A stretch of 36,049 nt of DNA from an uncultured Bacteroidota bacterium (GTDB taxonomy: Bacteria > Bacteroidota > Bacteroidia > 2-12-FULL-35-15): positions 1 through 36,049 of the forward strand of contig CAIXIP010000083.1 in NCBI GenBank assembly GCA_903919535.1. Reading direction: 5' to 3'. This document shows, piece by piece, positions 1 to 36,049 of the stretch (position 1 is the stretch's first letter; the number at the start of each line of letters is the position of its first letter). Under the pieces are notes generated by a model. It had not been told where the DNA came from, did no database searches, and worked only from the letters and a program-made list of their open reading frames with translations. A program made the translations under genes and the position numbers.

Positions 1-165
1 AATAAATAAGCTTGATATTTCAACTAATGCATCGATAGAAACAATTAAAAAAAAAGGAATCAAGTATTTTTTTATGCTCTTAATACACCAGAGTCCGATT
101 ACTAATGCAAGAATAGAGAACCCAATTGATAAATAGGTTAATCCTAATGCTATTGAATTGCTCAT
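1..165 (-). CDS. Partial membrane protein (N-terminal 55 residues)
   Basis: The reading frame runs off the left edge, so only the N-terminus is visible. From ATG at 165 it begins MSNSIALGLTYLSIGF and is very hydrophobic: one likely membrane helix at residues 4-28, a short basic turn (KSIKK) and a second helix from about residue 34 to the edge. No family is recognisable. A second in-frame ATG at 180 would add MPSFF, but that ATG lies inside the terminator hairpin of the preceding minus-strand gene, so the 165 start is preferred. The gene begins directly after that terminator's T-run, leaving no room for a normal leader. Confidence 0.55.
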   Translation of the reverse strand, partial: MSNSIALGLTYLSIGFSILALVIGLWCIKSIKKYLIPFFLIVSIDALVEISSLFI

Positions 166-190
166 AAAAAAAGACGGCATTTGCCGTCTT
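164..190 (-). terminator. Rho-independent terminator of the 103-aa gene
   Basis: AAGACGGC (171-178) pairs with GCCGTCTT (183-190) around a 4-base loop. Read on the minus strand the stem is followed by seven T residues. It lies 22 bases past the stop codon of the gene at 213-524 and abuts the start codon of the next minus-strand gene. Confidence 0.8.
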
Positions 191-212
191 AAAAGTAATG
201 TTTTTCATTCAA

Positions 213-524
213 TTAACCATTTAAAGGGTTTTTTGTGCCACAATATGGAGGGCAAGGTTTACTTCTTTCAGCTAATAATCCGTTTACGATATCCGCTTCA
301 TCAGAAGTAGCACCACAGATAATTAATTGTTTTACACCTGAATCATCTAATGCATAATAAATCCTTATTCCAACACAGCCTTCTTGATTTAAGATGTTTT
401 GAATCGCTGTTTTTCCGAAAAAGTGACCTCTAATTGCACCCGGATTTGCGGTTCGGTAATTTTTTGTCCATTGAGACGCTTGAGTTAAAGTGATGCCATG
501 GTCTTCGTTTCCTGTAAAGCTCAT
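213..524 (-). CDS. Small conserved protein of unknown function (103 aa)
   Basis: The protein starts MSFTGNEDHGITLTQA. An upstream in-frame ATG at 548 would add eight lysine-rich residues, but homologues I recall from Bacteroidota begin at MSFTGNE, so ATG 524 is chosen. The middle (GHFFGKTAIQNILNQEGC, residues 33-50) and the strand-rich GIRIYYALDDSG look like a compact alpha/beta fold. The C-terminus has CPPYC (C91, C95), with C50 and C70 further in. There is no signal peptide or membrane segment. It stands alone with its own terminator. No function can be assigned. Confidence 0.75.
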   Translation of the reverse strand: MSFTGNEDHGITLTQASQWTKNYRTANPGAIRGHFFGKTAIQNILNQEGCVGIRIYYALDDSGVKQLIICGATSDEADIVNGLLAERSKPCPPYCGTKNPLNG

Positions 525-624
525 AATTTTTTTTTTAGGGTTTAACAATAAATTTTATTGATTTATACTTTGGGGTGCAATAAAGGTTACTACTCAAAAA
601 TGACTTGTAATTCTAATTTGCTGA

Positions 625-737
625 TACCTAAGCATCAAGATAAGTTGCGAAAGAGGAATGGGGTATTTTTACCCTATAGATAGGGTAAAAATACCCTATT
701 TGTACGTTGGGGTATTTTTACGCTTGATGCTGAGGTA
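625..737. repeat. Nested inverted-repeat element
   Basis: The outer arms 625-639 and 723-737 are inverted copies of 15 bases with one mismatch (core AGCATCAAG / CTTGATGCT). Inside is a perfect 17-bp palindrome, 661-677 against 680-696, with a 2-base spacer (arm GGGTATTTTTACCCTAT). The 12-base unit GGGGTATTTTTA occurs at 660-671 and again at 709-720, and in inverted orientation with one mismatch at 686-697. The element fills most of the space between two diverging genes. It could be a multi-site operator, a folded RNA or a small mobile or REP-like element; the sequence alone does not decide. Confidence 0.75.
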
Positions 738-766
738 ATTATGAAATAATTTTATAAAATATAAAT

Positions 767-964
767 ATGGTGATGGAAAAATTTACAGATGTTAAAAATG
801 GGATGATTGATATTTCAAATCACGAGGAACTAAAACAATGGACTGAAATACTTTGTTGTAAAGAAAAGGACTTAGTTGAAGCTGTTATGGTCATTGGTAA
901 TTCAGCAAAAATGGTTGATTCATTTCTTTATCTGAATCGCAAAAAAAACAGCAATGACAAATAG
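767..964 (+). CDS. DUF3606-like small protein (65 aa)
   Basis: Residues 13-60 fit the DUF3606 pattern: a helix with W25-T-E (NHEELKQWTEIL), then KEKDLVEAVMVIGNSAKMVDSFL, resembling the family's 'V..VGNS...V..YL' helix-turn-helix-like hairpin. The role of DUF3606 is unknown. The start may be ATG 767 or ATG 773 (MVMEKF or MEKF). The last 11 bases overlap the start of the HNH gene, so the two are probably translated together. No clear promoter box is visible; the 625-737 repeat element lies just upstream. Confidence 0.65.
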   Translation: MVMEKFTDVKNGMIDISNHEELKQWTEILCCKEKDLVEAVMVIGNSAKMVDSFLYLNRKKNSNDK

Positions 965-1292
965 AAGCACTGATAAAAAAATATTTACTAATGAAACGAT
1001 TAGGAAGGTATGGGAAAAGGCTGAAATAGTTACCGGATTGGATTGTGGAATTTATAGGAAAGATAAATGTGGTGCTATGATAAAAATGAATTTATATGGT
1101 CAAAGTAATGTTAAATTTTCAATGGCTTGGGAGATTGACCACATAAAGCCTGAAGTAGAAGGCGGAACCGATGATTTGATTAATTTGCAAGCATTGCAAT
1201 GGGAAAATAATAGAAATAAAGAAAATCATTATCCTTCTTGGTCTTGTTTGATTAGTAGTGATAAAAATCAAAATAAGTTAATTGTTCGCTAA
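954..1292 (+). CDS. HNH endonuclease domain protein (112 aa)
   Basis: This is a single-domain HNH-type nuclease. The core is EIDHIKPEVEGGTDD (residues 60-74), with D62-H63 as the metal/general-base pair, N77 in INLQ as the structural Asn, and ENNRNK at 84-89 where the final His of HNH is replaced by Asn (an HNN variant known in the superfamily). C31 and C39 lie upstream, too few for a classical zinc ribbon. It overlaps the DUF3606 gene by 11 bases. Stand-alone HNH proteins occur in phage, restriction and homing contexts; no methylase, terminase or toxin partner lies beside it, so its target is unknown. Confidence 0.75.
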   Translation: MTNRSTDKKIFTNETIRKVWEKAEIVTGLDCGIYRKDKCGAMIKMNLYGQSNVKFSMAWEIDHIKPEVEGGTDDLINLQALQWENNRNKENHYPSWSCLISSDKNQNKLIVR

Positions 1293-1332
1293 GCATATTA
1301 TCTCTTTAGAAGGCAGGTAAATATTTCATAGG

Positions 1333-1566
1333 ATGCAAATAGATAAAAAAACGATCGACTCAACGGTTTTTTGTAAAAACAATTTAGATTGCTTAACAAA
1401 TGAAGAGCATTTCTGCTTAAAAGCCAAAGTTGAGAACTGTATAAATGAGAAAGTTTATTTTATAAATTGTAATAACCCCTGTTGTAATTACAAAATTAAT
1501 TTTGGGAAGTCTTGTGTCTGTGATTGTCCCGTAAGAAAAGAAATCTATGATAAATATAAATTGTAG
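1333..1566 (+). CDS. Cysteine-rich mini-protein (77 aa)
   Basis: Ten cysteines lie in 77 residues: 14, 20, 28, 36, 46, 50, 51, 61, 63 and 65. There is no signal peptide, so a cytosolic metal- or zinc-binding fold is more likely than a disulfide-rich secreted peptide. The C-terminus CDCPVRKEIYDKYK resembles small uncharacterised Bacteroidota proteins ending in a CP.RKEIY.KY pattern. It follows the HNH gene by 40 bases on the same strand. The function is unknown. Confidence 0.6.
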   Translation: MQIDKKTIDSTVFCKNNLDCLTNEEHFCLKAKVENCINEKVYFINCNNPCCNYKINFGKSCVCDCPVRKEIYDKYKL

Positions 1567-1669
1567 TCGGTTTATTTACAATTGAGGGAGAAAATAATCT
1601 GATAGACAGAAATAATGGTCCAGTAATCATTATTCAAAACACCATATTATTTTGCTGAAGAATAGAAAA

Positions 1670-1703
1670 TTATTCAATTGGTTTCTAACAAATAATTGAA
1701 TAA
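1670..1703. repeat. 10-bp inverted repeat upstream of the PAS gene
   Basis: TTATTCAATT (1670-1679) is repeated in inverse as AATTGAATAA (1694-1703) with a 14-base spacer. ATTATTCAA is also repeated directly at 1629-1637 and 1669-1677. It lies 33 bases before the PAS gene. It could be a regulator site or an AT-rich hairpin ending the upstream transcript. Confidence 0.4.
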
Positions 1704-1736
1704 ATGTGTTTTAGTACGGAATAATAATATAAGAAT

Positions 1737-2426
1737 ATGAGCAAGGCTGTTGACAAAATCGATATTTCAAAACACTCAAAAAAGAATTTGTTAGTGCTTT
1801 TAAAGGCGTACCAGCAAGCGATTGACGAAAGTGTCATTTCTTCAATTACCGATCCACAAGGCACCATTCTATACATAAACAAAAAATTTTGTGAGGTATC
1901 AAAATTCAGTGAAAATGAATTGCTTGGTCAAAATCACAATATGATTAACTCAGGGCACCACCCTAAAGAGTTTTTCGCTGCCATGTGGAAGTGCATTGCA
2001 AGTGGATCTGTATGGCACGGAGAAGTGAAAAATGTAGCTAAAGATGGTTCTCACTATTGGGTAGATACAGTTATCATTCCCATAAAAAAAGAAGAACGAA
2101 TTATACAGTTTCTTTCTTTGAGGATGCTAATTACAGAAAAAAAAGAAGCTGTTGTAGAAAGGGGGGAACATATTAAATCACTTGAAGAAATGTTGTCGAT
2201 GACTTCTCATAAAGTCAGAAAACCAATATCAACTTTTCTTGGTTTAATGGAGTTGATAGATACAGATAAGCAATTAGAGAAACCCGAACAAAAGTTGATT
2301 CTTCAGTATGCAAAGGATACAGCTATGGAGCTTGATAGCTTTACAAGAGAGCTAACCACTTTTATATATGAGACAAAGGAAAAAAGCCGAATGAAAAATG
2401 TACACGATGCTGCAAGAGTGAAATAG
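1737..2426 (+). CDS. PAS domain protein with a kinase-like DHp hairpin but no ATPase domain
   Basis: This soluble 229-aa protein has a PAS/PAC domain at about residues 28-135. The stretch NHNMINSGHHPKEFF (66-80), then W93-HGEVKN and DGSHYWV, resembles the redox-sensing PAS of Aer-type receptors. Residues 145-215 form a helical hairpin with an H-box-like SHKVRKP (H158), similar to the dimerisation/phosphoacceptor domain of sensor histidine kinases. It ends there: N, G1 and G2 ATP-binding boxes are absent, and the 39 bases before queG hold no remnant. Short PAS-DHp proteins of this kind are familiar in Bacteroidota. It may be phosphorylated or dimerised by another kinase, or act as a regulator of one. 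No membrane segment is seen. Confidence 0.8.
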   Translation: MSKAVDKIDISKHSKKNLLVLLKAYQQAIDESVISSITDPQGTILYINKKFCEVSKFSENELLGQNHNMINSGHHPKEFFAAMWKCIASGSVWHGEVKNVAKDGSHYWVDTVIIPIKKEERIIQFLSLRMLITEKKEAVVERGEHIKSLEEMLSMTSHKVRKPISTFLGLMELIDTDKQLEKPEQKLILQYAKDTAMELDSFTRELTTFIYETKEKSRMKNVHDAARVK

Positions 2427-2449
2427 ATCGTTTACTGAATATGATGACC

Positions 2450-2493
2450 AAAAGGAAATTTTTGCTTAGCTCAAAAATTCAATATTCCTTTTT
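2450..2493. terminator. Possible two-way terminator between the PAS gene and queG
   Basis: The inner stem AATTTTTG (2457-2464) pairs with CAAAAATT (2472-2479) around a 7-base loop. An outer stem AAAAGGA (2450-2456) pairs with TCCTTTT (2486-2492) across a one-sided bulge, ending in a T-run. It overlaps the last codons of queG. The structure is AT-rich, so termination strength is uncertain. Confidence 0.4.
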
Positions 2494-3386
2494 AATCCAA
2501 TAAATTTTGTTCGTTTCACCGCGGAATCTTTAAATACTCGCTTGAAAGTTTCTTCAGTTATTTCCAGCCAATCATTTTTTGTCATTCCTAATAATTCTTC
2601 TTTAGGTTTGAAGTGTGCTTCTGAATGCGCCTTAGCAAAACGATTCCAAGGACAAACATCCTGACAAACATCGCAACCAAAAATCCAATTATCTATTTTG
2701 TTTTTAAACTCAGTAGGAATATTTTCTTTTAGTTCGATTGTTAAATACGATATGCATTTGCTCCCATCAACAATGTGAGATGCAACAATAGCTTCAGTAG
2801 GACATGCATCTATACATCTGGTGCAAGATCCGCAATAGTCTTTTATGGGACCATCGTATTCTAAATCTAAATCAATAATTAATTCGGCAATAAAATGAAA
2901 AGAGCCATTTGATTTCGTTATGAGATTGCTATGTTTTCCTATCCATCCCAAACCACTTTTTTTTGCCCATGCTTTATCTAATACGGGTGCTGAATCGGTA
3001 AATGCTCGTCCATCAACTTCACCAATATTTTCTTTTATAAAATTTAATAACTCATTTAATTTTTCTTTTATTACCGAATGATAATCTTCGCCATAAGCGT
3101 ATTTGCTTATTTTCGGAGCTGATTCATCTTTTTGTTTTTCGGAAGGATAATAATTGAGTAATAATGATATTACTGATTTCGCCCCAGGAACAAGCAATCT
3201 GGGATCGAGGCGTTTATCAAAATAATTTTGCATGTAACTCATTTGTCCATGCATGTTTTTATTTAACCAATTTTCTAATCGGGGAGCGTCTTCTTCTAAA
3301 AAATCTGCTTTTGAAATACCAACGTAATCGAAACCTAGCCGCCTTGCCTCTGCTTTAATTAAAAGCGTGTTTTTTGTTTGATTCAT
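2466..3386 (-). CDS. queG: Epoxyqueuosine reductase QueG
   Basis: QueG catalyses the last step of queuosine synthesis in tRNA wobble position 34, reducing epoxyqueuosine to queuosine with cobalamin and two [4Fe-4S] clusters. Cluster ligands are visible as C185-x2-C188-x2-C191-x3-C195-P and C238-x2-C241-x3-C245-P, with C211 between. The [13 protein letters not shown] stretch carries D131, matching the family's catalytic Asp, and the N-terminal half has the usual cobalamin-binding fold. At 306 aa it is of normal length for the form lacking a C-terminal HEAT extension. It sits 53 bases behind a three-gene membrane operon on the same strand; no promoter box is obvious in the gap. Confidence 0.95.
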
Positions 3387-3439
3387 AAAAGTGGAAGGGG
3401 AGTATGGTTTTAAAGAAAAAATACTTTTGGAACTGTCAA

Positions 3440-3760
3440 TTACTTTTCAAATCCATTATGAATTGCACCTTGAAGAACTTCAAGGATAATCTCTTTAAAT
3501 CCCTTTTTTGAAGATGGTTCTTTTTCTTTATCAAAAAAATAAGATTTAACTGATTTAAATATAGATACCGCAGATTGAAAAAGACTGCCACTAACAATAC
3601 TGGTAACTATTTTAGTAATTCCTGCAGTAATGATATCTTCCGGCAAGGTTTTAAATCTGCCTTTAATTTCTGTTTCCAATTTAATGATACGTTTTCTTAC
3701 ACGGATCTCTTCTCTTTCCAGATCAGCATAAGAGGTTATGTTGCAATTATTCTTCATCAT
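3440..3760 (-). CDS. Unknown protein, third gene of the YtxH/holin-like operon (106 aa)
   Basis: The protein has no recognised family. A basic, heptad-rich helix (residues 10-36) is followed by a moderately hydrophobic stretch ([27 protein letters not shown]) that may associate with the membrane, then a lysine-rich C-terminus. The frame can be extended to ATG 3790, but ATG 3760 (or the adjacent 3757) is preferred because it overlaps the stop of the upstream gene at 3747, a tight coupled arrangement. It probably works with the two membrane proteins encoded before it. Confidence 0.6.
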
Positions 3761-4127
3761 CGAGTGAATCAAATTGATTATTGTTTTCAAAAAATACAGC
3801 AGTTGTGCTATCCTTTATTTTTTTGGAAATGATTCCTTTGAAAAGTGCTAAAAATAAAACAAACAATAAGAAATAAATTCCTGCAACGATACCAAATCCA
3901 TAGATCATGCTACCTGTTTTTTCTGCAAAAAAGTATCCTAACATGATACTTAGAAAGAAAAGCATGAAGAAAAATAACATAGAGGAAATAAAGATCAGAA
4001 TTAATTTACTAATGAGTTCGCTTGTTTTTTTTGCTGTTTGAATTTTCAGCAACAAGAGCCGCTCATCAGCATATTTTTTAACTAAGTCATAAGTTTCGTC
4101 AAAGTAATTTTCGGATTGATTTTGCAT
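3747..4127 (-). CDS. Holin-like/competence-type small membrane protein
   Basis: This 126-aa protein has a polar N-terminus (residues 1-36), two strong membrane helices at about 40-68 and 73-98, and an acidic tail (DSLDDEE). The layout matches the 'phage holin family' (holin superfamily III-like) proteins that in Bacteroidota normally sit beside a YtxH gene. Despite the name, these are chromosomal envelope/stress proteins and no phage lysis gene is nearby. It starts 11 bases after ytxH and overlaps the following gene. Confidence 0.7.
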   Translation of the reverse strand: MQNQSENYFDETYDLVKKYADERLLLLKIQTAKKTSELISKLILIFISSMLFFFMLFFLSIMLGYFFAEKTGSMIYGFGIVAGIYFLLFVLFLALFKGIISKKIKDSTTAVFFENNNQFDSLDDEE

Positions 4128-4138
4128 ATACTTCCTTA

Positions 4139-4366
4139 CTAAACTGTTTGGTCTGTATTGTTTTCGTTTTGGCGATTGATCAAATCCGCTAGTTCGCTTT
4201 CCAACTTGGTAATTTTTTCTTTGATTTCTTCTGCTGCTGAGGTGACTTTTTCTTTCGCATTTTCAACAAACTCTTTTCCTTTTTCTGATTCAAGTAGTTT
4301 AACAATTGCAACTCCTGCTATTACGCCCAGAGCAAAAACAGAAAATAATTTTAGTTTATCATTCAT
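4139..4366 (-). CDS. YtxH domain-containing protein
   Basis: The 75-aa protein has a single N-terminal membrane helix (about residues 5-22, LFSVFALGVIAGVAI) with the small-residue GVIAG motif typical of YtxH. A charged amphipathic helix (GKEFVENAKEKVTSAAEEIKEKI) follows. YtxH proteins are associated with general stress responses; the mechanism is unknown. It is the first gene of a three-gene operon. The 150 bases upstream carry a TTTATTTG box one mismatch from TAnnTTTG near the start. Confidence 0.75.
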   Translation of the reverse strand: MNDKLKLFSVFALGVIAGVAIVKLLESEKGKEFVENAKEKVTSAAEEIKEKITKLESELADLINRQNENNTDQTV

Positions 4367-4516
4367 GATTTCATCAGATTAATTGTAGCAAATAAAATTA
4401 CTAAATATTTGACTAATGTTGATTATGTTTGGACTTGATATATATCACTATAAATGATGAGAAAAATCATCCTAAGTTGTTAAAGAAAATAGGATTCAAA
4501 AAATTAAGAATATTTT

Positions 4517-5548
4517 TTATTCGGTATCAAACAAACTTCCTTTATGAGCACGTGGGATTTTCCCGAGGTGCTTATAGGCAAGGTCTGTAGCTTCGCGCCC
4601 ACGTGGGGTACGCACAAGATATCCTTCCTGAATTAAAAAAGGTTCATATACTTCTTCGATTGTTCCAGCTTCTTCACCAACTGCTGTTGAAATAGTTGTT
4701 AAACCAACTGGACCTCCTTTGAACTTTTCTATCAATGCAGATAAAATTCGAATATCCATTTCATCTAAACCGTTCTTATCAACGTTCAGTGCAGAAAGTC
4801 CGATGTGAGCAATTTCGATATCAATAGAGCCATTGCCTTTTATTTGTGCGAAATCTCGGATACGTCTTAGGAGTGCATTTGCAATACGAGGTGTACCACG
4901 ACTTCTTCGTGAAATTTCAGCAGCAGCTTCATCAGTGATTGGAACATTTAAAATGCTTGCTGCACGGATAATTATTTTTTTCAAAAGTTTTGCATCGTAA
5001 TAATTCAAACGTGAATTAATTCCGAAACGAGCTCTCAAGGGTGCAGTTAACAAACCGCTTCGGGTAGTTGCTCCAATTAAGGTAAAAGGATTTAATTTGA
5101 TTTGAACCGAACGGGCATTTGGTCCGCTATCAATCATGATATCAATTTTATAATCCTCCATTGCTGAATATAAATACTCTTCAACAATCGGACTTAAGCG
5201 ATGAATTTCATCAATGAACAATACATCATATTCTTCAAGATTCGTCAACAAACCAGCCAAATCTCCCGGTTTATCAAGTACTGGGCCTGATGTGATTTTT
5301 ATATTTACTCCTAATTCTGATGCAACAATATTTGCAAGAGTTGTTTTTCCTAATCCTGGAGGTCCATGTAATAATACATGATCCAATGCTTCACTTCGTT
5401 GCTTAGCTGCTTTAACAAATATTTTCAAATTCTCCACCACCTCAAACTGACCCGTAAAATCATCAAATTCGGCAGGCCGCAATACTTTTTCAAACTCTTT
5501 TTCGGAAGAGCTTAAATTTTCGGAATCTGGGTTAACGTTTGGATTCAT
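4517..5548 (-). CDS. ruvB: Holliday junction branch-migration ATPase RuvB
   Basis: RuvB is the hexameric AAA+ motor that with RuvA drives branch migration of Holliday junctions in recombination and repair. Walker A is GPPGLGKT (62-69), Walker B is FIDEIHRL (111-118), sensor 1 is GATTRSG, and the RuvB signature PLRARFGI follows. The C-terminus is the family's winged helix ([10 protein letters not shown]... TPRGREAT). Length (343 aa) is normal. ruvA and ruvC are not in the window. Only 4 bases separate it from the upstream coiled-coil gene, so the two are co-transcribed. Confidence 0.97.
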
Positions 5549-5552
5549 TAAT

Positions 5553-6470
5553 TTATTTCAAAGTAATGGCTGATTGACCTACAATAACATCATCACAAAT
5601 GATATCTATCAAATATTTTCCGGGAATAAAGGCGCTAGGATTTGAACAAAATACATCAACAGCAACTTCTTCATTTTTATAATTTACATCCTGTTTAGCA
5701 GCAAAATATCCTTTTGATCCGTTGAATGAAACCATATTCATATCATCTTGCGATTTGCATAGTTCTTTTCCATCAGGCGTAGTGATGCGAACATAAACAG
5801 GTTTGGTTCCTTTTTTTGCAATTTTATTTTCGCCCAATACAAATGAAACTTTTATTTTCTCTACACGTGAAGCTTTAGTTGTTTCCACTTCTTTTGTTCC
5901 GCCAGATTTGAATTTAACGCCTTTTACGGTAGGATTCTCAGCTTTTAATATAGATCCTAAATTTACTGTGCTTTGTAAAGCGTCTTTATCTTTTGAAAGT
6001 TTTGTGGTCTTATCTTTTTCAGCCGTCAGGTCTAAGCTAACCTTAGCTTTTTCAGCGATTATAGTTTTATTCATTGTGTTTAATGAATCAATCTCTACAA
6101 CGTAATGTTGCATGATCTTACGAAGAGTTTCTGTCTCCTTCCTAAGTTTAGAAATAATATAAGCATCTCCTTTATGTTTTTCTGCTTGCTCAATTAAATC
6201 AGCAATTTCAACGCGTTTTGCTTCTAACTCTGTTTGCAAACCTTTGTCGTTGGTTTGTAATGTGGCATATTCTTTTTGCAAGGATAAAAGATCGTTTTTA
6301 ACATTGTCGCGCTCAATAAGCACTTCCTGTTTTTCAACTACTACTGTGTTTGCTCTGTTTTTTTCTTGCCACCAAAGCCAAGCAAAGGTTCCATTTCCAC
6401 CTAGTAATAATGCTAATAAAATCAATAAGATCTTATTATTTGATTTTTTTTCTTCTGGTTTATTTTCCAT
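5553..6470 (-). CDS. Membrane-anchored coiled-coil protein of unknown function (305 aa)
   Basis: One membrane helix (about residues 13-33, [14 protein letters not shown]) is followed by a long coiled coil (about 40-165) rich in E, K and L, then a C-terminal part (about 190-305) that reads as beta-strands ([31 protein letters not shown]). It is probably an envelope protein with a periplasmic stalk and head. The frame extends to GTG 6497, but a promoter -7 box lies at 6500-6507, so ATG 6470 (MENKPEEKK) is the likely start. It is the first gene of an operon with ruvB; no functional link is apparent. Any SMC-like match would reflect only coiled-coil composition. Confidence 0.75.
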
Positions 6471-6499
6471 GATCAAAGGATTGTTTATTTTCGACACTG

Positions 6500-6532
6500 C
6501 AAAAGTAATATAATTTACTGTTATGGTACAAA
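6500..6532 (-). promoter_or_regulatory. Bacteroidota-type promoter for the coiled-coil gene and ruvB
   Basis: On the minus strand there is a -33 element TTTG (6532-6529), a 21-base spacer, and a -7 element TACTTTTG (6507-6500), matching TTTG/TAnnTTTG. Transcription would start near 6494, leaving about 24 bases before ATG 6470. Confidence 0.65.
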
Positions 6533-6536
6533 AACT

Positions 6537-7220
6537 ATGTTGAAAGACTTTATTTCACTCATATTTCCAAAAATATGTGTTTCCTGTGGCAAAAGTCTAT
6601 TTAAGAATGAACATAGTATATGTACTTATTGTGCTTATCATTTGCCAAAAACGAATTATCATTTAGATAACGAAAATCCTGTGGCAAAAATTTTCTGGGG
6701 ACGTGCAAATATTTTTTCTGCGGCAGCTTTCTATAATTTTAACAAAGGCGGACAAGTTCAGCATCTGATTCATCAGTTGAAATATAAGGGGCGTCCAGAG
6801 GTTGGGGTAGCTGTCGGGAAGTTATATGGTTATGAATTAATGCAAAGTGATTATTTCAATACTGTAACTACTATCATTCCGGTGCCTTTACATCCTAAAA
6901 AGCAAAAGAAAAGAGGTTATAATCAAAGCGATTGTTTTGCCGAAGGTCTTTCAAAAAGTATGAATGTGGAGGCGGATTTTAAAACACTTTACCGCGAATC
7001 CGATTCTGAAACTCAGACAAGGAAATCACGTTTCAACCGCTGGCAAAATGTGGAGACAATTTTCCAATTACGTGACCTTACAACATTGCAAGGCAAACAT
7101 GTTTTGCTGGTTGATGATGTAATAACAACAGGTGCTACTTTTGAAGCTTGTGCGCAAACGTTATTGCAAGTGCCCGATATAAAAATAAGTATAGCAGCAA
7201 TTGCATATGCAAATCATTAG
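6537..7220 (+). CDS. comF: ComF family phosphoribosyltransferase-like protein
   Basis: The N-terminal zinc ribbon has C14-x2-C17 and C29-x2-C32. The type I phosphoribosyltransferase domain follows, with the PRPP loop VLLVDDVITTGAT (189-201) and the conserved PVPLHPKKQKKRGYNQS (116-131). ComF proteins support DNA uptake and processing in naturally competent bacteria; the exact reaction in Bacteroidota is unproven. Length (227 aa) is normal. It diverges from the coiled-coil/ruvB operon and converges on the WG-repeat gene with only 13 bases between stops. Confidence 0.9.
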   Translation: MLKDFISLIFPKICVSCGKSLFKNEHSICTYCAYHLPKTNYHLDNENPVAKIFWGRANIFSAAAFYNFNKGGQVQHLIHQLKYKGRPEVGVAVGKLYGYELMQSDYFNTVTTIIPVPLHPKKQKKRGYNQSDCFAEGLSKSMNVEADFKTLYRESDSETQTRKSRFNRWQNVETIFQLRDLTTLQGKHVLLVDDVITTGATFEACAQTLLQVPDIKISIAAIAYANH

Positions 7221-7233
7221 TGATTCAAAAAAG

Positions 7234-7650
7234 CTATTGTACTAAATTTCCATTTCTATCGATATATCCTTCTTCTCCGTCAGCTTTTACTTTAGCTTTC
7301 CCATTTTCAAAATCATATATCCAGTCGAACATTGGTTTGACAATTACTTGCCCTTTAGTATCAATCAATCCCCAGCCACCACCGCTGCTGCCATTTTTTT
7401 TAATTCGCACTTTTGCAAGGCCTTCTGAAAAGTTGCATACTTCATCATATTTTAAAGGAACAACAACACCCCCTGTAGTGTCAATAAATCCCCATTTTTT
7501 ATTCATTTTCACTCTTGCCAAGCCATTACAATATGGCCCTTGGATTTCATATTTAGACGGAACTTTGTTTTTTGTTTTTTGCGCAAAGCTTGAATTAAAA
7601 CAAAAAAGAAAAATTAAGAAGAAATAAACATATTTAATTTTACTTAGCAT
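7234..7650 (-). CDS. Exported WG-repeat protein
   Basis: A signal peptide (residues 1-23, ending FNSSFA, cleavage before Q24) is followed by three WG beta repeats. The cores are KWGFIDTTGGVVVPLKYD, GWGLIDTKGQVIVKPMFD and EGYIDRNGNLV; the last repeat has lost its Trp. WG repeats form small beta-propeller-like binding modules in secreted or periplasmic proteins. At 138 aa it is short, and the chain ends shortly after the third repeat motif (FEN..AKVKADGEEGYID). It follows kbl by 11 bases and may be carried on the kbl transcript. No ligand can be inferred. Confidence 0.85.
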   Translation of the reverse strand: MLSKIKYVYFFLIFLFCFNSSFAQKTKNKVPSKYEIQGPYCNGLARVKMNKKWGFIDTTGGVVVPLKYDEVCNFSEGLAKVRIKKNGSSGGGWGLIDTKGQVIVKPMFDWIYDFENGKAKVKADGEEGYIDRNGNLVQ

Positions 7651-7661
7651 CTTTTGATTTA

Positions 7662-8849
7662 TTACTTAATAACTCCTAATTCTTTTCCAATTTTTGCAAA
7701 AGCAGCTAATGCTTTATCGATATGTTCTTTTTCGTGAGCCGCTGAAAGCTGAACACGAATGCGTGCTTGCCCTTTAGGAACAACCGGATAAAAGAAACCT
7801 GTTACGTAAATTCCTTCATTTAATAATTTAGCAGCAAATTCTTGTGCTAATTTAGCATCGTATAGCATCACAGGAACAATAGCAGAATCACCATCTTTGA
7901 TTTCTAATCCAACTTTTTTAATTCCTTGTTTAAAATAATTTACATTCCATTCTAATTTATCACGCAATTCGGTTGTTTTGCTTAGCAGATCCAAAACGGC
8001 AATAGATGCCCCAACAATATGCGGAGCTAGGGAGTTACTGAATAGATAAGGGCGAGAACGCTGACGTAATAATTCAATAATTTCTTTCTTGGCGGAAGTA
8101 AATCCACCCATTGCTCCACCCAAAGCTTTTCCAAGTGTTCCAGTAACAATATCAACACGGTGCATTACATTTTTTAATTCAATTGTTCCGCGACCAGTTT
8201 TCCCTATGAAGCCACTAGCATGACTTTCGTCAACCATTACCAACGCATCATATTTATCTGCTAAATCACAAATTTTATCCAATGGGGCTACAAAACCATC
8301 CATTGAAAACACACCATCTGTAACGATTATTCTATAACGCTGTTTCTGTGCAAGTTTTAACTGTTCTTCCAAATCAGCCATGTCTGAGTTTTTATAACGA
8401 TACCGTTGTGCTTTGCACAAACGAACTCCGTCAATAATGGATGCATGATTTAATTCGTCAGAAATAATTGCATCCTCTTCACCAAATAATGGTTCGAATA
8501 CTCCACCATTCGCATCAAAGCAAGCGGCATATAAAATGGTATCTTCTTGCCCTAAAAATGTTGAAAGTTTTTGTTCTAATTCTTTATGAATATCTTGTGT
8601 GCCACAAATAAAACGCACACTGCTCATTCCATAACCACGGGTATCTAAAGTTTTGTGAGCAGCTTCAATAACTTTTGGGTGTGATGACAAGCCAAGATAA
8701 TTATTAGCACAAAAAATGATTACTTCTTTTCCATTCACTTTTACAACAGCGCCTTGCTCTGTTTCAATAATTCGTTCGCGTTTAAATAGACCTGCTTCTT
8801 CAATGTTTTTTAATTCTGTTTGAAGATGATTTTGGAAATTTCCGTACAT
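7662..8849 (-). CDS. kbl: Glycine C-acetyltransferase (2-amino-3-ketobutyrate CoA ligase)
   Basis: This PLP enzyme interconverts 2-amino-3-oxobutanoate plus CoA with glycine plus acetyl-CoA, the second step of threonine breakdown. The PLP lysine is K241 in [19 protein letters not shown] (206-214) carries the PLP-contacting Asp/His. The N-terminus ([21 protein letters not shown]) and C-terminus ([19 protein letters not shown]) match Kbl more closely than BioF or serine palmitoyltransferase. Length (395 aa) is normal. The usual partner, threonine dehydrogenase, is not adjacent, so it is encoded elsewhere or a threonine aldolase route is used. Confidence 0.93.
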
Positions 8850-8905
8850 AGCTTAAGTGGGTTTAGATATGAGATTTTAGTTATTATAGTCGTAATTTAG
8901 ATGAA

Positions 8906-8913
8906 CAAAAGTA
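8906..8913 (-). promoter_or_regulatory. -7 box upstream of kbl
   Basis: TACTTTTG on the minus strand (8913-8906) matches TAnnTTTG and lies 57 bases before the kbl start. No -33 TTTG is found at normal spacing, so this is a moderate call. Confidence 0.4.
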
Positions 8914-8948
8914 AATAAAATTTTGTAGGATTTTAATAGCATTTCCAA

Positions 8949-8979
8949 TTTGATAAGAATAACAATTAGTCTAACTTTG
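8949..8979 (+). promoter_or_regulatory. Bacteroidota-type promoter for mnmH-selD
   Basis: -33 TTTG (8949-8952), a 19-base spacer and -7 TAACTTTG (8972-8979) make a full consensus match. The predicted transcript start is near 8985, about 27 bases before the proposed CTG start of mnmH and about 90 before the GTG at 9075, which supports the upstream start. Confidence 0.7.
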
Positions 8980-9011
8980 AACTCTATTTATATTATCTAA
9001 AAAATTACGCC

Positions 9012-10031
9012 CTGCCAATAGTTGTTGATATACAAGAATTTTTAAAACTCTCGGAAAGCCATCCAATATTCGATGTGCGCAGTCCGGGAGAATATGAATA
9101 TGGCCACATTCCGGTTGCGCATAGCTTGCCATTATTTACTAATGAAGAGCGCGCAATTATTGGTACAGCTTACAAGCAAGTAAGTCGCGAATTGGCTGTT
9201 AATAAAGGCTTAGAGTTCTTCGGACCCAAGATGAAAGATTTGGCTGAATCAGCAAAAAAAATAAATTCGGGAACCACATTTTTAGTTCATTGTTGGCGAG
9301 GAGGTATGCGAAGTGGCAGCGTTGCATGGCTTTTAGAGTTATACGGATTTAAAGTCTATTTGCTTAAAGGAGGTTATAAATCATTTCGGAATTTCGCTTT
9401 GGAAAGTTTTTCTGAAGATAGAAAAATGTTAGTGCTTGGTGGACGCACGGGTTCTGGGAAAACATTGATTTTAAAAGAGCTTGAAAAATTAGGAGAACAA
9501 ATAATTGATCTGGAGCACCTAGCTCACCATAAAGGGTCTTCGTTTGGTGCTTTGGGTGAAGCTCCGCAACCAACGCAAGAAATGTTTGAGAATGAATTGT
9601 TTTTTCAATTACTTAAATCCGATAAAAATAAAACTGTTTGGTTGGAGGATGAGAGTAATAGAATTGGAGCAAGGACTATTCCTCAATCAATATTCGAAAA
9701 AATGAGAGCGTGTAAAAATGTATTTATTGATCTTCCTTTTGAAGTCCGTTCTGAATACTTAACACAGGAATATGGGAAATTTAAGTCGGAAGATTTAAAA
9801 GATGCAATAAAACGAATTGAAAAAAGATTGGGCGGACTTGCCACAAAAACAGCCATAGAAGCCATAGATTCAGGAGATATCAAACAAGCTTTCGAATTAT
9901 GTTTGATATATTACGATAAAACATATACTTACGGAAAAAATAAACGTACCCCTGAAAGTGTTATTAATTGTAGTTTTGAGAAATTAGAAGCAGATATTAT
10001 TGCAAAGGGAATTAAAAATTATTCAATCTAA
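9012..10031 (+). CDS. mnmH: tRNA 2-selenouridine synthase MnmH, probable CTG start
   Basis: MnmH (SelU/YbbB) uses selenophosphate from SelD to convert 2-thiouridine at tRNA position 34 to 2-selenouridine through a geranylated intermediate. It has an N-terminal rhodanese domain with catalytic C94 (HCWRGGMRSG) and a C-terminal P-loop domain with Walker A GGRTGSGKT (143-151) and the family motif EDESNRIG. The frame has no ATG or TTG between the stop codon at 8967-8969 and the first GTG at 9075, which would begin inside FDVRSPGE and remove the first rhodanese strand. CTG at 9012 gives LPIVVDIQEFLKLSESHP, aligning with the usual 'M.I..I.EFL.LS..HP' N-terminus. Length is then 339 aa, normal for the family. 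selD follows with no gap. Confidence 0.85.
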   Translation: MPIVVDIQEFLKLSESHPIFDVRSPGEYEYGHIPVAHSLPLFTNEERAIIGTAYKQVSRELAVNKGLEFFGPKMKDLAESAKKINSGTTFLVHCWRGGMRSGSVAWLLELYGFKVYLLKGGYKSFRNFALESFSEDRKMLVLGGRTGSGKTLILKELEKLGEQIIDLEHLAHHKGSSFGALGEAPQPTQEMFENELFFQLLKSDKNKTVWLEDESNRIGARTIPQSIFEKMRACKNVFIDLPFEVRSEYLTQEYGKFKSEDLKDAIKRIEKRLGGLATKTAIEAIDSGDIKQAFELCLIYYDKTYTYGKNKRTPESVINCSFEKLEADIIAKGIKNYSI

Positions 10032-11072
10032 ATGGAAAAAGTAAAACTCACACAATATAGTCATGGTGGTGGATGTGGATGCAAAATAGCTCCTCAATTG
10101 CTGGATGAAATTTTAAGATCAAATTTTGAAGCCCCAAAAAATGATAAACTAATTGTTGGAAATAGTTCAAAAGATGATGCTGCTGTTTATGATATTGGCA
10201 ATGGACAAGGAATGATTAGTACTACTGATTTTTTTATGCCAATTGTTGATGATGCATTTGAATTCGGAAAAATTGCATCAGCCAATGCAATAAGTGATGT
10301 GTATGCAATGGGAGGGAAGCCGCTGATGGCAATAGCAATTTTAGGTTGGCCGATAAATAAATTACCGGCAGAAATTGCCCAACAGGTTATTGAAGGCGCT
10401 CGTGCAATTTGTGCGGAAGCAGGTATTCCCCTTGCTGGCGGACATAGTATCGATAGTCCTGAGCCAATTTTCGGACTTGCTGTGAGTGGCATAATTGATT
10501 TAAAAAACTTGAAACAAAATAATACAGCAAAAGAAGGAAACTTAATATATCTCACAAAAAAGATTGGTGTTGGTATTCTTTCATCTGCCGGGAAAAAAGG
10601 GATTTTAAAAGAAGAGCATCTTGGTGTTGCAGCTAAACAAATGATGAAATTGAATAAGTTGGGTGAAAAAGCCGGTCAATTAAAAGGTATTGCTGCAATG
10701 ACTGATGTTACTGGTTTTGCTTTGTTGGGGCATTTAATTGAAATGGCCGAAGGGAGCAATTTAACAGCAGAAATAAGTTATTCAAAAATACCACTTTTGG
10801 AAGGGCTGGAGTTTTACACTTCCCAAAAATGCATGCCAGGTAACACTCAAAAAAATTGGAAAAGTTTTGAAACAAAAGTTACTGGTATGACGGAAGAATT
10901 AACCTATACCCTTTGTGATCCACAAACAAATGGGGGCTTATTGATAGCTGTTGACCCAGATTCAAAAAACGAGTTTGAAAATTTATTGATCTCTGAAGGT
11001 TATAGCGATTTCATTGAACCGATTGGAGTTATGAAAAGTAAAAGTGGAAGTGTGGTTGTAATTAAAGAGTAA
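10032..11072 (+). CDS. selD: Selenide, water dikinase SelD (cysteine form)
   Basis: SelD makes selenophosphate from selenide and ATP. The N-terminus SHGGGCGCK carries C15 and K18, equivalent to the catalytic Cys17 and Lys20 of E. coli, so this is the Cys and not the selenocysteine variant. The glycine-rich ATP-binding region and the AIR-synthase-like motifs (DDAAVYD, TDFFMPIVDDAFEFG, DPQTNGGLL) are all present. Its ATG immediately follows the mnmH stop (TAA-ATG), so translation is coupled. With mnmH as its only visible partner and no selA, selB or selC here, the local use of selenium is tRNA modification. Confidence 0.96.
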   Translation: MEKVKLTQYSHGGGCGCKIAPQLLDEILRSNFEAPKNDKLIVGNSSKDDAAVYDIGNGQGMISTTDFFMPIVDDAFEFGKIASANAISDVYAMGGKPLMAIAILGWPINKLPAEIAQQVIEGARAICAEAGIPLAGGHSIDSPEPIFGLAVSGIIDLKNLKQNNTAKEGNLIYLTKKIGVGILSSAGKKGILKEEHLGVAAKQMMKLNKLGEKAGQLKGIAAMTDVTGFALLGHLIEMAEGSNLTAEISYSKIPLLEGLEFYTSQKCMPGNTQKNWKSFETKVTGMTEELTYTLCDPQTNGGLLIAVDPDSKNEFENLLISEGYSDFIEPIGVMKSKSGSVVVIKE

Positions 11073-11086
11073 ATCTGCTTGAAAAA

Positions 11087-12229
11087 TTATTTCAATTCTC
11101 TCAAAGCTTTTTTGAGTGTGCCAACTACTTCATCAATTTCTTCAGTAGTTGTGTGTTTTCCTAAGCTAAAACGTATAGAGCTATAAGAATCGTCATCACT
11201 GAGTCCCATTGCCTTTAAAACATGCGAGGGTTCTGAAATCGCAGAAGTGCAAGCGGAGCCCATAGCAACAGCAATATTTGAAATTTTCTTAATTATCGTT
11301 TCTGAACGAATTCCTTGAAAACAAATATTTGTAGTATTAAATAAACGATTTCTGGTGCTTCCGTTAATGAATATATTTTCTAATGAACAGAGTTGTTGCT
11401 CTAGTCGTGCGCGTAGTTTGGAGATTCTGACTGCATCATCCCACATTTCTTGTTTAGCAATTTCACAGGATTTGCCAAGTCCAACAATACCTGTTACATT
11501 TAATGTTCCAGATCGCACTCCGCGTTCATGCCCGCCACCATCTATTTGTGGATACAAATTAACTCTGGGGTCTTTTCTGCGGATATATAATGCACCTACA
11601 CCTTTTGGCCCATAAAATTTATGTGCACTTAAACACATAAGGTCAATGTGTTCGTCTTCTATATCTACATTAATTTTTCCAACAGTTTGTGTCGCATCGC
11701 ATAAAAAAATGCTATTATTGAAATGAACTAATTCGGCTATTTCCTTAATCGGCTGAATAACTCCCGTTTCATTATTGGCATACATTACTGCAACCAAAAT
11801 GGTATCTGGGCGAAACGCATTTTTAAGTTCATCCAAGTCAATCAATCCTTCTCTGTCAACAGATAAATAAGTAATGTCAGCCCCTCTTCTTTCTAATGAT
11901 TTGCAAGTATCCAATACCGCTTTGTGTTCTGTTTTTACAGTGATAATATGTTTGCCTTTGGTTTGATAATTTTCCCAAACTCCTTTTATTGCCAAGTTTA
12001 TTGCTTCGGTAGCACCGGAAGTAAATATAATCTCTTGTTCAAGGCAATTTATAAGATTGGCAACTTGATGTCGTGCTGTTTTTACGGCATCTTCGGCTAT
12101 CCAACCAAATGCATGCGTTCGGCTAGATGCATTTCCAAATTTTTCGGTAAAGTAAGGCAACATTGTATCCAGCACTCTTTTATCAACAGGAGTTGTGGCA
12201 TTATAGTCTAAATAAATAGGGCTTTTCAC
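11087..12229 (-). CDS. Cysteine desulfurase, IscS/NifS type
   Basis: This PLP enzyme removes sulfur (or selenium from selenocysteine) from cysteine onto its own Cys. PLP Lys is K204 (SAHKFYGPKG); the mobile-loop Cys is C327 in GSACTSAISEPSHVLKAMG, the IscS-like group I signature. The N-terminus KSPIYLDYNATTPVD is canonical, so the GTG at 12229 is the start. It converges on selD with 14 bases between stops and diverges from sufS. No iscU, iscA or hscAB is nearby, so it is not part of an ISC operon; candidate roles are tRNA thiolation and selenium supply to SelD. Confidence 0.93.
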   Translation of the reverse strand: MKSPIYLDYNATTPVDKRVLDTMLPYFTEKFGNASSRTHAFGWIAEDAVKTARHQVANLINCLEQEIIFTSGATEAINLAIKGVWENYQTKGKHIITVKTEHKAVLDTCKSLERRGADITYLSVDREGLIDLDELKNAFRPDTILVAVMYANNETGVIQPIKEIAELVHFNNSIFLCDATQTVGKINVDIEDEHIDLMCLSAHKFYGPKGVGALYIRRKDPRVNLYPQIDGGGHERGVRSGTLNVTGIVGLGKSCEIAKQEMWDDAVRISKLRARLEQQLCSLENIFINGSTRNRLFNTTNICFQGIRSETIIKKISNIAVAMGSACTSAISEPSHVLKAMGLSDDDSYSSIRFSLGKHTTTEEIDEVVGTLKKALRELK

Positions 12230-12233
12230 AAGT

Positions 12234-12241
12234 CAAAAGTA
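12234..12241 (-). promoter_or_regulatory. Possible -7 box just before the IscS-like gene
   Basis: TACTTTTG on the minus strand (12241-12234) matches TAnnTTTG but ends only 4 bases before the GTG start. If used, the mRNA would be nearly leaderless. No -33 box at good spacing was seen. Confidence 0.3.
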
Positions 12242-12333
12242 AGAAAATAAATACAGTTCATTAGGTGTCTGTAAAACCCGAAAAATTAAAAACATTTCAA
12301 AATCTATCGCCTAAGCATGTATTTATTGCTTAA

Positions 12334-12367
12334 TTGTAATCCTTATTTAGAATTATTCTTAACTTTG
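12334..12367 (+). promoter_or_regulatory. Promoter of the suf cluster
   Basis: -7 TAACTTTG (12360-12367) is a full match to TAnnTTTG. TTG at 12334-12336 with a 23-base spacer is a possible -33. The box ends 11 bases before the sufS ATG, implying a very short leader. Confidence 0.55.
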
Positions 12368-12378
12368 TATTCTCAATT

Positions 12379-13626
12379 ATGACTGAAGTAAAAACGATAC
12401 AAAAAGCAAATATCGATATTCAAAAAATTCGAACTGATTTTCCAATACTTTCTCGTAAGGTAAATGGAAAGCCGCTTGTTTATTTTGATAATGGAGCAAC
12501 CGCACAAAAACCACAACAGGTAATTGATGCAATTGACAATTATTATAAAGATAAAAATGCAAATATTCATCGTGGTGTTCATACTTTAAGTCAGGAAATT
12601 ACTGTTTGTTATGAAAATGCTCGTTCAACAATTCAAAAACATCTGAACGCTAAACATTCGCATGAGATTATTTTTACAAGTGGAACAACAGCATCTATCA
12701 ATTTAGTTGCATCCTCTTTCGGAAAGAAATTTATATCAAAAGGAGATGAAATAATTATTTCTGCGATGGAACATCATTCCAATATACTGCCTTGGCAAGT
12801 TTTGTGTGAAGAAAAAGGGGCACTTTTAAAAGTGATTCCAATAAATGATTCAGGTGAATTATTAATGGATGAATACAAAAAGTTGTTGAGTGACAAAACA
12901 AAAATTGTTGCTATAACACATATTTCAAATACACTCGGAACAATCAATCCAATTAAAGAAATTATTGAATTAGCTCACGCCAAAAACATTCCTGTAATGA
13001 TTGATGGAGCACAAGCTGTTCCTCATACTTCAGTGGATGTTCAGGCATTGGATTGTGATTTTTATGTATTCAGTGGACATAAATTATTTGGACCAACCGG
13101 AGTTGGAATTTTATATGGGAAAGAAAAATGGTTAAATGAAATTCCTCCTTACCAAGTTGGTGGCGGAACTATAAAAACAGTTACTTTCGAAAAAACAGAA
13201 TATGCAGATTTGCCATTAAAGTTCGAGGCGGGAACTCCACATATCGAAGGCGGAGTTGGACTAGCTGTGGCTATTGATTATGTAAATGAAATTGGTTTAT
13301 CAAAGATCGCAGCATATGAACATGAATTATTAATTCATGCAACTGATGCATTACAAAAAATAGAAGGTGTGAAAATTATTGGAACGGCAAAAAATAAAGC
13401 AAGTGTCATTTCATTTGTGGTGGACGGATTGCATCCTTTTGACATTGGAACTATTTTGGATCAGTTGGGAATAGCTGTGAGAACAGGTCATCATTGCACA
13501 CAGCCTTTGATGAAGCGTTTCGGAATACAAGGAACTATTCGAGCTTCCTTTGCATTTTACAATACAATTGAAGAAATTGAAGAATTCATTATTGGTCTTA
13601 ACAGAGCAATAAAAATGTTGAAATAA
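12379..13626 (+). CDS. sufS: Cysteine desulfurase SufS
   Basis: This group II cysteine desulfurase supplies persulfide sulfur to Fe-S cluster assembly. PLP Lys is K235 (FSGHKLFGPTG) and the catalytic Cys is C373 in RTGHHCTQPLM, the SufS-type signature. The N-terminal DFPIL..KVNGKPLVYFDNGATAQKP is canonical. Length (415 aa) is normal. sufE begins one base after its stop, the expected donor-acceptor pair. sufBCD are not in the window, so the scaffold genes are either elsewhere or this is a detached cluster. Confidence 0.96.
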   Translation: MTEVKTIQKANIDIQKIRTDFPILSRKVNGKPLVYFDNGATAQKPQQVIDAIDNYYKDKNANIHRGVHTLSQEITVCYENARSTIQKHLNAKHSHEIIFTSGTTASINLVASSFGKKFISKGDEIIISAMEHHSNILPWQVLCEEKGALLKVIPINDSGELLMDEYKKLLSDKTKIVAITHISNTLGTINPIKEIIELAHAKNIPVMIDGAQAVPHTSVDVQALDCDFYVFSGHKLFGPTGVGILYGKEKWLNEIPPYQVGGGTIKTVTFEKTEYADLPLKFEAGTPHIEGGVGLAVAIDYVNEIGLSKIAAYEHELLIHATDALQKIEGVKIIGTAKNKASVISFVVDGLHPFDIGTILDQLGIAVRTGHHCTQPLMKRFGIQGTIRASFAFYNTIEEIEEFIIGLNRAIKMLK

Positions 13627-13627
13627 A

Positions 13628-14047
13628 ATGAGCATCGAAGAAACAGAACACGAAATAATTGAAGAGTTTGAAACTTTTGACGATTGGATGCAGAAGTATG
13701 AATACATCATTGATCTCGGAAAGTCACTGCCATTAATTGATGGCAAATATAAAACCGCAGATCATTTGATCAAAGGTTGTCAGAGTCAGGTTTGGTTACA
13801 TTCAGAAAAAAAAGAGGGGAAAGTTTTTTTTACAGCTGATAGCGATGCAATCATCACAAAAGGAATGGTTGCGCTTATGATACGTGTTTTGTCAGGTCAT
13901 ACTCCTGATGAAATTATGAATGCGAAATTAGATTTTGTAGAAAAAATTGGATTAACGCAACATCTATCGCCAACGAGGAGCAATGGATTAGTGAGTATGA
14001 TCAAACAAATGAAAATGGATGCCATCGCTTATAAAGCGAAGAATTAA
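13628..14047 (+). CDS. sufE: Sulfur acceptor protein SufE
   Basis: SufE accepts persulfide from SufS and enhances its turnover. The acceptor Cys is C51 in the loop IKGCQSQVWLH, preceded by the conserved SLPLIDGKYKTADH. The C-terminal GLTQHLSPTRSNGL is typical. Length (139 aa) is normal. It starts one base after the sufS stop. Confidence 0.95.
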   Translation: MSIEETEHEIIEEFETFDDWMQKYEYIIDLGKSLPLIDGKYKTADHLIKGCQSQVWLHSEKKEGKVFFTADSDAIITKGMVALMIRVLSGHTPDEIMNAKLDFVEKIGLTQHLSPTRSNGLVSMIKQMKMDAIAYKAKN

Positions 14048-14084
14048 TATATTTGAATTACAAATTTTGAAATAGCAAAAAATA

Positions 14085-14414
14085 ATGTCTGCAATAATAA
14101 ATACAACAAACCCTGAATTAGCACAACAAGTGATCGATGTGATAAAAACGTGTTATGATCCGGAAATTCCTGTGGATATTTGGGAGTTAGGATTGATCTA
14201 TGAAATTAATTTAGATCCGGAAAATAATCTAAATGTTAAAATGACATTGACATCTCCTTCTTGTCCGGTTGCAGAAACCTTACCTCCTGAAGTTGAACAA
14301 AAGTTGCGTGAAATAGAAGGAATAAAATCAGCAAAAATTGAGTTGACGTTTTATCCGCCTTGGGTGAAAGATATGATGAGTGAAGTAGCTCAAGTTGAGC
14401 TTGGATTTATGTAA
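14085..14414 (+). CDS. sufT: SufT/MIP18-family (DUF59) Fe-S assembly protein
   Basis: The DUF59 motif CYDPEIPVDIWELGLIY (23-39) and the second signature TSPSCPVAETLPPEVE (57-72, conserved C60) are intact. These proteins help mature Fe-S enzymes after cluster assembly, probably as carriers or targeting factors. At 109 aa it is the stand-alone domain without an ApbC/Mrp ATPase. It lies 37 bases after sufE and 2 bases before the DUF2480 gene. Confidence 0.9.
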   Translation: MSAIINTTNPELAQQVIDVIKTCYDPEIPVDIWELGLIYEINLDPENNLNVKMTLTSPSCPVAETLPPEVEQKLREIEGIKSAKIELTFYPPWVKDMMSEVAQVELGFM

Positions 14415-14416
14415 GA

Positions 14417-14932
14417 ATGGAAAATGAAATTGTAAATAAAGTTGCGCAAAGCGGTTTAATAACAATTAACCTAGAAGATTATTATTCTAAAGGAGAACGT
14501 GTTTTGTTTGACATTAAAGATTTACTTTTTCAAGGATTGATCTTACGTGAAAAAGATATACGTGAATTTGTTGAAAAAGAAAATTGGAGTAGATATCAAA
14601 ATAAATTTGTTGCCATTGTTTGCTCTGTCGATGCTGTTATTCCTACATGGGCATACATGCTTTTAACTGTGCACTTAGAACCTTTTGCAAAAAAAATTGT
14701 CTTTGGTAGTTTAGAAATTTTAGAAATAAATTTATTTGCAGAATCTTTAAGTAAAATAAAAATTGACGATTATAAAGATGCCCGCATCGTTATCAAAGGC
14801 TGTGGCAAACTCCCTGTTCCTACTTTCGCATTTGTTGAATTAACAAAACTTTTGCGTCCGGTAGCAAAAAGTATTATGTATGGTGAACCTTGTTCAACAG
14901 TCCCTTTATACAAAAAAATTACTACCACTTAA
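14417..14932 (+). CDS. DUF2480 family protein
   Basis: This 171-aa soluble protein belongs to a Bacteroidota-restricted family usually found behind sufE/DUF59 genes. Recognisable family stretches are ITINLEDYYSKGERVLFDIKDLLFQGLILREKDFR-like (I at one position), IPTWAYMLLTVHLEP, IKGCGKLPVPTFAFVELTKLL and SIMYGEPCSTVPLYK. Conserved C148-G-K and C163 positions are approximate. There is no signal or membrane segment. Its tight coupling to sufT suggests a cytosolic role in Fe-S or sulfur metabolism, but the biochemical function is unknown to me. Confidence 0.85.
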   Translation: MENEIVNKVAQSGLITINLEDYYSKGERVLFDIKDLLFQGLILREKDIREFVEKENWSRYQNKFVAIVCSVDAVIPTWAYMLLTVHLEPFAKKIVFGSLEILEINLFAESLSKIKIDDYKDARIVIKGCGKLPVPTFAFVELTKLLRPVAKSIMYGEPCSTVPLYKKITTT

Positions 14933-14949
14933 TTGACCGAATTTATACA

Positions 14950-15135
14950 ATGGGGATTTTACTGTTTTCTAGTATTGGCCTTTTACTTTTTTTAAGTGTT
15001 CCAATTATCACTTCGCGATTAGCAAATAGAATGGGACGAAATCCAATGAAGTGGTTTCTTATTGGTTTGCTTTTACCTGTAGTTGCGACAATTATCCTTT
15101 TCTTTCTTCCAGATAAATCAGAAGATAATCAATAA
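14950..15135 (+). CDS. Small two-helix membrane protein (61 aa)
   Basis: Two hydrophobic helices (about residues 2-18 and 32-52) are joined by a basic loop (SRLANRMGRNPMK), with a short acidic tail. A longer frame from 14890 would overlap the end of the DUF2480 gene by 43 bases and adds a polar, non-conserved stretch, so ATG 14950, 17 bases after the DUF2480 stop, is chosen. It is the last gene before a strong terminator. The function is unknown. Confidence 0.6.
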   Translation: MGILLFSSIGLLLFLSVPIITSRLANRMGRNPMKWFLIGLLLPVVATIILFFLPDKSEDNQ

Positions 15136-15160
15136 AAAATTAATCCATTTTTCTTAATAT

Positions 15161-15196
15161 AAAAGGGGATTACAAAAACATTTGTAATCCCCTTTT
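15161..15196. terminator. Strong two-way terminator between the suf cluster and the ars operon
   Basis: AAAAGGGGATTACAAA (15161-15176) pairs perfectly over 16 bases with 15181-15196 around a 4-base loop (AACA). A/T runs on both sides allow it to end both the plus-strand suf transcript and the minus-strand ars transcript. Confidence 0.9.
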
Positions 15197-15215
15197 GTAA
15201 ACTCTTCAATTATTT

Positions 15216-16061
15216 CTAACAACATCCGGAACTAGGAGTGCAACATGATTGAGCAATAGGCTTGTCAGCATAAACAGTGATGCTAAAAATTCCAAAAGCT
15301 CCATTTTTATAATCTGCTAATTCCTTTCCTGATAAATAATTTTTCAAAATTTCATCAGGTATAGAAACAGCCTTCTCTTTTTGAATAGATTTGTTTTCGA
15401 ATCCGGTTTTTTCAATAATACTCAAATATTCATTTTTTTGGATTGCTCCTGAAACACACCCTGCATACATTTCTGCATCTTGTTTCAACCCATCTGGCAA
15501 TTCACCAATTAATACCACATCGGAAATTGAAAAATGCCCGCCAGGTTTTAAAACGCGGTAAATTTCTTTAAATGCATTTACTTTATTTGGAACAAGATTA
15601 AGCACGCAATTACTCACTACAACATCTGCCACATTGCTTGTAATTGGCATTCTTTCAATTTCTCCTAAACGAAATTCAACATTATTGAACCCCAATTTAT
15701 CTGCATTTTCTCTTGCTTTATTTATCATTGCTTCTGTCATATCAATACCAATGATTTTTCCAGTTTCCCCGGCTATTGCTCTTGAAACAAAACAATCATT
15801 GCCTGCTCCAGAACCAAGGTCAACAACAACATCTCCTTTTTTTATTAAAGCAAACTCAGTTGGTAAACCACAACCAAGTCCTAGGTCTGCATTTGGATCA
15901 TAACCTTCAAGTTTTGAATAATCTTCACTGAATATGGTGTAGTCTACACCACAAGTACTGCCTACGCCACAGCAAGATGTTTCATTTTGTTCTTTTGATT
16001 GAAGAGCAATTTCTGTGTATTTCTCTTTTACGATTTGCTTTAATTTTTCTGAGTTTTCCAT
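15216..16061 (-). CDS. arsM: Arsenite methyltransferase ArsM
   Basis: ArsM transfers methyl groups from S-adenosylmethionine to As(III). The SAM site is DLGSGAGND (81-89), with GIDMTEAM (105-112) as motif II. Conserved arsenic-pathway cysteines are C64 (GLGCGLP) and C202 (MYAGCVSGAI). The third Cys found near the C-terminus of algal ArsM is not seen; that region reads GAFGIFSITVY, as in two-cysteine bacterial forms. Extra cysteines cluster at the N-terminus (C30, C31, C37) and in a CC...CC tail (273-274, 280-281). Length (281 aa) is normal. It is the last gene of the operon, 40 bases after the FmdE-like gene. Confidence 0.95.
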   Translation of the reverse strand: MENSEKLKQIVKEKYTEIALQSKEQNETSCCGVGSTCGVDYTIFSEDYSKLEGYDPNADLGLGCGLPTEFALIKKGDVVVDLGSGAGNDCFVSRAIAGETGKIIGIDMTEAMINKARENADKLGFNNVEFRLGEIERMPITSNVADVVVSNCVLNLVPNKVNAFKEIYRVLKPGGHFSISDVVLIGELPDGLKQDAEMYAGCVSGAIQKNEYLSIIEKTGFENKSIQKEKAVSIPDEILKNYLSGKELADYKNGAFGIFSITVYADKPIAQSCCTPSSGCC

Positions 16062-16101
16062 TTGTATTTAATTTTAAGAGTTTTTGTAATGAAACAATAA
16101 A

Positions 16102-16755
16102 TTATTTTGGTAAGCAATTTTTTAGTTTTTTATTTAATATATCTGTTTTGATAAAGTCGTTTTTTAGATTTGGTTTCCATTTAAATTTTTTAATTTCTTC
16201 AATTATAAAAATTTCTTCAGTGTTTTTAGAAAGTAGAAATTCAGAAAATTTGGTTTCAAGTTTTTTAAGATCGTCTAAACCGCAAGCATCCAGTTCCCCC
16301 TTTGTTGCCAATCTTCCCAAACTGTCAATAGCTAAGGGTTTCAATCCTGATCGTAATTTAACACCATATGTTGTTTCATTATCTATTCGTTGAACAATAA
16401 ACAAATAATTGAGACTGTCAGAAACATAAAAAGTATTGAATTGGTACCTCGCTCCTGTTAAATAAATTGCTATATCAGTAAGGCAGGGAGAAGGTTTGCT
16501 AACTATTCTTGTATTTGTTCTATCAATAACACTATCAGTGTATAGTTTGTAAAGTGTTTCTTTCAATCCTAAAAACCCAACTACTAATCCGTCACATAAA
16601 TGTCCGTGAAATTTTGCTGCATCGGATAAAGTAATGGATTGTTCATTTTGTAATCTTCCTTTTGAAAAGTCGGTATCTAATACTTTAATAGAAGGGTTTT
16701 GCGCCAGCAACATATTTGCGAAAAATGTAAATAGTATAAAGCTAATCAATCTCAT
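16102..16755 (-). CDS. Exported FmdE-like protein in the ars operon
   Basis: A signal peptide (residues 1-18, cleavage after LLA) precedes a domain like subunit E of formylmethanofuran dehydrogenase. Its FmdE signature is FHGHLCDGL (49-57: H50, H52, C54; Asp replaces the usual Pro), with SPCLTD (C91, D94) as the second part of the site and a later Cys in DACGLDDL. The usual C-terminal zinc finger of archaeal FmdE is absent. No other formylmethanofuran genes are present, so the methanogenic role is excluded. It is probably a periplasmic metal- or cofactor-binding protein serving arsenical redox or transport. Its ATG shares a base with the arsG stop (TAATG), indicating coupling. Confidence 0.8.
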   Translation of the reverse strand: MRLISFILFTFFANMLLAQNPSIKVLDTDFSKGRLQNEQSITLSDAAKFHGHLCDGLVVGFLGLKETLYKLYTDSVIDRTNTRIVSKPSPCLTDIAIYLTGARYQFNTFYVSDSLNYLFIVQRIDNETTYGVKLRSGLKPLAIDSLGRLATKGELDACGLDDLKKLETKFSEFLLSKNTEEIFIIEEIKKFKWKPNLKNDFIKTDILNKKLKNCLPK

Positions 16756-17471
16756 TATTCAATCACTTTTAAATATATTAATATGTAGTATAAACCTGTT
16801 AATACGAATAATAGTCCTGCAATAATGCGCATAACTTTTTCTGTTTTTTGAATGGCTTTAAAATATTTCCCCAATTGAGAAATGCTAAATGCTATAATAG
16901 TAGTGAAAAACATTACTAATGTTCCAGCACCGATCGCATAAAAAAAGGGATAAATAAACCCTGCATCGTTCTTAATACTCATGGGGATTAATGCACCAAA
17001 ATACAATGCACCACTGTATGGACAAAATGCCATGGCAAACAATGCGCCTAATAAAAATGAGCCTAGTAAGCCCTTCTGTTTGAACTTATCGCTCCATTTT
17101 TCGGTAAAATTTCCTTTCCCTAAAAAATTAAGTTTAATAACATTGAGCATTATTAGCCCTACGATTAACATAATTGGGCCCATATACTTTTCTCCATTAC
17201 CCTGAAAAAATTTGGCAACATGAAATTTACTTGCACCGAAAATTATTATGAGAGCAATGGTTGTATAAGTAAATGCCAAACCCAACGTGTAAAGTAGTCC
17301 ACTTAATAAAACTTTCTTTTTCCCAAGTGCATTGTTTTTTGCAATAAATGCTATGGCTGTAATGTTTGTAGCGAGTGGGCAAGGACTTATTGCTGTAAGA
17401 ATACCTAATAGCAAAGCAGAAATGAGTGGAAAATTACTGCTATTCATCCATTGATAAAGCGTTTCAGTCAT
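16755..17471 (-). CDS. arsG: ArsG-family permease (CcdA/DsbD-like, organoarsenical efflux)
   Basis: This 238-aa protein has about six membrane helices in the CcdA/DsbD transmembrane fold. The two signature cysteines sit in ISPCPLATN (C31) and FCPYSGALYFG, placed like the redox pair of CcdA. The sequence matches the family annotated as an aromatic aminobenzylarsenical efflux permease (ArsG), which travels with ArsF and is described for nitro-aryl arsenicals. An alternative reading is a thiol-electron conduit feeding the periplasmic thioredoxin-like domain encoded 5 bases upstream. Both ideas fit the operon; the sequence cannot separate export from electron transfer. Confidence 0.8.
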   Translation of the reverse strand: MTETLYQWMNSSNFPLISALLLGILTAISPCPLATNITAIAFIAKNNALGKKKVLLSGLLYTLGLAFTYTTIALIIIFGASKFHVAKFFQGNGEKYMGPIMLIVGLIMLNVIKLNFLGKGNFTEKWSDKFKQKGLLGSFLLGALFAMAFCPYSGALYFGALIPMSIKNDAGFIYPFFYAIGAGTLVMFFTTIIAFSISQLGKYFKAIQKTEKVMRIIAGLLFVLTGLYYILIYLKVIE

Positions 17472-17476
17472 GCGGA

Positions 17477-18343
17477 TTATTTTAAAAGGGCTTCAAGTTT
17501 TATTTTTAATTCAGGAATAAATTTAGATTCATCATTTGCTTTTTCAAATGCAAAATCGCTCCAATCTGTTATATTGTCCTTACCATTTACTACATTGTTT
17601 ATCATCAATGCGGTTCCAGTTGCTTGAAATTTTTCAGCTAGTTTTTCATTTTTAGGGTCATCTACATCAATAATTGAAAATACAATATTGCCATTTTTTA
17701 GTTGAGTTGAAAAGTATTTATCCAATGTAGCTTTAGTATTTGCTTTCATGTTTTTGCAAGTTTCGCATTGTCTTGTTCCATGAAAGCAATATACTTCCAA
17801 ATGGTTTTTGTTTGAAATACTTGAAGCAGCAGTTTTAGTTTCGTTGACGCTTTCACTCGAAGTTTTTTTGCAAGTTCCGTCAGGGTTACAATCTTTAGAA
17901 TTTGGATCTGCGCAACAAGACTTTTTTGGGCTATCACTTGTTTTTGTTGGCAACCCTGCTGCATCCCATGCATTCATTCCGCCATCTAGATTTGCGATAT
18001 TGGTAAAACCTTTTGCTTTTAGCATATCAAATGCCTTTTGACTTCTTCCACCCTTTTGACAGGCTAAAATCACTTTTTTGTCTTTGGGTATTTCGGATAA
18101 ACTGTTTACCAAATCTCCTAATGGAATATTTTTTACTTCTTTCACATCATATGCTTTTTCTGCTACCTCATCAGGTTCGCGCACATCTATTAAAAGTGCA
18201 TCCCCTTTTAAAATATCAGCAGCTTCCGAGACTGAAATATTTTCTTTTTCACTTTTGATATCCTTCTGTGAAGAATTTGTATTGCAGGCCATCATAAAGA
18301 GGCCTAGTAAAGTGGCTAAAATGAGATTTGATTTTTGTTTCAT
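17477..18343 (-). CDS. Lipoprotein fusing a rhodanese domain to an ArsF-type thioredoxin-like domain
   Basis: A lipoprotein signal with lipobox FMMAC (C20) places the protein at a membrane on the periplasmic side. Residues 36-133 are a rhodanese domain with active-site loop ACQKGGRS (C95). A Cys-rich linker follows (C143, C144, C152, C158). Residues 180-288 are a thioredoxin-like domain with C186, C193 and C196 in YCFHGTRQCETC, the pattern of the ArsF family (partner of ArsE/ArsG in reduction of nitro-aryl arsenicals). ArsF is usually a single domain, so the fusion joins persulfide/sulfur transfer to the reductase-like domain. It is 24 bases after the permease gene and 5 before arsG. Confidence 0.85.
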   Translation of the reverse strand: MKQKSNLILATLLGLFMMACNTNSSQKDIKSEKENISVSEAADILKGDALLIDVREPDEVAEKAYDVKEVKNIPLGDLVNSLSEIPKDKKVILACQKGGRSQKAFDMLKAKGFTNIANLDGGMNAWDAAGLPTKTSDSPKKSCCADPNSKDCNPDGTCKKTSSESVNETKTAASSISNKNHLEVYCFHGTRQCETCKNMKANTKATLDKYFSTQLKNGNIVFSIIDVDDPKNEKLAEKFQATGTALMINNVVNGKDNITDWSDFAFEKANDESKFIPELKIKLEALLK

Positions 18344-18367
18344 GATTTATGTTTTTATAAATATTTT

Positions 18368-19345
18368 TTAAAGAATGAGATTGAATAAATAACCCGATAT
18401 GATGATACAAGCAGCTACAACACCAAAAAAGATAAGTAACATTTTTGTTGTCATAATTTTTTTAAGTAATAATCCTTCCGGAATGGATAATCCCACTACG
18501 GCCATTGAAAAAGCAATTGCTGTACCTATTGGAATTCCTTTTTGAACCAACACCTGCAGAACAGGTAATACACCAGCAGCATTGCTGTACATTGGCACTC
18601 CAACAATTACTGCAATTGGAACAGCAAGCGGATTTTCTTTGCTGATATAGGCTTCAAAAAATCCTGTAGGAATAAATCCATGCATTAATCCTCCTATTGC
18701 AATACCTATTAGAATATAAAGAGATACCCCTTTCATAATACCGAGTGCTTCTTTAGCAATACCAGGAAGGCGTTGAAAAAGTGTTTGTTTTTCTTCCTGA
18801 TAGGAGTTGTCTTCGATTTGTTTGTTAAGGAGTATTTGTTTAACCCAATCAGTTAGCAAGGGCTCTAACTTTAATTTTCCTAATATGTAACCTGCAATCA
18901 TCGATAGAATAATTCCGCTAAGCACATAAACAATGGTTACTTTCCAGCCGAACATCCCAATAAACATTGCAACAGAAACGGCATCTACCAAAGGTGATGA
19001 AATTAAAAAAGCCAAAGTTACACCCAATGGAATTCCACCTTTCACAAAGCCTATGAATAGAGGAACGGAAGAACAGGAACAAAAAGGTGTGATAGTCCCG
19101 AAAAAGGAAGCCAAGAAATAATCAAAACCATACCAATTTCGTTTGGTTAAAAAATTACGGACTTTATCAATGGGGAAATAGGAGTTAACGATTCCCATAA
19201 GAAAAGTGACAACTCCTAAGAGAATAAAAATTTTAATGGTGTCAAATACAAAGAAGTTCACCGCATCGCCTAGTTTGGTCCCATGTGTTAAACCAAATAC
19301 AGTGTAGATTAACCAGTCAGCAAAATATTGTAACCAATTGAACAT
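18368..19345 (-). CDS. DUF318/ArsP-type permease
   Basis: This 325-aa protein has about eight membrane helices in two related halves. The first carries the DUF318 signature TPFCSCSSVPLFIGF (about 86-100, two Cys), followed by GIPLGVTLAFLISSPL; the second half has GVPMYSNAAGVLPV and PIGTAIAFSMAVVGLS. A cytosolic loop (about 170-195) separates them. The family includes ArsP, which exports trivalent organoarsenicals such as MAs(III), the product of ArsM; other members move different metals or are uncharacterised. The operon context favours arsenical export. No acr3, arsB or arsC is in the operon, so this and ArsG are the only export candidates here. Confidence 0.8.
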   Translation of the reverse strand: MFNWLQYFADWLIYTVFGLTHGTKLGDAVNFFVFDTIKIFILLGVVTFLMGIVNSYFPIDKVRNFLTKRNWYGFDYFLASFFGTITPFCSCSSVPLFIGFVKGGIPLGVTLAFLISSPLVDAVSVAMFIGMFGWKVTIVYVLSGIILSMIAGYILGKLKLEPLLTDWVKQILLNKQIEDNSYQEEKQTLFQRLPGIAKEALGIMKGVSLYILIGIAIGGLMHGFIPTGFFEAYISKENPLAVPIAVIVGVPMYSNAAGVLPVLQVLVQKGIPIGTAIAFSMAVVGLSIPEGLLLKKIMTTKMLLIFFGVVAACIIISGYLFNLIL

Positions 19346-19357
19346 TTGTTTTAAGAT

Positions 19358-19807
19358 TTAGCAACATCCAGGCTCACTGCAATCGCAGCTATCACCCAAA
19401 TCGCTCATTTTTACTTTTTTCTTTTCTGTTGTTGGGCTACAACATCCACTTGATAAAAAGTCGGTTACACTTGCTCTGTCACCTTTTGTAGCAAAGCCTT
19501 TTTGTACCCATCTTGTCATACCATGCTCCATGTTTACAACATTGGTGTACCCATGATTAATTAAAAACCCTGCAGCTCTTAAACTTCTATTACCACTTTG
19601 ACAAACCATTACTAAATCTTTGTTTTTAGGGATTTCAGTATATCGTTCTTCAAATTCACTTAGTGGAATATTTATAATGTTAGGAACATCATAAGCTAAT
19701 TCTTCTACTTCGTGTTTTTCTCTTACATCAACAAGTAGAGCTCCATTTTTTACCCACTCTTGTGTTGTGGTGGGACATATTTCTTTTACTAATGTTTGCT
19801 TTTCCAT
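19358..19807 (-). CDS. Cytosolic rhodanese with Cys-rich metal-binding tail
   Basis: A single rhodanese domain (residues 10-110) has active loop VCQSGNRS (C69) and the usual VDVREKHE start. After residue 117 comes a tail with C122-C123, C141, C143, C148 and C149, which looks like a thiolate metal-binding segment. There is no signal peptide, in contrast to the related rhodanese domain in the lipoprotein two genes downstream. Possible roles are sulfur transfer, thiol-mediated arsenate or arsenite handling, or metalloid buffering. It starts 4 bases after the mini-thioredoxin stop. Confidence 0.85.
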   Translation of the reverse strand: MEKQTLVKEICPTTTQEWVKNGALLVDVREKHEVEELAYDVPNIINIPLSEFEERYTEIPKNKDLVMVCQSGNRSLRAAGFLINHGYTNVVNMEHGMTRWVQKGFATKGDRASVTDFLSSGCCSPTTEKKKVKMSDLGDSCDCSEPGCC

Positions 19808-19811
19808 TTTA

Positions 19812-20051
19812 TTAAGCGGTTAGTAAGGTTTTTATTTCGCTGATGTCAGCAACTCTGCCTTTTACTTTGATCACATCGTCAATCATTAAAACAGGTGTGG
19901 TAAGCACATTGTATTTCATCATTTCTTCGATATCTTCAATTTTAGTTACATCGGCTTCAATACCTAGTTGTTTTATAGCTTCCAATACATTGTTATAGGT
20001 GGTTTTACACTTTGTGCATCCAGGGCCTAATACTTTAATGTTTTTTTTCAT
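19812..20051 (-). CDS. Mini-thioredoxin (glutaredoxin-like, 79 aa)
   Basis: This compact thioredoxin-fold protein has active site GPGCTKCK (C12-x2-C15) and the cis-proline loop TTPVLMID. It matches the small redox proteins (TM0996/MTH895-like) often found in ars operons and may play the part of ArsE, the small redox protein of arsEFG systems; that match is inference. A TTG at 20078 would extend the protein but lies in a -7 promoter box, so ATG 20051 (MKKNIKVLGPG) is the start. There is no signal peptide. Confidence 0.85.
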   Translation of the reverse strand: MKKNIKVLGPGCTKCKTTYNNVLEAIKQLGIEADVTKIEDIEEMMKYNVLTTPVLMIDDVIKVKGRVADISEIKTLLTA

Positions 20052-20075
20052 ATCACGATATTTTTTTTCTTCATG

Positions 20076-20119
20076 CAAATATACTGCACTTTATATTTCA
20101 AGTTCGTAAATTGACGAAT
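20076..20119 (-). promoter_or_regulatory. Internal promoter and second, degenerate ArsR-like site
   Basis: The -7 box TATATTTG (20083-20076, minus strand) lies 24 bases before the mini-thioredoxin ATG. Upstream, GTTCG (20102-20106) and CGAAT (20115-20119) form an inverted repeat with an 8-base spacer, the same spacing and core as the main arsR operator. This suggests a second ArsR-controlled promoter for the genes after arsR. Confidence 0.5.
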
Positions 20120-20136
20120 GTCACTATCAAGCTATT

Positions 20137-20436
20137 TCAGTCGAAAAAACCAATCATCAATCCTTTAGCAAGGTTCCAGTTGTCTTTATTGATACAGTAT
20201 TTTGTTTTAGGAAGAGTGATTTCGCCTTGTATCAGTCCAGCTTCTCTTAATACCTTTAAATGTTGTGAAAGTGTACTGTTAGCAATAGGAAGCTCCTCTG
20301 ACATATCACCATGGTAACAACAATTTTGTTTTGATAGCAATTGTAAGATGGCCACCCGCACTGGATGTCCGAGCGCATTGCCAAACTTTGCCATAAGCTC
20401 TTGTTTGTCTGTGTATTTTTTTGTTTCTGTTGACAT
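20137..20436 (-). CDS. arsR: ArsR/SmtB-family repressor
   Basis: This 99-aa winged-helix repressor is the first gene of the operon. The recognition helix is in LPIANSTLSQHLKVLREAGLI (49-69). Candidate metalloid ligands are C39 and C40 (KQNCCYHGD, at the position where many ArsR proteins carry their thiols) and C81 in the wing (KYCIN), enough for a three-thiolate As(III) site; this assignment is inference. The start codon is 5 bases from a perfect inverted repeat that surrounds its own -7 box, so strong autoregulation is expected. Confidence 0.92.
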   Translation of the reverse strand: MSTETKKYTDKQELMAKFGNALGHPVRVAILQLLSKQNCCYHGDMSEELPIANSTLSQHLKVLREAGLIQGEITLPKTKYCINKDNWNLAKGLMIGFFD

Positions 20437-20441
20437 CGATT

Positions 20442-20477
20442 ATAATTATTGTTCGCAAATATACGAACAATAATTAT
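20442..20477 (-). promoter_or_regulatory. arsR operator enclosing the -7 promoter box
   Basis: A perfect 14-bp inverted repeat (20442-20455 and 20464-20477; arm ATAATTATTGTTCG) has an 8-base spacer. Read on the minus strand the spacer is TATATTTG, a full TAnnTTTG -7 element. ArsR bound to the arms would cover the promoter. A possible -33 (TTG on the minus strand) lies about 21 bases upstream of the box. Confidence 0.85.
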
Positions 20478-20540
20478 TTAAAAACAATGAGGAAGGTCAG
20501 CAATTAAAAAAGAATGCATCAAAGAAATGTGGAGCTAAAA

Positions 20541-21812
20541 TTATCTGAGAATTTGCAACCTGTGCGAATCCAATTTGATAAAGATAAACAGCAATATGGT
20601 AAATGACCACAACGAAGATCCCCCATAGCTGAAGAAAGGAAGTGGGATTCCGATAACTGGCGCTAAGCCAATTGTCATGCCCACATTAATTGTTAAGTGA
20701 AAAAATAAAATAGATGCAACACCATATCCATAGATTCTACTGAATGGTGACCGTTGTCGTTCGGACATAAAAACTATTCGAATAATGAGAAAAAGTTCTA
20801 AAATTATTACAAGTGAACTCCCAACAAATCCCCATTCTTCTCCAACTGTACAAAAAATAAAATCCGTATCCTGCTCTGGAACAAAATCATATTTTGTTTG
20901 TGTCCCATCTAAATAACCTTTGCCCCAAAAACCACCGGAGCCAATTGCTATTTTTGCCTGATTGACATTATATCCTTCCTTTTTTAAGTTAACTGTTCCT
21001 CTGCCTAGCAATACATCTATACGAACTTTTTGATGTGGTTCCATGTGTTCGTAAACTGTGCTTGTTCCTTTAACCATACTGCAAGCAATTAATCCGGCAG
21101 TGGCAATAAGAAATAAGTTTTTACGATTACGTTTTACGAATAAAAATGCAACAGTGCAAAGGGTGGCTATAATTATAAATAAATACATATTATTAATTAA
21201 CAGGGCAAGCACAAATAATACGATTGCCAAGAAGCCTAACAATAAATAGTTTACAGATAACCCTTCACGGTAAAGCGAAAAAATAAATGCAACAAATACA
21301 ATTGCTAGTCCGGTTTCATCTTGCAATACTTTAATAATGATTAGAGGAATACCGATGATGAGGAGCGTTATAAAGGTGTTTTTATAATCTGCGATCTTTA
21401 TATTTTGATTACTTAAAAATTTTGCCAACGCAAGATTTGCTGCAAACTTCATAAACTCCGCAGGTTGTATTCCAAAATCCCCAAATCTAAACCAAGAGCG
21501 ACTTCCTTTTACTTCTCTGCCTAAAAAAGGAACGGCAATATTCGCAAGTAAAAAAGCGCCAAAAATAAAATATGCGAAAGCTGTATAAAAATTTTCGTCA
21601 ATGATCAAAATGATAAGTGCTAATAATAATGAGCTCCCAATCCACAACATTTGCTTGCCGTATTTTTGACTCATATCTGTGATTGCGTTATGGTCTTCGT
21701 TGTAAACGGCAGAATAAATATTCATCCATCCCATAATAATAAGTATGAGATAAAGAAAGACTGTTACCCAATCAATATTGTAAAAAATACTTGTGTTACT
21801 TTTTTGTCTCAA
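20541..21812 (-). CDS. rodA: RodA, SEDS peptidoglycan glycosyltransferase
   Basis: RodA polymerises glycan strands in the elongasome with PBP2. About ten membrane helices are visible, with the SEDS signatures WFRFGDFGIQPAEFMK (107-122), the periplasmic loop EQDTDFIFCTVGEEWG and the C-terminal PVIGIPLPFFSYGGSSL. It starts at TTG 21812, overlapping the mrdA stop as TTGA, a coupled start with a rare initiation codon; the next Met is residue 27, inside the first helix. Length (423 aa) is normal. It is the last gene of the rod-shape operon. Confidence 0.95.
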   Translation of the reverse strand: MRQKSNTSIFYNIDWVTVFLYLILIIMGWMNIYSAVYNEDHNAITDMSQKYGKQMLWIGSSLLLALIILIIDENFYTAFAYFIFGAFLLANIAVPFLGREVKGSRSWFRFGDFGIQPAEFMKFAANLALAKFLSNQNIKIADYKNTFITLLIIGIPLIIIKVLQDETGLAIVFVAFIFSLYREGLSVNYLLLGFLAIVLFVLALLINNMYLFIIIATLCTVAFLFVKRNRKNLFLIATAGLIACSMVKGTSTVYEHMEPHQKVRIDVLLGRGTVNLKKEGYNVNQAKIAIGSGGFWGKGYLDGTQTKYDFVPEQDTDFIFCTVGEEWGFVGSSLVIILELFLIIRIVFMSERQRSPFSRIYGYGVASILFFHLTINVGMTIGLAPVIGIPLPFFSYGGSSLWSFTILLFIFIKLDSHRLQILR

Positions 21813-23671
21813 CGCGTTTTCTTTTTTGGAGGACTCGGTTTTACATTATGAATTAAATCACCATCAAACATTCGTTTTTCTAAATCAGGACGTTTTATTT
21901 TTCCTGTTAAATATTTTTCCATCATCAATGAGGCTATTGGCCCAGCCCATGCAGCCCCAAATCCCGCATTTTCAACTAATACAGCAATTGCAATTCGAGG
22001 ATTTCCTTTTGGAGCAAAAGCAACAAATACCGAATGGTCTTTACCGTGAGGGTTTTCTGCAGTTCCTGTTTTAGCGCAAAAATCGATACCGTCAATTTTT
22101 AATGCAGCCGCAGTTCCGCTTTGCACAGCGTCACTCATTCCTCTGATAACATTTCCATAAATAGCTGTATCTGTGATCATGGTATAATGTTTTACTTTAA
22201 AACGCGCAAGCGTAGTGTCATTCTCATTATTACCAATTGCCTTAATAATATGTGGGGTATAATACCAACCTTTATTTGCGATGATGGCAACAATGTTTGC
22301 GTTTTGTAAAGGCGTAACAAGAAGTTCATTCTGACCAATGCCTAAAGAAATTACAGTAGAGGCATGCCACGAACCTTTACCAAAAACTTTATCATAATAA
22401 GCAATTGAAGGAATGTTTCCACGTAATTCATTTGCCAGATCGGAACCTGTTTTTCTGCCAATGTTAAAACTTAAAGCAATATCGCGCCAAGCTTGGTAGG
22501 CTTTGTAGGTATCGTGATATTTCTTGTTTTCGATAATACTTTTAAACACATATGAAAAATAGGAGTTACATGAATGTCCGATTGCATCATATAAAGCCAA
22601 TGGCGATGAATGATTATGGCATTTTGGGTGTCCTCCAAGTGGAGGATAACCTCCCACACATTGATATCGTGTTTCAGGAGTAAGCACTCCTTCTTGCTGG
22701 CCAATGAGTGCCATTACTAATTTAAAAGTGGAGCCTGGTGGATATGATGCCATTGTTGCTCTGTTAAACAATGGAACTGCAATTGTATCTAAATATAATT
22801 TTGCGAAATTTTTTGCACGCTCTCTTCCAACGAGTAAATTAGGGTCATAGGATGGACTGGTTATTAAGGCTAAAACTTCACCTGTTTGTGGGTCAATGGC
22901 AACAACACTACCTATTTTATTTTGCATTAATTTTTCACCGTAAAGTTGCAGGTCTGCATCTAGTGTTGATTTTAAAGGCTTTCCGGGAATAGCGAGTGTG
23001 TCATACATCCCATTCATATAGCTTCCCATGTCGCGGTTATTTACATCCTTCATGATGATGTGCATACCTTTTTTACCACGCAAAGCTTTTTCATATGTTT
23101 TCTCTACGCCACTAATACCAATGTAATCACCCTCATTGTAATAAGGGTCTTTTTCAGTCATTTCTTTATCCGCCTCACCAATGTACCCTAACATGTGGGC
23201 AGCAATTTTTTGAGGATATTTTCTTAGTGTACGAGATTGCACCCAAAATCCTGGAAAACGATAAAGTCGTTCTTGCAAGGAAGCATAGTCTGTTGGTGAT
23301 AATTGTTTTTCGAAAATAGATTCTTTACGAGGTGAATTAGGTGATTGAGTAGCCTTTTTCATTTTCTTTAAAAAGTCCTCTTTTGTAATTCCAAGAAGCT
23401 GACACAGATCGGTAGTATCAATGTTTTTAATTTCCTTTGGCAACACCATTAAATCATAAGCAGCTTCGTTATAAACAAGTAATTTGTTGTTTCTGTCGTA
23501 TATATAACCACGGTTTGGAAACTCAGTTTTGTAGCGAAATGCTTGATTTCGTGCATCTAATTTGTAACTGTCATTAATTACCTGAATGTAAAACAGACGG
23601 GAGATATATGCCAATCCAACAAGGATAAAAACACCTATAATAATATATTTTCTATCGGATAACTGATTCAT
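21809..23671 (-). CDS. mrdA: Penicillin-binding protein 2 (transpeptidase of the elongasome)
   Basis: One N-terminal membrane helix (10-31) precedes the PBP dimerisation domain and the transpeptidase domain. Active-site motifs are S314-TFK (PPGSTFK), S367-C-N369 and K534-T-G536. A Cys/His-rich insert (C338...C351-H-x-H) sits where PBP2 proteins bind zinc. Length (620 aa) is normal. Its ATG overlaps the mreD stop by 4 bases and its stop overlaps rodA, the standard pairing of PBP2 with its SEDS partner. Confidence 0.96.
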   Translation of the reverse strand: MNQLSDRKYIIIGVFILVGLAYISRLFYIQVINDSYKLDARNQAFRYKTEFPNRGYIYDRNNKLLVYNEAAYDLMVLPKEIKNIDTTDLCQLLGITKEDFLKKMKKATQSPNSPRKESIFEKQLSPTDYASLQERLYRFPGFWVQSRTLRKYPQKIAAHMLGYIGEADKEMTEKDPYYNEGDYIGISGVEKTYEKALRGKKGMHIIMKDVNNRDMGSYMNGMYDTLAIPGKPLKSTLDADLQLYGEKLMQNKIGSVVAIDPQTGEVLALITSPSYDPNLLVGRERAKNFAKLYLDTIAVPLFNRATMASYPPGSTFKLVMALIGQQEGVLTPETRYQCVGGYPPLGGHPKCHNHSSPLALYDAIGHSCNSYFSYVFKSIIENKKYHDTYKAYQAWRDIALSFNIGRKTGSDLANELRGNIPSIAYYDKVFGKGSWHASTVISLGIGQNELLVTPLQNANIVAIIANKGWYYTPHIIKAIGNNENDTTLARFKVKHYTMITDTAIYGNVIRGMSDAVQSGTAAALKIDGIDFCAKTGTAENPHGKDHSVFVAFAPKGNPRIAIAVLVENAGFGAAWAGPIASLMMEKYLTGKIKRPDLEKRMFDGDLIHNVKPSPPKKKTR

Positions 23672-24186
23672 TCTTGATCTTTTTTACGCTGAAAAAGATA
23701 TTGGCTGATAATAACTAAAAGTAGTGTGAATACAGAGCTAACGAGAACTCTGATTAAGGTGGAGAAGAATTCAGAAAATCGGAAAACTTCAATATAAAAT
23801 AAAACAAGATGATGGAAAAGAATTAAAATTCCCGAGTAAGAGAGAAACCATGGGACCCCTAGATATTGTATTGTGGGTTGTGTTCCAAATTCATATCCAT
23901 CTCTAGGGGAAAATAATTTTAACACTCCCGGACGAACGTAAGCCATAAAAACAGCTGCAGAAGCATGCATTCCGGCTGTATCATAAAACATGTCAACAGT
24001 TATTCCCAAAACAAACGCACTCAGTAGTAAGAGCCACCTAGGTGTTTCAAAAGGTAATACAATGATAAAAAGAACATAAATAAAGGGATTTATAAAACGC
24101 CCCAATTCAATGTTTTTTATGATGAGCACTTGAGCTAAAACAAGCACTATAAATCGTATTATATTTCTTATGATTTCGTTAATCAC
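23668..24186 (-). CDS. mreD: Rod shape-determining protein MreD
   Basis: This 172-aa protein has five or six predicted membrane helices and the MreD-like LGITVDMFYDTAGMHASAAVFMAYVRPGVL stretch (residues 59-88). MreD is an integral membrane member of the elongasome. It begins with GTG at 24186, 3 bases after the mreC stop, and its own stop overlaps mrdA. Identity rests on weak sequence conservation plus invariant gene order. Confidence 0.9.
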   Translation of the reverse strand: MINEIIRNIIRFIVLVLAQVLIIKNIELGRFINPFIYVLFIIVLPFETPRWLLLLSAFVLGITVDMFYDTAGMHASAAVFMAYVRPGVLKLFSPRDGYEFGTQPTIQYLGVPWFLSYSGILILFHHLVLFYIEVFRFSEFFSTLIRVLVSSVFTLLLVIISQYLFQRKKDQE

Positions 24187-24189
24187 TTG

Positions 24190-25035
24190 CTAATTATTGT
24201 TTTTAATATCTGCTTCTGATTTTTTCTCCAATGCTTCTTGTTCTTCTTTCATCATGTTATTTACGATATATACATGAGTCAGTTTTTTAAAGTCAGTTGA
24301 TAATTTCACCTTTACAGTATAAAAAATTTCACCTGATTTTTGTTCGAAGCTTTCAACAGTTCCTATCAAAATGTTTTGCGGGAAAATGGTTGAATTAGCA
24401 CTGGTTGTTATAGTATCTCCCTTTAATAATTTTACGTGTGTTGGGATATCATTTAAAGTTGCAATACTGAAATCTGCTCCATCCCATGAAAGTGGACCAA
24501 AGGATCCATCTTTTTTTATTTTAGAACTTATGATTGTTTTGCTATGTAACATTGACATGACTGTGCAAAAATTATCTGAAACATCTTTCACACTTCCAAC
24601 AATACCATTGCTTGTAATCACTGCCATGTCTTGCTTTATGCCTTGTTTCGTCCCCTTATCCAGAGTCAGATAATTGTTACGTCTATTTGTAGAATTATTT
24701 ACAACGTTTGCACTTGTATATGTATATTTTTGGTGGTAAGTAGTATCATTTACAACATACTCGTTATTTACCATAGCTGCAAAAGATACTAAAGAATGCG
24801 AACGTAATTCAGCATTTTCTTTGATCAGATTTTCATTTGCATTTTTTAAATAAAAATAATTCTGAACATTCGAATAGGTTTGTAAAATGTTTGCTGATAC
24901 AAGGTTTGATGAATTGATAAATTTAGCTCTCTGGTAAAAATTATTTTGGACTACCAAATAAACGCATACTGTTTCCAATATAAGGAACAGAAAAACGAAA
25001 TAGTGTTTCCAAATAAATAAAATTAGATTACGCAT
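24190..25035 (-). CDS. mreC: Rod shape-determining protein MreC
   Basis: One membrane helix (about 10-29), a periplasmic coiled coil (about 55-80, YLKNANENLIKENAELRS) and a two-lobed beta domain characterise it. Signature segments are NYLTLDKGTKQGIKQDMAV (120-138) and GIVGSVKDVS. MreC scaffolds the elongasome and activates PBP2. Length (281 aa) is normal. An acidic/basic tail follows the domain. It lies 84 bases after mreB. Confidence 0.93.
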   Translation of the reverse strand: MRNLILFIWKHYFVFLFLILETVCVYLVVQNNFYQRAKFINSSNLVSANILQTYSNVQNYFYLKNANENLIKENAELRSHSLVSFAAMVNNEYVVNDTTYHQKYTYTSANVVNNSTNRRNNYLTLDKGTKQGIKQDMAVITSNGIVGSVKDVSDNFCTVMSMLHSKTIISSKIKKDGSFGPLSWDGADFSIATLNDIPTHVKLLKGDTITTSANSTIFPQNILIGTVESFEQKSGEIFYTVKVKLSTDFKKLTHVYIVNNMMKEEQEALEKKSEADIKNNN

Positions 25036-25119
25036 CTATAAAATACGAGAGTTGTTTAATTGATAAATCGCTAACTGTTATGTGTCAATTCTTAGAAAAG
25101 CAATAAAACCATTCAATTA

Positions 25120-26142
25120 TTATTTCATCAAGAAAGGGAATCTGTCAACATTTTTAAGTGCAATGCCTGTTCCGCGGGCAACAGCACGTAGCGGATCTTC
25201 TGCGATATGTACCGGCAATTTTGTTTTTAATGAAATACGTTTATCCAATCCTCTTAGCATGGATCCGCCACCGGCCAAATAAATTCCGGTACGATAGATA
25301 TCAGCAGAAAGTTCAGGAGGTGTCATTTCTAGTGCATTTAAAATAGCTTCTTCTACTTTTGAAATAGACTTATCCAACGCATGAGCAATCTCCACATAAG
25401 AAACATAAATTTCTTTTGGAATACCTGTCATTAAATCTCTTCCATGCACAGCATAATCAGGTGGAGGATTGTCAATTTCTGTCATCGCTGCACCAACCTC
25501 AATTTTAACTCGTTCGGCAGAACGTTCACCAATTAAAATATTGTGTTGCCTGCGCATATATTCTTCAATATTTGAAGTGAATTCATCTCCGGCAATACGA
25601 ATTGATTTATCGCAAACGATACCACCTAAAGCAATAACCGCAATTTCACTTGTTCCGCCACCGATATCAATAATCATATTTCCCATTGGTTCTTCCACGT
25701 CAATACCAATACCTATTGCCGCAGCCATTGGTTCATGTATCAAATACACCTCTTTACCACCTGCGTGCTCAGCACTGTCACGCACAGCTCGTTTTTCAAC
25801 TTCGGTAATTCCTGAAGGAATACAGATAACCATTTTAAGTGAAGGAGTGAAAAGTCGTTTTCCTGGATTGATCATTTTTATCATTCCACGAATCATGTGT
25901 TCTGCAGCATGGAAATCCGCAATTACACCGTCTTTTAGCGGACGAATGGTTTTAATGTTTTCATGAGTTTTCCCATGCATTTGTTGTGCACGTTTTCCTA
26001 CGGCAATAATTTTTCCGCTCATCCTGTCAACAGCAACAATAGATGGTTCGTCAACCACAACTTTGTCGTTGTAAATAATAAGCGTATTGGCCGTTCCAAG
26101 GTCAATTGCAATTTCTTGTGTTAAAAAGTTAAATAAACCCAT
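25120..26142 (-). CDS. mreB: Actin-like cytoskeletal protein MreB
   Basis: MreB forms membrane-associated filaments that organise lateral wall synthesis. Phosphate 1 motif is IDLGTANTL (14-22), phosphate 2 is IDIGGGTSEIAVI, and the adenosine motif is YLAGGGSMLRGLD. The N-terminal GLFNFLTQE could be an amphipathic membrane-binding helix. Length (340 aa) is normal. It is the first rod-shape gene, 110 bases after purH; no clear TAnnTTTG box was found in that gap, so it may partly rely on read-through from purH. Confidence 0.97.
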   Translation of the reverse strand: MGLFNFLTQEIAIDLGTANTLIIYNDKVVVDEPSIVAVDRMSGKIIAVGKRAQQMHGKTHENIKTIRPLKDGVIADFHAAEHMIRGMIKMINPGKRLFTPSLKMVICIPSGITEVEKRAVRDSAEHAGGKEVYLIHEPMAAAIGIGIDVEEPMGNMIIDIGGGTSEIAVIALGGIVCDKSIRIAGDEFTSNIEEYMRRQHNILIGERSAERVKIEVGAAMTEIDNPPPDYAVHGRDLMTGIPKEIYVSYVEIAHALDKSISKVEEAILNALEMTPPELSADIYRTGIYLAGGGSMLRGLDKRISLKTKLPVHIAEDPLRAVARGTGIALKNVDRFPFLMK

Positions 26143-26252
26143 TTTTGATTTTTAGATTTTAGGATCTTGAAATTTAGTATTTCTTGATCACAATTAATAT
26201 TTTTTTGATTAAGGTTAGTGTCCTAAAAAATTACCCCTTAATTCTAACTCAT

Positions 26253-27779
26253 TTAATGTTTAAAATGTCTTGTTCCTGTTAAAACCATTGATACCCCATT
26301 GTTGTTGCAATATGCAATTGAGTCTTTGTCTTTAATGGAGCCACCAGGCTGTATTACAGAAGTAATACCTGCTTTGTGAGCAATTTCAACACAATCAGGA
26401 AAAGGGAAAAAAGCATCAGAAGCCATTACAGATCCTTTCAAGCTAAATCCAAAATTTTCAGCTTTTACAATAGCTTGTTTTAGTGCGTCAACGCGAGATG
26501 TTTGTCCAACACCACTAGAAATAAGTTGATTGTTTCTTGCAAGCACTATGGTGTTTGATTTTGTGTGTTTCACAATTTTATTTGCAAATTCCAGATCGCG
26601 CAATTCATCAGCGGTTGGAGCTACTGTTGTAACCGTTTGCATATCGGTTTGTGTTTCTGTTCGCAGATCTTTGTCTTGTTCGATTACACCGTTTAATAAT
26701 GTTCTGAAAGATTTTGGTGCAAATTTTACGTTTTTTTGTTGAAGAATAATCCTATTTGGCTTGGCTTTTAAAATTTCAATTGCTTTTGCATCATAAGCCG
26801 GAGCGATGATCACCTCAAAAAATAATTTATTTATTTCTTCTGCACTAGCTACATCAATAATTGTATTTGTAATCAATACTCCACCAAATGCACTTGTAGG
26901 GTCTCCTGCTAATGCATCTTTCCAGGCATCAACCAGTTTTGGCCGAGAGGCTAATCCACAAGCATTATTATGTTTTAAAATCGCAAATGTGGTATCGGTA
27001 AATTCGGCTATTAAACTAACCGCAGCATCCACATCCAATAAGTTGTTATATGATAATTCCTTGCCACTGAATTGTGTAAATAGTTCATCAAGATTGCCGT
27101 AGAAAACGCCCTTTTGATGAGGGTTTTCGCCATATCTTAACACTTTTGCTTTTTGAACACTTTGTTTGAAAGCAAAGGTGTTTTCACCATTAAAATAATT
27201 GAAAATTGCAGAATCATAATGGGAAGAAACGTTGAAAGCCTGAGCAGCCAATCGTTTCCTGTCCTCAATAGTTGACGCACCTTTTTGATTGACTAAAATT
27301 GTGTCATGTAAAAAAGTGTAGTCGTTTTTTGAAGGCACAATTACAACATCTTTGAAGTTTTTTGCGGCAGCCCGGATCAATGAAATTCCTCCAATATCAA
27401 TTTTTTCGATGATTGCTTGTTCTGTGGCACCTGATGCTAGGGTCTCTTCAAAAGGGTACAGATCAACGATAACTAAATCTATTTCTGGGATTTCATATTC
27501 TTCCAATTGGTCAATATCACTCTGCAATCCTCTTCTGCTCAATATTCCACCAAAAACTTTAGGGTGTAATGTTTTTACTCGGCCTCCCAAAATGGAAGGA
27601 TAAGAAGTAAGGGATTCAACTGGAGTAACTGCAAAACCAAGGTTTTCGATAAACTCTTGTGTTCCTCCTGTACTGAATATTTTTACTCCTAATGCATTTA
27701 ATTGGTGAATCACAGGTTCTAAATTATCCTTGTAATACACCGAGATTAAGGCATTTTTAATCTTTTTTAAATCATTCAT
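26253..27779 (-). CDS. purH: Bifunctional purine enzyme PurH
   Basis: PurH performs the last two steps of IMP synthesis: AICAR formyltransferase and IMP cyclohydrolase. The N-terminal cyclohydrolase domain shows ALISVYYKD, STGGTQEFI and GGRVKTLHPKVFGGIL. The C-terminal transformylase has the catalytic Lys-His in ILKHNNACGLA (about residue 268) and ends SDAFFPFPDCVE...QPGGSIKDKDS and GTRHFKH. Length (508 aa) is normal. Its position before mreB is a conserved Bacteroidota arrangement with no known functional reason. Confidence 0.97.
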   Translation of the reverse strand: MNDLKKIKNALISVYYKDNLEPVIHQLNALGVKIFSTGGTQEFIENLGFAVTPVESLTSYPSILGGRVKTLHPKVFGGILSRRGLQSDIDQLEEYEIPEIDLVIVDLYPFEETLASGATEQAIIEKIDIGGISLIRAAAKNFKDVVIVPSKNDYTFLHDTILVNQKGASTIEDRKRLAAQAFNVSSHYDSAIFNYFNGENTFAFKQSVQKAKVLRYGENPHQKGVFYGNLDELFTQFSGKELSYNNLLDVDAAVSLIAEFTDTTFAILKHNNACGLASRPKLVDAWKDALAGDPTSAFGGVLITNTIIDVASAEEINKLFFEVIIAPAYDAKAIEILKAKPNRIILQQKNVKFAPKSFRTLLNGVIEQDKDLRTETQTDMQTVTTVAPTADELRDLEFANKIVKHTKSNTIVLARNNQLISSGVGQTSRVDALKQAIVKAENFGFSLKGSVMASDAFFPFPDCVEIAHKAGITSVIQPGGSIKDKDSIAYCNNNGVSMVLTGTRHFKH

Positions 27780-27802
27780 TTTTTTCGAAAAATTTATTCT
27801 AA

Positions 27803-27838
27803 CAAAAGTACAAAAAAATCGAGCGCTATTGTGCCAAA
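27803..27838 (-). promoter_or_regulatory. Probable purH promoter
   Basis: -7 TACTTTTG (27810-27803, minus strand) lies 23 bases before the purH ATG. A TTTG at 27838-27835 with a 24-base spacer is a possible -33, slightly long. Confidence 0.5.
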
Positions 27839-27936
27839 TGCATATTGTTGATAAATGTTTTTTTTGTTAATAAACAAGGTTTTTAAAGGTTTTTGTTTTA
27901 AGGAAATCTGATTAAAATTTTGGCTTAAAAAATTGA

Positions 27937-27944
27937 TACATTTG
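27937..27944 (+). promoter_or_regulatory. -7 box of the ABC permease gene
   Basis: TACATTTG matches TAnnTTTG and ends 26 bases before the ATG at 27971. No -33 box at normal spacing was found. Confidence 0.5.
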
Positions 27945-27970
27945 TGTAATTTGTAAAACAACAATTTGGT

Positions 27971-29215
27971 ATGATATTTCTGGGTTTGTTTCGCGAGAGT
28001 ATTTTGTTTGCTATCAACGCTTTGGTGGTAAATAAGTTGCGTACTTTTCTTTCGCTACTGGGTATCACTATTGGTATTTTTGCCATAATTACGGTTTTTA
28101 CGATCGTTGATTCGTTAGAACAAAATCTTCGCAAAAGTGTACAAAGCCTTGGTAATGATGTTGTGTTTATTGAGAAATGGCCCTGGACCTTTGGAGAGAA
28201 TTATCCCTGGTGGAAATATATGAATCGCCCGGATGCAGACTACAATGAGTTGGATGAAATTCTTCGAAAATGCAATGGGGCTCAATCAGCGGCTTTTGTT
28301 GCTAGTACCGCCATCACAGTAAAATACAAAAGCAGTAGCATCGAAAATGTAACAATTATTTGCGCTTCACATCAGTACGATAAAGTGAAAAATTTTGAAA
28401 TTGCATCAGGTCGTTATTTTGCCGATATTGAATCTTCTGCAGGCCGTCCCGTAGCAATAATAGGAGATGTTTTAGCAAAAGCTCTTTTCCCAAATCAAGA
28501 TCCATTAGGACAATCGATAAAGATAAATGGGGCGAAAGTGGATGTAATTGGGGTTTTTAAAAAAGAAGGAGAAAGTATTTTAGGTGGAAGTTCAGATACT
28601 CAAATTCTTGTTCCTATTAACTATGCCCGAAGTTTAATTGATATACGTAGCGAAAACCTTAATCCACAAATTATGGTAAGAGCAAAAGCAGGAGTAAGTA
28701 ATGAAGATCTAATTGATGAACTTACCGGATTGATGCGTGCAATTAGGAGATTAAAGCCTCTTGCTGAAGATGATTTTGCTTTGAATCAAACCAGTTTAAT
28801 TTCGAATCAGTTTGATGGTTTATTCGGTATCATTGGTATTGCAGGGTGGATAATTGGTGGCTTTTCTATTCTGGTTGGAGGTTTTGGAATTGCAAATATT
28901 ATGTTTGTTTCCGTAAAAGAACGCACCAATATTATTGGAATTCAAAAATCATTAGGGGCAAAAAATTATTTTATTTTATTGCAATTTTTGTTTGAGTCTG
29001 TTTTTTTATCATTGATAGGTGGTATCATCGGATTGTTGGTAGTCTATTTAATTACTCTATTAGCAGGCGATACTTTCGGAATGGAAATAACATTATCAAG
29101 ATCAAATATAATTTTAGGCTTTACCATTTCAATTTTGATTGGTGTTATTTCAGGTTTTGTTCCTGCTTATGGGGCATCCCAGATGGATCCGGTAGAAGCC
29201 ATCCGGGCAAATTGA
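27971..29215 (+). CDS. MacB/FtsX-type ABC transporter permease
   Basis: This 414-aa protein has the MacB layout: membrane helix 1 (about 22-45, LSLLGITIGIFAIITVF), a periplasmic core domain (about 50-275) and three C-terminal helices (about 280-305, 330-355, 370-400). The family motifs TFLSLLGITIGI, GFGIANIMFVSVKERTNIIGIQKSLGA and DPVEAIRAN are clear. Such permeases act as mechanotransmission devices with a separate ATPase and membrane-fusion protein. Neither partner is adjacent, so they must be encoded elsewhere. The substrate is unknown. Confidence 0.92.
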   Translation: MIFLGLFRESILFAINALVVNKLRTFLSLLGITIGIFAIITVFTIVDSLEQNLRKSVQSLGNDVVFIEKWPWTFGENYPWWKYMNRPDADYNELDEILRKCNGAQSAAFVASTAITVKYKSSSIENVTIICASHQYDKVKNFEIASGRYFADIESSAGRPVAIIGDVLAKALFPNQDPLGQSIKINGAKVDVIGVFKKEGESILGGSSDTQILVPINYARSLIDIRSENLNPQIMVRAKAGVSNEDLIDELTGLMRAIRRLKPLAEDDFALNQTSLISNQFDGLFGIIGIAGWIIGGFSILVGGFGIANIMFVSVKERTNIIGIQKSLGAKNYFILLQFLFESVFLSLIGGIIGLLVVYLITLLAGDTFGMEITLSRSNIILGFTISILIGVISGFVPAYGASQMDPVEAIRAN

Positions 29216-29258
29216 TAGGTGAAAGAATACTTATAAATAATAAGAATAAAATTTCTAA

Positions 29259-29603
29259 ATGGAATCAGTTATAAGAAAACGTCCGATATTATTAACCATT
29301 GTTTGTATACTTGGTTTTGTGTGGATAGTATTTAGTTTTCCTGCAGTGTTTTCTCCATCGGTGAAAAAACTTGGCGACTGGTATCCTGCACTGTTTGGAC
29401 TAATTGTGGCTGCGAGCTTTATCTCCTATATTGGTGTATGGTATATGAAAAAATGGGGAGTAAGTCTTTTTGCAATTACTTTTTTTGTGAAAGAAATTAT
29501 TTTAATTTTTATTGATGATGTAAGTTATGCAGGAATTGTCTTTTCAGTATTTTTTATTTCTTCTATGGTTAGTTTTTATAAGCGAATGGACTCCAACCTT
29601 TAA
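29259..29603 (+). CDS. Small four-helix membrane protein (114 aa)
   Basis: Four hydrophobic segments lie at about residues 11-31, 42-62, 68-86 and 88-108. No family is recognised. It follows the ABC permease by 43 bases on the same strand without an obvious terminator, so it may share its transcript. The frame is well formed, begins with a clean ATG, and is followed by 81 bases of non-coding DNA before the desaturase. Confidence 0.7.
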   Translation: MESVIRKRPILLTIVCILGFVWIVFSFPAVFSPSVKKLGDWYPALFGLIVAASFISYIGVWYMKKWGVSLFAITFFVKEIILIFIDDVSYAGIVFSVFFISSMVSFYKRMDSNL

Positions 29604-29684
29604 ATCGGCAATAAATCCACCTTTGTCGAATTATCACCCGATGCTCCACTGATTTTAATTATATTTATTACTTAACAATATGAA

Positions 29685-30791
29685 ATGAGACAAACAATAA
29701 AATTTGTAAATAGCGATAAAACCCAGTTTTTCAATATTCTTAGAACTCGTGTCGATAATTATTTCATTGAAAATAACATCTCACAGCATGCAAATTCAGC
29801 AATGGTTTTTAAAACCATTTTTATGGTTGCCCTTTATTTTGTTCCTTATTCACTAATTATTTCTCAAATTGCTGCCGGCTGGGCTTTTTGGCTTTGTTGG
29901 GTTATTATGGGCTTAGGTTTAGCAGGTATTGGAATGAGCGTTATGCACGATGCAAATCATGGAGCATACTCATCAAGTAGTCTTATTAATAAAATTATTG
30001 GAAGAGCTTTAAATGTTGGTGGAGGAGATGCAAATAACTGGAAACTTCAACACAACATTCTTCATCATACGTATACTAATATTCAAGAATATGATGAAGA
30101 TATAGATGCAAAAGCGGGAATGCGTTTTTCGCCCAACGCTGAGTATAAGCCAATTCAGCGCTTTCAAGTGTTTTATGTGTTTTTCTTTTATTCTCTGATG
30201 TCATTATATTGGACAACAGTAAAAGATTTTATTCAGTTCTCCCGTTATGGAAAAGATGGAGTAGACAGATCAAATAAAAAAGAAAGATTAAAAAATTTCT
30301 TTATCATTTTAAATTGGAAAGTATTCTACTTTCTATACATTATTATTGTGCCAATTTTTGTTATAGGAATTGTTTGGTGGAAAGTGCTTTTAGGATTTTT
30401 AATCTTACATCTAGTTGCCGGACTTGTTTTGAGTGTAGTATTTCAACTTGCACATGTGGTTGAAGATGCAATTTTCCCTTTGCCAGATGCAAAAGGAAAT
30501 ATTGAAACGGAATGGGCAATTCATCAAATGCAAACGACTGCTAATTTTGCCAGAAATAATTGGTTGCTTACCTTTTATGTTGGCGGCTTAAATTTTCAGG
30601 TAAATCATCATTTGTTTCCCAAGATTTGTCATATTCATTACAAAAAAATAGAACCTATTATTGAACAAACAGCGAAAGAATTTGGAGTGCCTTATATCTA
30701 TAATAAATCGCTTTTTTCTGCACTTCTTTCCCATGTCCGTGTGCTTAAAAAACTTGGAAGAAATGAGGCGCTCACTTTTCCGATAGGCTAG
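29685..30791 (+). CDS. Membrane fatty acid (acyl-lipid/acyl-CoA) desaturase, front-end type
   Basis: This di-iron membrane desaturase has three histidine boxes: H88-DAN-H92, H123-NIL-H127-H128 and Q305-VN-H308-H309. The Gln in the third box is the hallmark of front-end (delta-5/6-like) desaturases, which normally carry a fused cytochrome b5; no b5 domain is present in these 368 aa. Four membrane helices are seen (about 42-60, 68-86, 205-225, 228-250). It probably introduces double bases into membrane fatty acids with a separate electron donor; regiochemistry cannot be read. It converges on mfd with 3 bases between stops. Confidence 0.9.
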   Translation: MRQTIKFVNSDKTQFFNILRTRVDNYFIENNISQHANSAMVFKTIFMVALYFVPYSLIISQIAAGWAFWLCWVIMGLGLAGIGMSVMHDANHGAYSSSSLINKIIGRALNVGGGDANNWKLQHNILHHTYTNIQEYDEDIDAKAGMRFSPNAEYKPIQRFQVFYVFFFYSLMSLYWTTVKDFIQFSRYGKDGVDRSNKKERLKNFFIILNWKVFYFLYIIIVPIFVIGIVWWKVLLGFLILHLVAGLVLSVVFQLAHVVEDAIFPLPDAKGNIETEWAIHQMQTTANFARNNWLLTFYVGGLNFQVNHHLFPKICHIHYKKIEPIIEQTAKEFGVPYIYNKSLFSALLSHVRVLKKLGRNEALTFPIG

Positions 30792-30794
30792 AAA

Positions 30795-33700
30795 TTATTG
30801 CAAGATTGGCTTTAGCTTTTCAATAGCATCATCAATAGATCTTATGTTTTCAAATGAAAGTGTAAGTTTCCCATTTGTTTCTTTCATTTTGCAGTTGCGC
30901 ATATTTTGCTGTACAAACTTTAATACTTTCGTAAAAGTTTCACTTTGGTAGTATGGTGAATCTTGTTTCGGAATAAAATATCCTACCATTCTGTTATTCT
31001 TCAATAATAATTTTTCTAAGCCAATTTCCATTGCCAGCCAACGTAAACGAATAGTATGAATTAATTCAATTGCTTGATCAGGAACGGGGCCAAAACGGTC
31101 GTGCAGATTTTTTTCAAAATGGGATAATTCTTCTTCAGTTGTTGAGTCATCTAACTCGCGGTAGAGATTTAATCGTTCAGTAATATTTGTAACATATTCA
31201 TCAGGAATTAAAATTTCCATATCTGTATCAATGGCGCAGTCACTAACATATTGTTGATGTATAGAACTGTGGACTTTTTTGTTGAATGAATCTCCGATGT
31301 TCAATTCTTCATTTTCAATTCGCAACTCCATGATTGCTTCATCCAAAATTTTCTGATACATTTCAAAACCAATTTCATTGATGAAACCGCTTTGTTCACC
31401 ACCCAATAAATTTCCTGCCCCTCGTATATCAAGATCGCGCATGGCAATGTTAAAGCCGCTTCCGAGGTCAGAAAATTCTTCAATGGCTTTCAATCTTTTT
31501 CGAGCCTCATTGGTAAGTAATGAAACCGGAGTTGTCAATAAATAACAAAATGCTTTCTTGTTTGAACGCCCAACACGTCCTCGCATCTGATGAAGATCAC
31601 TTAAACCAAACATATGTGCTTGGTTGATAATAATCGTGTTTGCATTGGAAATATCTAAACCTGATTCAATAATAGTAGTAGCCACCAAAACATCATATTC
31701 ACCTTCTACAAAACCCAACATTACTTCTTCTAATTTATCTCCATCAAGCTGTCCATGGCCAATTGCAACTTTCACATCAGGACATAATCGTTGAATCATT
31801 CCGGCAATTTCCATAATGTTTTGTACTCTATTGTGCACAAAGAACACTTGCCCACCTCTTGAAACTTCAAAAGAAACAGCATCACGGATAATTTCCTCAT
31901 TGAAAGTGTGAAGCTCTGTTTGCACGGGATATCTGTTCGGAGGAGGTGTGTTGATAACAGAAAGGTCGCGTGCTCCCATCATTGAAAATTGTAAAGTGCG
32001 CGGTATCGGAGTTGCTGTAAGCGTTAAAGTATCAAGATTTGTTTTAAAGGTTTTTAATTTGTCTTTTACACCAACACCAAACTTTTGTTCTTCATCAATG
32101 ATCATCAATCCCAAATCTTTGAATTTTACATTTTTTCCTACAATACCATGTGTTCCGATAAGTATATCAACTTCCCCTTTTGCTAATTTTTCGAGTGTTT
32201 CTTTTTGTTGTTTTGCAGATTTAAAACGATTAATGTAATCTACATTGCAAGGAAAATCTTTAAGTCGTTCTTTAAATGTTTTGTAATGTTGTAAAGCCAG
32301 AATAGTTGTTGGGACAAGAACGGCAACCTGCTTACTGTCACAAACCGCTTTAAATGCGGCACGCAAAGCTACTTCTGTTTTTCCGAAGCCTACATCACCA
32401 CAAACAAGCCTATCCATTGGCCATTCGCTCTCCATGTCTTTTTTTACATCCGCTGTAGATTTTAGCTGGTCAGGCGTGTCTTCATATATAAATGAGGCTT
32501 CCAATTCATGTTGCAAATAATTATCAGGACTGAATTGAAATCCTTTCAAAGCTTTTCGTTTTGCATACAATTGAATTAGGTCATATGCAATTTCCTTAAC
32601 TTTTTTCTTTGTTTTTTGTTTAAGAGTTGCCCAAGCATTTGATCCTAACTTATTTATTTTAGGCTCGGCACCTTCTTTTCCTGAATATTTGGCAATGCGA
32701 TGAAGAGAATGAATACTGATATTTACAATATCATAATCTTTATAAACTAAGCGAATGGTTTCCTGAAGTTTTCCGTTTACTTCAATTGTTTCCAATCCTC
32801 CATAACGCCCAACACCATAGTCGATATGGGTGATGTAGTCGCCTGGATTCAAACCTTTTAACTCTTTTAAAGTTAATGCTTCATTCTTTTTATTGAAACT
32901 GCTTTTTATCTTAAAACGATGATAGCGATCGAAAATCTGATGGTCGGTATAACATGCAATTTTTAAATCATTATCAATAAAACCACTAGAAAAAGAAGCT
33001 CCGCCAAAACCTTCATCAAATGGAAGTTTTTTTGTTTCGGTTTTTGAAGTTGGTGAAATGTCCTCAAATATTTTATATAATCGTTCTACTTGTTTGTGAT
33101 TTTCAGCAAAAATAATATTGCTGTATCCATTCCTGTTATTAGCATTCAGGTTGTCCAGTAAAAAACTGAAATTTTTATTGAAACTTGGTTGTGGTGAAAA
33201 ATTATAGGTAATGGTTTGTGTTGGTTTTAATGAAAAGTGGTTGCCAAATTCCACCAATGGAAATCCTAAAACTTGTTTTGTAAATGTATCTTTATCAATG
33301 TATAATTCTAATGGTTCAAGTTGTTCAATGATTGAATCAAGTTTGCTGAAAGAGGTTTCGGCCTGCACAAATGCTTTCTCAATTCTATCAATCGTAAGTT
33401 GAAAATGCTTGAACCAGATCACAGAATTTTCGGGAATAAACTCAAAAAATGTTTGTCGGCTTTCTTGTAATAATTTGGCCTGCACATTTGGAATGATCGT
33501 GCAATAGGCCAGTTTTTGAATAGATAATTGAGATGTAGGATCGAAACTCCTTATGGAATCAACATCATTTCCTAAAAATTCGACACGGTAAGGGAATTCA
33601 TTTGAGAATGAAAATATATCGACAATTCCTCCTCGAATAGAAAACTGACCAGGTGCTAAAACATAGTCAACTCTATCAAATCCATATTCAATTAAAACTT

Positions 33701-34172
33701 CTGTAATAAAATCAATGGATATTTTTTCCCCTTGTTTTAGCTCAAGCGTATTTTTAGTTAAGTGTGATCTTGTAACAACTTTTTCGGTTAATGCTTCGGG
33801 ATATGTTACAATGCAAATATGTTTTTTCCCTGTATTGATCTTATTTAAAACTTCTGCCCGAAGTAATATATTAGAATTGTCAACTTCCTCGTATTCATAT
33901 GGCATCCGATAGGATGCAGGAAAAAACAAAACATTTTCTTCTCCCAATAAGTTTTCCAGGTCATTTAAGAAATATGCAGCTTCTTCTTTATCTGCAAGAA
34001 TGAATAAATTGGTTTTGTAAATGTTCTGATGTGCTGCGGTAGCTATGAAGGAAGCTCCAGATCCGATGACACCTTTCAGCTGAACGCGCGTAGCATTCCC
34101 TTTCAATTCTGATATTAGTATAGAATTGTTAGCTGAATCGTTGTACTTACGTAAAATATCTTCTTTCGTCAC
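30795..34172 (-). CDS. mfd: Transcription-repair coupling factor Mfd
   Basis: Mfd removes stalled RNA polymerase at DNA lesions and recruits UvrA. Order of parts: UvrB-like N-terminal domain, RNA-polymerase-interacting CarD-like domain (about 440-530, LNPGDYITHIDYGVGRYGG), and the superfamily 2 translocase with Walker A GDVGFGKTE (about 591-599) and DEEQ (about 692), TATPIPRTL and QMRGRVGRS. A C-terminal TRCF domain closes it. At 1125 aa it is full length. The start codon is GTG at 34172; no ATG lies closer to the conserved N-terminus. Confidence 0.97.
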   Translation of the reverse strand: MTKEDILRKYNDSANNSILISELKGNATRVQLKGVIGSGASFIATAAHQNIYKTNLFILADKEEAAYFLNDLENLLGEENVLFFPASYRMPYEYEEVDNSNILLRAEVLNKINTGKKHICIVTYPEALTEKVVTRSHLTKNTLELKQGEKISIDFITEVLIEYGFDRVDYVLAPGQFSIRGGIVDIFSFSNEFPYRVEFLGNDVDSIRSFDPTSQLSIQKLAYCTIIPNVQAKLLQESRQTFFEFIPENSVIWFKHFQLTIDRIEKAFVQAETSFSKLDSIIEQLEPLELYIDKDTFTKQVLGFPLVEFGNHFSLKPTQTITYNFSPQPSFNKNFSFLLDNLNANNRNGYSNIIFAENHKQVERLYKIFEDISPTSKTETKKLPFDEGFGGASFSSGFIDNDLKIACYTDHQIFDRYHRFKIKSSFNKKNEALTLKELKGLNPGDYITHIDYGVGRYGGLETIEVNGKLQETIRLVYKDYDIVNISIHSLHRIAKYSGKEGAEPKINKLGSNAWATLKQKTKKKVKEIAYDLIQLYAKRKALKGFQFSPDNYLQHELEASFIYEDTPDQLKSTADVKKDMESEWPMDRLVCGDVGFGKTEVALRAAFKAVCDSKQVAVLVPTTILALQHYKTFKERLKDFPCNVDYINRFKSAKQQKETLEKLAKGEVDILIGTHGIVGKNVKFKDLGLMIIDEEQKFGVGVKDKLKTFKTNLDTLTLTATPIPRTLQFSMMGARDLSVINTPPPNRYPVQTELHTFNEEIIRDAVSFEVSRGGQVFFVHNRVQNIMEIAGMIQRLCPDVKVAIGHGQLDGDKLEEVMLGFVEGEYDVLVATTIIESGLDISNANTIIINQAHMFGLSDLHQMRGRVGRSNKKAFCYLLTTPVSLLTNEARKRLKAIEEFSDLGSGFNIAMRDLDIRGAGNLLGGEQSGFINEIGFEMYQKILDEAIMELRIENEELNIGDSFNKKVHSSIHQQYVSDCAIDTDMEILIPDEYVTNITERLNLYRELDDSTTEEELSHFEKNLHDRFGPVPDQAIELIHTIRLRWLAMEIGLEKLLLKNNRMVGYFIPKQDSPYYQSETFTKVLKFVQQNMRNCKMKETNGKLTLSFENIRSIDDAIEKLKPILQ

Positions 34173-34192
34173 GCTGCTTCCAAAAAGGATTA

Positions 34193-34200
34193 CAAAAATA
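34193..34200 (-). promoter_or_regulatory. -7 box of mfd
   Basis: TATTTTTG on the minus strand (34200-34193) matches TAnnTTTG, 20 bases before the GTG start of mfd and just downstream of the fbp terminator, so mfd probably has its own promoter. Confidence 0.5.
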
Positions 34201-34209
34201 CAAAAAATA

Positions 34210-34239
34210 AACCCTCAATTGATTTAACAAATGAGGGTT
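34210..34239 (-). terminator. Terminator of fbp
   Basis: AACCCTCA (34210-34217) pairs with TGAGGGTT (34232-34239) around a 14-base loop. On the minus strand it is followed by TATTTTTT, 22 bases after the fbp stop. Confidence 0.75.
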
Positions 34240-34260
34240 CGAATAGGAATAAATTATTAA

Positions 34261-35289
34261 TTAAACTTTTTCAACTTCAGTTACAGATGAGTGTTTTTTC
34301 ATATACTCACATGCAGCATCAACCATGTCTGCTGATCCAATAAATAAAGGAGTGCGCTGATGAAGTTCTGAAATGTCTAAATCTAAGATTCTTTTAAAAC
34401 CATTTGTAGCTTTCCCACCTGCTTGTTCAACTATGAAAGCCAATGGATTACATTCATATAACAAACGTAACTTTCCGTTTGGCGATTTTGATGTAGTTGG
34501 ATAAATATAAATCCCACCTTTAATTAAATTTCTATGAATATCAGCAACACCAGAACCTATGTAACGTGAGGAGTATGGGCGATTTGTTGCATCGTCTTCT
34601 TCCTGACAATGTTTAATATATTTTTTTACTCCATCAGGAAAATGAACATAATTACCTTCATTTATCGAATATGTTGTTGCCGTTTTAGGTGTTTGCATAT
34701 TCGGGTGCGATAAGCAAAATTCTCCGATAGACGGATCTAAAGTAAAACCATTAACACCTTTTCCTGTGCTGTAAACAAGCATACAGGATGAACCATATAT
34801 TACGTAACCTGCAGCAACTTGTTCTGTACCGCGTTGTAAAAAATCTTCTGTTGTCCCAGGACCTGAAAGTGAAGTTCTGCGCAAAATAGAAAAAATCGTT
34901 CCTACTGAAACATTTACATCAATATTGGATGATCCATCTAAAGGGTCCATTGCAACAATATATTTTGCATTTTTTGACATTTCATTTTCAACGAGAATAA
35001 TGTCTTCATTTTCTTCAGAAGCAATAGCACAACATTCTCCACCAACACTAAGTGCAGCAATAAATTGTTCGTTTGCAAAAACATCCAATTTTTTTACATC
35101 TTCTCCTTGAATATTTATTTCACCAGCATCGCCTAAAATATCTGCCAATCCGGCTTTAGTTACTTCACGATTAACAATTTTGGATGCAATACCGATATCG
35201 CGCAAAAGCCTTGATAATTCACCTTTTGAAAAAGGAAAATCTGCTTGTTTCTCTATAATAAACTGCCCTAATGTTTTAACTCGACTCAT
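34261..35289 (-). CDS. fbp: Fructose-1,6-bisphosphatase, class I
   Basis: This gluconeogenic phosphatase hydrolyses fructose 1,6-bisphosphate to fructose 6-phosphate. The metal site includes E92-E93 and the signature D115[20 protein letters not shown]. The C-terminal substrate region has [23 protein letters not shown] and [20 protein letters not shown]. Length (342 aa) is normal for class I. It has its own terminator and diverges from the GNAT gene over a 117-base intergenic region with a near-consensus GATATTTG box on the minus strand. Confidence 0.96.
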
Positions 35290-35381
35290 TGTTTCTATGT
35301 ATTAAAATAAGAAGCACAAATATCGCAATATTTTTGAATGATTTGACCGAATTTTTCAACCTGTCAAATCAAAGAATTAAA

Positions 35382-35389
35382 TATCTTTG
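35382..35389 (+). promoter_or_regulatory. -7 box of the GNAT gene
   Basis: TATCTTTG matches TAnnTTTG and ends 17 bases before the ATG at 35407. No -33 TTTG at normal spacing was seen. Confidence 0.5.
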
Positions 35390-35406
35390 CTTCTTATTTT
35401 AAAATC

Positions 35407-35880
35407 ATGAATATTTTAATAAGAAAAGTCCAAAAAGCAGACTTTCCTCAAGCACTTGAATTGGTAAAAGAGTTAGCTACTTTTGAAAAAGCTCCTAATA
35501 AAGTTTCTGTAACAATCGAAGAAATGGAACGTGATGGCTTTGGCTCGGAACCTGTATTTAAATTTTTTGTTGCTGAACTTGAAGGGAAAATTGTAGGCAT
35601 GTCCCTTTATTATATTAAGTATTCAACGTGGGAAGGGAAATGTGTTTTTTTAGAAGATATAATTGTGACCGAATCGCATCGTAAATATGGTATCGGAAAA
35701 AAATTATTTGATGAAATCGTGAAGGTGGCAAAAGAAATGAAGGCTAAAAGATTGGAGTGGCAGGTTTTAGCTTGGAATGAGTTGGCGATAAAGTTTTATG
35801 AAAAGGTAGATTCTCATTTTGATAATGAGTGGGTAAATTGCAAATTATCTGAAAAGCAAATTCAAGAGTATAAAATTTAA
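35407..35880 (+). CDS. GNAT-family N-acetyltransferase, diamine-acetyltransferase-like
   Basis: This single GNAT domain (157 aa) has the acetyl-CoA loop motif ESHRKYGIGKKLFDE (about 92-106), preceded by the beta-4 strand VFLEDIIV. The stretch RLEWQVLAWNELAIKFYEK (about 115-133) is typical of the spermidine/spermine (SSAT)-like branch, suggesting a small amine or thialysine substrate, though this is not proven by sequence. It is 16 bases before the aspartate kinase start and probably shares its transcript. Confidence 0.85.
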   Translation: MNILIRKVQKADFPQALELVKELATFEKAPNKVSVTIEEMERDGFGSEPVFKFFVAELEGKIVGMSLYYIKYSTWEGKCVFLEDIIVTESHRKYGIGKKLFDEIVKVAKEMKAKRLEWQVLAWNELAIKFYEKVDSHFDNEWVNCKLSEKQIQEYKI

Positions 35881-35896
35881 GAGGAATAATTAAATA

Positions 35897-36049
35897 ATGA
35901 AAGTATTCAAATTTGGAGGGGCATCTGTTAAGGATGCAAATGCTGTTAAGAATGTGGCAACTGTTTTACAACGTTTTCCTAGCGAAAACATTATTGTTGT
36001 TGTTTCTGCAATGGGCAAGATAACAAATGCGTTGGAACGATTGACAGAT
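35897..36049 (+). CDS. Aspartate kinase, N-terminal part (cut by window edge)
   Basis: The visible 51 residues begin MKVFKFGGASVKDANAVKN, the aspartokinase phosphate-binding signature (KFGG.SVKDA), followed by the strand NIIVVVSAMGKITNALE. Aspartate kinase phosphorylates aspartate as the first step to lysine, threonine and methionine. Whether it is monofunctional or fused to homoserine dehydrogenase cannot be seen because the gene continues past the right edge. Confidence 0.85.
   Translation, partial: MKVFKFGGASVKDANAVKNVATVLQRFPSENIIVVVSAMGKITNALERLTD

Follow-up and report, generated by a model that had tools for sequence, protein, structure and literature searches.

A rhodanese–ArsF fusion lipoprotein in a Bacteroidota arsenic operon: a possible envelope-side end of a thiol relay

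A gene in an arsenic operon of an uncultured Bacteroidota bacterium joins a rhodanese to an ArsF domain, which raises the question of whether this union is genuine and what such a protein would do. The gene was analyzed within the window, a stretch of 36,049 nucleotides, and the features of the operon are collected in Table 1. An earlier note on this DNA had read a lipobox, a rhodanese domain with intact Cys95, a Cys-rich linker and an ArsF-type domain in one chain, and each of these elements was confirmed: the gene encodes an exported lipoprotein uniting a rhodanese and an ArsF.

Table 1. Features of the arsenic operon and of the fusion lipoprotein, in operon order (window positions).
Feature	Position	Strand	Evidence
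ArsR-family repressor, first gene of the operon	20137..20436	-	NF033788, 56.2 bits (cut-off 55)
ArsE, MTH895/ArsE thioredoxin-like, GCTKC, cytosolic	19812..20051	-	TIGR00412, 102.2 bits (curated cut-off 62)
Second rhodanese, cytosolic, active-site Cys69, Cys-rich tail; C122, 123, 141, 143, 148, 149	19358..19807	-	PF00581
ArsP_1 permease, TPFCSC motif (CSC at residues 89-91)	18368..19345	-	PF03773, 211 bits (gathering 32.3)
Rhodanese–ArsF fusion lipoprotein, 288 aa, ATG start	17477..18343	-	NF040494, PF00581, five further fused homologues, AlphaFold2 model
Signal peptide and lipobox LFMMAC, Cys20	18284..18343	-	Sequence; hydrophobic core score 2.63
Rhodanese domain, residues 38-128, active-site loop CQKGGR, Cys95	17960..18232	-	PF00581, 63.9 bits vs 22.2, E=2e-17
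Cys-rich linker CCADPNSKDCNPDGTCKK, residues 143-160; C143, 144, 152, 158	17864..17917	-	Conserved motif
ArsF domain, residues 182-284, thioredoxin-like, FH-x4-CxTC, no cis-proline	17492..17800	-	NF040494, 104.5 bits (curated cut-off 60)
ArsG, CcdA/DsbD-beta-like membrane protein, Cys31 and Cys150	16755..17471	-	NF040495, 276.4 bits (cut-off 200)
Exported FmdE-domain protein	16102..16755	-	PF02663, E=5e-12; N-terminal signal in sequence
ArsM arsenite methyltransferase, Cys-rich tail	15216..16061	-	NF008823, 349 bits (cut-off 263)

The fusion begins with an N-terminal signal that carries a lipobox cysteine, MKQKSNLILATLLGLFMMAC, and the lipoboxes of the other fused homologues read MMSC, SLSC, IMSC, LISC and ILSC. 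In Bacteroidota an acidic stretch after the lipobox marks surface lipoproteins. The residues following the lipobox of the fusion are NTNSSQ, without such a stretch, which makes a periplasm-facing anchor the simplest reading, and the protein is probably tethered to the membrane on that side, in keeping with the membrane tethering proposed in the earlier note. Export appears to be general for ArsF, since all 43 complete N-termini look exported (42 with a strong hydrophobic signal after ATG and that of locus L011 after GTG), with a lipobox in about 30 of them. Besides Cys20 in MMAC, the cysteines of the fusion are Cys95 in CQKGGRS, the four of the linker, and Cys186, Cys193 and Cys196 in the ArsF domain. 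While the three ArsF cysteines that had been pointed out are all present, only Cys193 and Cys196, which form the CxTC pair, are invariant in the family (43 of the 43 rows with letters there), and position 186 is a cysteine in 14 of 44 homologues. The AlphaFold2 model of the fusion contained two confident domains, mostly above 90 pLDDT (mean pLDDT 84), joined by a low-confidence linker, and gave no fixed arrangement or interface between rhodanese and ArsF (pTM 0.46). The matches listed by Foldseek for the fused model were rhodaneses throughout and carry little information on the ArsF fold.

The fusion was found in six genomes, that of the window and those of loci L009 (G409), L010 (G433), L011, L036 (G064) and L037 (G330), and the fused homologues among the loci of the first homologue search were 54-79% identical over the best segment. 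This recurrence excludes chance and also an assembly artefact, a doubt that had been attached to the earlier reading. In eight further loci (L012-L018, L020) a rhodanese lipoprotein and an ArsF lipoprotein are encoded by separate genes that are adjacent or have one DinB-family gene between them, and in a class-wide sample of 395 evenly drawn genomes most ArsF genes were without any rhodanese. As most ArsF genes stand without a rhodanese, some beside one and some fused to one, a likely order of events is therefore ArsF alone, then a rhodanese neighbor, then fusion. Among 87 genomes of one order, all seven copies of the lipoprotein rhodanese lay within about 1.3 kb of ArsF, and in locus L047 ArsF has as its neighbor a divergent rhodanese that is exported and ends in a Cys-rich tail of its own. 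In the rhodanese tree the cytosolic clade (98/97) and the lipoprotein clade (84/93) are sisters with modest support (82/67), and such a pair of clades, one for each side of the membrane, suggests that the two rhodaneses of the operon arose by duplication within it. The fused domains fall on one side of a branch in this tree (75/97; 78% of bootstrap trees), which fits one fusion event, and the ArsF tree needs two to three changes; one or more fusion events are possible on these trees. Loci L019, L021 and L046 of the ArsF tree carry the cytosolic rhodanese only and not the split pair, and the topology stands. The arsF gene itself is patchy, being present in 4 of 36 genomes of the genus of the window, a pattern that suggests gain and loss or transfer.

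The eight genes of the operon all lie on the minus strand in the order arsR, arsE, rhodanese, arsP-like, rhodanese-arsF, arsG, fmdE and arsM, with intergenic gaps of 58, 4, 12, 24, 5, -1 and 40 bases, the first measured to the TTG start of ArsE. These short gaps speak for a single transcription unit, and the stretch from ArsR to ArsM is therefore very probably transcribed as one. The TTG start listed for ArsE at 20078 (19812-20078) is probably wrong, the ATG at 20051 being the conserved start. Since ArsE, ArsF and ArsG each score above the curated cut-off, the known ArsE/F/G set is complete here; the completeness of this set was missed by the earlier note, as were the second rhodanese on the cytosolic side and the origin of the fusion from two neighboring lipoprotein genes. 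The operon resembles known ArsEFG systems (NF040494, NF040495, TIGR00412) in these three genes and in being led by arsR. It differs from them in the fusion of ArsF to a rhodanese lipoprotein, in the additional cytosolic rhodanese, and in a topology that speaks for an electron relay rather than for a cytosolic enzyme with a pump. The arsenic context that had been claimed was upheld by ArsM and ArsR within the operon and, in relatives, by a further ars gene set (ArsR, ArsC and once Acr3) after the operon in L013, L015 and L018; in Prevotella nigrescens the order is arsR-F-G-E-P-C-acr3. Cysteines 40 and 81 of ArsR (window protein numbering) are conserved in 23 of 23 sequences. The permease belongs by its PF03773 score to the ArsP family, with organoarsenical transport as a prediction, and its CSC is kept in 31 of 31 sequences. 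Its TPFCSC motif is one that has been reported for cluster 2 of ArsP (PMC4435449), although its scores for the NCBIfam models that it matched (SaoE, SO_0444) stay under their curated cut-offs. Elsewhere in the host genome there is an Acr3-type arsenite efflux gene (G000:C222:947-1957, locus L067) with 37% identity to the Prevotella Acr3.

The neighbor of the fusion had been described as a CcdA-like permease that could feed it electrons. The likeness held and the proposed role was supported, and what had been overlooked is that this permease is ArsG itself. In the class-wide sample ArsG was above its cut-off in 26 of 395 genomes, and ArsF was found in 25 of these together with a truncated copy in the remaining one (G338), so that the two occur in the same 26 genomes, adjacent every time, and are obligate partners. 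ArsG orthologues have Cys31 in 39 of 40 and Cys150 in 40 of 40 sequences and no other conserved cysteines. When an ArsG profile was searched against the PDB the sole confident match was CcdA (5vkv, E=1.2e-4), while the same search with the single ArsG sequence returned no match, CcdA being reached by the profile only. The window ArsG also matched PF13386 (E=7e-14), and with its two membrane cysteines it has the make-up of a CcdA homologue. Comparison of folds placed CcdA among the best matches (189 residues aligned, Z 6.9, 18% identity); homology to Rnf/Nqr subunits or to larger transporters was considered and rejected, these having similar Z values (5-7) with poorer rmsd or coverage. Many of the sub-threshold ArsG relatives in Bacteroidia have the length of DsbD (660-860 aa). 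ArsG Cys31 is aligned with the first cysteine of CcdA, and Cys150, in a Cys-Pro pair, falls within the TM4 motif that holds the second DsbD/CcdA cysteine but is displaced from it by one to two residues.

On the cytosolic side, none of 28 ArsE sequences had a signal peptide. A cytosolic thioredoxin-like protein, a two-cysteine membrane conduit and an exported thioredoxin-like protein together suggest the layout of DsbD distributed over three genes, and it is likely, judging by these sequences, that ArsE, ArsG and ArsF form a DsbD-like thiol relay, in which electrons would pass from ArsE to the two cysteines of ArsG and from there across the membrane to the CxTC of the lipoprotein ArsF. This arrangement shares with DsbD/CcdA relays the donor, the conduit and the exported partner, and differs from them in its division over three genes, its arsenic-operon setting, the loss of the cis-proline from ArsF and the shift of the second ArsG cysteine. 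The FH-x4-CxTC motif of ArsF is nearly invariant in the family, while the position of the cis-proline is occupied by Ala, Ser or Gly in 44 of 44 sequences, which is not the canonical thioredoxin pattern. In other thioredoxin folds the cis-proline is reported to prevent metal binding. ArsF, which lacks it, could thus bind a thiophilic metalloid, and may do so rather than acting as a plain reductase; the missing cis-proline counts against the relay reading of ArsF.

The rhodanese loop is of the six-residue sulfurtransferase type, C-X4-R, in all operon rhodaneses, and together with PF00581 it predicts sulfurtransferase activity for the fusion. The domain might instead be an Acr2/Cdc25-type arsenate reductase driven by ArsF; this fits the arsenic operon and the shared fold superfamily of these enzymes and rhodanese (PMC6272796). 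The loop of Acr2/Cdc25 is His-Cys-X5-Arg, however, against Ala-Cys-X4-Arg (ACQKGGR) in the fusion, which argues against direct arsenate reduction by the rhodanese domain, and an Acr2-type reductase was rejected on this ground as highly improbable. Of the 14 lipoprotein rhodaneses in the main clade, 13 have the linker motif CC-x7-C-x5-C, which is doubled in L013-L015, as expected for a binding module; the exception is L011, in which it is absent. Similar Cys-rich C-terminal tails were seen on the cytosolic rhodanese (SGCC...CDCSEPGCC) and on ArsM (SCCTPSSGCC). Periplasmic PspE of E. coli releases sulfide with a dithiol acceptor, and it was proposed that Dsb electrons reduce the PspE persulfide to sulfide that precipitates metals; loss of PspE and GlpE left cadmium sensitivity in E. 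coli unchanged (PMC2593051). An interaction of GlpE with thioredoxin has also been described (Ray et al. 2000, cited in PMC2593051). The operon studied here encodes the components for such a reaction side by side. The operon resembles the PspE/GlpE pair in placing a rhodanese on either side of the membrane and in having a periplasmic one whose E. coli counterpart has a known sulfide-releasing chemistry, but its rhodaneses are sister copies within one arsenic operon, have Cys-rich tails, and in one case are fused to a thioredoxin-like domain. In Persicobacter a lipoprotein joins a rhodanese to a canonical thioredoxin (L069 2926-3648, L070 2953-3714). It has the same architecture of lipobox, rhodanese and thioredoxin fold as the fusion, while its thioredoxin retains the cis-proline, is about 26% identical and is not ArsF; as an analogy it speaks for the coupling of rhodaneses to thioredoxins as a theme. 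In the literature searched, no paper dealt with a rhodanese and ArsEFG together.

For the fusion, thiosulfate or polysulfide would donate sulfane sulfur to Cys95 to give a persulfide, and reduced ArsF, fused to the rhodanese here and encoded beside it in relatives, would remove this persulfide as sulfide or keep the rhodanese active. A functional coupling of rhodanese and ArsF is regarded as reasonably probable. In a further, speculative step, trivalent arsenicals that the ArsP-type permease brings to the envelope could be captured by that sulfur or by the Cys-rich linker, giving thioarsenicals or Cys complexes that would not re-enter the cell; the cytosolic rhodanese with ArsE might perform the mirror-image task inside. 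That the product is sulfide or a thioarsenical is doubtful. Since most ArsF loci are without a rhodanese, sulfur transfer can only be an accessory to the core function, not that function itself. Our best guess is that ArsF is reduced by the relay and would draw on the rhodanese persulfide for sulfur or electrons, with the result that arsenicals may be thiolated, sequestered or reduced in the envelope. Taken as a whole, the reading in which a DsbD-like thiol relay of three genes ends at the fusion, on the envelope side, and includes a rhodanese sulfur step is given a little less than an even chance. It is favored by the obligate ArsF-ArsG pairing, the opposite sides of ArsE and ArsF, the two cysteines and CcdA match of ArsG, the tie of the rhodanese to ArsF, the sister rhodaneses, the Persicobacter parallel, the PspE chemistry and the arsenic context. 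Against it stand the missing cis-proline, the Cys150 shift, the many rhodanese-free ArsF loci, L011 without linker cysteines, the negative cadmium test in E. coli and the low pTM. A wider version, in which each face of the membrane has a rhodanese paired with a thioredoxin-like protein and ArsG joins the pairs as an electron carrier and not an efflux pump, forming a dedicated membrane-spanning sulfur/electron circuit for arsenic, with envelope sulfide or persulfide yielding thioarsenicals or sulfide complexes, appears rather doubtful.

The published and annotated reading of these genes is that ArsE and ArsF together make up a nitroreductase acting on nitrophenyl arsenicals such as roxarsone and nitarsone and that ArsG exports the amino product, with the rhodanese as helper or passenger. 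An ArsE/F/G organoarsenical set was reportedly described by Chen, Zhang and Rosen in 2019, as cited in PMC9144182, and the title of that work was counted for the nitroreductase, as were the NCBIfam names of ArsF and ArsG. ArsG is likewise an efflux transporter, and ArsE and ArsF are organoarsenical resistance genes, in PMC9144182. However, ArsE and ArsF were predicted on opposite membrane sides in every complete case, which is hard to fit to one soluble enzyme, ArsG is like an electron carrier in sequence and fold, and the hosts appear to include environmental lineages without obvious exposure to synthetic nitroarsenicals, so that we regard this reading of the operon as unlikely.

An arsenic or metal chaperone, in which linker, CxTC and rhodanese cysteine would hold trivalent arsenicals at the envelope and hand them to the ArsP-type permease or receive them from it, with no sulfur transfer, is in accord with the frequent and sometimes doubled Cys-rich motif, with the similar tails on the cytosolic rhodanese and ArsM, and with the loss of the cis-proline. 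It would not explain why the C-X4-R loop is kept in every operon rhodanese examined or why L011, without linker cysteines, keeps both domains, and a CcdA-like partner would be unnecessary; it too is thought improbable. Plain thiol repair, with the relay keeping an envelope protein reduced under arsenic stress and the rhodanese clearing persulfide damage, would find a client in the exported FmdE-domain protein, which has a conserved HGHxC and further cysteines and follows arsG in many loci, whereas no FmdE gene was seen beside arsG in many other ArsEFG loci, and this explanation is considered very unlikely. The relay with a rhodanese step is the reading we prefer. In Bacteroidota genomes ArsG carries the annotation of an aminobenzylarsenical efflux permease and ArsF that of a nitroreductase subunit, while their anatomy points to an envelope thiol relay; new here is a rhodanese-ArsF variant of the known ArsEFG, which calls the efflux-permease annotation of ArsG into question. 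Should the rhodanese supply sulfur as well, the operon would amount to a genetic system devoted to producing thioarsenicals or sulfide at the envelope. Such an idea was put forward in 2008 for PspE and heavy metals, but the cadmium test in E. coli did not support it.

Several smaller observations were made along these loci. The HGHxCD motif of the FmdE-domain protein is conserved in at least 18 of 20 sequences, together with further cysteines, and its gene follows arsG in many environmental loci. The arsG gene is split by a stop into two pieces in L009 (2613-3365) and L031 (780-1493). A DinB-family gene lies upstream of arsF inside the operon in L013-L017 and L019-L021, and that of L019 matched Mycothiol-S-transferase PF04978 (E=1e-11) and DinB_2 (E=1.5e-17), hinting at a low-molecular-weight thiol. 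Inside the operon of L014 (7064-7654) there is a MerC-like membrane protein with a C-terminal GDCCVxC domain, and the operon of L009 is followed at 4389-5702 by a flavoprotein with a weak relationship to type III sulfide:quinone reductase (NF049943, 59.5 bits, far short of the cut-off of 525).
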